Source: Sphingopyxis sp. (GTDB lineage Bacteria > Pseudomonadota > Alphaproteobacteria > Sphingomonadales > Sphingomonadaceae). From it: a stretch of DNA of 64,000 bases. The stretch's first letter is position 1, and each line of letters starts with the position of its first letter. The DNA lies in assembly GCA_030148985.1 (NCBI GenBank), contig JASBSJ010000004.1:62001-126000 (forward strand). Direction: 5' to 3'. Both the position numbers and the translations under genes were made by a program. Below, piece by piece: positions 1 through 64,000 of the stretch. The notes below the pieces were generated by a model. That model was not told the DNA's origin. It saw nothing but the letters and a program-made list of their open reading frames with translations, and searched no databases.

Positions 1-391
1 AATGGCGCACATAGGTCAGGTTGCGGGCCGCGCGCGGCACGCCCCAGCGGCTGTCCCAGGCCGAGCGATAGGCCGGCGCATAATAGGTCGGGCGCAGCGT
101 CGTGCCGACGCGGAACGACTGATAGCGGAAGGGCGCGCGGTAATTCTGGTAACGCTTGTCGCGACGCCAATCCTGCTTGCTGTCGCGCAAGTCGCGGCGC
201 GCGTCATTATATTCGCGCCGTTCCTCGCGCACGTCGCCGCGGTCACCATAGCGGACGGCATCCTTGTATTCGCGGCGCTCCTCGCGCACGTCGCGGCGGT
301 CTTCGCGAATGTCGCGGGTCTGCGCCTGCGCGGCCGCCGGGACGATCATCGCGGCGATCAGGCCGGCGGCGAGAAATTTCATCTTCTTCAT
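1..391 (-). CDS. RcnB-like / charged periplasmic protein, 3' end truncated by window edge
   Basis: Reverse strand from ATG at 391 reads MKKMKFLAAGLIAAMIVPAAAQAQTRDIREDRRDVREERREYKDAVRYGDRGDVREERREYNDARRDLRDSKQDWRRDKRYQNYRAPFRY...; signal peptide plus Arg/Asp-rich region; open to window edge. Confidence 0.7.
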   Translation of the reverse strand, partial: MKKMKFLAAGLIAAMIVPAAAQAQTRDIREDRRDVREERREYKDAVRYGDRGDVREERREYNDARRDLRDSKQDWRRDKRYQNYRAPFRYQSFRVGTTLRPTYYAPAYRSAWDSRWGVPRAARNLTYVRH

Positions 392-580
392 GTGCCATTC
401 CTTTCAAATCCGTCAGGGGGGAGGGGGATCTGCCCGATGACAGGAGAAGGATTAGGCGCGTCCGTTTGAACGGCGCCGGAATGCCGCGTTTATTTTCAGG
501 TCATTAGTGTCGCAATTTGTCGCGGGGATGGCGACGGGGCGTGCGGAGTGTGCGACCATCGCCGGGAATCGCGGCGAACC

Positions 581-685
581 GTGCCCCTGCGAAGGCAGGG
601 GCCCATCTCCGGCCACCGCATTTCTTAACTGGCGGCCATTTGGCAACGATGGGTCAGGTGATGGGCCCCTGCCTGCGCAGGGGCA
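581..685. repeat. Palindromic repeat element, family A copy 1 (GTGCCCCTGCGAAGGCAGGGGCCCAT ... ATGGGCCCCTGCCTGCGCAGGGGCA)
   Basis: Inverted terminal arms each containing a small hairpin; same arms recur at 39961-40066. Confidence 0.85.
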
Positions 686-692
686 TGGGTAA

Positions 693-1880
693 TTACACCA
701 GCTCGATCGCCACCGCGGTCGCTTCGCCGCCGCCAATGCACAGGCTGGCGATGCCGCGCTTTTTTCCGTGGCGCTGGAGCGCCGCGATCAGCGTGGTGAT
801 GATGCGCGTGCCGCTGGCGCCGATCGGATGACCGAGCGCGGTCGCGCCGCCGTGGACGTTGATCTTGTCGTGCGGGATGCCGAGGTCGTGCATCGCGAAC
901 ATCGCGACGCAGGCAAAGGCTTCATTGACTTCGAACAGGTCGACGTCGCCGATGCTCCAGCCGGTCTTGGCGAGCAGCTTGTTGATCGCGCCGACGGGGG
1001 CGACAGTGAAATCCTTGGGCTCCTGCGCATGCGCCGCGTGCGCAACGAGGCGCGCGACGGGCTTCGCGCCCTTGGCGTCGGCGACCGACTGGCGCGTCAG
1101 CACGACCGCGGCGGCGCCGTCCGAAATCGACGAGCTGGTCGCCGCGGTGATCGTGCCGTCCTTGGCAAAGGCGGGCTTCAGCGTCGGGATTTTGTCGGGC
1201 ATCGCCTTGCCGGGCGCTTCGTCGGTGTCGACGATCACGTCGCCCTTGCGTCCAGCGATCGTCACCGGCGCGATTTCGGCGGCAAAGGCGCCGTCGGTGA
1301 TCGCCGCCTTGGCGCGGCTCAGCGAGGTCAGCGTATAATCGTCCTGCGCCTGGCGGCTCAGTTGATAGGCATCGGCGGTATCCTGCGCAAAGGTGCCCAT
1401 CGCGCGGCCCGCCTCATAAGCGTCCTCCAGCCCGTCGAGGAACATATGGTCATAGGCCGTGTCGTGGCCGATCCGCGCGCCCGAACGATGCTTCTTGAGC
1501 AGATAGGGCGCGTTGGTCATCGATTCCATGCCGCCCGCGACGATCAGGTCGACGCTGCCCGCGGCGAGCGCCTCGGCGCCCATGATCACGGTCTGCATGC
1601 CCGAACCGCACACCTTGTTCACGGTCGTCGCCTGCACCGACTTGGGCAGGCCGGCCTTGATCGCCGCCTGGCGCGCCGGCGCCTGGCCGAGCCCGGCGGG
1701 GAGGACGCAGCCCATATAGATACGCTCGATGTCGTCACCCGAAACCCCGGCGCGCTCGACCGCCGCCTTGACTGCAGTCGCGCCCAGATCGGTCGCGCTT
1801 GCATCCGACAGGCTGCCCTGCATGCTGCCCATCGGGGTGCGGGCGTAGGACAGGAAGACGACGGGATCGGTGGCGGTCAT
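693..1880 (-). CDS. Acetyl-CoA C-acetyltransferase (thiolase)
   Basis: MTATDPVVFLSYARTPMGSMQGSLSDASATDLG...; thiolase motifs VNKVCGSGMQ, GGMESMTNAPY, NVHGGATALGHPIGASGTR, CIGGGEATA. Confidence 0.93.
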   Translation of the reverse strand: MTATDPVVFLSYARTPMGSMQGSLSDASATDLGATAVKAAVERAGVSGDDIERIYMGCVLPAGLGQAPARQAAIKAGLPKSVQATTVNKVCGSGMQTVIMGAEALAAGSVDLIVAGGMESMTNAPYLLKKHRSGARIGHDTAYDHMFLDGLEDAYEAGRAMGTFAQDTADAYQLSRQAQDDYTLTSLSRAKAAITDGAFAAEIAPVTIAGRKGDVIVDTDEAPGKAMPDKIPTLKPAFAKDGTITAATSSSISDGAAAVVLTRQSVADAKGAKPVARLVAHAAHAQEPKDFTVAPVGAINKLLAKTGWSIGDVDLFEVNEAFACVAMFAMHDLGIPHDKINVHGGATALGHPIGASGTRIITTLIAALQRHGKKRGIASLCIGGGEATAVAIELV

Positions 1881-2031
1881 GGCAAAAGACTCCGTAAGGG
1901 AAAGCAATGTCGGCGGCCCGATTAGCGGCTTTGCTGCAATTGCGAAAGGGGCAGCGCCAAGATGGGAAGCGCGTTTCATCTTGCAACCCGCCGCGCGCCA
2001 TGGTCAAACATGCTGAAATGGGAGACGGGTC

Positions 2032-3486
2032 ATGGCTACCGCAATCAGGCAGGATATTGCTGGCGAAACGGCGCGGATGCAGGCGGTGCTGGCGGCGCAA
2101 AAGGCAAGCTTTACCGCCGCCATGCCCGAAAGCCTGGCGGTGCGCATCGACCGTATCGACCGCGCGATCGCGATGCTGGTCGACCATGCCGAGGATTTTG
2201 CCAAGGCGGTGAGCGAGGATTTCGGGCATCGCAGCCGCGAACAGACGCTGATGACCGACATCATGCCCTCGGTCAGCGCGCTGAAGCACGCCAAGAAACA
2301 TCTGGCGAGCTGGGCAAAGGGCGAGAAGCGCAAGCCCACTTTTCCGCTCGGCCTGCTCGGTGCCAAGGCCGAGGTCGTCTATCAGCCGAAGGGCGTCGTC
2401 GGGGTCGTCGCGCCGTGGAATTTCCCGGTCGGCATGGTGTTCGTGCCGATGGCGGGCATCCTAGCCGCGGGCAATCGCGCGATGGTGAAACCGTCGGAGT
2501 TCACCGAACATGTTTCGGCGCTGATGGCGCGGCTGGTGCCCGACTATTTCGACGAGAGCGAGATGGCGGTGTTCACTGGCGATGCCGAGGTCGGCATCGC
2601 CTTTTCCAAGCTCGCCTTCGACCATATGATCTTCACGGGTGCTACAAGTGTCGGGCGCCATATCATGCGCGCGGCGGCGGACAATCTGGTGCCGGTGACG
2701 CTCGAGCTCGGCGGCAAGTCGCCAACGTTCATCGGACGCAGCGCGAACAAGGATCTGGTCGGCCAGCGCGTCGCGCTCGGCAAGATGATGAACGCCGGGC
2801 AAATCTGCCTCGCCCCCGATTATCTGCTCGTCGCCGAGGATCAGGAAGGCGATGTGATCGACAGCGTGACCAGGGGCGCGGCCGCGCTCTATCCGACCTT
2901 GCTGTCGAACGACGATTATACATCGGTGGTGAACACGCGCAATTACGACCGCCTGCAATCCTATCTGACCGACGCGCGCGACAAGGGCGCCGAGGTGATC
3001 GAGGTCAATCCCGCAGGCGAAGATTTTGCGAGCGCCAACGGCCACAAGATGCCGCTCCACATCGTCCGCAACCCGACCGACGACATGAAGGTGATGCAGG
3101 AGGAAATCTTCGGCCCGATCCTGCCGGTCAAAACTTACAAAACGATCGATGAGGCGATCGATTATGTGAACGCGAACGACCGCCCTTTGGGCCTTTATTA
3201 TTTTGGGCAGGACAAGAGCGAGGAGGAGCGCGTGCTGACGCGGACGATTTCGGGCGGTGTGACGGTCAACGACGTGCTGTTCCACAATGCGATGGAGGAT
3301 CTGCCCTTTGGCGGCGTTGGCCCGTCAGGGATGGGCAATTATCACGGGATCGACGGCTTCCGCACCTTCAGCCATGCGCGTGCGGTGTATCGGCAACCAA
3401 AGCTCGACGTCGCCGGACTGGCGGGGTTCAAGCCGCCCTATGGCAAGGCGACCGCGAAGACATTGGCGAAGGAATTGAAGAAGTAG
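2032..3486 (+). CDS. Coniferyl aldehyde dehydrogenase (ALDH superfamily)
   Basis: 484 aa; VVAPWNFPVGMVFVPMAGILAAGN, LELGGKSPTFIG, NAGQICLAPDYLL, FGGVGPSGMGNYHG. Confidence 0.9.
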   Translation: MATAIRQDIAGETARMQAVLAAQKASFTAAMPESLAVRIDRIDRAIAMLVDHAEDFAKAVSEDFGHRSREQTLMTDIMPSVSALKHAKKHLASWAKGEKRKPTFPLGLLGAKAEVVYQPKGVVGVVAPWNFPVGMVFVPMAGILAAGNRAMVKPSEFTEHVSALMARLVPDYFDESEMAVFTGDAEVGIAFSKLAFDHMIFTGATSVGRHIMRAAADNLVPVTLELGGKSPTFIGRSANKDLVGQRVALGKMMNAGQICLAPDYLLVAEDQEGDVIDSVTRGAAALYPTLLSNDDYTSVVNTRNYDRLQSYLTDARDKGAEVIEVNPAGEDFASANGHKMPLHIVRNPTDDMKVMQEEIFGPILPVKTYKTIDEAIDYVNANDRPLGLYYFGQDKSEEERVLTRTISGGVTVNDVLFHNAMEDLPFGGVGPSGMGNYHGIDGFRTFSHARAVYRQPKLDVAGLAGFKPPYGKATAKTLAKELKK

Positions 3487-3503
3487 CCAATGACGAGCGA
3501 AAA

Positions 3504-4598
3504 TTACTCATTCCCCGCGATCTTGATGTCCTTGCCAAGCAGCGTCTTCACATAGACCCGCTGTACCAGCACAAAGACCACCACCGTCAGCGGCGCGGCG
3601 AGCAGGACGCCGAGGAAACCGAACAGCAGCCCCGCCGCGACGACCGCGAACAATAGCACTGCGGGCGGCACATCGACCGCCTGTTTCTGGATCATCGGTT
3701 GCAGGAAATTGCCCTGAAGCTGCTGGATGACGAGGAACAAGATCAGCGTCCACAGCGCGGTCATCGGCGACACGGTGAAGGCGAGCAGGACCGCGGGGAT
3801 GCCCGCGATGATCGGCCCGATCATCGGAATGACGTCAAGCAGGCCGGCGATGAGGCCGAGTCCGCCTGCGGCCGGCACGCCGAGCAGCGCGAGCCCGGCC
3901 CAGGTCAGCGCCGCGACGACGAGCGAAGACACGGCCTGTCCGACCATCCAGCCCTTCAACCCGCGTGCGGCATCGTCCAGCGCAAGCTCGGCCGTCTTTT
4001 CGGCCTTCGCGGGCATCAACAACAGGAGGCCGCGGCGATAGGTAGCGGGATCGCTGGCGAGGAAAATACCCGCGACGAGCACGAGCACGAAATCGGCGAC
4101 CCCGCTGCCCGCCGCTAGGGCGTAGCCCCCGGCCTGCGAGGCGAGCTGCGAAATATCTTCGCTCCCCACCTCGGCGAGTTCGCGTACGCGCGTGCCGAGT
4201 CCATAACGGTCGAGAAAGGCCTCGACCCCGCGCAGGGCCTGCGGCAGTTGCTCGCGGATCGTGTCGATCTCGCGCGCGAGTTGCGAACCGAAGAGGATGA
4301 AGGCGCCGGCAAAGATAGCGACAATCCCTGCGACCGACAGCGCGAGCGCGATCCCACGCCCGACGCGCACACGGCGCACGATCCAGCTCGCGATCGCATC
4401 GAACACCGCGCCCAGCACGACCGCGGCGAAGACCAGCATGAAAAAGCGCGTCAGGCTGACCGCGAGCCACGCGACCCCGGCGATGGCGATCACGATAACC
4501 GCCGCCATCGCGATCCGGCCGGGGCCGAAAGCGAACGCGGGCAGAGCCTTGGCGGTCGGGGCGGAGGGGGCGGGGGACGCCTTGCTCTTCTCGGTCAT
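3504..4598 (-). CDS. AI-2E family transporter (membrane permease)
   Basis: 364 aa polytopic protein; DVIPMIGPIIAGIPAVLLAF and LQGNFLQPMIQKQAVDVPPAVLLFAVVAAGLLFGFLGVLLAAPLT. Confidence 0.9.
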   Translation of the reverse strand: MTEKSKASPAPSAPTAKALPAFAFGPGRIAMAAVIVIAIAGVAWLAVSLTRFFMLVFAAVVLGAVFDAIASWIVRRVRVGRGIALALSVAGIVAIFAGAFILFGSQLAREIDTIREQLPQALRGVEAFLDRYGLGTRVRELAEVGSEDISQLASQAGGYALAAGSGVADFVLVLVAGIFLASDPATYRRGLLLLMPAKAEKTAELALDDAARGLKGWMVGQAVSSLVVAALTWAGLALLGVPAAGGLGLIAGLLDVIPMIGPIIAGIPAVLLAFTVSPMTALWTLILFLVIQQLQGNFLQPMIQKQAVDVPPAVLLFAVVAAGLLFGFLGVLLAAPLTVVVFVLVQRVYVKTLLGKDIKIAGNE

Positions 4599-4717
4599 AT
4601 ATCTCTCTTATGCACGAAGCCGCTTATCCACTAGACGGAAAGCATCTTTCTGTGGCAACGGCTGCCCCGCAATGGCGCATGCGCGGGAATCGCAATCCGC
4701 GCCGACGCTGTCCACGG

Positions 4718-4802
4718 GCCCCTGTGGTGAAATTGGTAGACGCGCTCGACTCAAAATCGAGTTCCGCAAGGAGTGCTGGTTCGAGTCCGGCCAGGGGCAC
4801 CA
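4718..4802 (+). tRNA. tRNA-Leu (anticodon CAA)
   Basis: Acceptor GCCCCTG/CAGGGGC, anticodon stem CTCGA-CTCAAAA-TCGAG, long variable arm, TTCGAGTCC T-loop, encoded CCA. Confidence 0.95.
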
Positions 4803-4843
4803 AAGTCGCCGATACGCGGCGGCCAGCGATTTTACGAGCCAGG

Positions 4844-6628
4844 ATGACTATGCAGATCGACAGGCGCGGGTTTGTGAACGGGGCGCTGGGCGGCGGCGCG
4901 CTGGCGGCGCTCGCGGCCTGCTATCCCGCGTGGGCGCAGCCCGCATCGGCAGGGATCGCGCCGCCGCTGCCCAGCGTGTCGGGCACCGACATCCGCCTGC
5001 GGATCGCGCGCCAGACGCTGCGTGTCGATGGTAAGGTCCGCCGGGCGATCGGCATCAACGGCACGGTCCCGGGGCCGCTTATCCGGCTGAAGGAAGGGCA
5101 GCAGGCGCGGCTCACCGTGGTCAACGATCTCGACGAGGATAGTTCGATCCACTGGCACGGGCTGATCCTGCCCTTTCAGATGGACGGCGTTCCGGGCGTC
5201 AGCTTTCCCGGCATCAAGCCCCGTTCGACCTTCGTTTACGAATTCCCCATCGTCCAGTCGGGCACCTATTGGTATCACAGCCATTCGGGATTGCAGGAGC
5301 AGCTTGGCCATTTTGGCCCGATCGTCATCGATCCCGCCGATGCTGATCCCGTGGCCTTCGATCGCGAGCATGTGATCGTGTTGTCGGACCACAGCCGCCT
5401 GTCGCCACACGAAGTCTTTCGCAAGCTCAAGGTCAATCCGGGGCATTTCAATATGCAACGCCAGACGCTCGGTGGATTGCTCGCGGGTGAGGACCAGCCG
5501 CTGAAGGACCGGCTGGCGTGGGGGGCGATGCGGATGGACCCGACCGACGTCGCCGACGTCAACGGATCGACCTACACATTCCTCGTCAACGGTTATGGCC
5601 CGCAGGACAATTGGACCGCGCTGTTCCGTCCCGGCGAGCGCGTGCGGCTGCGGATCATCAACGCATCGGCGATGACGATCTTCAACGTTCGCATTCCGGG
5701 GCTGGCGATGACGGTGGCACAGGCCGACGGGCTGAACGTGCGGCCGGTCGATGTGGACGAGTTCCAGATCGGCGTTGCCGAAACCTATGATGTTATCGTC
5801 ACGCCGACGGAGGATCGCGCCTACAGCTTCGTTGCCGAAGCGAACGACCGGTCGGGGATGGCGCGCGCGACGCTGACGCCGCGCGCCGGACTGGTCGCGC
5901 CCATTCCGGCGCTGCGCGCTCGCCCGCTGGCAACCATGAAGGACATGGGCATGGGGGACATGGGGGACATGCCGGAGGGAGGCGGCGATGCTGCCTGCAC
6001 GCCGGACCATGCCGCGATGGGCCATTGCACCCCGGCGGACGAGGGCGCGCACACCAGCCATGGCGGCATGGACCATGGTATGCGCGATTTTGCTGTCGCG
6101 CCGCAGGTCAAGCGCGACCCCAGCGTCCAGTCGATCTCCCCCATGCCCGTCGATCGAATGGGCGAGCCGGGGCAGGGGCTGGAGGATGTCGGGCACCGCG
6201 TCCTCACCTATCATGACCTTGTCGCGCTCGACCGCAATCCCGACGTCCGCGCGCCTGGCCGCTCGATCGACATCCACCTGACCGGCAATATGGAACGCTT
6301 CATGTGGTCGTTCGACGGGGTGAAAATGTCCGACCATCACGAACCTATCCCCTTTGTCGAGGGCGAGCGCGTACGCATTCGGCTCATCAATGATTCGATG
6401 ATGAGCCACCCGATCCACCTGCACGGCCATTTTTTCGAGCTGGTGACGGGCAAGGGCGATCATGCGCCGCGCAAGCATACGGTGATCGTCCAGCCCGGCG
6501 GGATCGCGACCTTCGACTTCACCGCCGACGCGCTCGGCGACTGGGCGTTCCACTGCCACCTTCTCTATCACATGCACGCAGGCATGATGCGGGTCGTCAG
6601 CGTGCGTCCGAAGGAGGAGGCCGCGTGA
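4844..6628 (+). CDS. copA: Copper resistance multicopper oxidase CopA
   Basis: Tat-like signal MTMQIDRRGFVNGALGGGALAALAA; HWHGL, YWYHSHSG, HPIHLHGHFFEL, HCHLLYHMHAGMM; Met-rich MKDMGMGDMGDM. Confidence 0.93.
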   Translation: MTMQIDRRGFVNGALGGGALAALAACYPAWAQPASAGIAPPLPSVSGTDIRLRIARQTLRVDGKVRRAIGINGTVPGPLIRLKEGQQARLTVVNDLDEDSSIHWHGLILPFQMDGVPGVSFPGIKPRSTFVYEFPIVQSGTYWYHSHSGLQEQLGHFGPIVIDPADADPVAFDREHVIVLSDHSRLSPHEVFRKLKVNPGHFNMQRQTLGGLLAGEDQPLKDRLAWGAMRMDPTDVADVNGSTYTFLVNGYGPQDNWTALFRPGERVRLRIINASAMTIFNVRIPGLAMTVAQADGLNVRPVDVDEFQIGVAETYDVIVTPTEDRAYSFVAEANDRSGMARATLTPRAGLVAPIPALRARPLATMKDMGMGDMGDMPEGGGDAACTPDHAAMGHCTPADEGAHTSHGGMDHGMRDFAVAPQVKRDPSVQSISPMPVDRMGEPGQGLEDVGHRVLTYHDLVALDRNPDVRAPGRSIDIHLTGNMERFMWSFDGVKMSDHHEPIPFVEGERVRIRLINDSMMSHPIHLHGHFFELVTGKGDHAPRKHTVIVQPGGIATFDFTADALGDWAFHCHLLYHMHAGMMRVVSVRPKEEAA

Positions 6629-7590
6629 CGCGCGCGCTGCAGCTGGCCGGGCTGTCGCTCGCTGTCTTTGCTGCGCCCGCGGCGGCGCAGTCGCACCATG
6701 GCGGGCACCATGCGTCGACCGCCGAGCCCAAGGCGTCAGCGGTGCAAGCCGACCCCGCCTGTACCCCCGATCATGCGGCGATGGGGCATTGCACCCCGGC
6801 CGACGATACGCCCGCCGCACCGGCAACGGGCGTCGGCACCGACCTTCCCGCCGGGGACGCGCCCGCGCCGCCGCCGCCGCGCGACTGGTATGCCGACCGT
6901 TATTTCCCGAAAGCGGAGATGGACCATGCGCGCCACGCGATGATGGTCGAAAATGGCGGCCAGAGAGTGGGTTTCATCAGCCTGAACCTTGCCGAATATC
7001 AGGCGCGCAAGGGCCGCGACGGCTTTCGCTGGGAAGGCGAGGGCTGGTACGGCGGCGACATCCACCGGCTGACGGTGAAGAGCGAGGGCGAAACGGCGTT
7101 CGGCGAGGGTCTCGATGCGGCCGAGGCGCAACTGCTCTACAGCCGCGCGATTGGTCCCTATTTCAACGCACAGGCAGGCTTGAGGCAGGATTTCGGGCAC
7201 GGGCCTGACCGCACCCATGCGGTGATCGGTTTCGAGGGGTTGGCGCCTTACTGGTTCGAGGTCGAGGGGGCGCTGTTTCTGTCCGACAAGGGTGACCTCA
7301 CCGTGCGAATCGAGGGCAGCTACGACCAGCGCATCACCCAGCGGCTGATCGTGCAACCGATGGCCGAGATGAATTTCGCGGCGCAGAATGTACCCGAAAG
7401 CGGGATCGGCGCAGGGCTGTCCGACGTCGAGCTAGGCCTTCGCCTCCGTTACGAGATCGTTCGCGAATTTGCGCCCTATGTCGGCGTCGAATGGGCGCGC
7501 AAGGTCGGGAGCACGGCCCGCTATACGCGCGCCGATGGCGATGACGCCGACAGCGTCAGCTTGGTTGCCGGCGTGAAGCTCTGGTTCTGA
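6625..7590 (+). CDS. copB: Copper resistance protein B
   Basis: GTG start overlaps copA stop; CopB-like C-terminal beta-barrel region (LTVRIEGSYDQRITQRLIVQPMAEMNFAAQNVPESGIGAGLSDVELGLRLRYEI). Confidence 0.92.
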   Translation: MTRALQLAGLSLAVFAAPAAAQSHHGGHHASTAEPKASAVQADPACTPDHAAMGHCTPADDTPAAPATGVGTDLPAGDAPAPPPPRDWYADRYFPKAEMDHARHAMMVENGGQRVGFISLNLAEYQARKGRDGFRWEGEGWYGGDIHRLTVKSEGETAFGEGLDAAEAQLLYSRAIGPYFNAQAGLRQDFGHGPDRTHAVIGFEGLAPYWFEVEGALFLSDKGDLTVRIEGSYDQRITQRLIVQPMAEMNFAAQNVPESGIGAGLSDVELGLRLRYEIVREFAPYVGVEWARKVGSTARYTRADGDDADSVSLVAGVKLWF

Positions 7591-7726
7591 GGCCTTATTC
7601 GACCGTCAGCCTGATCGCGTTGCCGATCACCAGCTCCGGGCAAGCGCGGCGACATGGGTCTTTCAGTTTGTTTAGAGCAGCGTTCGACGGCTTTAAGGTC
7701 GGCGGGCAAATGGATTCGGCATAAAG

Positions 7727-7760
7727 GAAAAGGGCACGGAAGTCATGCTTCCGCGCCCTC
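7727..7760 (-). terminator. Rho-independent terminator for the minus-strand gene 7784-8581
   Basis: GGGC..CGGAAG-loop-CTTCCG..GCCC hairpin followed by T-rich stretch on the minus strand. Confidence 0.65.
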
Positions 7761-7783
7761 GATTCCGTCAGTTCTAACGAAGC

Positions 7784-8581
7784 TTAGCTGGCCGGCTGTC
7801 CGCCGGTTGCCTGCGCAACCGCCGTCGCAAACTGTTCGGCCGTATAGGCCGCGGCCAGACCCGACGGCGACATCAGGAAGGCATTGCGCGGCAAGCTGAC
7901 GTCATCGCCCGCGGGCGTGGTGACGACAACGGCATCGGCGCTCGCCGACTTTACCGTACCGAGCACGGCCGCGCCCTTGAGGCTGCGAACCTCGGTGCCG
8001 GCGACAAGTGCCGCGGCGACCGCAGCGTCATCGGCGGCGGCGGCGGTGTTCACTTCCTTCATCGCCGCGGCGAACTGCTCGGCGGTAAAGCTGGTCTGAA
8101 GCCCTGCCTGCCCCATGAAGAAGGCGTTGCGCGGCAGTTTGACTTCGCCGGTGGGCGTCGTCAGGACCGCGCCCTCGGCGTCGGCAAGCTTGACCTTGCC
8201 AAGAACGACGGTGCCGTTTGCGCTGCGCACGTCGGCGCCCGGTTGCAGCGCCGCAGTCAGCTGTGCTTCGCTTGCAGCCGCGGCCTGGTCGACCGCCGCG
8301 ACGACTTGCGCTTTGGTTGCGCCGATCGTCGGACCCTTTTCGAGCATGCCAAAGGATGCGCTGGGAAGGGTGACCTGTTTGCTGTCGCCCAGATCGACGA
8401 CGACATTGGCACCCTGCACCGTCGTAACGGTGCCGAGCTCGACGCCTTCGGAATCGAAAACCTTGGTGCCGACCGAAAGATCGACGGCCGCAGTAGCGGC
8501 ATCCTGCGCAAGCGCGGGCGCCGCAGCAGCGGCTGCCATGGTGAGAGAGAGAGTTGCGACAAAGCCTGCGAGTTTCCGCAT
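7784..8581 (-). CDS. Secreted protein with three tandem related modules, function unknown
   Basis: Signal peptide MRKLAGFVATLSLTMAAAAAAPALA; modules start VGTKVFDSEGVELGTV, PGADVRSANGTVVLGKV, AGTEVRSLKGAAVLGTV. Confidence 0.8.
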   Translation of the reverse strand: MRKLAGFVATLSLTMAAAAAAPALAQDAATAAVDLSVGTKVFDSEGVELGTVTTVQGANVVVDLGDSKQVTLPSASFGMLEKGPTIGATKAQVVAAVDQAAAASEAQLTAALQPGADVRSANGTVVLGKVKLADAEGAVLTTPTGEVKLPRNAFFMGQAGLQTSFTAEQFAAAMKEVNTAAAADDAAVAAALVAGTEVRSLKGAAVLGTVKSASADAVVVTTPAGDDVSLPRNAFLMSPSGLAAAYTAEQFATAVAQATGGQPAS

Positions 8582-8844
8582 TGCTTACGGTCTCCTTGAG
8601 ATAATGAGGATTGGAACGATAAGTCTTGAACGCGCATGGAGCAGCAAGGGCTACGCCACGACTGACGAACCGTGCGTTCTATACGACGAAGCGAGATTTA
8701 TGGTCCCGAAATGGCGCGGGCTATCGCAGGCGCTGATCATTGGAGACTGCGATTCTTGCGCTGTCCGGTCTCGCATCTCGACGCTTAGACGCATGAAGGA
8801 GGCGGGGACTTGCAAGCCGCGCGGCTGATACCTAAATAAGGATT

Positions 8845-8990
8845 GTGCGGGCCGGGCCCCTCTGGCGTCGGCGGGATACTTCCCGCTGCGTGATGTCGGA
8901 CCGCATCGGGTGACACCGATGCTCTGGCCCTTCCTCCCCCGTGTCAAGGGTTCGGCATCGGCGTCACCTGCTTGATTTATCAATCAGGAG
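8845..8990 (+). promoter_or_regulatory. Structured 5' leader, candidate cis-regulatory RNA (possibly the terC RNA motif)
   Basis: Successive hairpins (GCGGGATACTTCCCGC; GCATCGGGTGACACCGATGC) between a promoter-like stretch and the RBS/ATG at 9001; downstream genes are YdcH-like and terC. Confidence 0.4.
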
Positions 8991-9000
8991 GCCCCTTTCG

Positions 9001-9204
9001 ATGATTTTTCATCCCAATTTCTATCGTCTGACTTTGCTCCATCGCCAGCTTGATGAGGCCGAGCGCCACGAGGCGCGGCGCCACGGTGCTGATCCGTTTC
9101 GCCTGTTGCGGCTGAAGACGCTGAAGCTTGCGGTAAAAGAGCGGTTGGCCGCGCTGACCTTTCGGTCCCTGAAGCCGTCGGCTCGCCCCGTGCTCGCCCG
9201 CTAA
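9001..9204 (+). CDS. YdcH-like (DUF465) small protein
   Basis: 67 aa MIFHPNFYRLTLLHRQLDEAERHEARRHGADPFRLLRLKTLKLAVKERLAAL; RBS AGGAGG upstream. Confidence 0.65.
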   Translation: MIFHPNFYRLTLLHRQLDEAERHEARRHGADPFRLLRLKTLKLAVKERLAALTFRSLKPSARPVLAR

Positions 9205-9273
9205 AACTTCCAATCACCCGCCGCGCGCGCTGCCGAACGGCGGCGCGCGCAGCATATCCAGGGAAAAAAGACG

Positions 9274-10260
9274 ATGGAATTTCTGTTTGCCGACTGGCTG
9301 GGAACCCCGGCCTGGTTTTGGTTGGCTTTCATCGCGATCGTCATCGCGCTCACCGCATTCGACCTTGGTATCCTGAACAAGGAAAACAAGGAAATGGGGA
9401 TCGGCGAGAGTTTGAAGCTCTCGGCGCTCTATATCGGCATCGCACTCGCGTTCGGCGCATGGGTATGGGCCGCGAAGGGCGGCGAGGCGGGGCTGCAATA
9501 TTACACCGGCTTCTTTATCGAGAAGGCGTTGTCGATCGACAATATCTTCGTCATCTCGCTGATCTTTGCGACCTTTGCGATTCCGCTGCGCTATCAGTAT
9601 CGTGCGCTTTTGTGGGGTATCGTCGCGGTGATCGTGCTGCGCGGGATCATGATCGCGGGCGGCGCGGCGCTCGTCACCGAATATGGCTGGCTGCTCTATG
9701 TCTTCGCTGCTTTCCTGGTGTTCACGGGCATCAAGATGCTGTTCGCGGGCGAAAAGCCGATGGACGTCGCGGGCAATCCGGTCGTCAAATGGCTATCGCG
9801 GCATATCCCGTTCACCAATGAACTGCACGGCGAGCGATTTTTCGTTCGCGTGCCCGACGGCAAGACGGGCAAGCTGGTGCTTGCGGCGACGCCTTTGTTC
9901 CTTGCGCTCGTGGTCATCAACCTTGCGGACCTGGTGTTCGCGGTCGACAGCGTGCCGGCGATCTTTGCGATCACGACCGACACCTTCATCGTCTATACGT
10001 CAAATATCATGGCGATCCTGGGCCTTCGCGCGCTCTATTTTGCGCTGTCCGCGATGGTCCACCGCTTCCACTACCTCAAATATGCGCTGGCGCTGGTACT
10101 GGTGTTCATCGGGTCGAAGATATTCGTCGCCGATTTCATTCTGGGCGGCGATAAATTCCCGCCGCTGGTCAGCCTTGGCGTTACGGTTGCGCTGATCGCG
10201 GGCGGGGTGATCTGGTCGCTGATCAAGACGCGCGACGGGGAAGCGCCCTTGCCACAATAA
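9274..10260 (+). CDS. TerC family integral membrane protein
   Basis: 328 aa; FFIEKALSIDNIFVISLIF, LVVINLADLVFAVDSVPAIFAITTDTFIVYTSNIMAILGLRALYF. Confidence 0.93.
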   Translation: MEFLFADWLGTPAWFWLAFIAIVIALTAFDLGILNKENKEMGIGESLKLSALYIGIALAFGAWVWAAKGGEAGLQYYTGFFIEKALSIDNIFVISLIFATFAIPLRYQYRALLWGIVAVIVLRGIMIAGGAALVTEYGWLLYVFAAFLVFTGIKMLFAGEKPMDVAGNPVVKWLSRHIPFTNELHGERFFVRVPDGKTGKLVLAATPLFLALVVINLADLVFAVDSVPAIFAITTDTFIVYTSNIMAILGLRALYFALSAMVHRFHYLKYALALVLVFIGSKIFVADFILGGDKFPPLVSLGVTVALIAGGVIWSLIKTRDGEAPLPQ

Positions 10261-10264
10261 AATG

Positions 10265-10293
10265 CCCGCCGGAAGCTTTGCGGCTTCCGGCGG
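10265..10293 (+). terminator. Hairpin downstream of terC (candidate terminator)
   Basis: CGCCGGAAGC-TTTGCG-GCTTCCGGCG inverted repeat 5 nt after the stop; weak T tract. Confidence 0.45.
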
Positions 10294-10405
10294 ACAGGCT
10301 TTCCTCCCCAGGAAAGCTCGGGAGGCGCGGGACGCGTGTGCAAGGCGTCCCGCGCCAAGAGGGTTGGCGCGAGGGGGTGCAACGGGCCCCTCGCGCCGAA
10401 CTCGC

Positions 10406-11998
10406 TTAAGCGGCGAACTGGTTCATCGTATTGTCCTTGCCCGCGGCCTTCAGCGCCGCTTCGCCAGCGAAATATTCCTTATGGTCGTCGCCGATGTCGC
10501 TGCCGCTCATATTCTGATGCTTCACGCAGGCGATGCCCTGGCGGATTTCGGCGCGCTGGACGCCCTTGACGTAGCCGAGCATCGCTTCGTCGCCGAAATA
10601 TTCCTTGGCGAGATTGTCGGTGCTGAGCGCTGCGGTGTGATAGGTCGGCAGGGTGCTGAGGTGGTGGAAAATCCCCGCCCGCTACGCCGCGTCGCGCTGA
10701 AAGGTGCGGATGCGGTTGTCGGCTTCTTCGCCCAGCTCGGTGTCGTCATAGTCGACGCTCATCAGCTTGCCGCGGTCATAGGCGCTGACGTCCTTGCCGT
10801 CCTTTTCCCACGCGTCGAACACCTGCTGGCGGAAGTTCAGCGTCCAGTTGAAGCTCGGCGAATTATTATAGGCAAGCTTCGCATTGGGGAAGACCTCGCG
10901 GATGCGGTCGACCATGCCGGCGATCTGTTCGATGTGCGGCTTTTCGGTCTCGATCCACAGCAGGTCGGCGCCATTTTCAAGGCTGGCGATGCAATCCATC
11001 ACGCAGCGGTCCTCGCCGGTTCCGGGGCGGAACTGATAAAGGTTCGAGGGCAGGCGCTTCGGACGCATCAGCTTGCCGTCGCGGTTGATAAGGACGTCGC
11101 CGGGGTTGCCCGCGCCATCGACCTCCTCGCAGTCGAGGAAGCTGTTGTAGCGGTCGCCGAGGTCGCCGGGTTCCTTCGAATAGGCGATCTGTTTGGTCAG
11201 GCCGGCGCCGAGGCTGTCGGTGCGCGTGACAATGATGCCGTCCTCGACGCCGAGTTCCATGAAGGCGTAGCGGCAGGCGCGGATTTTCGCGATGAAATCC
11301 TCGTGCGGCACGGTGACCTTGCCGTCCTGGTGGCCGCACTGCTTTTCGTCCGAGACCTGATTCTCGATCTGGAGCGCGCAGGCGCCGGCCTCGATCATCT
11401 TTTTGGCGAGGAGGTAGGTCGCCTCGGCATTGCCGAAGCCCGCGTCGATGTCGGCGATGATCGGCACGACATGCGTTTCGTGATTGTCGATGCTCGCCTG
11501 AATCTGCTTGGCCTTGAGCTCGTCACCCTCGGCGCGCGCGGCGTCGAGGTCGCGGAACAATATGCCGAGTTCGCGGGCGTCGGCCTGACGCAGGAAGGTG
11601 TAGATTTCCTCGATCAGCGCCGGGACGCTCGTCTTTTCGTGCATCGACTGGTCGGGCAAGGGTCCGAATTCGCTGCGCAGCGCGGCAATCATCCAGCCGG
11701 AGAGATAGATGTAGCGGCCCTTGACGGTGCCGAAATGCTTCTTGATCGCGATCATCTTCTGCTGCGCGATGAAGCCGTGCCAGCAGCCCAAAGACTGGGT
11801 GTAGTTGGCGGGATCGGCGTCATAGGCGGCCATGTCGGCGCGCATGATGCGCGCGGTGTAGCGGGCGATGTCGAGGCCGGTGCGGAACTTGTTCTGCGCG
11901 CGCATCCGGGCGACGCTTTCGCCGCTGATGCCGTCCCAGGTGCCGTCGTAATCGCGGATGAGGCGGCCTGCTTGCGCCATGTCTTCCTGATAACCCAT
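10406..11998 (-). pseudogene. aceA: Isocitrate lyase (long form) interrupted by an in-frame TAG
   Basis: MGYQEDMAQAGRLIRDYDGTWDGIS...DEKQCGHQDGKVTVPHEDF...RTFQRDAA*RAGIFHHLSTLPTYHTAALSTDNLAKEYFGDEAMLGYVKGVQRAEIRQGIACVKHQNMSGSDIGDDHKEYFAGEAALKAAGKDNTMNQFAA; single TAG (10682-10684), same frame both sides. Confidence 0.9.
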
Positions 11999-12137
11999 CG
12001 TCTTTGTCCTTGTGAGGAGGTGATGGGTGGATGTTGGCGAAGGTGTCGCGGGAAGGGAAAAGATTTGTCAATAATATTTGTGAATATCGGCGACAAAGTG
12101 TAAATTGCGATGTAAAGTTGTCAAGAAAGTTACAAAT

Positions 12138-13526
12138 ATGAGCGAGCGGCGGGTGTTTGCGGGGCCGGCGGTGCGGCGGGTGCGGCGTGAGGCGGGGATG
12201 ACGCAGGCGGCCATGGCCGAGGCGCTTGATATTTCGCCGAGCTACCTCAATCTTATCGAGAATGGGCAGCGCCCGCTGTCCGCCACAGTGTTGGTCAAGC
12301 TGGCCGAACGCTTTGCGTTCGACGCCGCGACGCTGGGCGGCGACGAGGTTCCGGGGGGCGCGGCGGGGCTCAAGCGCCGGCTCGCCGACCCGCGTTTCGC
12401 CGACCTGGGGATCGGCGCCGAGGAGGTTGAGGAATGGCTCCAGACCGCGCCCGCGACCGCCGCGGCGTTCGCGCGGCTGTTCGATGCGGCGCCCGAAGCG
12501 GCAAGTGAAAGTGACGGCGATGCGCCCGAAGTGGCCGCGGTGCGCCGCGCGATCGAGAAATGGCGCAACCATTTCCCCGATCTGGACGCGCGCGCCGAGG
12601 AGCTGGCCGACGAACTGCGGCTCGCGGGCGGCGACCTCTATGGCACGATTTCCGAGCGTTTGCGCACGCGGCACCAGCTCGGCATCCGCATTTTACCCAG
12701 CGACGTGATGCCCGATCGCCTCCGCTGGCTCGACTGGCACGCGCGGCAACTTATGCTGAGCGAGCTGCTGCGCCCCGCGTCGCGCACCTTTCAGGCCGCG
12801 GCGACGCTGGCGCAGATCGAGGCGAAGGGCGAGATCGACGCGCTGGTCGCGGGCGCCGAATTTGCCGAAGGCGCCGCGGCGCGGCTGTTCGAGCGGCATC
12901 TGGTCCATTATTTCGCCGCGGCGCTGATGATGCCGTACAGCCGTTTCCTGCGCGCGTGCGATGCGACGGGATATGATCTGCTGCTGCTCCAGCGGCGCTT
13001 CGGCGCGGGGTTCGAACAGGTCGCGCACCGGCTGACGACGCTCCAGCGCGTCGGCGCGCGCGGGCTGCCCTTTTTCATGCTGCGCATCGACCGCGCGGGG
13101 CAGGGGAGCAAGCGTTACGCCGGGGCGAGCCAGTCGCCGCTGACCGACGGCGACGCGCGCTGTCCGCTGTGGGGCGTGCACGAAGCCTTTGCTCGGCCGG
13201 GCGAAGTGATCGCCGATCTGGTCGAGCTGGAGGACGGCACGCGTTGGTTCACGCAAAGCCGGAGCGTCGCCGCGCCGGGCGCGACGGGCAGCGGCACGCC
13301 CGCGCGCTTTGCCGTTTGCGTCGGGGTCGATGCCAAGGTCGCGGCGCCGCTGATCGCCGCGCGGGGGATCGACCTGATGCGCAGCCCCGCGACGCCGATC
13401 GGCCTCGGGTGCCGCCGCTGCACGCGCACGGGTTGTGTGCAACGGTCGATGCCGCCGCGTGGGCGCCCGTTGCGGTTCAGGGATGGGGAGCGCGGGGTGA
13501 GTGCGTTCGATTTTGCGGGGGATTGA
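12138..13526 (+). CDS. XRE-family short-chain fatty acid transcriptional regulator (ScfR/RamB/MccR-like)
   Basis: N-terminal HTH VRREAGMTQAAMAEALDISPSYLNLIENGQRPLS; C-terminal RTGCVQRSMPPRGR; divergent from aceA. Confidence 0.85.
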   Translation: MSERRVFAGPAVRRVRREAGMTQAAMAEALDISPSYLNLIENGQRPLSATVLVKLAERFAFDAATLGGDEVPGGAAGLKRRLADPRFADLGIGAEEVEEWLQTAPATAAAFARLFDAAPEAASESDGDAPEVAAVRRAIEKWRNHFPDLDARAEELADELRLAGGDLYGTISERLRTRHQLGIRILPSDVMPDRLRWLDWHARQLMLSELLRPASRTFQAAATLAQIEAKGEIDALVAGAEFAEGAAARLFERHLVHYFAAALMMPYSRFLRACDATGYDLLLLQRRFGAGFEQVAHRLTTLQRVGARGLPFFMLRIDRAGQGSKRYAGASQSPLTDGDARCPLWGVHEAFARPGEVIADLVELEDGTRWFTQSRSVAAPGATGSGTPARFAVCVGVDAKVAAPLIAARGIDLMRSPATPIGLGCRRCTRTGCVQRSMPPRGRPLRFRDGERGVSAFDFAGD

Positions 13527-13568
13527 ATCGCGCTAGCCAGTTTTGCGATAGCCGATTAACACTGCGCC

Positions 13569-16500
13569 ATGGGCGTTGGGGACATCAGCATCGAACGGCT
13601 GGAGAAGCTGGTCGCGGAGGTAAAGCCTTCGGGCGGTTCGGAAATGTCGAATTATCAGCTGTTCGTCGAGCGGCTGACCGGCGCGCTGGGCCTGCCGCAG
13701 CCCGAGTTTGCGCGCGAGGAAACGCGGTTCAACGATTATGTGTTCGAACGCAATGTGACGTTCCGCCACCCGAACGGCACCAGCTCGACGGGCCGGATCG
13801 ACTGTTACAAGCGCGGATGCTTTGTCCTGGAAGCGAAACAGTCGGCGAAGCGGCAACAGGCGATCGAAAGCGAGCAGCTGGCGCTGGCGGGGATCGAGAC
13901 CGCGCAGAAACTGGGCCAGGCCAAGCGCGGGACCAAAAGCTGGGACAAGGTGATGATCGCGGCGCGGCGGCAGGCGGAGGATTATGCCCGCGCGCTGCCG
14001 GTCGATCATGGATACCCGCCGTTCCTGCTGATCGTCGATGTCGGCAATGTGATCGAGGTTTACGCCGATTTTTCGGGGCTGGGGAAGAATTACGACCATT
14101 TCCCCGACCGGCAGAATTACCGCCTGTCGATGGACGACCTGCTGCTGCCCGAGGTGCAGGAGCGGCTGGCGGCGATCTGGACGGCGCCGCAAACGCTGAA
14201 CCCGACGCTGCGCGCCGCCGAAGTGACGCGCGACATTGCCGAACGGCTGGCGAAAATCGCCAAGCGGCTGGAAAAGAAATATGCGCCGGTCGACATCGCG
14301 CAGTTCCTGATGCGGTGCCTGTTCACGATGTTCGCCGAGGATGTCGGGCCGGAGGATGAGGCGCAGCGGCTGATCCCCAATCGCGGGTTCGAGCGACTGT
14401 TGCACCAGATGATCGACACGCCCGAACATTTCGCGCCCGCGCTGGAAAGCCTGTGGCGGGTTATGGACAGCGGGGGTTATGCGCCGCACCTGAATGCGTC
14501 GATCAAGCGCTTCAACGGCGCGCTGTTCAAGGACAGCCGCGCGCTGGCGCTGGACCAGGACGACATTTTGGAGCTGCACAATGCGGCCAGGCGGCGCTGG
14601 GGCGATGTCGAACCGGCGATTTTCGGCACCTTGCTGGAAAGCGCGCTCGACCCCGCCGAGCGGTCGCAGCTGGGCGCGCATTATACGCCGCGCCCCTATG
14701 TCGAGCGGCTGGTGATCCCGACGATCATGGAGCCGCTGCGCGCCGATTGGGAAGAGGTCAAGGCGGCGGTCGAGGATCTGCGCCGCCGGAACGATCCGGC
14801 GGGGGCGTTGCAGGCGGTGCGCGATTTCCACCACCGGCTTTGCACTCTGCGCGTGCTGGACCCGGCGTGCGGCACGGGCAATTTCCTGTATGTCAGCCTG
14901 GAGCTGATGAAGCGGCTGGAGGGCGAGGTGCTCGACGCGCTCGACGCGCTGGGCGAAAGCGAATCGAAGCTGTTGCTGGACGGCGAGACGGTCAGCCCGC
15001 GGCAGTTTTTCGGGCTGGAGCTGAACCCGCGCGCGGTGCCGATCGCCGATCTGGTGCTGTGGATCGGCTTTTTGAAATGGCAGCTGAAGACCGTCGATGT
15101 GAAGGACATTCCCGAGCCGATCCTGAACGCCTATGGCACGATCCGGCATCAGGACGCACTGATCGCCTATGACGCCAGGGAGCTGGCGCGCGACGGGCAG
15201 GGGAACCTCATCACCATCTGGGACGGGGTGACCAGGAAATTGCACCCGATCACGGGCGAGGAAGTGCCCGACGAGACGGCGCGCAAGGAAACCTATTATT
15301 ATGTGAGACCGCGCCGGGCGGAGTGGCCCGAGGCGGAGTTTATCGTCGGCAACCCGCCCTTTATCGGCGGCAAGGACATGCGCGCCGAGCTGGGCGACGG
15401 TTATGCCGAGGCGTGCTGGAAAGTGCGGCCCGACGTGCCGGGCGGGGCCGATTTCGTGATGCATTTCTGGGACGAGGCGGCGCGGCGGCTGACCGCCAAG
15501 CCGGTGAAGAAGGGCGCGGTCAACCCGCTGCGCCGGTTCGGGTTCATCACCACCAATTCGATCACCCAGACGTTCAGCCGCCGCGTGGTCGAGCGGTGGA
15601 TGAATGCGAAAGACCCGCTGAGCCTGATCTATGCCGTGCCCGACCATCCGTGGATGAAATCGGCGGACAAGGCGGCGGTGCGGATCGCGATGACCGTCGC
15701 GCAGGCGGGGCAGCATGAGGGGGTGCTGGCCGAGGTGGTCAGTGAGGCGGAGCTGAATACGGATGCGCCGAAGGTGGAGTTGGAGCGGCGTGAGGGGAAG
15801 GTGACTTCCAAATTTGCGCTGGGCGCCGACTTGGCCCAACTGACTCCGATGCTCGCCAACGAGCTCGTCGCGTACAAAGGATATATGCCTTACGGCCTCG
15901 GCTTCATCGTTGAGCCAAGTTCCACAGTAGTGCGGGAAACCATCAATCGAGGCGGCGCGGCACACGTGCTTCGGTACCGAAATGGTAGAGATGTCGCGCA
16001 GCGCCCTCGCGGCGTTATGGCTCTCGATTTTTACGGGCTGTCACGCGACCAACTCCGTGATCGTTTTCCCGAGGCGTTTCAACACCTCCAAGACACGGTG
16101 TTCCCCGAGCGGGCGCAGGACAAGCGCAAGGCTTATCGGGACAAGTGGTGGGTTTTCGCTGAAGCGCGCGAGGGGATGCGATCTGCGTTGTCGGGGCTGT
16201 CTCGGTATCTGGTAACGACCGAAACTGCAAAGCACCGGTACTTTACGTTCTTGGATGCAGATACTGCGGCTGACCAAAAGCTACGGGTAATCGCCGTGCA
16301 TGAGGCAGGGGTGCTCTCCGTTCTTAGTTCTCGAGTTCATACAATCTTTGCTGAGCGAACAGGGGGCTGGCAGGGCGTTGGTAATGATTTGGTCTATCAG
16401 CACACCAACACCTTCAATCGCTTTCCTGTGATTGACCCATCTCCCCACCTCACCGACCTCGGCGAACGGCTCGACGCCTTTCGCAAGGAGCGGCTGGCGG

Positions 16501-17156
16501 CGCATGACTTTTTGACGATGACGGGGCTGTATAATGCGCTGGAGCGGGTGCGCGAGCTGGACGCGGGGATCGGCGAGCCGCTGACCGACGCCGAGCGCGA
16601 CACCTATGACGCCGGGCAGATCGCGATCCTGAAGGAGCTGCACGACGAAATCGATCGCGAGGTCTTTGCCGCCTATGGCTGGAGCGACCTGGGCCTGGCG
16701 CTGGTCGGCAAGCCCGGCGCGACGACGCCCAGCGCGCACAAGGGCGCCGATCAGGAAGCGGCGGAGGAGGAATTGCTCGTCCGGCTGGTTGCGCTCAATC
16801 AGGCACGCTCGGGCGAAGAGAAGGCGGGGGTGGTCCACTGGCTGCGCCCCGATTTCCAGAAGCCGCGGCTGGCCGCCAAGGTGAAGGGCGCGGTGCAGGT
16901 CGAGGCCGATCTGGGCGAGGTCGTGCGCGTCGAGGCGGTCAAATGGCCGAGCGACGGGCTGGACCAGATCCGCTCGGTTCGCGACCTGCTGGCGCGCGCC
17001 GAATCGCCGATCGCCGCGCCCGTGCTGGCGGCGGCGTTCGGCGGGCGGACGACGCCGAAGCGGCGCGACCGCGTCGAGCAGGTGCTGGAAACGCTGGTCG
17101 CGACCGGCGCCGCGCGGCGCGACGAGGCGACGCGCGGTTATTACCTGCCCAAATGA
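13569..17156 (+). CDS. MmeI-like type IIL restriction-modification enzyme (nuclease + N6-adenine methyltransferase + specificity domain)
   Basis: 1195 aa; N-terminal GRIDCYKRGCFVLEAKQS (D-ExK-like), SAM motif LDPACGTGNFLYVSLE, NPPFIGGKDMR (NPPF), C-terminal ELHDEIDREVFAAYGW. Confidence 0.85.
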   Translation: MGVGDISIERLEKLVAEVKPSGGSEMSNYQLFVERLTGALGLPQPEFAREETRFNDYVFERNVTFRHPNGTSSTGRIDCYKRGCFVLEAKQSAKRQQAIESEQLALAGIETAQKLGQAKRGTKSWDKVMIAARRQAEDYARALPVDHGYPPFLLIVDVGNVIEVYADFSGLGKNYDHFPDRQNYRLSMDDLLLPEVQERLAAIWTAPQTLNPTLRAAEVTRDIAERLAKIAKRLEKKYAPVDIAQFLMRCLFTMFAEDVGPEDEAQRLIPNRGFERLLHQMIDTPEHFAPALESLWRVMDSGGYAPHLNASIKRFNGALFKDSRALALDQDDILELHNAARRRWGDVEPAIFGTLLESALDPAERSQLGAHYTPRPYVERLVIPTIMEPLRADWEEVKAAVEDLRRRNDPAGALQAVRDFHHRLCTLRVLDPACGTGNFLYVSLELMKRLEGEVLDALDALGESESKLLLDGETVSPRQFFGLELNPRAVPIADLVLWIGFLKWQLKTVDVKDIPEPILNAYGTIRHQDALIAYDARELARDGQGNLITIWDGVTRKLHPITGEEVPDETARKETYYYVRPRRAEWPEAEFIVGNPPFIGGKDMRAELGDGYAEACWKVRPDVPGGADFVMHFWDEAARRLTAKPVKKGAVNPLRRFGFITTNSITQTFSRRVVERWMNAKDPLSLIYAVPDHPWMKSADKAAVRIAMTVAQAGQHEGVLAEVVSEAELNTDAPKVELERREGKVTSKFALGADLAQLTPMLANELVAYKGYMPYGLGFIVEPSSTVVRETINRGGAAHVLRYRNGRDVAQRPRGVMALDFYGLSRDQLRDRFPEAFQHLQDTVFPERAQDKRKAYRDKWWVFAEAREGMRSALSGLSRYLVTTETAKHRYFTFLDADTAADQKLRVIAVHEAGVLSVLSSRVHTIFAERTGGWQGVGNDLVYQHTNTFNRFPVIDPSPHLTDLGERLDAFRKERLAAHDFLTMTGLYNALERVRELDAGIGEPLTDAERDTYDAGQIAILKELHDEIDREVFAAYGWSDLGLALVGKPGATTPSAHKGADQEAAEEELLVRLVALNQARSGEEKAGVVHWLRPDFQKPRLAAKVKGAVQVEADLGEVVRVEAVKWPSDGLDQIRSVRDLLARAESPIAAPVLAAAFGGRTTPKRRDRVEQVLETLVATGAARRDEATRGYYLPK

Positions 17157-17201
17157 TCGCTCCGTCCCAGAGCGGCGTGCGTCAGATCGGCAACGGCTCC
17201 A

Positions 17202-17256
17202 TTCCGTTCGTGTCGAACCCTTCGGAGGTGTCTCGACTTCGCTCGACACGAACGGG
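17202..17256. repeat. Inverted-repeat intergenic element (TTCGTGTCGA...TCGACACGAA)
   Basis: CCGTTCGTGTCGAACCCTTCGGAGGTGTCTCGACTTCGCTCGACACGAACGG dyad between convergent genes. Confidence 0.6.
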
Positions 17257-17284
17257 AAGGTAGCACCCTTGGCCCAAGTGCCGG

Positions 17285-18310
17285 TCAAAGCCCTTCGGGG
17301 GTGGCGGCCGGTTGACTGGCGCGTGCCTTGCGTGCCGCGATCTCGGCGCGGAGCCGTTGCTCGCTCTGTGCGCTCCGCACCACCTCCGGGAGCCATTCGG
17401 CGCGGAATTCCAGCCGCATACTGCTTTCCAGCACCTGAAATTCGAGCACTTGCGAAAAGGGATGTCCCTTGCGCCGCGCGTTGAGCGCCGAAAACAGCCG
17501 CTGACCGGCGGCATCGCCCGCGAGCACCGCCGCGCATTCGGGCGAGGTTTCCTTGGCGACGTCGCGCCGCATCGCCGACAGGCAATAGCTGCGGCTGACC
17601 TTGATCGGGTGCTGACGCTCCATCTCGAACGTCTCGCGATCGTCGGTTTCGGCTTCATATCCCTTGGGCACCGGCGCCTGAACATAATAAAAGGCCATGA
17701 CATTGCCCGGTTGCCGGTTGACCTTGCTCGGCTCGCCCAGCCGCTTTTCCAGCGTGGCGGCATAGGCGCGGGGATCGACGCTGGGGTCGAAGCCGCGGCG
17801 GTAGTGGACCGAGAACAGGCGCTGAACGCCCTTCGCATCGACATAGAACCAGGGTGCGATGCTTTCGGTGTTGCGCGGGCGCATATTGGTCGGCGTTTCG
17901 ATGTCGACGCCCTCGGGCATCCGGAACCAGTTATAATTCATTTCCTGCCGCGTGCCGGGCGATTTGTCGGCGCGCGGCCCCAGCCCGAGGTCGAGCGAGC
18001 GGCTGCGCACACGGGGATCGCCCCGCTCGGCATAATCGCTGGGGAGGGCGAAACCCTGTTCGGTCAATGCCGCGCGCACCTCATCGATCGTCATGTCGAA
18101 TTTGAGCCCGAAAACGCTCATGTCCATCGCCTCGCGCACGCTGTACATGCGGGCGTCGAACTTGCTGTCGGGCACGTCGTCGGGCGCGGCTTTGGCGACC
18201 GCCGACGATCCGCCCTTGTCCGCCGGACCGGCATCGGCGGGCGTGTCGCCGCCCGATCCGCACGCCGCGAGACCCACCGCAAAAAGACCAAACATCATTG
18301 CATTGCGCAT
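17285..18310 (-). CDS. Lipoprotein of unknown function
   Basis: 341 aa; lipobox-like MFGLFAVGLAACGSGG. Confidence 0.75.
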   Translation of the reverse strand: MRNAMMFGLFAVGLAACGSGGDTPADAGPADKGGSSAVAKAAPDDVPDSKFDARMYSVREAMDMSVFGLKFDMTIDEVRAALTEQGFALPSDYAERGDPRVRSRSLDLGLGPRADKSPGTRQEMNYNWFRMPEGVDIETPTNMRPRNTESIAPWFYVDAKGVQRLFSVHYRRGFDPSVDPRAYAATLEKRLGEPSKVNRQPGNVMAFYYVQAPVPKGYEAETDDRETFEMERQHPIKVSRSYCLSAMRRDVAKETSPECAAVLAGDAAGQRLFSALNARRKGHPFSQVLEFQVLESSMRLEFRAEWLPEVVRSAQSEQRLRAEIAARKARASQPAATPEGL

Positions 18311-18567
18311 CGAGCACCCCCCGTATCAAATTGTCTGGATGGGGGCATGTTGGCCGCTGCGTCCGCAGGGGGTCAACCCTAAACTGGCCTATTTCGGCCA
18401 TTTTTTCCGCTCGGGCCGCGCCGGGGCAAGGGACAGGGCGGCGCGCACGGGGGCGTTTTCAGCGGGTTTCGAGGCGTTCGGCCGTTCGCCCGCGCGCCTT
18501 AATATGACACGCGCCGTGCCGTATCTGAACCATGCGCGTCCGTTGCCGGGCGTGGTGGGACCGAAAA

Positions 18568-19875
18568 ATGCTCGTTCGAATCAGACCCGAGGACGCCCAG
18601 ATCGGCATGTTCATCCACGCCTTTGACGGGTCGTGGTTCGATCATCCGTTCTGGCGGCGGCATTTCCGCGTCGAGACAGCCGAGCAGCTGCGCCGGATAC
18701 GGCTGGCCGACATCGACGCGCTGGTGATCGATGCCGACCGCAGTCTGGTGCCCGTCGGCGAGGCGCGGGTTGCGGACGCGGCCGCGCGGGAGGTGCCGAC
18801 GCCTGTCCGTGCGAAGCCCGGCGGCCATGGATCGCGGTCGCGCCCTGCCGTGCCCTTTGGCCCGCCGCAGCCGGAGGAGCGCGACGTCCCGCGCGGGCGC
18901 CGCGGCTATGCCGCCGAGTGCCGCCGCGCGCGGCGGGCGATCGAGCGCACGCGCGAGGGCGTCGCCGACATGTTCGCCGCGGCGCGGTTGGGGCGCGCGG
19001 TCGATACGCGGCGGATGGCGAAGCTGGCGCGCGCGATCGGCGCGTCGATCGAGCGCGATGCCAAGGCGCTGATCAACCTCGTCCGGCTGAAGGAAAAGGA
19101 CGAATATACCTATCTCCACTCGGTCGCGGTCTGCGCGCTGATGACCAATTTTGCGCGGCATCTGGGACTGGAGGAGCAGGAGGTCGAGGATTTGGGACTT
19201 GCCGGGCTGCTTCATGATGTCGGCAAGGTCGCGGTCGCCGATGCGGTGCTGAACAAGCCCGGACGCCTGTCGCAGGCCGAAATGCGGTCGGTGCGGTCGC
19301 ATCCGGTGGCGGGGCACGCGCTGCTTGCCGCATCGCCGGGCGTGCCTGAAGCGGCGCTGGAGCTGTGTCTGCGGCATCATGAGAAGGTCGACGGGTCGGG
19401 CTATCCGGGGCGGCTGGCGGGTGTTGCGCTGTCGCTCGCGGCGCGGATGGGGGCGATCTGCGACGTGTATGACGCGGTCACGTCGAACCGTCCGTACAAG
19501 GATGCGTGGAGCCCGTGCGAGGCGCTGACCGCGATGCACGGCTGGGCGGGGCATTTCGATCCGGTGCTGCTCGACCGCTTCGCCGACAGCCTGGGCATTT
19601 TTCCGGTCGGGACATTGGTGCGGCTGTCGACGGGCGAGCTGGGGCTGGTTGCGGGCAGCGCGGGGGAGACGGGCGAGGATGTCGTAGTGCGGGCCTTTTT
19701 CGATTGCGCGACGCTGACCGAAACCGAGCCGGTCGATCGCGTGATTGCGCCGTCGGCCGAGCATCCGCGCATCACCGGGCGCGACAGCCCGACATTCTGG
19801 CGCTTTCCCGACTGGGAGGCGATGCGGGTGCGGATATTGGCGGCGAGCGAAGCTGGACCGGCCGCCGCAGCCTGA
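18568..19875 (+). CDS. HD-GYP domain protein (c-di-GMP phosphodiesterase) with DUF3391-like N-terminus
   Basis: MLVRIRPEDAQIGMFIHAFDGSWFDHPFWR; HDVGKVAVADAVLNKPGRLSQAE, HHEKVDGSGYPG. Confidence 0.9.
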   Translation: MLVRIRPEDAQIGMFIHAFDGSWFDHPFWRRHFRVETAEQLRRIRLADIDALVIDADRSLVPVGEARVADAAAREVPTPVRAKPGGHGSRSRPAVPFGPPQPEERDVPRGRRGYAAECRRARRAIERTREGVADMFAAARLGRAVDTRRMAKLARAIGASIERDAKALINLVRLKEKDEYTYLHSVAVCALMTNFARHLGLEEQEVEDLGLAGLLHDVGKVAVADAVLNKPGRLSQAEMRSVRSHPVAGHALLAASPGVPEAALELCLRHHEKVDGSGYPGRLAGVALSLAARMGAICDVYDAVTSNRPYKDAWSPCEALTAMHGWAGHFDPVLLDRFADSLGIFPVGTLVRLSTGELGLVAGSAGETGEDVVVRAFFDCATLTETEPVDRVIAPSAEHPRITGRDSPTFWRFPDWEAMRVRILAASEAGPAAAA

Positions 19876-19886
19876 AACGCCGAAGG

Positions 19887-21242
19887 TCAGGCGGACGCGG
19901 CTTCGGCGATCGCGGCAAGGGTCGCGGCGATCAGCGCCGCGACGAGCAGCCTTTGCAGCAGCGCTTTCGGTCGCGGCTGGGGGCGCATGATTGCGATGAG
20001 CGGGATGGCGATGGTCAGCGTCCAGAAGATCGCGATCAGGGGCGCGCCGTTGCCGAGCAGGATGCGCGCGAGGAAGGTGAGCGTCAGCGCCAGCGGGACG
20101 CCCCAGATCACGCCGTCCCACCCCGCGCGCAGCCGTGGTTCGTGGAGCCCGCGCCGCTGGCGCTTGCCGAGCCAGATCGAGGTGCCGGTGGCGACGACGA
20201 TGGTGAGCGCGAGGCCGAAGACGATATAGGCGAGCTTGACCGGCAGACCGCCGTAATTGCCGAAATGGAGGTTGTAGGTCGAGGCGGCGAGTTGCTGCCC
20301 GAGATGCCCGTCGGACAGGCCGACCTTGCCATGATAGGTGCCGTCGGCGCCGAATTCATAGGTTTCGCCGTAGATCAGGCGGCGCGGGTGTTCGGCGATG
20401 AGCTGGATATGCTGGCCGCGCGTGCCGGGGTCATGGAGGATGATGTAAGTGGGGCGGACCTGCGGATGGTTCTTCGCCAGCCAGGCGAGCGGCGCGGCGA
20501 CGTTGGCGAGCGGCGCGGGGGTGGCGTCGGGCGCGGCCTCTTCGCCGAAGATCGGCGCATAGGCGGCCTCGACGTCATTCTTGTAGAAGGCGGCGGCGAG
20601 GCCATAGGCGCCGACGACGCCGAGGCCGATCATCGAGCCGGTGAGCGCGATCGCGAGCGAGAAGGGCAGGGTCCAGACGCTCAGCCTGTTGTGCCAGTCG
20701 GCAAGGCCGACGCCGTGATTGTCGCGCGCGCGGAGGCGAAAGGCGTCGCGGAAGATGCGCGGATGCGCGACGATGCCCGACAGCGACAGCGCGAGGATCA
20801 TTACGCCGAAGATGCCGACGATCGTCATGCCGACGAGGCCCGGGATGTTGAGCGCATAATGCGCGCCGAGCAGGAATTCGGACCAGGCGTTTTCCTCCGG
20901 CCCGGCGATGCGGCCGTCGGCGGTGACGTGGAATGCCTGATGGTCGGTGGTGATCGTCGTGCGCGGCAGTCCATCGACGGGCATATGGACATAGAGGTGC
21001 GTCGTGGCGGGCTTGTCCTTTTCGGTGGCGAGCACCGCGGCGACGGCGCGCTGCACCGCGTCGGGGGCGATCGCCGCCATTTCGGGCGCGTTCGGCTGTT
21101 CGATCCGCTGCCATTCCTGATAGAGGACGACGACGGTGCCGGTGAGGCAGATGAGATAGAGCAACGCGGAGGCGAGCAGGCCGATTGCGGCATGGCCCGA
21201 TAGCGCGCGCTGCACCGCGTCCTTGGAAAAAGCGAGCGTCAT
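19887..21242 (-). CDS. PepSY-associated TM domain protein
   Basis: MTLAFSKDAVQRALSGHAAIGLLASALLYLICLTGTVVVLYQEWQRIEQP; LADWHNRLSVWTLPFSLAIALTGSMIGLG. Confidence 0.88.
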   Translation of the reverse strand: MTLAFSKDAVQRALSGHAAIGLLASALLYLICLTGTVVVLYQEWQRIEQPNAPEMAAIAPDAVQRAVAAVLATEKDKPATTHLYVHMPVDGLPRTTITTDHQAFHVTADGRIAGPEENAWSEFLLGAHYALNIPGLVGMTIVGIFGVMILALSLSGIVAHPRIFRDAFRLRARDNHGVGLADWHNRLSVWTLPFSLAIALTGSMIGLGVVGAYGLAAAFYKNDVEAAYAPIFGEEAAPDATPAPLANVAAPLAWLAKNHPQVRPTYIILHDPGTRGQHIQLIAEHPRRLIYGETYEFGADGTYHGKVGLSDGHLGQQLAASTYNLHFGNYGGLPVKLAYIVFGLALTIVVATGTSIWLGKRQRRGLHEPRLRAGWDGVIWGVPLALTLTFLARILLGNGAPLIAIFWTLTIAIPLIAIMRPQPRPKALLQRLLVAALIAATLAAIAEAASA

Positions 21243-21820
21243 ACGGCGCCTCCGATGAAGATCAGGCCAAGGCCCGCTGCGGCGGGGATGGCGAGCAGGC
21301 TGTATTGCGCGCCGCGGCGCGGCAGCATGAGCAGCCAGAAGGCGAGGATGCCCCAGAGGAGCGGGACCAGCAGCAGCGTCATGGCGTTGCCGTCGGCGTC
21401 GCTCCACCCCGCGAGGCCAGCGAGCGCGCGGACGCCGAGCGCGGCGAGCAGCGCTGCGGCAAAGGCGAGCGGGACCGTGAGGAGGAGGGTGAGCAGGCGG
21501 CGGCCCAGCGCGCGCGGTTCGCCCGCTTCGGGGAGCATATGCGCCTTGCGATCCGACGCGCGGCCCTTGCCCTTTGGCGCGGTCCAGCCGGCGTGGGCGA
21601 GGAGCAGCGCGGCGGCGGCCATGCCCGCAAGCGACGCGACGGCGAGACCCCACGCGCCATCGCCCGCGAGCGCGAACGCTGCGCCGATAAGCAGCAGCGC
21701 CCAGCCGACGCCGTTCGCTGCCGCCGAGCGGCGCGGCAGGCCCCACGCGCGGCGCAGTTGCAGCACCGCGGCGACGGTCGCCGCGGCACCGATCCAGACG
21801 AGAGACGCGGTCTCGGTCAC
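21239..21820 (-). CDS. Integral membrane protein of unknown function in the TonB/PepSY locus
   Basis: GTG start overlaps TonB receptor stop; 193 aa hydrophobic; 3' end overlaps PepSY gene start. Confidence 0.7.
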   Translation of the reverse strand: MTETASLVWIGAAATVAAVLQLRRAWGLPRRSAAANGVGWALLLIGAAFALAGDGAWGLAVASLAGMAAAALLLAHAGWTAPKGKGRASDRKAHMLPEAGEPRALGRRLLTLLLTVPLAFAAALLAALGVRALAGLAGWSDADGNAMTLLLVPLLWGILAFWLLMLPRRGAQYSLLAIPAAAGLGLIFIGGAV

Positions 21821-23868
21821 CGGAAGCGGTAGCCGACGGTCGCCATCACATTGCGCGGCGCGCCGACGAAGCAGTCGCCGCGCGCGAGGCACGATGCGAA
21901 GAACTTGTTGTTGAGCAGGTTCGTCGCGTTGACCGCGAAACGCCAGTTGTTCCAGCTCACTTCGGCGAGTGCATCGACCGTCGTGTTGCTGGGGGTAACG
22001 AGCGACCAGGCCGGACCCGTCGAGCGGCGCTTGCCGGTATAGACGACGCCCGCGCCGAGGCGCAGCTGGGCTTCATCGACCAGCCCGAAGGTCTTGGTCG
22101 ACCAGATCGAGGCGATGTGGCGCGGCAGATAGTCGAGATTGGTGTTCACCTCCGACTTCAGCTTGTTATAGCCATAGTTGACGAGCAGGTCGAAGTTGCC
22201 GGGCAGGCTGTGGCTTGCCTCGAACTCGACGCCCTTGGTCGTCAGTTCGCCTGACTGCGCGGTGCCGCCGCCCGCGAGATAGAGGACGCGGTCGCGTTCC
22301 TTGATGCGAAAGCCGGTGACGGTGACCAGCGTGCCGGGGCGCGGGTTCCACTTGACCCCCGCTTCCCACTGCTCGCCGGTCTGCGGCCGGAACGGATCGC
22401 CGACGCTGCCGTCGGTATTTTCGTTGCGCCCGGCGATCGGCAGGAAGCTTTCGGTATAGCTGACGAAGGGCGAGAAGCCCGCGCCGATCTCGCCGATCAC
22501 GCCGGCGCGGAAGGTCGTCGCATTGTCCTTGTTCCCCGCCGACGAGGTCACGCGGTCGCGCCGCGCGCCGAGGACGACCGACACACGGTCGAAGAAGCGG
22601 ATCTGGTCCTGGACATAGACGCCGAGCTGTTTCTGCGAGTCATAGGCGAAGGGGCCGGTCGGATCGTAGGTGAGCAGCGCGTCATAGTCGATGTCGTAGA
22701 GGTCGATGGTTTCGAACCCGAACACGCCGCGCTTGCCGACCTTATTCCAGCTGTAATCGACGCCGACGAGCAGCTTGTGCTCGACATTCGCGCCGGTGTT
22801 GAAATTGATCTGGACGTTGTTGTCGGTCGAAAAGACGTTCATCCGCGCGTCGCTGGCATCGGCATAGAGGCCGATGGTGCGGCGGTCGGCGGCGAAGGGA
22901 TCGGTGGGGTTCGAATAGCTGTTGGTGTAGTGGGTGAAATATTCAAGGTCGCTGTCGATATAGCGCGCCTTGAGGCTGAGCCGTACCGCGTCCGAAAAAT
23001 CATGCGTGACGCTGGCCATGCCTTGCAGCGAACGGCCCGCATAGCGGTCCCAGCCGGGCTTGCCGACGAAAGTGTACCGGTCGAGCGGGCCCGGCGCGCC
23101 GGGGTTGGGGCGGAAGGTGCCGATGATCGGCAGGAACTGCGACGTCGAGCCGGTGTCGTCCTCCTGATAAAGACCGGTGAGGATGACGTCGGTGTCGGGG
23201 GTCGGCTTCCAGCGGAGCGAGGGGGCGAACATCACGCGGTCGTCGGGCACATGGTCGACATAGGTATCGGCGTCGCGCGCGCGGCCGACGGCGCGGATCG
23301 CGAAGCTGTCGGACAGCGCAAGGTTGACGTCGGCGAGCACTTCCTTGCGGTCGTAGCTGCCATAGACGAGATTGATTTCGCCCTGCGTTTCGAAACCCGG
23401 AGCTTTCGAAACGAGGTTGACGAGGCCGCCGATCGAACCCTGGCCGAACAGCACCGACGCCGGGCCGCGGACGATTTCGACGCGGTCGAAATTATAGGGG
23501 TCCGACGTGATGCTGGCGTAGAAGGAAAAGATGTCGCGCATCCCGTCGCGAAATTGCAGCGCGTCGATGCCGCGGACGTTGAAGCCGTCGACGCGCGTGT
23601 CGCGGCCATAGGGATTGGCGAGCACGCCCGCGGCATATTTCACCGTGTCGCTGATGTTGATCGCGCCCTGCGCCTCATATTGGTCGGCGGTGATGACCTT
23701 GATCGGCTGCGGCAGTTCGACCAGCGCCGTATCGGTCTTGGTCCCCGCGAAGCCGGTGACGACGATCTGGTCCTGATCCTCGATCGCGGCCGAGGCCGCT
23801 TCGTCGGCGAAGGCGGTGCCGCTGGCCAGCGCGGTGCAGGCAAGCATGGCGATACGCGCGGTGTTCAC
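21817..23868 (-). CDS. TonB-dependent siderophore receptor
   Basis: 683 aa; plug region TDTALVELPQPIKVITADQYEAQGAINISDTVKYAAGV, VEIVRGPASVLFGQGSIGGLVN; C-terminal VMATVGYRFR. Confidence 0.92.
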   Translation of the reverse strand: MNTARIAMLACTALASGTAFADEAASAAIEDQDQIVVTGFAGTKTDTALVELPQPIKVITADQYEAQGAINISDTVKYAAGVLANPYGRDTRVDGFNVRGIDALQFRDGMRDIFSFYASITSDPYNFDRVEIVRGPASVLFGQGSIGGLVNLVSKAPGFETQGEINLVYGSYDRKEVLADVNLALSDSFAIRAVGRARDADTYVDHVPDDRVMFAPSLRWKPTPDTDVILTGLYQEDDTGSTSQFLPIIGTFRPNPGAPGPLDRYTFVGKPGWDRYAGRSLQGMASVTHDFSDAVRLSLKARYIDSDLEYFTHYTNSYSNPTDPFAADRRTIGLYADASDARMNVFSTDNNVQINFNTGANVEHKLLVGVDYSWNKVGKRGVFGFETIDLYDIDYDALLTYDPTGPFAYDSQKQLGVYVQDQIRFFDRVSVVLGARRDRVTSSAGNKDNATTFRAGVIGEIGAGFSPFVSYTESFLPIAGRNENTDGSVGDPFRPQTGEQWEAGVKWNPRPGTLVTVTGFRIKERDRVLYLAGGGTAQSGELTTKGVEFEASHSLPGNFDLLVNYGYNKLKSEVNTNLDYLPRHIASIWSTKTFGLVDEAQLRLGAGVVYTGKRRSTGPAWSLVTPSNTTVDALAEVSWNNWRFAVNATNLLNNKFFASCLARGDCFVGAPRNVMATVGYRFR

Positions 23869-23910
23869 TTTGATTTTCCCCTGATTGTTCGGACGAGTCG
23901 CGATGCCGTC

Positions 23911-23932
23911 TAATGCGAGTCAGTCTCATTAA
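23911..23932. promoter_or_regulatory. Candidate Fur box upstream of TonB receptor
   Basis: TAATGCGAGTCAGTCTCATTAA imperfect dyad about 45 bp upstream of the receptor start. Confidence 0.55.
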
Positions 23933-23976
23933 CAACAGGGATGTTCAAAATTCGCACGGTGGGCCTGCACCGCGCG

Positions 23977-25356
23977 TCAGCGGAGGAAATCGACGATCCG
24001 TTCGATGACGACATCCATCGCAGGTTCGTTCGACCGCAGAATGTGATTGTCGCTGTCGAGCGTCACCAGCGACGCGCCGCGGATCGCCGAGGCCAGTTCG
24101 ATCGCCTGATCGATGCCGATCCGCTGGTCGGCGCGGGCGTGGAGGATCAGCGTCGGCACGTCGAGGTGCGGCAGGTGGGCGCGCACGTCGATGTCGCCGA
24201 ACAGATCGAGAAAGGCCGCCGCATTGTCGGGCGACACCGTCTGTTTCTGAAAATCGTTGAACCAGGTCAGCTCGTCGGCGGTCGCCGACGGGGTGAAGCT
24301 TTGCGAGAAAATCTGGCGATAGATGGGGGTGTCCTTGCCCCAGCCGCGGCGCACGAGCGTGATGACGGCTTCGCGCTCGTCGGCCTCGCCCGGATCGACG
24401 CGGTGGCGCCAGCCCGTTGCATAGCCGCCGAGCAGGATCAGGTGCGACACGCGACCGGGATGGCGGCGCGTATATTCGATCGCCACGGCGCAGCCCTGCG
24501 ACAGCGCGAAGAGCGGGAAACGGTCGAGGCCGAGCGCGTCGGTGACGGCCTCCAGATCCTGAACGAGCGATTCGAAGGTGATCGCGCCGACGTCCCAGTC
24601 GGAGAGGCCGTTGCCGCGTTCGTCATAGCGCACGAGCCGGAAATGTTCCGAAAGGCCCCCGACCATGCGGCCCCAGAGCGGACTGCCCCAGTCGAGTTCG
24701 AGGTGATTGAGCCAGTTCGCGGTCTTGACGAGCAGCGGGCCGTTGCCGGTCACCGAATAGGCGATGCGGACGCCGTCGGGCGCGAAGCAATAGCGCACCT
24801 GCTGGGCGGGCAGATCGGACGAGGCCGGCGTCGATGCGCGCGCGTCGTCCAGCGCCTCGGCCGCGGCGGCGAAGCGCGCCTGATCGGCCGTGGGCCAGGC
24901 CGCGCTGCGCGAGGCTTCGTCGAGACAGCGGCGGCGGCGGCGGTCGATCGCCGCGCGTTCGGATGCCAGCCACAGCGCATAATCGCCGGTGCCCGCAAGA
25001 TCGAGGCCGGGCAGCGGCGTTTCGAGCGCGCGCAGCGGATCGGGCCGGTCGATGTCGAATATAAAGCCCGACGGGTCGATCGCGACGCGCTCGCGATCGG
25101 CGCCAAGCAGATCGGCATCGTCGCCGAGCAGCGCGCGGATCTTGGACAGCGACCAGCGCAGCGCGCCGCGCGGATCGTCCGGGATGTCGAAGAAGATCTC
25201 GCACAGTCGGTCGCGGCGGACGGGTTTGCCGGTCAGCAGCAGATAGGCGAGCAGCGCGCGCGTCTTGCGCGAGGCGGGAAGCGGTATCGCCTCGCCGCCG
25301 CGTCTGAGCTCGAATTCGCCGAGCAACCGCACCTCGATGGGTTCGCGCCCTCGCAT
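23977..25356 (-). CDS. Winged-helix (SARP/OmpR-like) DNA-binding domain fused to alpha/beta hydrolase
   Basis: N-term VRLLGEFELRRGGEAIPLPASRKTRALLAYLLLTGKPVRRDRLCEIFF; C-term hydrolase with ALSQG nucleophile, HARADQRIG (Asp), SDNHILR (His). Confidence 0.85.
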   Translation of the reverse strand: MRGREPIEVRLLGEFELRRGGEAIPLPASRKTRALLAYLLLTGKPVRRDRLCEIFFDIPDDPRGALRWSLSKIRALLGDDADLLGADRERVAIDPSGFIFDIDRPDPLRALETPLPGLDLAGTGDYALWLASERAAIDRRRRRCLDEASRSAAWPTADQARFAAAAEALDDARASTPASSDLPAQQVRYCFAPDGVRIAYSVTGNGPLLVKTANWLNHLELDWGSPLWGRMVGGLSEHFRLVRYDERGNGLSDWDVGAITFESLVQDLEAVTDALGLDRFPLFALSQGCAVAIEYTRRHPGRVSHLILLGGYATGWRHRVDPGEADEREAVITLVRRGWGKDTPIYRQIFSQSFTPSATADELTWFNDFQKQTVSPDNAAAFLDLFGDIDVRAHLPHLDVPTLILHARADQRIGIDQAIELASAIRGASLVTLDSDNHILRSNEPAMDVVIERIVDFLR

Positions 25357-25471
25357 AGCCGTTTCCTGCCGCGCAATTTCCACGCTGTCACGGCAAATTC
25401 CCACGCTGGTTCACACGGTGCCGCACACGCCGCGCGGGCAATGGGAGGTGGTGGAACAAAGGAGACAAAAA

Positions 25472-25579
25472 ATGTCCATGAACTTCAATCGAATGGGCGG
25501 CGAACCGCTCGCCGCCATGGCGTCGCTCAGCTTCGCCTTCCTGATCTTTGCGGTGATGCCGCATCTGATCTTTGCCTGA
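25472..25579 (+). CDS. 35-aa hydrophobic small protein
   Basis: AAGGAGA RBS then MSMNFNRMGGEPLAAMASLSFAFLIFAVMPHLIFA*; 19 nt upstream of the methyltransferase start. Confidence 0.6.
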   Translation: MSMNFNRMGGEPLAAMASLSFAFLIFAVMPHLIFA

Positions 25580-25598
25580 ACCAAAAGAGAGACATGAT

Positions 25599-26702
25599 AT
25601 GTGCAGCAACGTAAATCTGATGACCGAAGTGATTGAATCGGAGGCGCTGAGCGCCGAGGAAGAAGCCTTTGCCGGCAAGCTGACCGAAATGGTCAATCAC
25701 GGCATGGCGGGGCTGATGATCGCGATCGGCCACCGCACCGGATTGTTCAGCGCGATGAAGGGCGGCGGCGCGCTTTCGAGCGACGACCTCGCCAAGCGCG
25801 CCGGGCTCAACGAGCGTTATGTGCGCGAGTGGCTGGGCGCGATGGCGACATCGGGCATCGTTCTGATCGACCGGGCTAGCGGCAAATTCGTCCTGCCCGC
25901 GGCGCATGGCGCCTTCCTGGGCACCGATGCGGCGCACGGGTCGATGAGCAGCTATTTCCAATATCTGTCGGTTCTGGGTTCGGTCGAAACGCGCATCGTC
26001 GAATGTTTCGAAAAGGGCGGCGGGCTGTCCTATGGCGATTACGACCGCTTTCACGAATGCATGGCTGAAGACAGTTACCAGACGGTCGTCGCCGCGCTGG
26101 AGGATGCAATCCTGCCGCTGGCGCCCTGGACGATCGGCCAGCTGGAAGCCGGGATCGACGTCGCCGATGTCGGCTGCGGGCTGGGCAAGGCGTTGATCCG
26201 GCTGGCCGGGCTGTTTCCGAACAGCCGCTTCACCGGCTTCGACCTGTGCGCCGATACGGTGCGGCAGGCCGAAAGCGAGGCCGCCGAGCGCGGCCTGGAC
26301 AATGTGCGCTTCGTGCAGGCCGACGCGACGCGGCTGGAAGGCGCGGGCCTGTTCGACCTGATCGTCACCTTTGACGCGATCCACGACCAGGCGCATCCCG
26401 CGGCGGTGCTGGCGCATATCCGGCGGCTGCTGAAACCCGGCGGCACCTATCTGATGCAGGAAATCGGCGCGCGCACGGCCGTTGCGGACAATCTCGACCA
26501 TCCGCTCGCGCCGTTCATCTATACCGTGTCATGTATGCATTGCATGTCGGTGTCGCTGGGGCAGGGCGGGGTCGGGCTCGGCGCCGCATGGGGCGAGGAA
26601 CTGGCGCGAGCGATGCTCGCCGACGCAGGATTTACCCGCGTCGAGGTGCACCAATTGCCGCACGACCAGATGAACAATTATTTCGTCTGCCGGCCCGATT
26701 GA
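25599..26702 (+). CDS. Class I SAM-dependent methyltransferase with Rv2258c-like winged-helix N-terminus
   Basis: AGKLTEMVNHGMAGLMIAIGHRTGLF...; VADVGCGLGKALIRLAGLFPNSRFTGFDL; LLKPGGTYLMQE. Confidence 0.88.
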   Translation: MCSNVNLMTEVIESEALSAEEEAFAGKLTEMVNHGMAGLMIAIGHRTGLFSAMKGGGALSSDDLAKRAGLNERYVREWLGAMATSGIVLIDRASGKFVLPAAHGAFLGTDAAHGSMSSYFQYLSVLGSVETRIVECFEKGGGLSYGDYDRFHECMAEDSYQTVVAALEDAILPLAPWTIGQLEAGIDVADVGCGLGKALIRLAGLFPNSRFTGFDLCADTVRQAESEAAERGLDNVRFVQADATRLEGAGLFDLIVTFDAIHDQAHPAAVLAHIRRLLKPGGTYLMQEIGARTAVADNLDHPLAPFIYTVSCMHCMSVSLGQGGVGLGAAWGEELARAMLADAGFTRVEVHQLPHDQMNNYFVCRPD

Positions 26703-26724
26703 TCCTCTCCCCCAATCGGCCGCG

Positions 26725-26762
26725 AAAGCCCTCCGTCTGCAACCGCAGGCGGAGGGCTTTTT
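26725..26762 (+). terminator. Rho-independent terminator
   Basis: AAAGCCCTCCGTCTGC-AACC-GCAGGCGGAGGGCTTTTT. Confidence 0.85.
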
Positions 26763-26769
26763 CGTGGGA

Positions 26770-28599
26770 TCAGACCTTCTGCGCTGCGACCCAGCGGTCG
26801 ATCAGCGATTCGAGGACCGAAGCGGGCATCGCCCCCGCCGACAGCGCGGTGTCGTGGAAGGCGCGCAGGTCGAACTTGTCGCCGAGCGCGGCCTTCGCCT
26901 TTTCGCGGATCGCGACCCAGCGCGTCTGGCCGACCATGTAGCTGGTCGCCTGCCCCGGCCACACGCAATAGCGTTCGATCTCGGTGATGTTCGACGCTTC
27001 GGGGGTGCCGAGCGAGTCGTTGTAATAGGCGATCGCCTTTTCGCGGCTCCAGCGAAAATGGTGGAGGCCGGTGTCGACGACGAGGCGCGCGGCGCGGAAC
27101 ATATAGGATTGCAGATAGCCGAGCTGGCCCCACGGGTCGTTTTCATACACCCCCATTTCGTCGGCGAGCTGTTCGGCATAGAGGCCCCACCCCTCGGTAT
27201 AGACCGAATAGGCGGGGAGGCGGCGGAGGCGCGGGATGCCCGTCGCTTCCTGCGCGAGCGCGATCTGGTGGTGATGGCCCGGCGATGCCTCATGATAGGT
27301 CAGCGTCGGCAGCGTCCAGCTGGGGTTTTCGGCGGTATCGCGCAGGTTGATATAATAGGCGCCGGGGCGCGAACCGTCGGCGGCCGGGATCTGGTAATAG
27401 CCGCCGGGCGCGCCGGCCTCGATCTCCGGCGGGACGCGGCGAATGTCGCATTTGGCTTTCGGCAGACGGCCGAACGCTTCGGGCAGGCGGCGCTGGATTT
27501 CCTGCATCTGCTCGTTGAGCTTGGCGATCAGGTCGGCCTTGCCCTGATCGGTGTTGGGGTAGAGGAAGCGCGGATCCTTGCCGAGTGCGTTCAGGCGTTC
27601 GGCGACGGTCCCCTTGGTCATCCCCTGTTGTTTGAAGATCGCATCGGCGCGCGCGGTGAGCGCGGCCATCCGGTCGAGGCCCAGCTGATGAACCTCTTCG
27701 GCCGACATGCCCGTCGTCGTCGCGAAGCGCAGCGCATAGGCATAATATTCGTCGCCCTTTGGCAGGCGCCACACGCCGGCGTCGTGCGTCGCGCGCGGGC
27801 GAACGGCGCGCAGCTCAGCGGCCTGACGCTGCATCGCGGGATAGATTTTGCCCTGAACGATCGCGGCGCAGCGTTTCGCCCAGTCGCCGGGGATTTCGGC
27901 GGTCTTGGCCTTGATATTGGTGGTCAGGATATTCGCGTCGGGCGCGGGCGCCATGATGCTTTCGAACAGGCCCAGCGCGCGGTCGATGACGAAATCGGGC
28001 GGGATGATGCCCGCGGCGTGATCGGCCTGAATCCGCCCCGTTTCATTGTCGAGCTGGACCGCGAAATCGGCGCAGCGCGCCAGATAGGCCTCGGCATCGG
28101 CGGCGTTCGCGATGCCGTGCTGGTTGGTGAGGAAGTCGGGGATCGAGCGGTAGGTGCCGCTGAGTTGCGTCACCGGATGCGGTTCAGGCCAGCTGTGAAG
28201 GCCGTAGCTGAACGTGTCGTAAGCCTTGACATAATGTTCCCACGGGCCGCGGAAGGTTTCGTAATTGACCAGGTCCATGCCCGACAGTTTGGCGGGGTCG
28301 ATCGTCGCCAGTTGCTTGAGCCCGTAGCGGTAGAGATCGTGCCCCTTGCGGATGCCCGCGGGCGAGCGGTCGGCGAGCTTGGCTTTGGCGGCGGCGCGGT
28401 CGCCCTTGTCGGCGCCGAGCGCGGTCGCAAATTCGGGGTCCTGGTCGAGCAGCATGTCGTAGATGCGCTCGTATATCGCCGTCAGCCGCGCGCCCTCGCC
28501 GTCGGGGGTCGCCGCGAGCGCGGCGCGCGCGGGCGAGCGCACGCCCGCGAGCATCGAAGAGGCCGCGGCGGCGGCGAGGAGGGTGCGACGGTCGAGCAT
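26770..28599 (-). CDS. DUF885 domain-containing protein (putative secreted peptidase)
   Basis: 609 aa; Tat-like MLDRRTLLAAAAASSMLAG; YHEASPGHHHQIALAQE, YTEGWGLYAEQLADEMG. Confidence 0.9.
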   Translation of the reverse strand: MLDRRTLLAAAAASSMLAGVRSPARAALAATPDGEGARLTAIYERIYDMLLDQDPEFATALGADKGDRAAAKAKLADRSPAGIRKGHDLYRYGLKQLATIDPAKLSGMDLVNYETFRGPWEHYVKAYDTFSYGLHSWPEPHPVTQLSGTYRSIPDFLTNQHGIANAADAEAYLARCADFAVQLDNETGRIQADHAAGIIPPDFVIDRALGLFESIMAPAPDANILTTNIKAKTAEIPGDWAKRCAAIVQGKIYPAMQRQAAELRAVRPRATHDAGVWRLPKGDEYYAYALRFATTTGMSAEEVHQLGLDRMAALTARADAIFKQQGMTKGTVAERLNALGKDPRFLYPNTDQGKADLIAKLNEQMQEIQRRLPEAFGRLPKAKCDIRRVPPEIEAGAPGGYYQIPAADGSRPGAYYINLRDTAENPSWTLPTLTYHEASPGHHHQIALAQEATGIPRLRRLPAYSVYTEGWGLYAEQLADEMGVYENDPWGQLGYLQSYMFRAARLVVDTGLHHFRWSREKAIAYYNDSLGTPEASNITEIERYCVWPGQATSYMVGQTRWVAIREKAKAALGDKFDLRAFHDTALSAGAMPASVLESLIDRWVAAQKV

Positions 28600-28773
28600 G
28601 ACAGTATCTCCGAAAAATTAAGATGAGCGCGAAAATGACCCCGCGCCAATGAGTGTGTTATTATAGCAAGGCAGTTCGAGTGCAAGGGTCTGATGACGAT
28701 GGGGTGTCGCCGACCTCTGCGCGAGTGTAAAATTAACCGACAGTTGACGCCTCGGCGATAGTATCGCGCCCGC

Positions 28774-30162
28774 ATGGTCCGATTGTTCAAACATTATGTT
28801 CCGCACGCGGTCGTCTGGCTCGCGCTCATCGAATTTTGCGCGCTGCTCGGCGCGGCCGAGGGGGCGTGGCATCTTTACGCCTGGCAGGCTGGGTTCGACG
28901 CGGGGCCGCTGGGCGAGCGGGCGTTGCCGCTCGTCACGTTTGCCGTCGCCAATTCGCTCGCGATGATGGCGACGGGGATGTACGGCAATGAGGGGCTGCG
29001 CTCGATGCGCTTTGCGACCGCGCGGCTGCTTGCTGCCATCTCGCTCGGCGTGATCTTTTTGTCGGTGCTGGGGTTCCTGTTGCCCACCGCGACCCTGTGG
29101 CGCGCGAACAGCGTCTATGCGATGGGAATCGCGATCGCCGCGCTGTTCCTGATCCGGCTCGCGCTCACCCAGTCGGCGGGTGCCGACGCCTTTCGGCGCC
29201 GCATTCTGGTGCTGGGCGCGGGGCCGCGCGCGGCGCGGCTCGCCGCGCTCGCCGAGGCGCCGGGGAGCGGGCTCGACATCGTCGGTTTCGTCGCGATGAG
29301 CGAGGCCGAGACGACGGTGCCGCAGGCGGTGCCGCGGCAGGAGATCGCCAATCTTTCGGACCATGTCGTCGCGCTGAGCGCCGGCGAGGTGGTGCTGGCG
29401 CTGGAGGAGCGGCGCAAGGCGCTGCCGCTCGCCGACCTGCTGCGCGTCAAGACGACGGGTGTGCATGTCAACGACATCGCGAGCTTTATCGAGCGCGAGA
29501 CCGGGCGCGTCGACCTGGCCACGACCAATCCCAGCGGGCTGATCTTTTCCGACGGATTTTCGGCGGGGCAGCGGATTTCGAAGGTCGGCAAGCGATTGTT
29601 CGACATTGCCGCGAGCCTGATCGTGCTGGTCGTCGGCCTGCCGCTGATGATCGTCGCCGGGATCGCGGTGAAGCTCGACAGCCGCGGGCCGGTTTTTTAC
29701 CGCCAGCCGCGCGTCGGGCTGTTCGGCCAGCCTTATGACATGGTCAAGATCCGGTCGATGCGGACCGACGCCGAAGCCGAGGGCAAGGCGGTGTGGGCGA
29801 GCGAGAACGACCCCAGGATCACGCGCGTCGGGCGCGTCATCCGCACACTGCGCATCGACGAGCTGCCGCAGCTGTGGTGCGTGCTGAAGGGCGACATGAG
29901 TTTTGTCGGCCCGCGGCCCGAACGGCCGAGCTTCGTCGCCGAGCTGGAAAAGGCGCTGCCCTATTATGCCGAGCGGCACATGGTGAAGCCGGGGCTGACC
30001 GGCTGGGCGCAGATCAACTATCCCTATGGCGCGTCGGTCGAGGATGCGCGGGTGAAGCTGGAATATGACCTTTATTACGCCAAAAATTATTCGCCCTTCC
30101 TCGACCTGTTGATCCTGCTCCAGACGGTGCGCGTCGTGCTGTGGCCCGAGGGCGCGCGATAA
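28774..30162 (+). CDS. XrtA/PEP-CTERM system glycosyltransferase (TIGR03013-like sugar transferase)
   Basis: 462 aa; KRLFDIAASLIVLVVGLPLM, YRQPRVGLFGQPYDMVKIRSMRTDAE, RTLRIDELPQLWCVLKGDMSFVGPRPERP. Confidence 0.9.
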   Translation: MVRLFKHYVPHAVVWLALIEFCALLGAAEGAWHLYAWQAGFDAGPLGERALPLVTFAVANSLAMMATGMYGNEGLRSMRFATARLLAAISLGVIFLSVLGFLLPTATLWRANSVYAMGIAIAALFLIRLALTQSAGADAFRRRILVLGAGPRAARLAALAEAPGSGLDIVGFVAMSEAETTVPQAVPRQEIANLSDHVVALSAGEVVLALEERRKALPLADLLRVKTTGVHVNDIASFIERETGRVDLATTNPSGLIFSDGFSAGQRISKVGKRLFDIAASLIVLVVGLPLMIVAGIAVKLDSRGPVFYRQPRVGLFGQPYDMVKIRSMRTDAEAEGKAVWASENDPRITRVGRVIRTLRIDELPQLWCVLKGDMSFVGPRPERPSFVAELEKALPYYAERHMVKPGLTGWAQINYPYGASVEDARVKLEYDLYYAKNYSPFLDLLILLQTVRVVLWPEGAR

Positions 30163-30164
30163 CC

Positions 30165-32273
30165 GTGTCGCCGCTGGACAGCCTTGCGCAGACCCTGTCG
30201 GGCATCGTGCTGGCGGGATTTGCCGGCGCGGCGCTGTGGCTGCTGCTGCGGCCGCGGGCGCGCATGGCGGCGCTGATGCCTGCGCCGCGCCTGCTCGCGC
30301 TCGCAGCAGCAGCGAGTGCGTTGTGGGCGGCGGCGATGATGGCTTTTACGCCGGGCGCGCCGCAGGTGCTGGTGGCGCAGATGCTGCGCGACCTGGCGAT
30401 GCTGATGTGGCTGGGCGCGACCTTCTGGTCGCCGCGCGCGCCGATGTCGCGGCCACTGCGCCTGATCGCCCGGATGCTCGCGACCATCTGTGTGCTGACG
30501 CTGTCGTTTGGCGGCGCGGCGTTTTGGTTCGGCGGCGCGGCGGCGGTGCCGTGGATGGGACCGGCGCTGGTCTTTGCGGCGATGGTCGTGGCGATCGGCG
30601 GGCTGATCGTCGTCGATGCCGGCGTGCGCCACGGCGGCGCGGGCCTGCGGATGCCGGTGATGGCGGTCGCGGGCGGCTTTGCGATGCTATGGGCCTATCA
30701 GCTCAACGTCGAGCTGATCGGCGCGCTCACGGGCACCCGCGCGTCGACGCTGATCGCGCTGCTGCCCGCGGTCGCGCTGCTGACGCTGCCGACCTATGTC
30801 GTCGCGGCGATGGACATCGGGCGCGAGCGGATGCGGCTGTCGCGCACCGCCGCGACGCGCACGCTGATCCTGCTCGGCGCAGCTTCCTACCTGATTCTGA
30901 TCGCGCTGACGGTGGCGATCGCGCGCGCGGCGGGGGGCGATTATGCCGCGCTGGCGCAGGCGATTTCGCTCGTCGCGCTGCTCGGCGCGGCGGTGCTGAT
31001 GCTCGCCTCGGCGCGGTCGCGCGCGTGGCTGTCGGTGATGATCTCGAAGCATTTTTTCGAGCATCGCTATGATTATCGCGCCGAATGGATGCGCTTTACC
31101 GCGACCTTGGGGCAGGGGGATGGCGAGGAGGACCGCAACCTCTATCGCCGCGTCGCGAAAGCGCTCGCCGAGCTGACGGGCAGCCCCGGCGCGTTGCTGA
31201 TGACGCCGGCGGCCGCGGGGGGCTTTCGGATCGCTGAACAATGGCATTGGCCCGGCGCGATTCCCGAGGACGCGACGCTGTCGCTGCGCTCGGCCTTCAT
31301 GCTCCAGGAAACGCAGCATATCGTCGAACTCGATGCCGAGCGGCGCGGGAAGGGGGGACAGGATCTGGCGATCCCCGACTGGCTGCTCGCGGACACGCGC
31401 GCATGGGTGGTCGTGCCCGTGCTGCATTTCCAGCGGATGATTGCGATCGCGGTGCTGCATCGTCCCGCGGTGTCGCGCGCGCTCGACTGGGAAGACCTCG
31501 ACGTGCTGCGCATCGCGGGGCAGCAGGCGGCCAGCTATATCGCCGAATCGCAGAGCCAGCAGGCGCTGTCCGAAGCGCGGCGGTTCGACGAGTTCAACCG
31601 CCGCTTTGCCTTTATCATGCACGACATCAAGAATCTGGCGAGCCAGCTCGGCCTGCTGGCGCGTAATGCCGAGCGCCACGCCGACAACCCCGACTTCCGC
31701 GCCGACATGACGCAGACGCTAAAGATTTCGGCGGGGCGGCTGTCCGACCTGCTCGTCCGCCTGGCGCCGCGCGAGCGCGGACCGGCGGCCGAGCCGGGGC
31801 GGGTGCTGGTTGAACCGGTGCTGAAGGACATTGCCGCCGAAGTGCGCCCGCGCCGCGAGCTGTTCGTCGGCTGTCAGGCGGGACTGGCGGCGTGGGCCGA
31901 TGCGGGATCGATCCGGCAGGTCGTCGCGCATCTGGTCGCCAATGCGATCGACGCCTCGGCCCCCGAATCGCCGGTCCAGCTCATCGCCGTCGCCGAACAG
32001 CAGCGCGTGCGGATTGACGTGATCGACCAGGGGTGCGGGATGACGCGCGAGTTCATTCGCGACGAGCTGTTCAAGCCCTTTGTCTCGACGAAGGACAGCG
32101 GGTTCGGGCTTGGCGCGTTCGAGGCGTTGCAGGTCGCGCAGGCGATGGGCGGAGAAATCGAGGTCGCGAGCGAGCCCGGCAAGGGCAGCAATTTCACGCT
32201 GTGGCTGCCGCTTGCCGATGCGCGCGGCGATGCAGCGATCGACGCGCAATTGATGAAAGCGGGGCGGATATGA
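30165..32273 (+). CDS. prsK: XrtA/PEP-CTERM system histidine kinase PrsK
   Basis: N-terminal multi-TM, GAF-like region, RFAFIMHDIKNLASQLGLLARNAERH H-box, HATPase KDSGFGLGAFEALQVAQAMGG. Confidence 0.88.
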   Translation: MSPLDSLAQTLSGIVLAGFAGAALWLLLRPRARMAALMPAPRLLALAAAASALWAAAMMAFTPGAPQVLVAQMLRDLAMLMWLGATFWSPRAPMSRPLRLIARMLATICVLTLSFGGAAFWFGGAAAVPWMGPALVFAAMVVAIGGLIVVDAGVRHGGAGLRMPVMAVAGGFAMLWAYQLNVELIGALTGTRASTLIALLPAVALLTLPTYVVAAMDIGRERMRLSRTAATRTLILLGAASYLILIALTVAIARAAGGDYAALAQAISLVALLGAAVLMLASARSRAWLSVMISKHFFEHRYDYRAEWMRFTATLGQGDGEEDRNLYRRVAKALAELTGSPGALLMTPAAAGGFRIAEQWHWPGAIPEDATLSLRSAFMLQETQHIVELDAERRGKGGQDLAIPDWLLADTRAWVVVPVLHFQRMIAIAVLHRPAVSRALDWEDLDVLRIAGQQAASYIAESQSQQALSEARRFDEFNRRFAFIMHDIKNLASQLGLLARNAERHADNPDFRADMTQTLKISAGRLSDLLVRLAPRERGPAAEPGRVLVEPVLKDIAAEVRPRRELFVGCQAGLAAWADAGSIRQVVAHLVANAIDASAPESPVQLIAVAEQQRVRIDVIDQGCGMTREFIRDELFKPFVSTKDSGFGLGAFEALQVAQAMGGEIEVASEPGKGSNFTLWLPLADARGDAAIDAQLMKAGRI

Positions 32274-33649
32274 GCGAGGCGATGGCGGACAAGCGCAAAT
32301 TGCTGGTGGTCGAGGACGACCCGGGGCTGCAAACGCAGCTCAAATGGGCGTATGAGGATTATCAGGTGCTCGTCGCGGGCGACCATGACGCGGCGATCGA
32401 AATGCTGCGCGCCGAGGAACCCGATGTCGTGACGCTCGATCTGGGGCTGCCGCCCGATCCCGACGGCACGCGCGAGGGGTTTCGGACGCTGAAAGCGATC
32501 ATCGAGGCCAAGCCCGACACCAAGGTGATCGTCGTGTCGGGGCATGGCGAGCGGGCGAGTGCGCTCAACGCGATCGCCAGCGGCGCGTGGGATTTTTACC
32601 AGAAGCCGATCGACATCGACGCACTGGGCCTGATCGTCGCGCGCGCCTTTCACGTCCGCGAGCTGGAGGTCGAGAATGCGCGGCTGGAAAGCCAGGGCGC
32701 GAGCGACAATCGCGTGCTGGGCGGGATGATCACCGGCGCGCCCGAAATGCTTAAAGTGGCGCGCACGATCGAGCGCGTCGCGAACCTCGACGTCAGTGTG
32801 ATGCTGCTCGGCGCGAGCGGCACCGGCAAGGAATTGCTGGCGCGCGGATTGCACGAAGCGAGCGGGCGGCGCGATGGCGCGTTCGTCGCGATCAACTGCG
32901 CCGCGATCCCCGAAAATCTGCTCGAAAGCGAATTGTTCGGGCATGAAAAGGGCGCCTTTACCGGCGCGGTCAAGACGACCGAGGGCAAGATCGAACTGGC
33001 ACATGGCGGCACATTGTTCCTCGACGAGGTCGGCGACATTCCGCTGCCGTTGCAAGTCAAGCTGCTGCGATTCCTGCAGGAGCGGACGATCGAGCGGATC
33101 GGCGGGCGCAAGGCGATCGCGGTCGATACGCGCATCGTCTGCGCGACGCACCGCGACCTTGATGCGATGATCGCCGAGCAGCGCTTTCGCGACGATCTTT
33201 ATTACCGGCTGGCCGAGATGGTCGTGAAGATCCCCGCGCTCGCCGAACGGCCGGGCGACGCGGTGCTGCTCGCGCGGCATTTCCTCCACCAATATGCGCC
33301 CGAGATGAACCCCGGTGTGCGCGGCTTTGCACCCGACGCGCTGCAGGCGATCGACGAGGGCCGCTGGCCGGGCAATGTCCGCGAGCTGGAAAACCGGATC
33401 AAGCGCGCCGTCATCATGGCCGACGGCAAGCTGGTGACGCGCGAGGATCTGGACATCGCCGGCGCGGCGAGTGAGGGGGCCGAGGCGGCGTGGCTCAATC
33501 TGCGCAGCGCGCGCGAGGCGGCCGACCGCGTCGCGATCCGCCGCGCGATGATGCAGAGCGAAGGCAATATTTCGCACGCGGCGAAGCTGCTGGGGATCAG
33601 CCGCCCGACGCTTTATGATCTGCTCAAACAATATCGGATGCAGAGCTGA
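32270..33649 (+). CDS. prsR: PEP-CTERM-box response regulator PrsR (sigma-54-dependent)
   Basis: Receiver LLVVEDDPGLQTQL...VTLDLGLPPDPDG; ASGTGKELLARGLHEASGR, ESELFGHEKGAFTGA, GTLFLDEVGDI; Fis HTH at C-terminus. Confidence 0.92.
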   Translation: MSEAMADKRKLLVVEDDPGLQTQLKWAYEDYQVLVAGDHDAAIEMLRAEEPDVVTLDLGLPPDPDGTREGFRTLKAIIEAKPDTKVIVVSGHGERASALNAIASGAWDFYQKPIDIDALGLIVARAFHVRELEVENARLESQGASDNRVLGGMITGAPEMLKVARTIERVANLDVSVMLLGASGTGKELLARGLHEASGRRDGAFVAINCAAIPENLLESELFGHEKGAFTGAVKTTEGKIELAHGGTLFLDEVGDIPLPLQVKLLRFLQERTIERIGGRKAIAVDTRIVCATHRDLDAMIAEQRFRDDLYYRLAEMVVKIPALAERPGDAVLLARHFLHQYAPEMNPGVRGFAPDALQAIDEGRWPGNVRELENRIKRAVIMADGKLVTREDLDIAGAASEGAEAAWLNLRSAREAADRVAIRRAMMQSEGNISHAAKLLGISRPTLYDLLKQYRMQS

Positions 33650-35494
33650 ATGGGTTTTCGCCGCGTCTGGACGGGCGCGCTGCTGATCGCGGCGGCGTCG
33701 CTCACGGCGTGCGGCGGTGCGTCCGATACGCCGCGCGGCGAATTGGAGGCGCGCCGCGCCGCGTTGAGCCAGGCGATCGCCGACGATCCGCAGGCGATCG
33801 CCGAGCGGGTGGCGCTCGCGCGCGTCGCGATCGCGCTGGGCGACGGGATTGGCGCCGAGGCGGCGGTGAAGCGCGCGCTCGCGGCGGGGGCGAATGACGC
33901 GGCGCTGCGCCCGCTGCTCGCGCGCGCTTATGCGTTGCAGGGCGACGGGCGGCGCGCGCTCACGGCGCTCGATGCGGGGCCGGTGATCCCCGAAATGCTG
34001 GGCGAAGCGGCGTGGGTCGCGGGCGACGTTCACCTTGCGAACGGCAACCTCGGGGCGGCGCGCGACGCCTATGACCGCGCGGTGCATGAGTTGCCGCGCA
34101 GTTCCGCGCTGTGGGTCGATGTCGCGCGCTTTCGCGATGCCAGCGCCGATATGCGCGGCGCACGCGATGCGGTCGATTATGCGATCGAACTCGACGCGGC
34201 GAACAGCGAAGCGCTGGCGTATAAGGCCAATCTGGTGCGGAGAGCCGAGGGGCTGACCGCGGCGCTGGCGTGGTACGACCGGGCGCTTGCCGCCGATCCC
34301 GACAATGCCGCGGCGCTGATCGACCAGGCGGCGACGCTTGGCGATCTTGGCCGCTATCGAGAGATGCTGGCGGCGCTGCGCCGTGCGGCGGTGCTCGTCC
34401 CGCGCGAGCCGCGCATCTATTATCTGCAGGCGGTGCTCGCGGCGCGCGCCGGAAACTACCTGCTGGCGCGCAGCCTGTTGCAACGCACGCGCGGCGCGCT
34501 CGATACCGAGCCGGGGTTCATGCTGCTCAGCGCAGTGGTCGAACTCGAGCTGGGCGGCGAAGCGGTCGCGGCGGCATGGGCCGAGCGGCTGCTTTCCGAC
34601 CAGCCGCATAATTTCACCGCGCGGCGCTTGCTGGCGGCGGCCGAATGGGCCGGGGGCGATGCCGAGGCGGCGTTGGCGGCGCTGCGCCCGCTCGTCGCGC
34701 GACCCGACGCTGACAGCTGGTCGCTGTTGCTCGCGGCGCGCGCGGCGGCCGAACAGGGGCGCGACATCGAATCGGCGGACTATCAGGCGCGCGCCGCGGC
34801 CTTGAGTCGCGGCGAGGCGGTGCCCTTTGCAGTCGATGCCGATTATGGCTTGCTGACGATGGCGGCGGATGCCGCGCCGCTCGATCCGGCCAAGGCGATC
34901 CCGGCGATTTCGGCCGATATGGCGCGCGGCAATGCGGCGCGGGCGATCGAGCGGGCGGCGCGGCTGCGCGATGCCAATCCGGGGGTGGCCGATGCGCATA
35001 TGCTGCTCGGCGATGCGGCGCTGGCGGGCGGGCGCTATGCGCTGGCGGTCGAGGCGTATCGCGCGGCGCGCGACCTCGACGCGGGGGAGCGCACGACCTT
35101 GCGGCTGGCGAATGCGCTCTACCGCGCGGGCGATGCGGCAGGGTCGGGCGCGGCGATCATGACGCTGCGCGACCGCCAGCCGTCGAGTATAGCCGCCGAC
35201 CGGGTTGCCGGGCATCTGGCGATGGAAATGGAGCGGTGGGACGCGGTAATCGTGCATTTCGGGCGCGTGCGGAGCCGGATCGGCGACCGCGATGTCGTGG
35301 TGCTACGCGAACTCGCACGCGCCTGGGCAGCGAAGGGTGACGATGCGCGCGCGCTGGTGCTGATCGACCGCGCCTATCGGTTGCAGCCGCTGAACGCGGG
35401 GATCATGGAGTTTTACGCGGCGCTGCTGGAGCGGCGCGGGAAGCGTCAGGCGGCGGCGGATTTGCGCGACAAGGCGGCGCAGATCGGGCGGTAG
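33650..35494 (+). CDS. TPR-repeat lipoprotein, PrsT-like
   Basis: 614 aa; lipobox LTACGG; many Ala-rich TPR-like repeats; follows prsR directly. Confidence 0.8.
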   Translation: MGFRRVWTGALLIAAASLTACGGASDTPRGELEARRAALSQAIADDPQAIAERVALARVAIALGDGIGAEAAVKRALAAGANDAALRPLLARAYALQGDGRRALTALDAGPVIPEMLGEAAWVAGDVHLANGNLGAARDAYDRAVHELPRSSALWVDVARFRDASADMRGARDAVDYAIELDAANSEALAYKANLVRRAEGLTAALAWYDRALAADPDNAAALIDQAATLGDLGRYREMLAALRRAAVLVPREPRIYYLQAVLAARAGNYLLARSLLQRTRGALDTEPGFMLLSAVVELELGGEAVAAAWAERLLSDQPHNFTARRLLAAAEWAGGDAEAALAALRPLVARPDADSWSLLLAARAAAEQGRDIESADYQARAAALSRGEAVPFAVDADYGLLTMAADAAPLDPAKAIPAISADMARGNAARAIERAARLRDANPGVADAHMLLGDAALAGGRYALAVEAYRAARDLDAGERTTLRLANALYRAGDAAGSGAAIMTLRDRQPSSIAADRVAGHLAMEMERWDAVIVHFGRVRSRIGDRDVVVLRELARAWAAKGDDARALVLIDRAYRLQPLNAGIMEFYAALLERRGKRQAAADLRDKAAQIGR

Positions 35495-35532
35495 GGGGTG
35501 TGGCTGGACGCGGCCGATTTCGGCCATTCATC

Positions 35533-35649
35533 TCCCCTCCCGCTTGCGGGAGGGGTCGGGGGTGGGCATCGACGGTGCGATGGCCCACCCCGCTGCGACT
35601 AACGAACAAGTTCGTAAGTCTCGCTGCCCCTCCCGCTTGCGGGAGGGGA
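35533..35649. repeat. Palindromic repeat element, family C copy 1 (CTCCCCTCCCGCTTGCGGGAGGGGTCGGGGGTGGGC...)
   Basis: Arms with internal hairpin CCCTCCCGC-TT-GCGGGAGGG; related copy at 60587-60707. Confidence 0.85.
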
Positions 35650-35702
35650 CTCTAGCTCAACGGCTCAAGGACAGTTCCCCAACCCTAACCGGACAGAAAA
35701 CC

Positions 35703-36050
35703 TCAGGCCTCGGTCAAATCCAGCAAGGTGCGCGCATCCAGCCCGATGCGGCGCATCTGCTGTGCGACCGGGGGCCAGACGTTCGTCAGGAAATCGGTGC
35801 GCATCAGGTCGCGCAGGCGATCGGTCGCGCCGTCGGCGACGAACATGCCGACACCGCGCTTGACCGTGACCAGCCCCTCGTCCTGAAAGGTCTGATAGGC
35901 TTTGGCGACGGTGAGCGGGTTGGCGCCTTCGTCAGCGGCGAGGCTGCGCACCGAGGGCAGCATGTCGCCGTCGCGAAAGGTGCCGTCGAGGATCGCGTTG
36001 GCGATCACATCGCGCAGGCGCTGGTACACGGGTTTGGACTGATCGAGCAT
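35703..36050 (-). CDS. GntR family transcriptional regulator (YtrA-type short form)
   Basis: 115 aa; PVYQRLRDVIANAILDGTFRDGDMLPSVRSLAADEGANPLTVAKAYQTFQDEGLVTVKRGVGMFV. Confidence 0.9.
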   Translation of the reverse strand: MLDQSKPVYQRLRDVIANAILDGTFRDGDMLPSVRSLAADEGANPLTVAKAYQTFQDEGLVTVKRGVGMFVADGATDRLRDLMRTDFLTNVWPPVAQQMRRIGLDARTLLDLTEA

Positions 36051-36121
36051 GGCGCCTTAATGCCATAAGACAGCAGCACAGTCAAATGCCACTTATTACG
36101 CCCGTTAACCGAATGGCGACA

Positions 36122-36712
36122 TTAAATGTCCCAGGCGCGAACAACCTCGTCATATTCGGGCCTTGGGCGTTCGGAGAGCGGGGCATTCGCGGTACCGAGG
36201 AAGAAATAGCCGACCACGCGATCGCCCTCACCCGCGCCGAACGCCGCGGCGACGTCGGGGCTGTAGGCGGCCCAGCCGGTGAGCCAGCTGCCGACGAAGC
36301 CGTGCGCGTGCGCGGCGTGGAGCAGGTTCATGCCGACCGCGCCCGCCGACATCTGTTGCTCCCACACCGGGATTTTGGCGCCCTTGATCGGCGTGGAGAG
36401 GAGGACGAGCAGGGTCGGCGCCTGATGCGCGAACTGGTCGAGCGCGGAAAGATCGAGGCCCGCGGCGCCGGGATTTTCCGTGACCCACGCGCGCTTGAGC
36501 AGCGCGGCGAAGGCGGCGCGCTGGTCGTCGGCAACGGTGACGATGCGCCAAGGCGTGAGCTTGCCATGGTCGGGGGTGCGCAGCGCGAGCTCGATGATGG
36601 CGCGGAGTTGCGCGGCGTCGGGGCCCGGCGCCGCCATGTCGCGCGCCTTGCCCGAACGGCGGGTGGCAAGATGGGCGAGGAGCGAGGAGGTGTCGTTGAA
36701 CATGGCCGCCAT
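36122..36712 (-). CDS. Nitroreductase family protein
   Basis: 196 aa; LATRRSGKARDM, ALRTPDHGKLTPWRIV, GSWLTGWAAYSPDVAAAFG, VGYFFLGT. Confidence 0.88.
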   Translation of the reverse strand: MAAMFNDTSSLLAHLATRRSGKARDMAAPGPDAAQLRAIIELALRTPDHGKLTPWRIVTVADDQRAAFAALLKRAWVTENPGAAGLDLSALDQFAHQAPTLLVLLSTPIKGAKIPVWEQQMSAGAVGMNLLHAAHAHGFVGSWLTGWAAYSPDVAAAFGAGEGDRVVGYFFLGTANAPLSERPRPEYDEVVRAWDI

Positions 36713-36887
36713 GTGGCCATTTGCGCGGCCGTGCGCAAGTGTTGCGAACGGCTCGCAACAAAATCCGGCCCGATCGCGATGGTTACGTGCGCAATTAGAT
36801 TCTTCCCATACGCAATTTTCGCGCTAGGTTGCCCCATTCGCGCGGCGGGGAGCCGCGCCCACGATAATCGGGAAAAGGGACGCTTTG

Positions 36888-38510
36888 ATGAAAGACATGA
36901 GCCTCTGGCAAGAGGGCGACTGGATCGCGGCCATCGCGCTGGTCGTATTGGCGGGTTTCTTGAGCATCGGCGCGCTGATCGCCACCAGCCGGAAACCCGA
37001 GTTCGCAGGCCATCCCAAGGGCCTCTACATGCTCTTTTTCGCCGAAATGTGGGAGCGTTTCTCCTATTACGGCATGCGCGCCATCCTGATTTTCTATCTG
37101 ACGCAGCACTGGCTGTTCAGCGACAGCAAGTCGAGCCTGATTTATGGCGCCTATACCAGCCTCGTCTATATCACCCCGGTGCTCGGCGGCTATCTGGCCG
37201 ACCGTTATCTGGGGCAGCGCAAGGCGGTCCTGTTCGGCGGCCTGCTGCTGGCCGCGGGGCACAGCCTGATGGCGGTCGAGGGCGTCGGCGGGCAGGATGA
37301 CCCGACGATCAACGTCTTCTGGGCCGCGCTCGCCTTCATCATCGTCGGATCGGGCTTTTTGAAAGCCAATATTTCGGTGATGGTCGGACAGCTTTACAAG
37401 CTGACCGATACGCGCCGCGACGGCGCCTATACGATCTTTTACATGGGCATCAACGTCGGCGCGGCGCTCGGTACGATCCTCGTTGCCTATCTCGGCCAGA
37501 CGATCGGCTGGGGCTTTGGCTTTGGCCTTGCGGGCATCGGGATGCTCGCCGGTCTGGTCGTGTTCGTGCTGGGCAAGGGCGTGCTGAACGGTGCGGGCGA
37601 AGCGCCGGCGCCGCTCGCCCGGTCGCGCGAAATGACGATTTATGCGATCGGCTTTGCCTCGGTCGCGGTGATCTGGGCGCTGGTGCAATATCAGGACGTG
37701 ATCCAGACGTTGCTCGCCGTCTCGGGCGTCGCGCTGCTCGGCTATGTCCTTTACGAGAGTTTTAAACTGGAAAAGGAACCGCGCGAGCGCATGTTCGCGA
37801 TCCTGTTCCTCATCAGCCTCAATCCATTGTTCTGGGGCCTGTTCGAGCAGGCGGGCGGGTCGATGAACCTGTTCACCGATCGTTTCGTCGATCGCAGCGG
37901 CGTGCCTGCCGGCATCTTCCAGTCGATCAACCCGATCATCATCATCCTGGTCGCGCCGATCTTTGCCGCGCTCTGGGTGTGGCTGGGCAAGCGCGGCGCC
38001 GAGCCGTCGGCGCCGGCCAAGTTCGGCCTGGCGCTTGCGCAGATGGGATTGGCCAACCTCGTCCTGGTGTGGGGCGCCGAGGCTTATGGCGTCGCGGCGA
38101 TGACGCCGGTGATCCTGGTGTTTGCCTATTATTTCTTCGCGACGACGGGCGAGCTCTGCCTCAGCCCGGTGGGTCTCAGCGCGATGAACCGGCTGGCGCC
38201 GAGCTTCCTTGCGTCGCTCATCATGGGCGCATGGTTCTATATGACCGCGGTCGGCAATTTCGTGGCGGGCAAGATCGGCGAAGCGACCGGCGGCCATGAT
38301 GGGCAGATGACCAAGCAAGGCCTGCTCGACATCTATGAGCTGTTCGGCTGGATCGCGATCGGCGCGGCGGTGGCGGTGCTGCTGGTCAGCCCGATCGTCA
38401 AGCGCTGGATGCACCTCGACACGCTGCGCGACCGCGAGGACGGGCTGGCGGGCGTCGGCGAGGCCGAGGCACAAGCGGCGGGTGTTCATCCCGAACCCAA
38501 GGGGGCGTAA
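36888..38510 (+). CDS. Peptide MFS transporter (POT/PTR family)
   Basis: FFAEMWERFSYYGMRAILIFYLTQ, GGYLADRYLGQRKAVLFGG, FYMGINVGAALGTILVAYLG. Confidence 0.93.
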   Translation: MKDMSLWQEGDWIAAIALVVLAGFLSIGALIATSRKPEFAGHPKGLYMLFFAEMWERFSYYGMRAILIFYLTQHWLFSDSKSSLIYGAYTSLVYITPVLGGYLADRYLGQRKAVLFGGLLLAAGHSLMAVEGVGGQDDPTINVFWAALAFIIVGSGFLKANISVMVGQLYKLTDTRRDGAYTIFYMGINVGAALGTILVAYLGQTIGWGFGFGLAGIGMLAGLVVFVLGKGVLNGAGEAPAPLARSREMTIYAIGFASVAVIWALVQYQDVIQTLLAVSGVALLGYVLYESFKLEKEPRERMFAILFLISLNPLFWGLFEQAGGSMNLFTDRFVDRSGVPAGIFQSINPIIIILVAPIFAALWVWLGKRGAEPSAPAKFGLALAQMGLANLVLVWGAEAYGVAAMTPVILVFAYYFFATTGELCLSPVGLSAMNRLAPSFLASLIMGAWFYMTAVGNFVAGKIGEATGGHDGQMTKQGLLDIYELFGWIAIGAAVAVLLVSPIVKRWMHLDTLRDREDGLAGVGEAEAQAAGVHPEPKGA

Positions 38511-38514
38511 TTCG

Positions 38515-39927
38515 ATGAAAAACGGTATGAAAGGCAGCCTGCTGGCTGCGGTGTCGCTGGCGCTTGTCGGCTGTGCGGCGACGGGCGGCAGTGCGGCGTC
38601 GGCGGGCGACAAGCCCGCCGCGAGCGCGGAGAAGCCGGCGAAGTTCGACAAAAACCCCTATCCGTCGACCTACGCCCCCTATGCGGGGCGGCCGACGGCC
38701 GTGCGCGGGGTGACGATCTTTGATGGCGAAGGCGGGCGGATCGACAATGGCGTCGTGCTGTTCGCGGGCGGCAAGGTCGAGGCGGTCGGCGGCGCCGACA
38801 CCGCGGTTCCGGCGGGTTACGATGTGATCGACGGCACCGGCAAGGTGCTGACGCCCGGCATCATCGACATTCACAGCCACCTCGGCGACTATCCCTCGCC
38901 CAGCGTCGATGCGCACGACGACGGCAATGAGGCGACGTCGCCGACGACACCCGAAGTCTGGTCCGAACATAGCGTCTGGCCGCAGGATCCGGGGTTCAGC
39001 CGGGCGCTGGCGAATGGCGGCGTGACGAGCTTGCAGATTCTGCCCGGCAGCGCGAACCTGATGGGCGGGCGCTCGATCACGCTCAAAAATGTGCCGTCGC
39101 GCACGGTGCAGGGGATGAAGTTCCCCGATGCGCCCTATGGCCTGAAAATGGCGTGCGGCGAGAATCCGAAGCGCGTCTATGGCGGCAAGGGGCGGATGCC
39201 CTCGACCCGCATGGGCAATTTCGCGGTCAATCGCCAGACCTGGGCGAAGGCGGCGGTCTATAAAAAGAAGATGGACGAGGGCAAGGCGGTCGACCGCGAC
39301 CTGGCGATGGAAACGCTCGCGGGGGTGCTGGCGGGCGAAATCCTGATCCACAATCACTGCTACCGCGCCGACGAAATGGCGCTGGTGATCGATATGTCGA
39401 AGGAGTTCGGCTATAAGGTATCGACCTTTCACCACGCGGTCGAAAGCTACAAGATCGCCGATATGCTCGCGAAAGAGGGCATTTGTTCGGCGATGTGGGC
39501 CGACTGGTGGGGCTTCAAGATGGAAGCCTATGACAGCGTTAACGAGAATGTCCCGCTGGTCCACAATGCGGGGGCGTGCGCGATCGTCCATTCGGACGAC
39601 GCGAACCAGATCCAGCGGCTGAACCAGGAAGCGGCGAAGGCGCTCAAAGCCGGGCGCCGCATGGGCATCGACGTCAGCGACGCGGTGGCGTGGCGCTGGC
39701 TGTCGTATAATCCCGCCAAGGCGCTGGGCATCGCCGAGCAGACGGGCAGCCTGAAGGCAGGCAAGATGGCCGACGTCGTGCTGTGGAACGGCAATCCGTT
39801 CAGCGCCTATACGCGGCCTGAAAAGGTCTGGATCGATGGCGCGCTGATGTTCGACGCGATGGATCCGAAACGGCGCCCGGTGAGCGATTTCGAGCTGGGG
39901 CAGCCCGGTGAAGGAGATGTGAAATGA
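38515..39927 (+). CDS. Amidohydrolase family protein (lipoprotein)
   Basis: MKNGMKGSLLAAVSLALVGCAATGG; GKVLTPGIIDIHSHLGDYPSP; GSLKAGKMADVVLWNGNPF. Confidence 0.9.
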   Translation: MKNGMKGSLLAAVSLALVGCAATGGSAASAGDKPAASAEKPAKFDKNPYPSTYAPYAGRPTAVRGVTIFDGEGGRIDNGVVLFAGGKVEAVGGADTAVPAGYDVIDGTGKVLTPGIIDIHSHLGDYPSPSVDAHDDGNEATSPTTPEVWSEHSVWPQDPGFSRALANGGVTSLQILPGSANLMGGRSITLKNVPSRTVQGMKFPDAPYGLKMACGENPKRVYGGKGRMPSTRMGNFAVNRQTWAKAAVYKKKMDEGKAVDRDLAMETLAGVLAGEILIHNHCYRADEMALVIDMSKEFGYKVSTFHHAVESYKIADMLAKEGICSAMWADWWGFKMEAYDSVNENVPLVHNAGACAIVHSDDANQIQRLNQEAAKALKAGRRMGIDVSDAVAWRWLSYNPAKALGIAEQTGSLKAGKMADVVLWNGNPFSAYTRPEKVWIDGALMFDAMDPKRRPVSDFELGQPGEGDVK

Positions 39928-41375
39928 GCCGTATCGCCAGCATCATTTCCTTCGTGTCTCGTGCCCCTGCGAAGGCAGGGGCCCATCATCGGGTCTGTCG
40001 ATATTCAGCGAATGGCAGTGAACGGGCGAGAGGTCAGGAGATGGGCCCCTGCCTTCGCAGGGGCACAGCGCTAACCGGATTGGGTGGCGCACTGGTTGCG
40101 GCCCTGGCTTTGGCTGCACCCGTCACTGCGCAGGACATCGCCATCACGAATGCGAGGCTTGTCATCGGCGACGGCAGCGCGCCGATCGACGGCGGCACCG
40201 TCGTTGTGCGCGGCGGCAAGGTCGTCGCGGCGGGCGCCGGGGTTGCGGTGCCCGCGGGCATCGAGCGTGTCGATGCCGAGGGGCGTTACGTGACGCCGGG
40301 CATCGTCGCGGCGTTCAGCCGCGTCGGGCTGACCGAGGTCGATGCCGTCAGCGGCACCAACGACCGTTCGGCGCCGCGCACCCGCTTTTCGGCGGGGCTC
40401 GACATTGCGCCTGCCTTGAACCCGATGGGATCGCCCGTCGCGGTCAACCGCGCGTCGGGCGTGACGCGCGCGATCGTCGCGCCGGGCGGCAGCAGCAATT
40501 TGTTCGCCGGGCAGGGCGCGGTCGTCGACCTGGCCGACGATATGGACATGGTCACCAAGCCGCGGGCGCTGCAATTTGTGGCGTTTGGCGAGGCGGGATC
40601 GGCGAAGGCGGGGGGCAGCCGCGCCGCGACCTTCCTGTTGTTCCGCGAACAATTGCTGGCGGCGCGCAGCTATGCCCGCAACCCCGCGGCGCTCGCCGAA
40701 TGGGGCAATGACGCGATGCTCCAGCGCGCCGATGCCGAAGCGCTGGTGCGCGTGATCGACGGCACGACGCCGCTGTTCGTGCGCGTCGACCGCGCCGCCG
40801 ACATCGTCAATGTGCTGAAGCTGAAAGGCGAGTTCCCGGCGATGAAGCTGGTGCTCGTCGGCGCCACCGACGGCTGGCTCGTCGCGCGCGAGATTGCGGC
40901 GGCGAAAGTGCCGGTGCTCGTCTCGCCGCTCAGCGACCTGCCCGACAGTTTTGAACGGCTGGCGGCGACGCAATCGAACGCCGGGCGGCTGAAGGCTGCG
41001 GGGGTCGATGTGTCGGTCGGGGTGTTCGACGACGATGACGCGCACAAGATGGGTTATGCGACGCAATATGCGGGCAACCTCGTCGGGCTGGCGCGCGTCC
41101 CCGGCGCAAGCGGGATGACGTGGGATCAGGCCTTTGCCTCGATCAGCAGCGCGCCCGCGCGCGCGGTGGGCATGGACGGCAGCATCGGATCGCTGCGCCC
41201 CGGCCGCGCCGGCGATGTCGTGATCTGGGACAATGACCCGCTGGAACTTGGCAGCCGCCCGACCGCGATCTGGATCGACGGCAAGGCGCAGTCGCTGACG
41301 ACGCGGCAGGACCGTTTGCGCGATCGTTATGCGACGCCGCAGGAGGGCGCGCTGCCGAAAGCCTACGACCGGTAG
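39924..41375 (+). CDS. Amidohydrolase family protein with a palindromic repeat in its N-terminal coding region
   Basis: ATGA overlap with previous CDS; MSRIASIISFVSRAPAKAGAHHRVCRYSANGSERARGQEMGPCLRRGTALTGLGGALVAALALAAPVTAQDIAITNARLVIGDGS...; GSLRPGRAGDVVIWDNDPLELG. Confidence 0.85.
   Translation: MSRIASIISFVSRAPAKAGAHHRVCRYSANGSERARGQEMGPCLRRGTALTGLGGALVAALALAAPVTAQDIAITNARLVIGDGSAPIDGGTVVVRGGKVVAAGAGVAVPAGIERVDAEGRYVTPGIVAAFSRVGLTEVDAVSGTNDRSAPRTRFSAGLDIAPALNPMGSPVAVNRASGVTRAIVAPGGSSNLFAGQGAVVDLADDMDMVTKPRALQFVAFGEAGSAKAGGSRAATFLLFREQLLAARSYARNPAALAEWGNDAMLQRADAEALVRVIDGTTPLFVRVDRAADIVNVLKLKGEFPAMKLVLVGATDGWLVAREIAAAKVPVLVSPLSDLPDSFERLAATQSNAGRLKAAGVDVSVGVFDDDDAHKMGYATQYAGNLVGLARVPGASGMTWDQAFASISSAPARAVGMDGSIGSLRPGRAGDVVIWDNDPLELGSRPTAIWIDGKAQSLTTRQDRLRDRYATPQEGALPKAYDR
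39961..40066. repeat. Palindromic repeat element, family A copy 2 (inside CDS)
   Basis: GTGCCCCTGCGAAGGCAGGGGCCCATCATCGG...GAGATGGGCCCCTGCCTTCGCAGGGGCAC. Confidence 0.9.
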
Positions 41376-41385
41376 GTGTTGATTT

Positions 41386-41463
41386 CGTCATCCCGGCGAA
41401 GGCCGGGATCTCGCCCTCGCGTTCTCAGGCAGCGGCGAGATCCCCGCCTTCGCGGGGATGACG
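41386..41463. repeat. Palindromic repeat element, family B copy 1 (78 bp)
   Basis: CGTCATCCCGGCGAAGGCCGGGATCTC...GAGATCCCCGCCTTCGCGGGGATGACG. Confidence 0.9.
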
Positions 41464-41618
41464 GGCGTAAATGGTGATCGATGCGATCGGGAACATGATC
41501 AAATGTTGACGATGTTATCTTTGCGGTCCAGGATGTTGTCACTGCAAACATCGCGACTCGCCTGAGCGGTCATCGGGCCGGGACGCGAACGGATTGACGA
41601 CCAACAAGGGTGTCCGCC

Positions 41619-42320
41619 ATGCAACCGATGTCGCTGTTGATTACCACCTGCGTCCTGTTCGTCGGCACGCATCTGTTGCTGTCGCACCCGCTGCGTACCG
41701 GGCTGGCGAGCCGGCTGGGCGAGCGCGGATTCCAGATTGTCTATTCGATCGTTGCGATCGCGACCTTCATCCTGGTGGTGCAGGCGTGGCGCGGGATACC
41801 GCCCGAGCCGCCGCTGTGGGCGGTCGGCGACGGCCTGTGGATATTCGCGTCACTGATCGTCCTGTTCGCGAGCATATTGTTTATGGGGTCGCTGGTCGGC
41901 AATCCCGCGTTGGCGGCGCCGGGGGCCGAGAAGGCCGCCGCCGCCGCGCCGCGCGGGGTGTTCGCGATCACGCGGCACCCGATGATGTGGGGCTTTGCCT
42001 TGTGGGCACTGGCGCATGTCATGGTGATGCCGACTCCCGGGCAGATTGTGCTGTCGGCGACGATCGCCTTCCTCGCGCTCGCCGGATCGGCGGGACAGGA
42101 TGTCAAGAAAGCGCGGCTGATGGGCGACGCCTGGCGCGGCTGGGCGGCGCGGACGAGCTTCGTTCCTTTTGCGGGGCAGGTCGGCGGTGCGGCGCCGTGG
42201 AGCGACGCGATCCCGCGGCCGCATGCGCTGCTCGGCGGGATTGTCGTTTGGCTCGCCGCAACCTGGGCGCATGGGGCGTTGGGCTATATGGTTGCGGGGA
42301 TATGGCGCTGGACTGGATAG
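41619..42320 (+). CDS. NnrU family protein
   Basis: MQPMSLLITTCVLFVGTHLLLSHPLRTGLASRLGERGFQIVYSIVAIATF; ITRHPMMWGFALWALAH. Confidence 0.85.
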   Translation: MQPMSLLITTCVLFVGTHLLLSHPLRTGLASRLGERGFQIVYSIVAIATFILVVQAWRGIPPEPPLWAVGDGLWIFASLIVLFASILFMGSLVGNPALAAPGAEKAAAAAPRGVFAITRHPMMWGFALWALAHVMVMPTPGQIVLSATIAFLALAGSAGQDVKKARLMGDAWRGWAARTSFVPFAGQVGGAAPWSDAIPRPHALLGGIVVWLAATWAHGALGYMVAGIWRWTG

Positions 42321-42327
42321 CGGCGGC

Positions 42328-42855
42328 GTGAACGCCGAAACCCACCTCAACGACCTGTCGCTGCGGCTACTCGGGCGCGCGTTCGACGAACTCGAACCCG
42401 AAGAAAGCCGGGTGGTGGAGGCGATCGCCCGGCGCGCGCCGACGAGCCGCGATGCCGCCGACCTGGGCGATGCGCAGGCGAGCAGGGGCGACCGGCTGGC
42501 CGACCGGGTCGCGGCGGTCGGCGGGTCGTGGGGGTTCATCATCGCCTTTGCCGTCGTGCTGTTCGGGTGGATGCTGCTCAATTCGCAGGTGCTCCAGCAT
42601 TTTGGGATGGCGTTCGACCCTTACCCGTTCATTTTCCTCAACCTGATGCTATCGACGCTCGCGGCGATTCAGGCGCCGATCATCATGATGAGCCAGAACC
42701 GCCAGGCGGCGAAGGACCGGCTGACCGCGAGCGTCGACTATGAAATCAATTTGCGCGCCGAGCTGGAGATCATGCGGTTGCATCACAAGATCGATGCGTT
42801 GGTGGAGAAGGTCGATGCGCTGGGTGTGCGGGGCGATGCGGGCGGGGCCTCGTAG
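42328..42855 (+). CDS. DUF1003 domain-containing membrane protein
   Basis: GTG start; GDRLADRVAAVGGSWGFIIAFAVVLFGWMLLN...FDPYPFIFLNLMLSTLAAIQAPIIMMSQNRQAAKDRL. Confidence 0.9.
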   Translation: MNAETHLNDLSLRLLGRAFDELEPEESRVVEAIARRAPTSRDAADLGDAQASRGDRLADRVAAVGGSWGFIIAFAVVLFGWMLLNSQVLQHFGMAFDPYPFIFLNLMLSTLAAIQAPIIMMSQNRQAAKDRLTASVDYEINLRAELEIMRLHHKIDALVEKVDALGVRGDAGGAS

Positions 42856-42895
42856 GGGTGCGCGGCATGTCCGCTTTGGGGGGAGCGGACGTTCA

Positions 42896-43032
42896 AATCC
42901 TCCCTGTCGCGTAGCGATGGGGAGGGGGACCGCCGCGAAGCGGTGGTGGAGGGGCCGCAACGGTAGCGCCAAGGCCCCTCCGTCAGCGCTTCGCGCTGCC
43001 ACCTCCCCATGGCCTTCGGCCACAGGGAGGAT
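42896..43032. repeat. Composite palindromic intergenic repeat (AATCCTCCCTGTCGCGTAGCGATGGGGAGG...CCTCCCCATGGCCTTCGGCCACAGGGAGGAT)
   Basis: Inverted arms with internal hairpins between convergent genes. Confidence 0.75.
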
Positions 43033-43067
43033 ATTATGTCCGCAACCGGTCGCTTCCGGCCGAAACC

Positions 43068-44059
<992 letters not shown>

Positions 44060-44063
<4 letters not shown>

Positions 44064-45307
44064 GGGGATTCTCCTGTGGGTTCGTCCGCGACGCCATCGG
44101 CGGCATATTTGGTCGCGGCAACGTCGCCGATAACATTGCCGAGCGTGCGGAAAATATCGGGAAAGGTCTCGACCGCGACGAGCAGCCCCAGCGGTGCGAC
44201 GGGGACGCCCATCGACACGGCGATCGGCGCGATCGAGGTCACGAAGCTGATCGAGCCGGGCAGGCTGACCGAGCTGAGCGCCGCGGCGATCGCGACGGCG
44301 AGCCCAACCGCCATTTCCCATGCCGTCAGCTCGATCCCGAACAGCCAGGCGACATAGACGACGACGGCGAGGTTCATCGCCGGGCTGGTGAAACGGAACA
44401 GCGCGACGGCGAGTGGCAGCACGACATCGGCCTTTTTCGGATCGACGCCGAGGTCTTCGGACGCCGAAAGCATCGCGGGCAGGCTGGCGAGCGAGCTTTG
44501 CGTGCTGAGCGCGACGGCGAGCGTCGGCACCATCGCACGGACGAAACGCGGCAGGGGGATGCCGACGATGAACCAGGTCAGGAGCAGGCCGAGGAGGATG
44601 CAGCACACGCCGATTCCCGCGAGGATCAGCACATAATGGACGAGGCCGCCGAACGCCGCGAGGCCGGCCTTGACCGCGAGCGCATAGCCCAGCGCAAAGA
44701 CGCCGATCGGCGCGAGCGCGAGCACCCAGCCGATGACGATCAGCATCGCGTCGCCGAGCGCCTTGAACAGCCCCGACAGCGTCGCGCGCTGCACGGGTTC
44801 GAGGCGGGTGATGGCAAAGGCGAAGATGGTGGTGAAGACGATCAGCGGCAGGATCGCCGTCTCGGCGGCGGCGGCGATCGGGTTGGTCGGGATCAGCGAC
44901 AAGAGGAAATCGCCGAAGGTCGGCGACGATCCCGCCTCGGCCGTCCCGCCCAGCCCCTCGCGCAGCGCCGTGGCGGCGCCTGCGGATAGCGGGAACAGGC
45001 GCAGCAGCAGCGGCGTCATCACCAGCGACATCAGCCCCGACAGGGTGATGGCGCCAAGGAAGATCATCACCGCGCGAAAGGCCAGCCGACCCGCGCGCGC
45101 CGCGTCGGCGGTCGCGGTAATGCCGGTGATAAGCAGCGCGACCACCAGCGGCACGATCGTCATCTTGAGCGCGTTGAGCCAGAGCAAGCCCACCGGCTCA
45201 ACAAAGGCAAGCGAGGCGGTGCCGGCATCGGGCGCCGCCAGGTCGATGGCGATCCCCAGCACCATGCCGGCGACGAGCGACGAAAGGATGAACCAGGCGG
45301 ATTTCAA
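44060..45307 (-). CDS. Dicarboxylate/amino acid:cation symporter (DAACS family)
   Basis: Polytopic; [43 protein letters not shown] start after GGGGAGA; ATGA overlap with the aldo/keto reductase. Confidence 0.9.
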
Positions 45308-45478
45308 GACGGATTCTCCCCGCGTGTGATTTCGGTCTGCTTGCCAAGCAATTGAGCGTGACTTAGAGCAGCTTGCAGACGAAACGGGAACCGATTTTTG
45401 GGCCGGATATTGCCCCCAAGGGGCCGTCCCGCCGGGCAAACGACCCGAACGGGCGGCGGATCGAACGACAGAGGTGGC

Positions 45479-46816
45479 ATGCGCAAATTTTTCGGAACCG
45501 ACGGGATTCGCGGGCTGACGAACAAGGTTCCGATGACCGCCGAGGTCGCGATGCGCGTCGGCATGGCGGCGGGCGCGCATTTCCTGCGCGGGCAGCACAA
45601 GCACCGTGTTGTCATCGGCAAGGACACGCGCCTGTCGGGCTATATGCTGGAAAATGCGCTCGTCGCGGGCTTCACCAGCGTCGGCATGGACGTGGTGCAG
45701 GTGGGTCCGATGCCGACCCCGGCGATCGCGATGCTGACGCGCTCGATGCGCGCCGACCTGGGCGTGATGATTTCCGCGAGCCACAACCCCTATCAGGACA
45801 ACGGGATCAAACTGTTCGGGCCCGACGGTTACAAGCTGTCCGACGCCGACGAAGCGGCCATCGAACGGTTGCTGGGCGAAGAACCGCGGCTCGCCGACCC
45901 CGCGCTGATCGGGCGTGCGAAGCGGATCGACGATGCGCGCGGGCGCTATATCCACGCGGTGAAGCAAAGCCTGCCCGAAACGGTGCGCCTCGACGGACTG
46001 CGTATCGTGCTCGATTGCGCGAACGGCGCTGCCTATAACAGCGCGCCGACGGTGTTCTGGGAATTGGGCGCCGATGTGGTGGCGATCGGCGTGTCGCCGA
46101 ACGGTGTTAACATCAACGATAACTGCGGATCGACCGCGCCCGCGCTGCTCCAGGAAACAGTGGTCGCGAGCGGCGCCGACATCGGCATTGCGCTCGACGG
46201 CGACGCCGACCGGCTGATCGTCGTCGACGAAAAGGGCAGACTTGTCGATGGCGATCAGATCATGGCGCTGATCGGCGCAAGCTGGGCGCGGCAGGGGCGG
46301 CTGAAAGGCGGCGGCGTCGTCGCGACGGTGATGTCGAACCTGGGGCTCGAACGCTTTCTGGAGGGGCAGGGGCTGCGGCTGGAACGCACCAAGGTCGGCG
46401 ACCGATATGTGCTCGAACGCATGAAGGAAGGCGGCTTTAACGTCGGCGGTGAACAGTCGGGGCATATGATATTGTCCGACCATGCGACGACGGGCGACGG
46501 CACGCTGGCCGCATTGCAGGTGCTGGCCGAGCTCGTCGCGGCGCAACGGCCCGCGAGCGAATTGCTGCACCAGTTCGACGCCGTGCCGCAGCTTTTGAAG
46601 AATGTCCGCTTTGCGGGCGGCAAGCCGCTCGACGACAGCCATGTCATCGCGGCGATCGCCGAGGGCGAGGCGGCGCTGAATGGCCGCGGGCGCCTCGTCA
46701 TCCGCCCGTCGGGGACCGAACCGCTGATCCGCGTGATGGCCGAGGGCGACGATGCGGGCGAGGTCGAGCGCGTGGTCGATATGATCTGCGACGCGGTCCG
46801 CGCGGCGGCTGTTTGA
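45479..46816 (+). CDS. glmM: Phosphoglucosamine mutase
   Basis: 445 aa; [70 protein letters not shown]. Confidence 0.96.
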
Positions 46817-46851
46817 GTATCGCTCTTTCCCGTTTGTCGCCGGGCCCGGGG

Positions 46852-46925
46852 TTGTCGAAGCACCGTTCTTTTCTCTATGGACCGGAAAGGAAGAACGGCC
46901 CTTCGACAAGCTCAGGGCGAACGGC
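46852..46925. repeat. Inverted-repeat intergenic element (TTGTCGAAG...CTTCGACAAGCTCAGGGCGAACGG)
   Basis: TTGTCGAAGCACCGTTCTTTT...GAAGAACGGCCCTTCGACAA. Confidence 0.6.
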
Positions 46926-46942
46926 TTTTAAGGACTTTAGAT

Positions 46943-47176
46943 ATGCTTGAAATGCGACCCGATGGCGAACGCTGTGGACGCGATTTGCCTGCCGACATCC
47001 ACGGCGCCTTCATCTGCTCGTTCGAGTGCACCTTTTGCGCGAATTGCGCCGACAAGCTCGACGAGCGTTGCCCCAATTGCGGCGGCGACCTGCTCGACCG
47101 GCCGCTCCGCGAAGGCGCGGCGCTGGCGAAATTTCCGGCTTCGACGGAGCGGAAGCATCCGGGGGCCCGAGGCTAG
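46943..47176 (+). CDS. DUF1272 domain-containing zinc-ribbon-like small protein
   Basis: 77 aa; MLEMRPDGERCGRDLPADIHGAFICSFECTFCANCADKLDERCPNCGGDLLDRP. Confidence 0.9.
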   Translation: MLEMRPDGERCGRDLPADIHGAFICSFECTFCANCADKLDERCPNCGGDLLDRPLREGAALAKFPASTERKHPGARG

Positions 47177-47182
47177 GTGCCG

Positions 47183-48328
47183 ATGACCCCCCGCGTGCTG
47201 ATCATCGCCGGATCGGACAGCGGCGGCGGCGCGGGGATTCAGGCCGATATCAAGGCGGTGACGATGCTCGGCGGTCATGCGATGACCGCGATCACCGCGA
47301 TCACCGCGCAGAACACGCTGGGCGTGCAGGGCGTGCATCCGGTGCCGACCGACATGGTGCTGGCGCAGATCGACAGCGTCGTCGCCGACATCGGTGTTGA
47401 CGCTGTTAAGATCGGCATGATCGGCAGCGCCGAAACCGCGGCGGCGGTGGCGACGCGTCTCTCGCGCCCCGACCTCGCCGAAGCGCCTTTGGTGTTCGAC
47501 CCGGTGATGATCGCGACGAGCGGGTCGGTGCTCGCCGACGCGGCGACGATCGACGCGTTCCGTGCGCTGCTGCGGCGCGCGACGGTCGCGACGCCGAACC
47601 TGCCCGAACTCGACGCGCTGGGCGGCGAGGAGGCGGTGCTCGCGCATGGCTGTTCGCTGCTCGTCAAGGGCGGGCACGGCGCGGGCGCGACGGTGACCGA
47701 TCGCTTGCTCGAACCGGGCGAGGGCGAGGTCGCGCGCTGGGAAGCGCCGCGGATCGACACGCAGCACAGTCACGGCACAGGCTGCACACTCGCGAGCGCG
47801 ATTGCGTGCGGGTTGGCGGAGGGAATGCCGCTGGAACCCGCGATCGCGCGTGCGCGCGATTTCGTGCGGCTCGCGCTGCTTGATGCCCCGGGGCTGGGGC
47901 AGGGGCATGGCCCGATGGGGCAGCAGATGGTGCGCAACGACGGGCTGTTCACCGGCCCCGCGCTCAACCAGATCACGCTGCCTGCGCGCGATTATGCGGC
48001 GTCGGTGGCGTTCTACAAACAACTCGGGCTGACCCAGATCGTCGACAGTCCGGACAATGGATATGCCCGCTTCGAGGCGGCGAACGGGGTCACCTTGTCG
48101 ATCCATGTCGGCGATGGCGACGCGGGCGGCGCGGCGGCGTATCTGGAGAGCGGCGCGCTCGATGCGTGGGTCGCTTATCTGGCGCGGCGCGGGGTGCGGT
48201 TCGACCAGATGCCGAAGGACGAGGATTGGGGCTGGCGCGAGGCGCGGCTGACCGATCCCGCGGGGAACCGGCTGTGCCTGTATCAGGCGGGCGAATATCG
48301 GAGGTATCCGCCGTGGCGGGTTGAGTAG
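47183..48328 (+). CDS. thiD: Hydroxymethylpyrimidine/phosphomethylpyrimidine kinase (ThiD) fused to C-terminal VOC/glyoxalase domain
   Basis: RVLIIAGSDSGGGAGIQADIKAVTMLGGHAMTAITAITAQNT...HGTGCTLASAIACGLAEG then NQITLPARDYAASVAFYKQLGLTQIVDS...REARLTDPAGNRLCLYQAGEYRRYPPWRVE. Confidence 0.9.
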   Translation: MTPRVLIIAGSDSGGGAGIQADIKAVTMLGGHAMTAITAITAQNTLGVQGVHPVPTDMVLAQIDSVVADIGVDAVKIGMIGSAETAAAVATRLSRPDLAEAPLVFDPVMIATSGSVLADAATIDAFRALLRRATVATPNLPELDALGGEEAVLAHGCSLLVKGGHGAGATVTDRLLEPGEGEVARWEAPRIDTQHSHGTGCTLASAIACGLAEGMPLEPAIARARDFVRLALLDAPGLGQGHGPMGQQMVRNDGLFTGPALNQITLPARDYAASVAFYKQLGLTQIVDSPDNGYARFEAANGVTLSIHVGDGDAGGAAAYLESGALDAWVAYLARRGVRFDQMPKDEDWGWREARLTDPAGNRLCLYQAGEYRRYPPWRVE

Positions 48329-48405
48329 GTGCAGGACTTTGTAGCTGGATTTCCTTTCGGGTTTTTGGTTCTTTCCTCGGTCACATTGAAAAGCTGGGAT
48401 TCCGT

Positions 48406-49122
48406 ATGAAATTTTCTCGTCTTCTACTATCCGCAGCCTGCATGATGACCGGGGTTTTAGCGACCGCCAAGGCCCAGCAGGCTTTGGTGATCGAACGATT
48501 GGACAAGGAAAACGCCGAGCATCCCACTTTGTCGCCGTCTGATGCGGAAGCCGCCGTTCTTGACAAGGCAAAAAGGGTCGCCGGGGCCAATGGCAAATGT
48601 GTCCCGACCGGCGTCACACTGGAGGCACCCGTTGCCATAACGGGAGATCCTTTTCTTTTTAGCGGGATACTGGATGGAAGCATCAATAATGCTTGGCGTG
48701 TATACGCTTTGTTGAAGGGCTGCGGCGACGCTTTGATCCAGCGTTATGTCGTGATCGATATGAAGGAAGGCAAGCGAGTGGCCTTGCCAGTCCATCCGGG
48801 GCGGTCGCTGGCCACGCTCAAAATCGTACGAGACACCAGTCCCAATGCAGGCGTGCAAGCGCTTGCGGTCGTAAAAAGGCGAAAACCCGATTGTGACGGG
48901 AAGGACATGGCGTTGGTTGCGATTCAGATCGCCAATGAGGAAAAGGATCTGGGACCAGAAGTTTACGGTGTCCGTTACGTAGGAAGTTGGACCGAAAGCT
49001 GGAAACTCAAAACCTGTGGCATCGTTGTCGATGTACCCATTCGATTCACCGCCGACGGTGACGGCGGGGCCTATACGAATATCAAGGGCGATGAAGTTCG
49101 CGAAGTGACCGAGAGCCTGTAA
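48406..49122 (+). CDS. Hypothetical secreted protein
   Basis: 238 aa with signal peptide [23 protein letters not shown]; visibly lower GC than neighbours. Confidence 0.7.
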
Positions 49123-49124
49123 CA

Positions 49125-49694
49125 ATGCGGGAACCGCAACTGGCTGTGGGAGTCGACGAAGCCGGGCGCGGGCCGCTTGCGGGGCCGGTCGTCGCGGCGG
49201 CGGTGCTGCTGTGCGAGGGCGGCATCGCGGGGCTCGACGATTCGAAGAAGCTCAGCGCCAAACGCCGCGGCGAACTCGAGGTCGAGATCAGGGCGCGCTG
49301 CCGCTGGGGCATCGGCGAAGCAAGCGTCGCCGAAATTGACAGCGTTAACATATTGCAGGCGACCTTCCTGGCGATGACGCGCGCGGTCGAGGCGCTGGGG
49401 TTCGAGCCGCAGGACATATGGGTCGACGGCAATCGCCTGCCCAAATGGCGTTATACCGCGCGCGCGATCATAGGCGGCGACGCGCTGCATCCGTGCATTT
49501 CGGCGGCGAGCATCCTCGCGAAGCAGCATCGCGACCGTTTCATGACGGCGGCGGCGCGCGATTTCCCGGCCTTTGGCTGGGAGCGCAACATGGGCTATGG
49601 TACGTCCCACCATCTCGCGGCGCTGCGCCAGCATGGCCCGACGCCGCTCCACCGGACCAGTTTTGCCCCGGTCGCGCAATTGCAGCTGGTCTGA
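49125..49694 (+). CDS. rnhB: Ribonuclease HII
   Basis: [58 protein letters not shown]. Confidence 0.95.
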
Positions 49695-49720
49695 AGCCCG
49701 ACAGCAAAAGGGGGAAGGCG

Positions 49721-50617
49721 ATGAGCAGGGGATTTTCGGCCGACGACGTGTCGGCGCAGTCCGGCCGCACCTTCCTGGTCACCGGAGCCAATGCCGGGCT
49801 GGGCTTTGAGGTTTCCAAGATTCTCGCGGCACGCGGCGCGCAGGTGATCCTTGCCTGCCGCGATGCGGCGAAGGCCGAGGCGGCGATGGACCGCATCCGC
49901 GCCGACGTGCCCGACGCTTTGTTATCGTCCCAGCCGCTCGACCTCGCCGATCTTGAGCAGGTCCGTGAAGCGGCTGCGGCGGTGCTGGCGGGGCCGCGGA
50001 TAGACGTACTCGTCAACAATGCCGGGGTGATGATCCCGCCGCGCACGCTGACCAAACAGGGTTATGAGTTGCAGTTCGGGGTCAACCACCTGGGCCCCTT
50101 TGCCTTCACCGGGCTGGTGCACCCTCACGTCGATGACCGCATCGTCGTGACCGCCAGCATCGCGCACAAGAGCGGGACGATGGATTACAGCGACCTGTCG
50201 GCGTCGCGCGGCTATCATAATTGGGCGCGGTACCAGATGAGCAAGCTGGCGAATCTGCTTTACATGTTCGAGCTCGACCGGCGGCTGGGCGCCGCGGGGC
50301 GCGCGACGCAGGCGATCGGATGCCATCCGGGCGTTGCGCTTACCGAGCTGCAACGGCATCTGCCGCTGCCGCTCCGCTACATGACCCCGCTCGCCGCGCC
50401 CTTTTTCAACAGCGCGGCGCAGGGGGCATGGCCGACCTTGCAGGCGGCGACGGGCGCGCATGTGCAGGGCGGCGACTATCTGGGGCCGCAGGGGCTGGGC
50501 GAAGTCACGGGACGATCGGGTCCGGCGCGCGCGAGCCGCGCGGCGCGCGATCCGAAACTGGCGCGCGAGCTGTGGGAGCGGTCGGTCGAGCTGACGGGGG
50601 TCGATCCGGGGATTTAG
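49721..50617 (+). CDS. SDR family oxidoreductase
   Basis: RTFLVTGANAGLGFEVSKILAARGAQVILACRD; VNNAGVMIPP; GVNHLGPFAFTGL. Confidence 0.92.
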   Translation: MSRGFSADDVSAQSGRTFLVTGANAGLGFEVSKILAARGAQVILACRDAAKAEAAMDRIRADVPDALLSSQPLDLADLEQVREAAAAVLAGPRIDVLVNNAGVMIPPRTLTKQGYELQFGVNHLGPFAFTGLVHPHVDDRIVVTASIAHKSGTMDYSDLSASRGYHNWARYQMSKLANLLYMFELDRRLGAAGRATQAIGCHPGVALTELQRHLPLPLRYMTPLAAPFFNSAAQGAWPTLQAATGAHVQGGDYLGPQGLGEVTGRSGPARASRAARDPKLARELWERSVELTGVDPGI

Positions 50618-50624
50618 CTTTCAA

Positions 50625-50808
50625 ACCCTCTCCCCTTGCGGGAGAGGGACGTGAAGACTTGGCAGCTTGCTGCCTAGTCGAAGCTGGGTGAGGGGTTGCG
50701 GTCGCAAGGCGACCGCGCGAGCCTCTGGCTCGCAGACCCCCTCATCCAACTGCGCCTAGTCGCTTCGCGACAAGGCTTCGTATCCTTCTCCCGCAAGGGG
50801 AGAAGGTT
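50625..50808. repeat. Composite palindromic intergenic repeat (CCTCTCCCCTTGCGGGAGAGG...CTTCTCCCGCAAGGGGAGAAGG)
   Basis: Long nested inverted repeat between the SDR gene and the ccrM promoter. Confidence 0.8.
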
Positions 50809-50830
50809 TTTCCGCTTTTTTTTTTGCAGT

Positions 50831-50982
50831 GAGTCCCCGTCGCCACACTACCAGTGGTTGAGTCCCCCTGCCGCGGCAGACTCCATATGTCGTGGGGGAC
50901 TCGTTTCGTTCCTGTCCCGTTAACCATTATGACACCGGGAATCCCTAGAATCCTTGGCTTGACGGCGGACTCTGCCGGACTC
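50831..50982. promoter_or_regulatory. Cluster of eight GANTC (CcrM target) sites plus CtrA-like half-site TTAACCAT
   Basis: GANTC at 50831, 50860, 50879, 50898, 50939, 50948, 50968, 50978; TTAACCAT at 50920. Confidence 0.85.
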
Positions 50983-51016
50983 ATCAGGGGCTTCTTTCGA
51001 TCGAAGAGCGGGGTGA

Positions 51017-52159
<1,143 letters not shown>

Positions 52160-52171
52160 GCTCAAAGGATA

Positions 52172-52253
52172 ATCGTCGCCCCCGCGAAGGCGGGGGCCGC
52201 TATAGGCTTTGCGCAAGGTTGCCAGCGGCCCCCGCCTTCGCGGGGGCGACGAT
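52172..52253. repeat. Palindromic repeat element, family A-prime (CGTCGCCCCCGCGAAGGCGGGGGCCGC...GCGGCCCCCGCCTTCGCGGGGGCGACG)
   Basis: Perfect inverted arms with GC-GAAG-GC hairpins; abuts the folP start. Confidence 0.9.
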
Positions 52254-53396
52254 ATGGGGAAACGCATGTTCCAACCGCTGACCAAGCCCGACCTCGGCAA
52301 GACATCGGAGGATGCGCGCGTCTACCTCCGCCCGACCTGCTTCGTCGACCGCCCGCACGAGCTCGACGAGGGCGCGCTGCGCATCGCCGACACGATGGTC
52401 TGGTTCGCCGCGTGGCACGTCAGCTTGCGCGATAATGGCGCGATCCGCTCGGCCATCGTCCCGGTGGCCGAACTCGACGACTGGATCGCGGCGATGCCGG
52501 ACCGACTGGGCGAGGCGGCGCGGGCGCAGCGTGCGGGCGTGGTCCGCCCGCGCGGCAATCTTCAGCTCGGCGCGCGCACGATTCGGCTCGGCGAGCCGCA
52601 GCTGATGGGCATTTTGAACGTCACTCCCGACAGTTTTTCGGACGGCGGCAAGCATGTCGATGCGGTCGCGGCGGCCGATGCGGGCTTTGCCATGGCAACC
52701 GCGGGCGCGGCGATCGTCGACGTCGGCGGCGAATCGACGCGGCCCGGCGCGCCGCTGGTGTGGGAAGGCGACGAGATCCGGCGCGTCGAAGCCGTGGTCG
52801 CGGCGCTGGCAAAGGGCGGGGTCGCGGTGTCGATCGACACGCGCAAGGCGGCGGTGATGGAGGCGGCACTTGCGGCGGGGGCCGGCATCGTCAACGATAT
52901 TTCGGCGTTGCGCTATGACGATCGCGCGATGGAGGTCGTCGTGCAGGCGGGCTGTCCGGTGGTGCTGATGCACGCGCCGTCGGCCAAGAGCGACCCCCAT
53001 GAGGGCGGAACTTACGCCCATGTCCTGTTCGACGTGTATGACATGCTCGCCGAGCGCGTCGCGGCGTGTGTGGCGGCGGGAATCGATCCGGCAAAGATCA
53101 TCGTCGATCCGGGAATCGGTTTCGGCAAGGGGGTGGGCGACAATCTGGCGCTGGTGAACGGGCTGGCGCTATTCCACACGCTCGGCTGCCCGATATTGTT
53201 CGGCGCGAGCCGCAAGCGGATGATCGGTGCGCTCGACAATGAGGCCGCGGCCGACCAGCGGCTCGGCGGGACGATTGCGCTGCATTATCAGGCGGCGGCG
53301 CACGGCGCGCAGCTGCTGCGCGTCCATGACATTGCCGAGAACCGGCAAGCGCTGCGCATCTGGCGCGGTTTGAGGGATGCGGCGTTGACGGCTTAG
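52254..53396 (+). CDS. folP: Dihydropteroate synthase
   Basis: LMGILNVTPDSFSDGGKHVD, VDVGGESTRPGAPLV, IVDPGIGFGKGVGDNLALVN, FGASRKRMIG; start 52254 or 52266. Confidence 0.94.
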   Translation: MGKRMFQPLTKPDLGKTSEDARVYLRPTCFVDRPHELDEGALRIADTMVWFAAWHVSLRDNGAIRSAIVPVAELDDWIAAMPDRLGEAARAQRAGVVRPRGNLQLGARTIRLGEPQLMGILNVTPDSFSDGGKHVDAVAAADAGFAMATAGAAIVDVGGESTRPGAPLVWEGDEIRRVEAVVAALAKGGVAVSIDTRKAAVMEAALAAGAGIVNDISALRYDDRAMEVVVQAGCPVVLMHAPSAKSDPHEGGTYAHVLFDVYDMLAERVAACVAAGIDPAKIIVDPGIGFGKGVGDNLALVNGLALFHTLGCPILFGASRKRMIGALDNEAAADQRLGGTIALHYQAAAHGAQLLRVHDIAENRQALRIWRGLRDAALTA

Positions 53397-53414
53397 CCAA
53401 TCGTCAGTTCACAT

Positions 53415-53492
53415 CGTCATCCCGGCGAAGGCCGGGATCTCACCCTATCGATATGACGCACCGGCGAGATCCCGGCCTTCGCCGGGATGACG
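53415..53492. repeat. Palindromic repeat element, family B copy 2 (78 bp)
   Basis: CGTCATCCCGGCGAAGGCCGGGATCTC...GAGATCCCGGCCTTCGCCGGGATGACG. Confidence 0.92.
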
Positions 53493-53511
53493 ACAGGCTG
53501 GAAGGATGGCG

Positions 53512-54942
53512 TCAGGCCGCCGTATCGATCCCGAGGTCGCTGAGCTTGCGATAGAGCGTCGAGCGGCCGATGCCGAGGCGGCGGGCGACTTCGCTCATGC
53601 GGCCGCGGTAATGGCCGATCGCGAGGCGGATCACATCGGCCTCAATCTCTTCGAGCGGGCGGAGGTTGCCGTCGGGCAGGTAGAGCGTGACGCCGATCGC
53701 CTCGCCATTGATTGCAACCTCGCCATCGCTGGCGTTGCCGCCGCCGAGCGTCGCCTCGATCGCGCGGAAATCGGCGGCGGTGAGGACGTCGGTCGTGCTG
53801 GCGACGGCGGCGCGGAACAGGACGTCCTGAAGCTGGCGGACATTGCCCGGCCAGGCATAGGCAGCGAGCAGGCGTAGCGCGTCGTCGGTAATCCCGATCG
53901 GCCCCATGCCGGGCAAGCCGCCGATGCGCGCGAGCAGGTGGCGCGCGAGCGGGCCGACGTCGCCGCGGCGCTCCGAAAGTGAGGGCAGGGTGAATTGCGC
54001 GCTCGACAGCGCATAAAACAGGTCTTCGCGGAAATGTCCCGCCTCGATCAGCTTGTCGAGCGGGCTGGCGCTGGTGGCGATGATGCGCACGTCGACCGTC
54101 TGGCGGATCGACCCGCCGATCATCTGGACTTCGCCCGTGTTCAGAAACTCGACGAGCTTGGCCTGCGTTTCGAGCGGGATGCATTCGACATGGTCAATGA
54201 TGATGCTGCCGCCGTCGGCCTGCACCAGCCGACCGACCTGGCGGTCGAAGGCGCCGGGGAAGGCGCCGCGTTCGTGGCCGAACAGCCCCGATCCGATCAG
54301 GCCCGGCGACACCGCCGAACAATCGACCATGACGAGCTGCCCGCGCGCGCGCGGGCTGGCGCCGTGAATCGCGCGGGCAAAGACTTCCTTGCCGGTACCG
54401 GGCTTGCCGTTGATCATTACCGGCACGCGCGCACGCGCGGCCTTGGCGGCGATGGCGAGCGCGCTGCGGAAATTGGGGCTCGACCCGATGATTTCTTCGA
54501 ACGCGAGGGGTGCGCGCAGCTTTTCGGTGAGCGGGCGCAGTTCGCCCTGCGGGCCGCTGTCGGCCATCACGCGGTCGAGCGCCTCGAGCAGCCGGTCGGG
54601 CGCGATCGGTTTCTGCACGAAGTCGCTGGCCCCGGCGCGCATCGCCGCGACCGCGACCTCGACGCCGTTGCGCATCGTGATGACGACAAGCGGGAGCGCG
54701 GGGCGCCATCGGCGCAGTTCGATCACGAATTGGGCGATGTCCATGCCCGGCGCGCCCTGATCGACGAGTACGGCGTCGAGCGCCATGCCTTCCTGTGTGC
54801 CGAGCTTGGCAAGCGCGGTATCGGTGTCGGCGGCGATCATACTGCGCCAGCCGCCGCGCGACACGAGCGCCGACAGAAAGCGCTGCTGTGCAGGCTCGCT
54901 ATCGACGATCATCACCATTCGCGTGTCGCGCGTACTTGCCAT
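53512..54942 (-). CDS. Sigma-54-type response regulator with variant AAA+ motifs
   Basis: Receiver VMIVDSEPAQQRFL...AVLVDQGAPGM; GKPGTGKEVFARAIHGASPRARG; GLFGHERGAFPGAFDRQVG; GGSIIIDHVE; Fis HTH MSEVARRLGIGRSTLYRKLSDLGI. Confidence 0.9.
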   Translation of the reverse strand: MASTRDTRMVMIVDSEPAQQRFLSALVSRGGWRSMIAADTDTALAKLGTQEGMALDAVLVDQGAPGMDIAQFVIELRRWRPALPLVVITMRNGVEVAVAAMRAGASDFVQKPIAPDRLLEALDRVMADSGPQGELRPLTEKLRAPLAFEEIIGSSPNFRSALAIAAKAARARVPVMINGKPGTGKEVFARAIHGASPRARGQLVMVDCSAVSPGLIGSGLFGHERGAFPGAFDRQVGRLVQADGGSIIIDHVECIPLETQAKLVEFLNTGEVQMIGGSIRQTVDVRIIATSASPLDKLIEAGHFREDLFYALSSAQFTLPSLSERRGDVGPLARHLLARIGGLPGMGPIGITDDALRLLAAYAWPGNVRQLQDVLFRAAVASTTDVLTAADFRAIEATLGGGNASDGEVAINGEAIGVTLYLPDGNLRPLEEIEADVIRLAIGHYRGRMSEVARRLGIGRSTLYRKLSDLGIDTAA

Positions 54943-55181
54943 CGTTTCGAATCTGCCCCCTGGAGCGCGGTGGATATGGTTGGTGTCGTGAACGGCCTGT
55001 GTATCGGCGATGGGTAAAAGGGCGATTAAGGCCATTCGCCTTTTGCTGTGCATCGGCGATCGGGCCAAACCGGCTATTGAGCATCGCCATGGGCGTGGCT
55101 AAGACCGGCGCGACGGCCGATTCTGGCGATACCGGGCGGCGCGCTGGGCGCGGTCACCGGGACGGGTGAAGGGGAAAAGCA

Positions 55182-55304
55182 ATGGCACAGCAGGAAATGA
55201 AAGCGGCGAACGAAACCTATTCGGGTTTCCTCAGCCTGCTCAAGGTCGGATCGATCCTGACCGGAATCGTGACGGTCGTCGTCGTCCTCCTGATCGCGTC
55301 CTGA
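55182..55304 (+). CDS. aa3-type cytochrome c oxidase subunit IV-like small membrane protein
   Basis: 40 aa MAQQEMKAANETYSGFLSLLKVGSILTGIVTVVVVLLIAS*; not in the ORF track; precedes pntAA. Confidence 0.75.
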   Translation: MAQQEMKAANETYSGFLSLLKVGSILTGIVTVVVVLLIAS

Positions 55305-55314
55305 CCTGTCCGCG

Positions 55315-56436
55315 ATGCGCATCGCTGTCCTGAAGGAGCTCGCCCCCGGCGAGACCCGCGTCGCCGCGACCCCCGAAACCGTGAAGAAATTCATCGGGCT
55401 GGGCGCCGAAGTTGCCATTGAATCGGGGGCAGGCGAAGCGGCGTCGGTCGCCGATGCCGACTATGCCGCCGCGGGCGCCAGCGTCGGCGATCGTGCCGCG
55501 ACGCTGAAAGGTGCGAACATCATCCTCGCCATCCAGGGGCCGGACCCGGCGAGCCTCAAAGGCTTTGCCGAGGGCGCCTGGCTCGCCGCCGGACTCAACC
55601 CCTTTGGTGAACGCGCGCGCGTCGATGCCTATGCGAAGCTTGGGATCGAGGCGCTGGCGATGGAGTTCATGCCGCGCATCACGCGCGCGCAATCGATGGA
55701 CATTTTGTCGAGCCAGGCGAATCTGGCCGGTTACAAGGCGGTGCTGATGGCGGCGAGCGCCTATGGCCGCGCCTTTCCGATGATGATGACCGCCGCGGGC
55801 ACGGTGAGCGCGGCCAAGGCGTTTGTCATGGGCGTCGGCGTCGCGGGCCTCCAGGCGATCGCGACCGCACGGCGCCTGGGCGCGCAGGTCAGCGCGACCG
55901 ATGTGCGCTCGGCGACCAAAGAGCAGATTCTCTCGCTCGGCGCCAAACCGATCTTCGTCGAAAATGTCGCGGGGATCGAGGGCGAGGGCGCGGGCGGCTA
56001 TGCCACCGAAATGTCCGATGAATATAAGGCGGCGCAGGCCGAACTCGTCTCGGCACACATCGCCAAGCAGGACATCGTTATCACCACCGCGCTGATCCCC
56101 GGACGCCCCGCGCCGCGGCTGATTTCGGACGCGCAGCTCGCGACGATGCGGTCGGGCAGCGTGATCGTCGACATGGCGGCCGAAAGTGGCGGCAATGTCG
56201 AAGGGTCGGTGTCGGGCGAGGCAAAGCGCATCCACGGCGTCACCGTCATCGGCGCGAAAAATATCGCCGCGCTGATGCCCGCCGATACCAGCGCGCTGTT
56301 CAGCCGCAACCTGTTCAACTTCCTTTCGGCCTTCTGGGACAAGGAAGCGGGCAAGCCCGTGTTCGACGAGGAAATCGGCAATGCTGTGCGGCTGACGCAG
56401 GGCGGCAAGGTCGTGAACGAGCGGTTGTTGGGATAA
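55315..56436 (+). CDS. pntAA: NAD(P) transhydrogenase subunit alpha part 1
   Basis: MRIAVLKELAPGETRVAATPETVKKFIGLGAEVAIESGAG; RITRAQSMDILSSQANLAGYKAVL; VGVAGLQAIATARRLGA. Confidence 0.95.
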   Translation: MRIAVLKELAPGETRVAATPETVKKFIGLGAEVAIESGAGEAASVADADYAAAGASVGDRAATLKGANIILAIQGPDPASLKGFAEGAWLAAGLNPFGERARVDAYAKLGIEALAMEFMPRITRAQSMDILSSQANLAGYKAVLMAASAYGRAFPMMMTAAGTVSAAKAFVMGVGVAGLQAIATARRLGAQVSATDVRSATKEQILSLGAKPIFVENVAGIEGEGAGGYATEMSDEYKAAQAELVSAHIAKQDIVITTALIPGRPAPRLISDAQLATMRSGSVIVDMAAESGGNVEGSVSGEAKRIHGVTVIGAKNIAALMPADTSALFSRNLFNFLSAFWDKEAGKPVFDEEIGNAVRLTQGGKVVNERLLG

Positions 56437-56443
56437 TCGAAGC

Positions 56444-56809
56444 ATGGGCTTGTTCAGCGCCGGCGACATCGACGTTTCGCGCGCGCAGGCGGAGTTTCAG
56501 GCGTGGCTGATCGACGGCGAGCAGGTGCTCGCCGCGTTCCGCACGATTCGCGACACGGTGCTGCTGACCAATTATCGCTTCATTTTCGTCGATGTGCAGG
56601 GGCTGACGGGATCGAAGAAGGATTTTCAGAGCATCCCGTGGCGTTCGGTGACGCGCTTTTCGTTCGAGACGGCGGGCACCTTTGACCTTGATGCCGACAT
56701 GAAGGTCTGGGTTTCGGGCGCCGCGACGCCGCTTGAGATCAAGATTTCGCGCAAGAGCGACCCGCAGCGCATCCACCAGCTGATGGCGCGCCTGATCGTC
56801 AGTCGCTGA
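56444..56809 (+). CDS. PH domain-containing small protein
   Basis: 121 aa; IRDTVLLTNYRFIFVDVQGLTGSKKDFQSIPWRSVTRFSFETAGTFDLDADMKVWVSG. Confidence 0.8.
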   Translation: MGLFSAGDIDVSRAQAEFQAWLIDGEQVLAAFRTIRDTVLLTNYRFIFVDVQGLTGSKKDFQSIPWRSVTRFSFETAGTFDLDADMKVWVSGAATPLEIKISRKSDPQRIHQLMARLIVSR

Positions 56810-56906
56810 CGATAATTAAAAATGGCCGTTTTTGGCCTTTTCTTCGTCGGTCGGCTGGCTACTATGGGACCTTAGCCCATATGTTTGAACAACCGGAGAT
56901 TGCCCG

Positions 56907-57515
56907 ATGCCGCGCGCGAAGCTTGTCGCTCTTCCCTCGCTTGTCCTGACCATCGCCCTTTCGTTGACCCTTGCCGCGTGCAGCAGCGAGCCCGAAACGA
57001 CGACCAAGACGGAAACGGTCGGCGATGCGATCGGCGCCGACGCGGCGGGGGGCGGGATGGCCACCGACAAGACGATCGCCGACAATATCGCGGCGTCGTC
57101 GATTCACACGTCGCTCGCCGCGGCGCTGACGCAGGCCGGTCTGGCGCAGACCCTGTCGGGCGCTGGGCCCTTCACCCTCTTCGCCCCGACCGACGCCGCC
57201 TTTACGCAGGTCCCGCCGGTGACGCGCGACGGCTGGATGCGCCCGGCGCAGCAGAGCGTGCTGGCGGGCGTGCTCAACTATCACGTCGTCCCCGGCAAGC
57301 TCACCGCCGCGGACCTTGGCGCACAGATCGACGCCGCGGGCGGGCAGGTCACGCTGCAAACCGCCGACGGGCAGGAATTGATGGCGCGCAAATCGGGCGA
57401 TTCGATCCTGCTGACCAGCGCGTCGGGCAACAAGGCGATCGTCACGCAGGCCGATGTCGAGCAGGCGAACGGCGTTGTGCATGTGATCGACGCGGTGCTG
57501 TTGCCGCGGATGTAG
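56907..57515 (+). CDS. Fasciclin domain lipoprotein
   Basis: Lipobox LTLAACSS; LSGAGPFTLFAPTDAAFTQVP, VLNYHVVPGKLTAADL, ANGVVHVIDAVLLPRM. Confidence 0.92.
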   Translation: MPRAKLVALPSLVLTIALSLTLAACSSEPETTTKTETVGDAIGADAAGGGMATDKTIADNIAASSIHTSLAAALTQAGLAQTLSGAGPFTLFAPTDAAFTQVPPVTRDGWMRPAQQSVLAGVLNYHVVPGKLTAADLGAQIDAAGGQVTLQTADGQELMARKSGDSILLTSASGNKAIVTQADVEQANGVVHVIDAVLLPRM

Positions 57516-57589
57516 GTGGTTTGCCTTCTCCGTCCCCGCATGGTGGGTGGGTGAGGGAGGTTTCGACCAAAAACGGGCGTTTCCTTGAT

Positions 57590-57662
57590 CGTCATCCCGG
57601 ATTTGATCCGGGATCCACGACGATGGCGCGGCTATGGATCCCGGATCAAGTCCGGGATGACG
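57590..57662. repeat. Palindromic repeat (CGTCATCCCGGATTTGATCCGGGATCC...GGATCCCGGATCAAGTCCGGGATGACG)
   Basis: Inverted arms with internal hairpins CCCGGAT-TTG-ATCCGGG. Confidence 0.88.
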
Positions 57663-57700
57663 AAGGTCAGGGAGCGACCGAAGACGGACCTCTCGATCTT

Positions 57701-57804
57701 CGTCACCCTGAACTTGTTTCAGGGTCCATGGCCCGGCCGTTTCCTCCGGCGCAGCGCCGGATCAGAGGTCAGGTCATGGATGCTGAAACAAGTTCAGCAT
57801 GACG
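57701..57804. repeat. Palindromic repeat (CGTCACCCTGAACTTGTTTCAGGGTCCATGG...ATGGATGCTGAAACAAGTTCAGCATGACG)
   Basis: Inverted arms with internal hairpins CCTGAACTTGTTTCAGG and GCTGAAACAAGTTCAGC. Confidence 0.88.
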
Positions 57805-58013
57805 GACTTATAGGACAGCTCACCACCCCAAAACCGACATTCGATCACCCAAGCCACGGCCAAAACCTTCGGAAACGAAATTTAATGTCCCGTCGCGCCC
57901 ACATTCCTTGCTTCACGAAACATCGGCGCTTCATTTTTGACAGCTTAGGAGTCGACAGGCTGGCGTCGCCACGGCAAGAGGTGCGCCAAGCGGAATCAGC
58001 AGGGGAGCGCGCC

Positions 58014-58295
58014 GTGGATTTTATCGCCATTTTTTCGATTTTCGTGCTGGCGTGCTTCGTCGGCTATTTCGTCGTCTGGTCGGTGACCCCGGCGCTGCAC
58101 ACGCCGCTTATGAGCGTCACCAACGCGATTTCGTCGGTGATCATCGTCGGCGCGCTGATCGCGGCCGCGGCGGCGGGATCGGCTTCGTCGAAATGGCTGG
58201 GCCTCGCGGCGGTGGTGATGGCGAGCATCAATATCTTCGGCGGTTTCGCGGTCACCGCGCGTATGCTCGCGATGTACAAGAAGAAGGAGCGCTGA
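58014..58295 (+). CDS. pntAB: NAD(P) transhydrogenase subunit alpha part 2
   Basis: GTG start; [51 protein letters not shown]. Confidence 0.92.
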
Positions 58296-58296
58296 G

Positions 58297-59781
58297 ATGG
58301 AATTTCAGTCGATCCTTGCCGCCGCGGCTGGCGGCCACGGCGCCGTAAACCCCTGGGCGGCGATCGCCTATCTGGTGTCGGGCGTCTTCTTCATTCTCGC
58401 GCTGCGCGGCCTGTCGTCGCCCGCCTCGTCGCAGCGCGGCAACCGCTTCGGCATGATCGGCATGACGATCGCCGTCGTCACGACCTTGCTCACGCATGTC
58501 CCGCGCCTCGACGGCGGAGCGCTCGATAATATCGCGCTGATCGAAATTCTCGCGGCGATCGGTATCGGCGCGGTCATCGGCATCGTGATGGCGCGCCGCA
58601 TCGCGATGACCGCAATGCCGCAGCTCGTCGCGGCGTTTCACAGCCTTGTTGGTCTGGCCGCGGTGGCGGTTGCGGCGGCGGCCTATCTCAACCCGCAAGC
58701 GTTCGGCATCGCCGATGCGACGGGGCAGATTTTCACCGTCAGCCGGATCGAAATGGGGCTGGGCATTGCGATCGGTGCGATCACCTTTTCGGGCTCGGTC
58801 ATCGCCTTCCTGAAGCTCAACGGCAATATGTCGGGCGCGCCGATCATGCTGCCGGGGCGACATGTCATCAATCTGGGCACGCTCGCCGCGATCATCGGCC
58901 TCGTCGCCTATTTCACCTTCGACCAGTCGCCGTGGGTCTTCTGGACGGTCACCGCGCTCAGCTTCCTCATCGGCTTCTTGCTTATCATCCCGATCGGCGG
59001 CGCCGACATGCCGGTCGTCGTGTCGATGCTCAACAGCTATTCGGGCTGGGCCGCAGCGGCGATGGGCTTTACCCTCGGCAACACCGCGATGATCATCACC
59101 GGCGCGCTCGTCGGCTCGTCGGGTGCGATCCTGTCGTACATCATGTGCCGCGCGATGAACCGCAGCTTCATCAGCGTGATCGCGGGCGGCTTTGGCGGTG
59201 ACGATGCTGCCGCGGGGGCGGGTGGCGCGAAGGAACAGCGCCCGTGGAAGCCGGGCAGCGCCGATGACGCCGCCTTCCTGATGAGCCAGGCCGAAAATGT
59301 CATCATCGTCCCTGGTTACGGCATGGCGGTCGCGCAGGCGCAGCACGCGCTCAGGGAAATGGCCGACCTGCTCAAGAAAGAGGGTGTGAACGTCAAATAT
59401 GCGATCCACCCGGTCGCGGGACGAATGCCGGGACATATGAACGTGCTGCTTGCCGAAGCGAATGTGCCGTATGACGAGGTGTTCGAGCTGGAAGACATCA
59501 ACGGCGAGTTCGCGCAGTGCGACGTCGCTTTCGTCATCGGTGCGAACGACGTCACCAACCCGTCGGCCAAGACCGACAAGAGCTCGCCGATTTACGGGAT
59601 GCCCGTGCTCGACGTCGAAAAGGCGAAGACCGTGCTGTTCGTGAAGCGCTCGATGGGCGGGGTCGGTTATGCCGGCGTCGACAATGATGTGTTTTACATG
59701 GACCAGACGATGATGCTGCTCGGCGATGCCAAGAAGATGGCCGATGACATTGTGAAAGCGCTAAACGGCAGCGGGCATTGA
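58297..59781 (+). CDS. pntB: NAD(P) transhydrogenase subunit beta
   Basis: SGWAAAAMGFTLGNTAMIITGALVGSSGAILSYIMCRAMNRSF; VIIVPGYGMAVAQAQHALREMADLL; HPVAGRMPGHMNVLLAEANVPYD. Confidence 0.96.
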   Translation: MEFQSILAAAAGGHGAVNPWAAIAYLVSGVFFILALRGLSSPASSQRGNRFGMIGMTIAVVTTLLTHVPRLDGGALDNIALIEILAAIGIGAVIGIVMARRIAMTAMPQLVAAFHSLVGLAAVAVAAAAYLNPQAFGIADATGQIFTVSRIEMGLGIAIGAITFSGSVIAFLKLNGNMSGAPIMLPGRHVINLGTLAAIIGLVAYFTFDQSPWVFWTVTALSFLIGFLLIIPIGGADMPVVVSMLNSYSGWAAAAMGFTLGNTAMIITGALVGSSGAILSYIMCRAMNRSFISVIAGGFGGDDAAAGAGGAKEQRPWKPGSADDAAFLMSQAENVIIVPGYGMAVAQAQHALREMADLLKKEGVNVKYAIHPVAGRMPGHMNVLLAEANVPYDEVFELEDINGEFAQCDVAFVIGANDVTNPSAKTDKSSPIYGMPVLDVEKAKTVLFVKRSMGGVGYAGVDNDVFYMDQTMMLLGDAKKMADDIVKALNGSGH

Positions 59782-59788
59782 CCCGAAT

Positions 59789-59866
59789 CGTCATCCCGGC
59801 GAAGGCCGGGATCTCGACCTCGCGTTGGATAGCAACGGCGAGACCCCGGCCTTCGCCGGGGTGACG
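59789..59866. repeat. Palindromic repeat element, family B copy 3 (78 bp)
   Basis: CGTCATCCCGGCGAAGGCCGGGATCTC...GAGACCCCGGCCTTCGCCGGGGTGACG. Confidence 0.92.
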
Positions 59867-59887
59867 ATGAAGGGATAAGTAGCACCA

Positions 59888-60583
59888 ATGCGTAAAATCG
59901 GCCTGATCGGCGGCATGAGCTGGGCATCGACCGAGCTATATTACCGCCATCTCAACAAGGGCGTGCAAAAGCGCCTCGGAACCGCCTGTTCGGCGCCGAT
60001 CCTGATGGAGAGCCTGAACTATTGCGATTTGTCGCGGATCACCACCGACGCGCAATGGGACCATGCCAGAGAGGTGCTGATCGCATCGGCGCAGCGGCTG
60101 GAGGCAGCGGGCGCCACCGCGCTGATGATCGCGGCCAATTCGATGCACAAGGTCGCCGAGGATGTCGCCGCGGCGATCGCGATCCCGCTCCTTCACATCG
60201 TCGACGAAACGGGCGAGAAGATGAAGGCCGACGGGATCAAGGCCGCGGCGGTGATCGGCACGCGCAACGTGATGACCGAAGCCTGGTTTCGCCAGCGGCT
60301 CGTGCGTCACGGGCTGACGCTCGCGCCCTATGACACCAACCGCGCCGACGAGATCGACCGAATCATCTATGAAGAGCTGATGCTGGGCAAGGTCAACGAA
60401 GCGTCACGCCGCACGATGAAGACCTTTATCACCGACATCGCCAAGCAGGATATTCAGGCGATCGTGCTTGCCTGTACCGAGCTGGTGATGCTGGTCGATC
60501 CCGACGCCAATCTCCTGCCGATTTACGACACGACGCGCATTCATGTCGCGGCGGGGGTCGACTGGATTTTGGGCGAGGGGTGA
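59888..60583 (+). CDS. Aspartate/glutamate racemase family protein
   Basis: 231 aa; MRKIGLIGGMSWASTELYYRHLNKGVQ; LMIAANSMHKV; IVLACTELVMLV. Confidence 0.9.
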   Translation: MRKIGLIGGMSWASTELYYRHLNKGVQKRLGTACSAPILMESLNYCDLSRITTDAQWDHAREVLIASAQRLEAAGATALMIAANSMHKVAEDVAAAIAIPLLHIVDETGEKMKADGIKAAAVIGTRNVMTEAWFRQRLVRHGLTLAPYDTNRADEIDRIIYEELMLGKVNEASRRTMKTFITDIAKQDIQAIVLACTELVMLVDPDANLLPIYDTTRIHVAAGVDWILGEG

Positions 60584-60586
60584 TCT

Positions 60587-60707
60587 TCTCCCCTTCCGCT
60601 TGCGGGAGGGGTCGGGGGTGGGCAGCCACGTCGCTGAGCCCACCCCGCTGTGACTAGCAAGCAAAGCTTGCAAGTCTCGCTGCCCCTCCCGCAAGCGGGA
60701 GGGGAGG
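60587..60707. repeat. Palindromic repeat element, family C copy 2
   Basis: CTCCCCTTCCGCTTGCGGGAGGGGTCGGGGGTGGGC...GCCCACCCCGCTGTGACTAGCAAGCAAAGCTTGCAAGTCTCGCTGCCCCTCCCGCAAGCGGGAGGGG. Confidence 0.88.
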
Positions 60708-60709
60708 GT

Positions 60710-61123
60710 TTACCCCACCCGCGTCCACGTCACCGTGCGGCAAATGATTGAAACACAGCCCTTCATCGTCATCCGGTCGCCTTTGACGCTAAGATGCGCC
60801 TTGTAATAGCGGCCGTCCTCGGGGCTGTATCCCTGACCCTTCCAGACATTGCCGTCGGGCGCGAGATCCCAATAGATGCGCAGGCCCGCCACCTTGCGGC
60901 CGCGCTTGGCCTTGTCGGGGTTGCGTTCGTCGAGCTGGCCGCCCGCAGGCTGCTTGATCAGCAGCCGCTCGATATGGCCGCACATCTTTGCGCCGCACGG
61001 CGTCATCACGACGATGCCCTTGCCGTCGTCGGTTTTCCAGCGGCCCGCGAGCGCGGGCGGCGCGGCGGCGAGCGACGGTACGGCGGCGAAGGCGACAAGC
61101 GCCAAGGCGTAACGATGAAACAA
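60710..61123 (-). CDS. DUF2147 domain-containing secreted protein
   Basis: 137 aa; LAGRWKTDDGKGIVVMTPCGAKMCGHIERLL; RYYKAHLSVKGDRMTMKGCVSIICRTVTWTRV. Confidence 0.88.
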   Translation of the reverse strand: MFHRYALALVAFAAVPSLAAAPPALAGRWKTDDGKGIVVMTPCGAKMCGHIERLLIKQPAGGQLDERNPDKAKRGRKVAGLRIYWDLAPDGNVWKGQGYSPEDGRYYKAHLSVKGDRMTMKGCVSIICRTVTWTRVG

Positions 61124-61217
61124 TGCGACCTCCCCGGTTAGCTACAGCCATGTCAGCAACATGGCTTGGCATTGCTCCAGTCTTGCACCATGCTGGCAAA
61201 AAACAAGGGAGAGTCTG

Positions 61218-62420
61218 ATGCGATTCCATCATCTCGTCGTGTCTTTCGGTGCCGCGCTGACTTTGGCGATGCCCGCGTCGGCCAAGACAATCAGCGTCAG
61301 TGCCGATACCGCCGACGCCAACGAGAAATTGCAGGAGGCGCTGATCCTGGCCGAGCCGGGCGATGTCGTCGAACTGGGCGCCGGGGTGTGGAAGCTGACC
61401 GACGGGCTGTCGCTCGACGTCCCGAATGTCACCGTGCGCGGCGCGGGGACCGGCGAAGGCGGATCGATCCTCGACTTTTCGGGGCAGCAGGGCGCGGGCG
61501 AGGGGCTGCTCGTCACTTCCGACGATGTGCTGCTCACCAATTTTGCGGTGCTCAATACCAAGGGCGACGGCATCAAGTCGAAGGGCGCCGACCGCATCGT
61601 CTATCACAAGCTGCGCGTCGAATGGACCGCGGGGCCAAAGGCGACCAACGGCGCCTATGGCATTTATCCGGTCGAGAGTAGCGACGTGCTGGTTGACAGC
61701 GTCTATGTCCGCGGCGCGTCGGACGCCGGCATCTATGTCGGCCAGTCGAAGAATATCGTCGTGCGCGAATCGGTCGCAACCGAAAATGTCGCGGGGATCG
61801 AGATCGAGAACAGCTATGACGCCGATGTTCACGACAATATCGCGAACCGCAACACGGGCGGCATCCTGGTGTTCGACCTGCCCAGCCTGCCGATGCAGGG
61901 CGGGCACAATGTCCGCGTCTTTTCCAACATCGTCAGCGATAACAGCGTCCCCAATTTCGCGCCCGCGGGCAATATCGTCGCGAGCGTGCCGACGGGGACC
62001 GGCGTGCTGGTGATGGCGAACCGGAATGTCGAGATTTTCGACAATATTTTCGACCGGAACGGCACCGCCAATGTGATGATCGTCGGTTATCGCTACGAGC
62101 ATAAAGACCCGAAATATCAGCCGTTGCCGCGGCAGATCGTTGTGCGGGACAACCAGCATGGCAAGGCGGGCTATGCCCCCGCCTTTCCGGGCGGCGCAGA
62201 GATTGCCGCGGCGATGGGCGGCACGCTTCCGCCGGTGCTGTGGGACGGGTCGGGCGACGCGATCGTCAACGACGAGGTCGGCGTGCTGTCGCTGAACCTG
62301 CCCGACATGGCGATGCCGCAAAGCGCGGCAAAGCCGTCGCCCGCCGACCTGAAAGACACGGCGCCCACGCCGCTGCCGGGGATCACGCTGCCCGAAAGCA
62401 TGGAGGCGAGGGTCCGGTGA
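61218..62420 (+). CDS. Parallel beta-helix domain-containing protein (TIGR03805-like)
   Basis: 400 aa; signal peptide; NATENVAGIEIENSYDADVHDNIANRNTGGILVFDLPSLPMQGGHNVRVFSN-type repeats; adjacent SO2930-like cytochrome. Confidence 0.85.
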   Translation: MRFHHLVVSFGAALTLAMPASAKTISVSADTADANEKLQEALILAEPGDVVELGAGVWKLTDGLSLDVPNVTVRGAGTGEGGSILDFSGQQGAGEGLLVTSDDVLLTNFAVLNTKGDGIKSKGADRIVYHKLRVEWTAGPKATNGAYGIYPVESSDVLVDSVYVRGASDAGIYVGQSKNIVVRESVATENVAGIEIENSYDADVHDNIANRNTGGILVFDLPSLPMQGGHNVRVFSNIVSDNSVPNFAPAGNIVASVPTGTGVLVMANRNVEIFDNIFDRNGTANVMIVGYRYEHKDPKYQPLPRQIVVRDNQHGKAGYAPAFPGGAEIAAAMGGTLPPVLWDGSGDAIVNDEVGVLSLNLPDMAMPQSAAKPSPADLKDTAPTPLPGITLPESMEARVR

Positions 62421-63445
62421 GACGCGTTTTTGTTGCGTTGGCAACGGCATTGCTTTGCGTCAGCGGCAGTGCAACCGTGCCGTTACCCGACGGCAAACAA
62501 AGTGTCATCGAAAGCGACGTGATCCCGCAAAAACTGTCGGCATTCGGGCTATTCCCATTCGGTCCAGAAGCGCCGCTGGTCAGTTTCGGCTACACGCTGC
62601 GCACACCTCTGTTCAGCGATTATGCCGACAAGCGTCGTTTCGTTTCGATTCCCGACGGCAAGCAGGCAAAGGTGCTGACCGACGGAACGATCGAGTTTCC
62701 GGTCGGGACCGTTCTGGTCAAAAGCTTCGGCTGGAGCGATGTGAACGGCGGCCGACCTGTTGAGACGCGCCTGCTGATCCATCGCGCATCAGGCTGGGTG
62801 GCACTGCCTTATATCTGGGATGCGGACGGCAAGGACGCCACGCTCGCGCTCGGTGGTCGTCGCGTTCCGGCTAGTTTCAAGAGTCCCGACGGCGATGCTC
62901 ACACTATCCGATATGCCGTGCCGAACAAGAATCAGTGCAAGGAATGCCATAGCCTGAACGGAGAGATCGTTCCTATCGGTCCGAAAGCGCGTAATTTCGT
63001 TCTCGAGCCTGAGGTCGCTAAAGCAGTTCGGTCACTCTATTTCGAGAATCCTGAGGCGCTCAAGCCTGTGATGCCGCAATGGGATGACCCCGCGACCGCT
63101 AGCGTCGCCGAGCGTGCCCGCGCCTATCTCGACGTCAATTGCGCGCATTGTCACAACCCCGCGGGCAGCGCGTCGAACAGCGGGCTGTTCCTGCGCTGGA
63201 CCGACGATCCGGCGGGCGTGAACTATGGCATCGGCAAGCGCCCGACCGCGGCGGGACGCGGCAGCGGGGGCATGGAGTTCGCGATCGCGCCGGGTGCGCC
63301 CGATCATAGTTTCATGATCTATCGCCTCGAAAGCACCGATCCGGGCATCGCGATGCCCGAGGTGGGGCGATCGACGGTGCATCGGGAGGGCGCGGCGCTG
63401 CTGCGGCAATGGATTGCGGAGATGTACGCGAATGGACAAAGCTAA
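62417..63445 (+). CDS. SO2930 family diheme c-type cytochrome (TIGR03806-like)
   Basis: GTG start overlapping the beta-helix gene stop; two CxxCH motifs (CKECHSLNGE, CAHCHNPAGS); FGYTLRTPLFSDYADKRRFVSIPDG. Confidence 0.88.
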   Translation: MRRVFVALATALLCVSGSATVPLPDGKQSVIESDVIPQKLSAFGLFPFGPEAPLVSFGYTLRTPLFSDYADKRRFVSIPDGKQAKVLTDGTIEFPVGTVLVKSFGWSDVNGGRPVETRLLIHRASGWVALPYIWDADGKDATLALGGRRVPASFKSPDGDAHTIRYAVPNKNQCKECHSLNGEIVPIGPKARNFVLEPEVAKAVRSLYFENPEALKPVMPQWDDPATASVAERARAYLDVNCAHCHNPAGSASNSGLFLRWTDDPAGVNYGIGKRPTAAGRGSGGMEFAIAPGAPDHSFMIYRLESTDPGIAMPEVGRSTVHREGAALLRQWIAEMYANGQS

Positions 63446-63485
63446 CCGTCCGGCACGCTTGCAAGTCCTTTAATCGACTCATATT

Positions 63486-63563
63486 CGTCATCCCGGCGAA
63501 GGCCGGGATCTCACCGTCGCGACCTGATGCTCCGTCGAGATCCCGGCCTTCGCCGGGATGACG
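63486..63563. repeat. Palindromic repeat element, family B copy 4 (78 bp)
   Basis: CGTCATCCCGGCGAAGGCCGGGATCTC...GAGATCCCGGCCTTCGCCGGGATGACG. Confidence 0.92.
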
Positions 63564-63579
63564 ATGAAAGGTTCCTTTG

Positions 63580-64000
63580 ATGCCGTCGCTCGTCCTCCAC
63601 GATTATTTCCGTTCCTCGGCCAGCTTTCGCGTCCGCATCGCGCTCAACCTGAAAGACCTCGATTATGAACGCGTCGAGGTGAGCCTGATCGCGGGCGAGC
63701 AGCGCAGCGATGCGTTCCTCGAACAGAATGCGCAGGGGTTCGTGCCGATGCTCGTCGTCGATGGCGAGCCGATCATTCAGAGCATGGCGATCATCGACTG
63801 GCTCGACCGCGCCTTTCCGCAGCCGCGGCTGATCCCCGAAGACGCCATGCCGCGCGCGGTCGCGCTGGCGCGCGCGCAGGTGATCGCGAGCGACATTCAC
63901 CCGCTCAACAATTTGCGCGTGCTCAAATATCTGAAGCGCGACCTGGGGTTGAACGAGCAGACCAAGGACCGCTGGTATCGCCATTGGATCGTGCAAGGCT
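63580..64000 (+). CDS. maiA: Maleylacetoacetate isomerase / zeta-class GST (partial, runs off window)
   Basis: MPSLVLHDYFRSSASFRVRIALNLKDLDYERVEVSLIAGEQRSDAFLEQNAQGFVPMLVVDGEPIIQSMAIIDWLDRAFPQPRLIP. Confidence 0.88.
   Translation, partial: MPSLVLHDYFRSSASFRVRIALNLKDLDYERVEVSLIAGEQRSDAFLEQNAQGFVPMLVVDGEPIIQSMAIIDWLDRAFPQPRLIPEDAMPRAVALARAQVIASDIHPLNNLRVLKYLKRDLGLNEQTKDRWYRHWIVQG

Follow-up and report, generated by a model that had tools for sequence, protein, structure and literature searches.

The isocitrate lyase gene aceA in this Sphingopyxis draft genome is interrupted in frame by an amber codon, TAG, at codon 439 of 531, which is no functional element but a one-base A>T change, private to the assembly, in an otherwise ordinary gene. 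The explanation we slightly favour, with a probability of about one half, is that a consensus or base-call error affected a ~115-base patch, which also holds the private replacements A410G and I448S, in which case the living cell would have a normal 530-aa enzyme. The DNA analysed (the window, 64,000 bases) is bases 62001-126000 of contig C12 (134,641 bases), and its relevant features are as follows.

10406..11998, minus strand: the isocitrate lyase gene aceA (531-aa class, NF005074), containing an in-frame TAG.
10682..10684, minus strand: codon 439 of 531, TAG in aceA, at which all 37 Sphingopyxis orthologous loci have AAG (Lys).
10409..10681, minus strand: 91 in-frame codons past the TAG, the C-terminal part of isocitrate lyase, bearing the mark of purifying selection.
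10770, minus strand: A410G, a private C>G on the coding strand.
10656, minus strand: I448S, a private T>G on the coding strand, next to the Thr-Leu pair in the conserved LITLPTYHT strand.
10263..10296, minus strand: a terminator-like hairpin, 3' of the full-length aceA frame.
12138..13526, plus strand: a divergent RamB-like regulator, intact, with HTH, IrrE-like and ScfRs domains.

On the minus strand aceA starts at 11998 with MGYQEDMAQAGRL... and runs up to RTFQRDAA just before the TAG; beyond the stop (10684..10682) the same frame continues with RAGIFHHLSTLPTYHT... through NTMNQFAA and ends with TAA at 10406. The sequence thus confirms the original prediction of an isocitrate lyase split in frame with 91 codons downstream, and its identity, frame and coordinates were right. 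The first piece (438 aa; residues 2-438) scores 848 bits against the isocitrate lyase equivalog NF005074 at model positions 3-440 of 531, while the 91 codons past the TAG score 181 bits at positions 442-530 of 531. The gene therefore exceeds the curated cut-off of 446 bits, with a match that is near full-length over the two pieces, and, as both match the same model, they represent one gene rather than a chance open frame. The nearest solved structure is the isocitrate lyase of P. aeruginosa (PDB 6g1o). Read up to the stop, the frame lacks the C-terminal ITL strand of a complete isocitrate lyase, as the TAG precedes this strand (443-448).

Comparison with the genus shows that the stop is unique to this assembly. 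Among 80 Sphingopyxis genomes searched, all 79 others keep aceA or fragments of it, the frame continuing past codon 439 wherever contig ends do not cut it, and an 18-base string spanning the TAG is found in the source genome alone. The alignment with close relatives that the original prediction proposed was informative: each of the 37 unfragmented orthologous loci (32 distinct sequences) has exactly 531 codons and AAG at codon 439, and beyond Sphingopyxis the residue is Lys, Ala or Arg. Since AAG is present in all relatives, the change at codon 439 is a single A>T transversion, either on the terminal branch or in the assembly. Aligned with its counterpart in G011, the closest genome compared, the part of aceA before the stop (438 codons) displays 71 synonymous and 11 replacement codon differences, and the part after it (91 codons) 16 and 1, respectively. 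The C-terminal part was thus under purifying selection until very recently, so any real loss must be young. If the TAG base is real, aceA carries a disabling lesion in a gene that is intact in its relatives, which is what is expected of a pseudogene. A literature search found no published report of a stop in Sphingopyxis aceA, and no plasmid-borne aceA copy is closer than about 80%.

The stop does not stand alone. The original prediction had described the gene as free of frameshift and of other decay; no genuine frameshift was found among the ~41 window genes compared with G011 or the 28 on contig C83, but A410G and I448S are two more private replacements within the same 115 bases as the stop. 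Against the 32 distinct relatives aceA has 10 private bases, 7 of which fall at positions that are identical in all relatives. Four of the seven are synonymous transitions that are spread out (gene positions 312, 340, 768 and 873). The remaining three come last in the gene and fit within 115 bases: A410G (1229 C>G), K439* (1315 A>T) and I448S (1343 T>G), all of them replacement transversions. Apart from these, almost all of the private changes in aceA are synonymous. The split between transitions and replacement transversions gives a Fisher P of 0.029, and the chance that three out of five such changes would fall in a 115-base stretch is 0.02 over three genes (aceA, terC and the RamB-like gene), or 0.05 for three of four in aceA alone, although all three values are post hoc and weak. 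In the neighbouring terC, two invariant sites carry private replacements, each of them a transition, and there are none in the RamB-like gene. I448S looks unnatural, as all 74 orthologs of equal length, drawn from several families, have Ile at this position. Judged from the sequence, these observations point to one local cause shared by the three transversions, and suggest a read-length patch of bad consensus, with clustered mutation plus relaxed selection the less likely source; uniform neutral decay would fit less well. Poor local read support may be the origin of the cluster.

The quality of the assembly bears on this reading in both directions. The source assembly is a draft, 73% complete, that totals 2.94 Mb over 86 contigs and lacks rpoB and the RF1 gene prfA; this incompleteness is consistent with an error. 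Contig C12, at 135 kb, probably has fair average support, which counts against one. The window is syntenic with G011 over most of its length at ~91% nucleotide identity, from which it follows that there is no conspecific among the genomes compared. Across 41 genes and ~17,000 residues of the window aligned with G011, aceA is the sole real gene with an internal stop, and no real gene in the C83 part compared (28 genes, ~10,700 residues) has one. An apparent second internal stop on C83 (near 52,758) was rejected because it lies upstream of the real start, and other stops flagged in scans of the window and C83 were likewise discarded as shadow frames or upstream extensions of true starts. The source assembly is thus not of generally low quality, a point in favour of a real aceA mutation. 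Given the two further private transversions in the patch, a consensus error is slightly likelier than a recent nonsense mutation, although the cleanness of the rest of the assembly leaves the two nearly even.

A genuine and very recent nonsense mutation, which would yield a 438-aa product from a young aceA pseudogene and switch off the glyoxylate bypass in this strain, has somewhat less than an even chance of being correct. Besides the clean assembly, it draws on the need for only one base to change, on the 16 synonymous to 1 replacement codon differences past the stop, which would make the event recent, and on the loss of a segment that includes the ITL strand, which aligns with FITL in other isocitrate lyases. 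A410G and I448S would then be ordinary or relaxed changes, possibly products of one clustered mutation event. Set against this, decay should be gene-wide and include transitions and silent changes, rather than appear as three replacement transversions in 115 bases, and aceA or fragments of it are retained by all 79 other genus genomes searched. Malate synthase G and the regulator are also still intact in the assembly, although a very recent loss predicts the same.

If the truncation is real, the enzyme would be without barrel strand 8, the C-terminal helices and the residues equivalent to Thr347 and Leu348. The Thr347 of this strand makes contact with substrate or inhibitor in ICL1 of M. tuberculosis (PMC8659263, PMC9026967). 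The truncated AceA product should be inactive. A structure model of the read-through protein is of moderate quality (mean pLDDT 63, falling to low confidence beyond residue 446) and agrees only in that it places strand 443-448 after a helix predicted to end near the stop. The search for a second aceA suggested in the original prediction found no other isocitrate lyase in the assembly, 73% complete as it is. An ICL/PEP-mutase match on C83 was rejected as such a gene, being a 316-aa methylisocitrate-lyase-like protein below the NCBI cut-offs, and the ethylmalonyl-CoA pathway was rejected as a bypass as no crotonyl-CoA carboxylase/reductase scored above cut-off. These two absences imply that growth on acetate should fail, subject to the ~27% of the genome that is absent. 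The proposal that truncation disables the glyoxylate bypass agrees with the absence of any second isocitrate lyase from the assembly, within the bounds of its 73% completeness. Were the mutation real, the strain would represent a natural aceA null, the gene being retained in all the other genomes of the genus that were examined, and acetate as sole carbon source should not support its growth. Until the reads are checked, one private base in a draft genome is no ground for calling either loss of the glyoxylate bypass or recoding.

A mixture of strains, in which a minority allele or a chimeric join in a metagenome supplied the variant bases to the consensus, is highly improbable: the clustering of the private bases would suit it, and incompleteness and fragmentation give the assembly the look of a metagenome-derived draft, but none of the 37 related loci has these variants, so the donor strain would itself need the nonsense codon.

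Programmed readthrough, suppression or recoding of the TAG, yielding full-length enzyme plus a truncated form, is very unlikely to be the explanation. The frame past the stop is open and conserved, the base after the TAG is C, and RF1 was not found in the assembly; TAG followed by C is a stop context that is often leaky. The stop occurs in no relative, so nothing is conserved as a programme. About 10 other window genes end in TAG, most of which line up with a stop in G011, while no other gene compared in the window or C83 has an in-frame TAG. The anticodon CUA is present in none of the 37 tRNAs found in this 73% complete assembly, so the amber suppressor that the original prediction proposed looking for did not emerge. 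The absence of prfA is most likely a gap in the assembly, as the gene is present in G011, the flank upstream of it maps within contig C25, 117 bases short of the contig's end, and the assembly lacks rpoB as well. The missing RF1 was accordingly rejected as a sign of TAG reassignment; the only release factor match comes from the end of RF2, located at the edge of a contig. That the strain tolerates a leaky TAG, with mostly truncated product and a little full-length enzyme tuning the glyoxylate bypass, is more improbable still. Of the three options first listed, recent nonsense mutation and sequencing error survive, while programmed readthrough, with no conserved stop and with TAG as an ordinary terminator elsewhere in the window, finds no support.

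The surroundings of aceA include several other features. The RamB-like label of the divergent neighbour is reasonable given its domains, although its 299 bits to NF038139 (RamB) are under that model's 700-bit cut-off. A terC RNA motif (RF03067, 51.8 bits) at 8844-8908 lies upstream of the terC gene (9274-10260). The segment 4806-7727, missing from the syntenic G011 region, adjoins a tRNA-Leu (CAA) at 4718-4802 and carries a copper resistance multicopper oxidase (TIGR01480) followed by a gene resembling its outer-membrane partner CopB; it resembles a small tRNA-associated island. ARAGORN reports a tRNA-Ser (GCT) at 4887-4975 that was not found by the Rfam tRNA model at gathering score; another tRNA-Ser (GCT) is on contig C19, and the window copy may be spurious or degenerate. 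At 13569-17156 is a 1195-aa protein with weak similarity to BREX PglX-type DNA methyltransferases, 88% identical in G011 and unmatched in the syntenic regions that three further relatives have, which is possibly a type IIG restriction-modification enzyme. Short repeat families (57588-57664 of the window; L153:1331-1467; L181:1389-1463 and 2578-2660) have dozens of palindrome-like copies on both strands of Sphingopyxis genomes, a 135-base repeat giving ~75 matches in G011 with both strands counted.

Compared with the 531-aa NF005074 (PRK06498) class, including P. aeruginosa AceA (6g1o), the gene is of equal length, is homologous throughout its 438 + 91 residues and shares the conserved LITLPTYHT and KHQNMSG segments; it differs in the TAG at codon 439, A410G and I448S, all private to the assembly. 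With known cases of TAG recoding or readthrough (pyrrolysine, suppressor tRNA) it has in common an in-frame TAG followed by a conserved open frame, but here none of the 37 tRNAs found in the 73% complete assembly reads CUA as its anticodon, TAG is an ordinary stop elsewhere and the stop is unconserved. A known parallel is icl2 of M. tuberculosis (aceAa/aceAb, Rv1915/Rv1916), a strain-dependent disruption annotated as two pieces, in which a frameshift breaks the gene in H37Rv while other strains have it intact (PMC5854444). In that organism the lesion is a frameshift and a second gene, icl1, is present, whereas in the Sphingopyxis assembly it is a nonsense codon and there is no second isocitrate lyase. 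The aceA stop is an ordinary private nonsense codon, an error or a young null allele.
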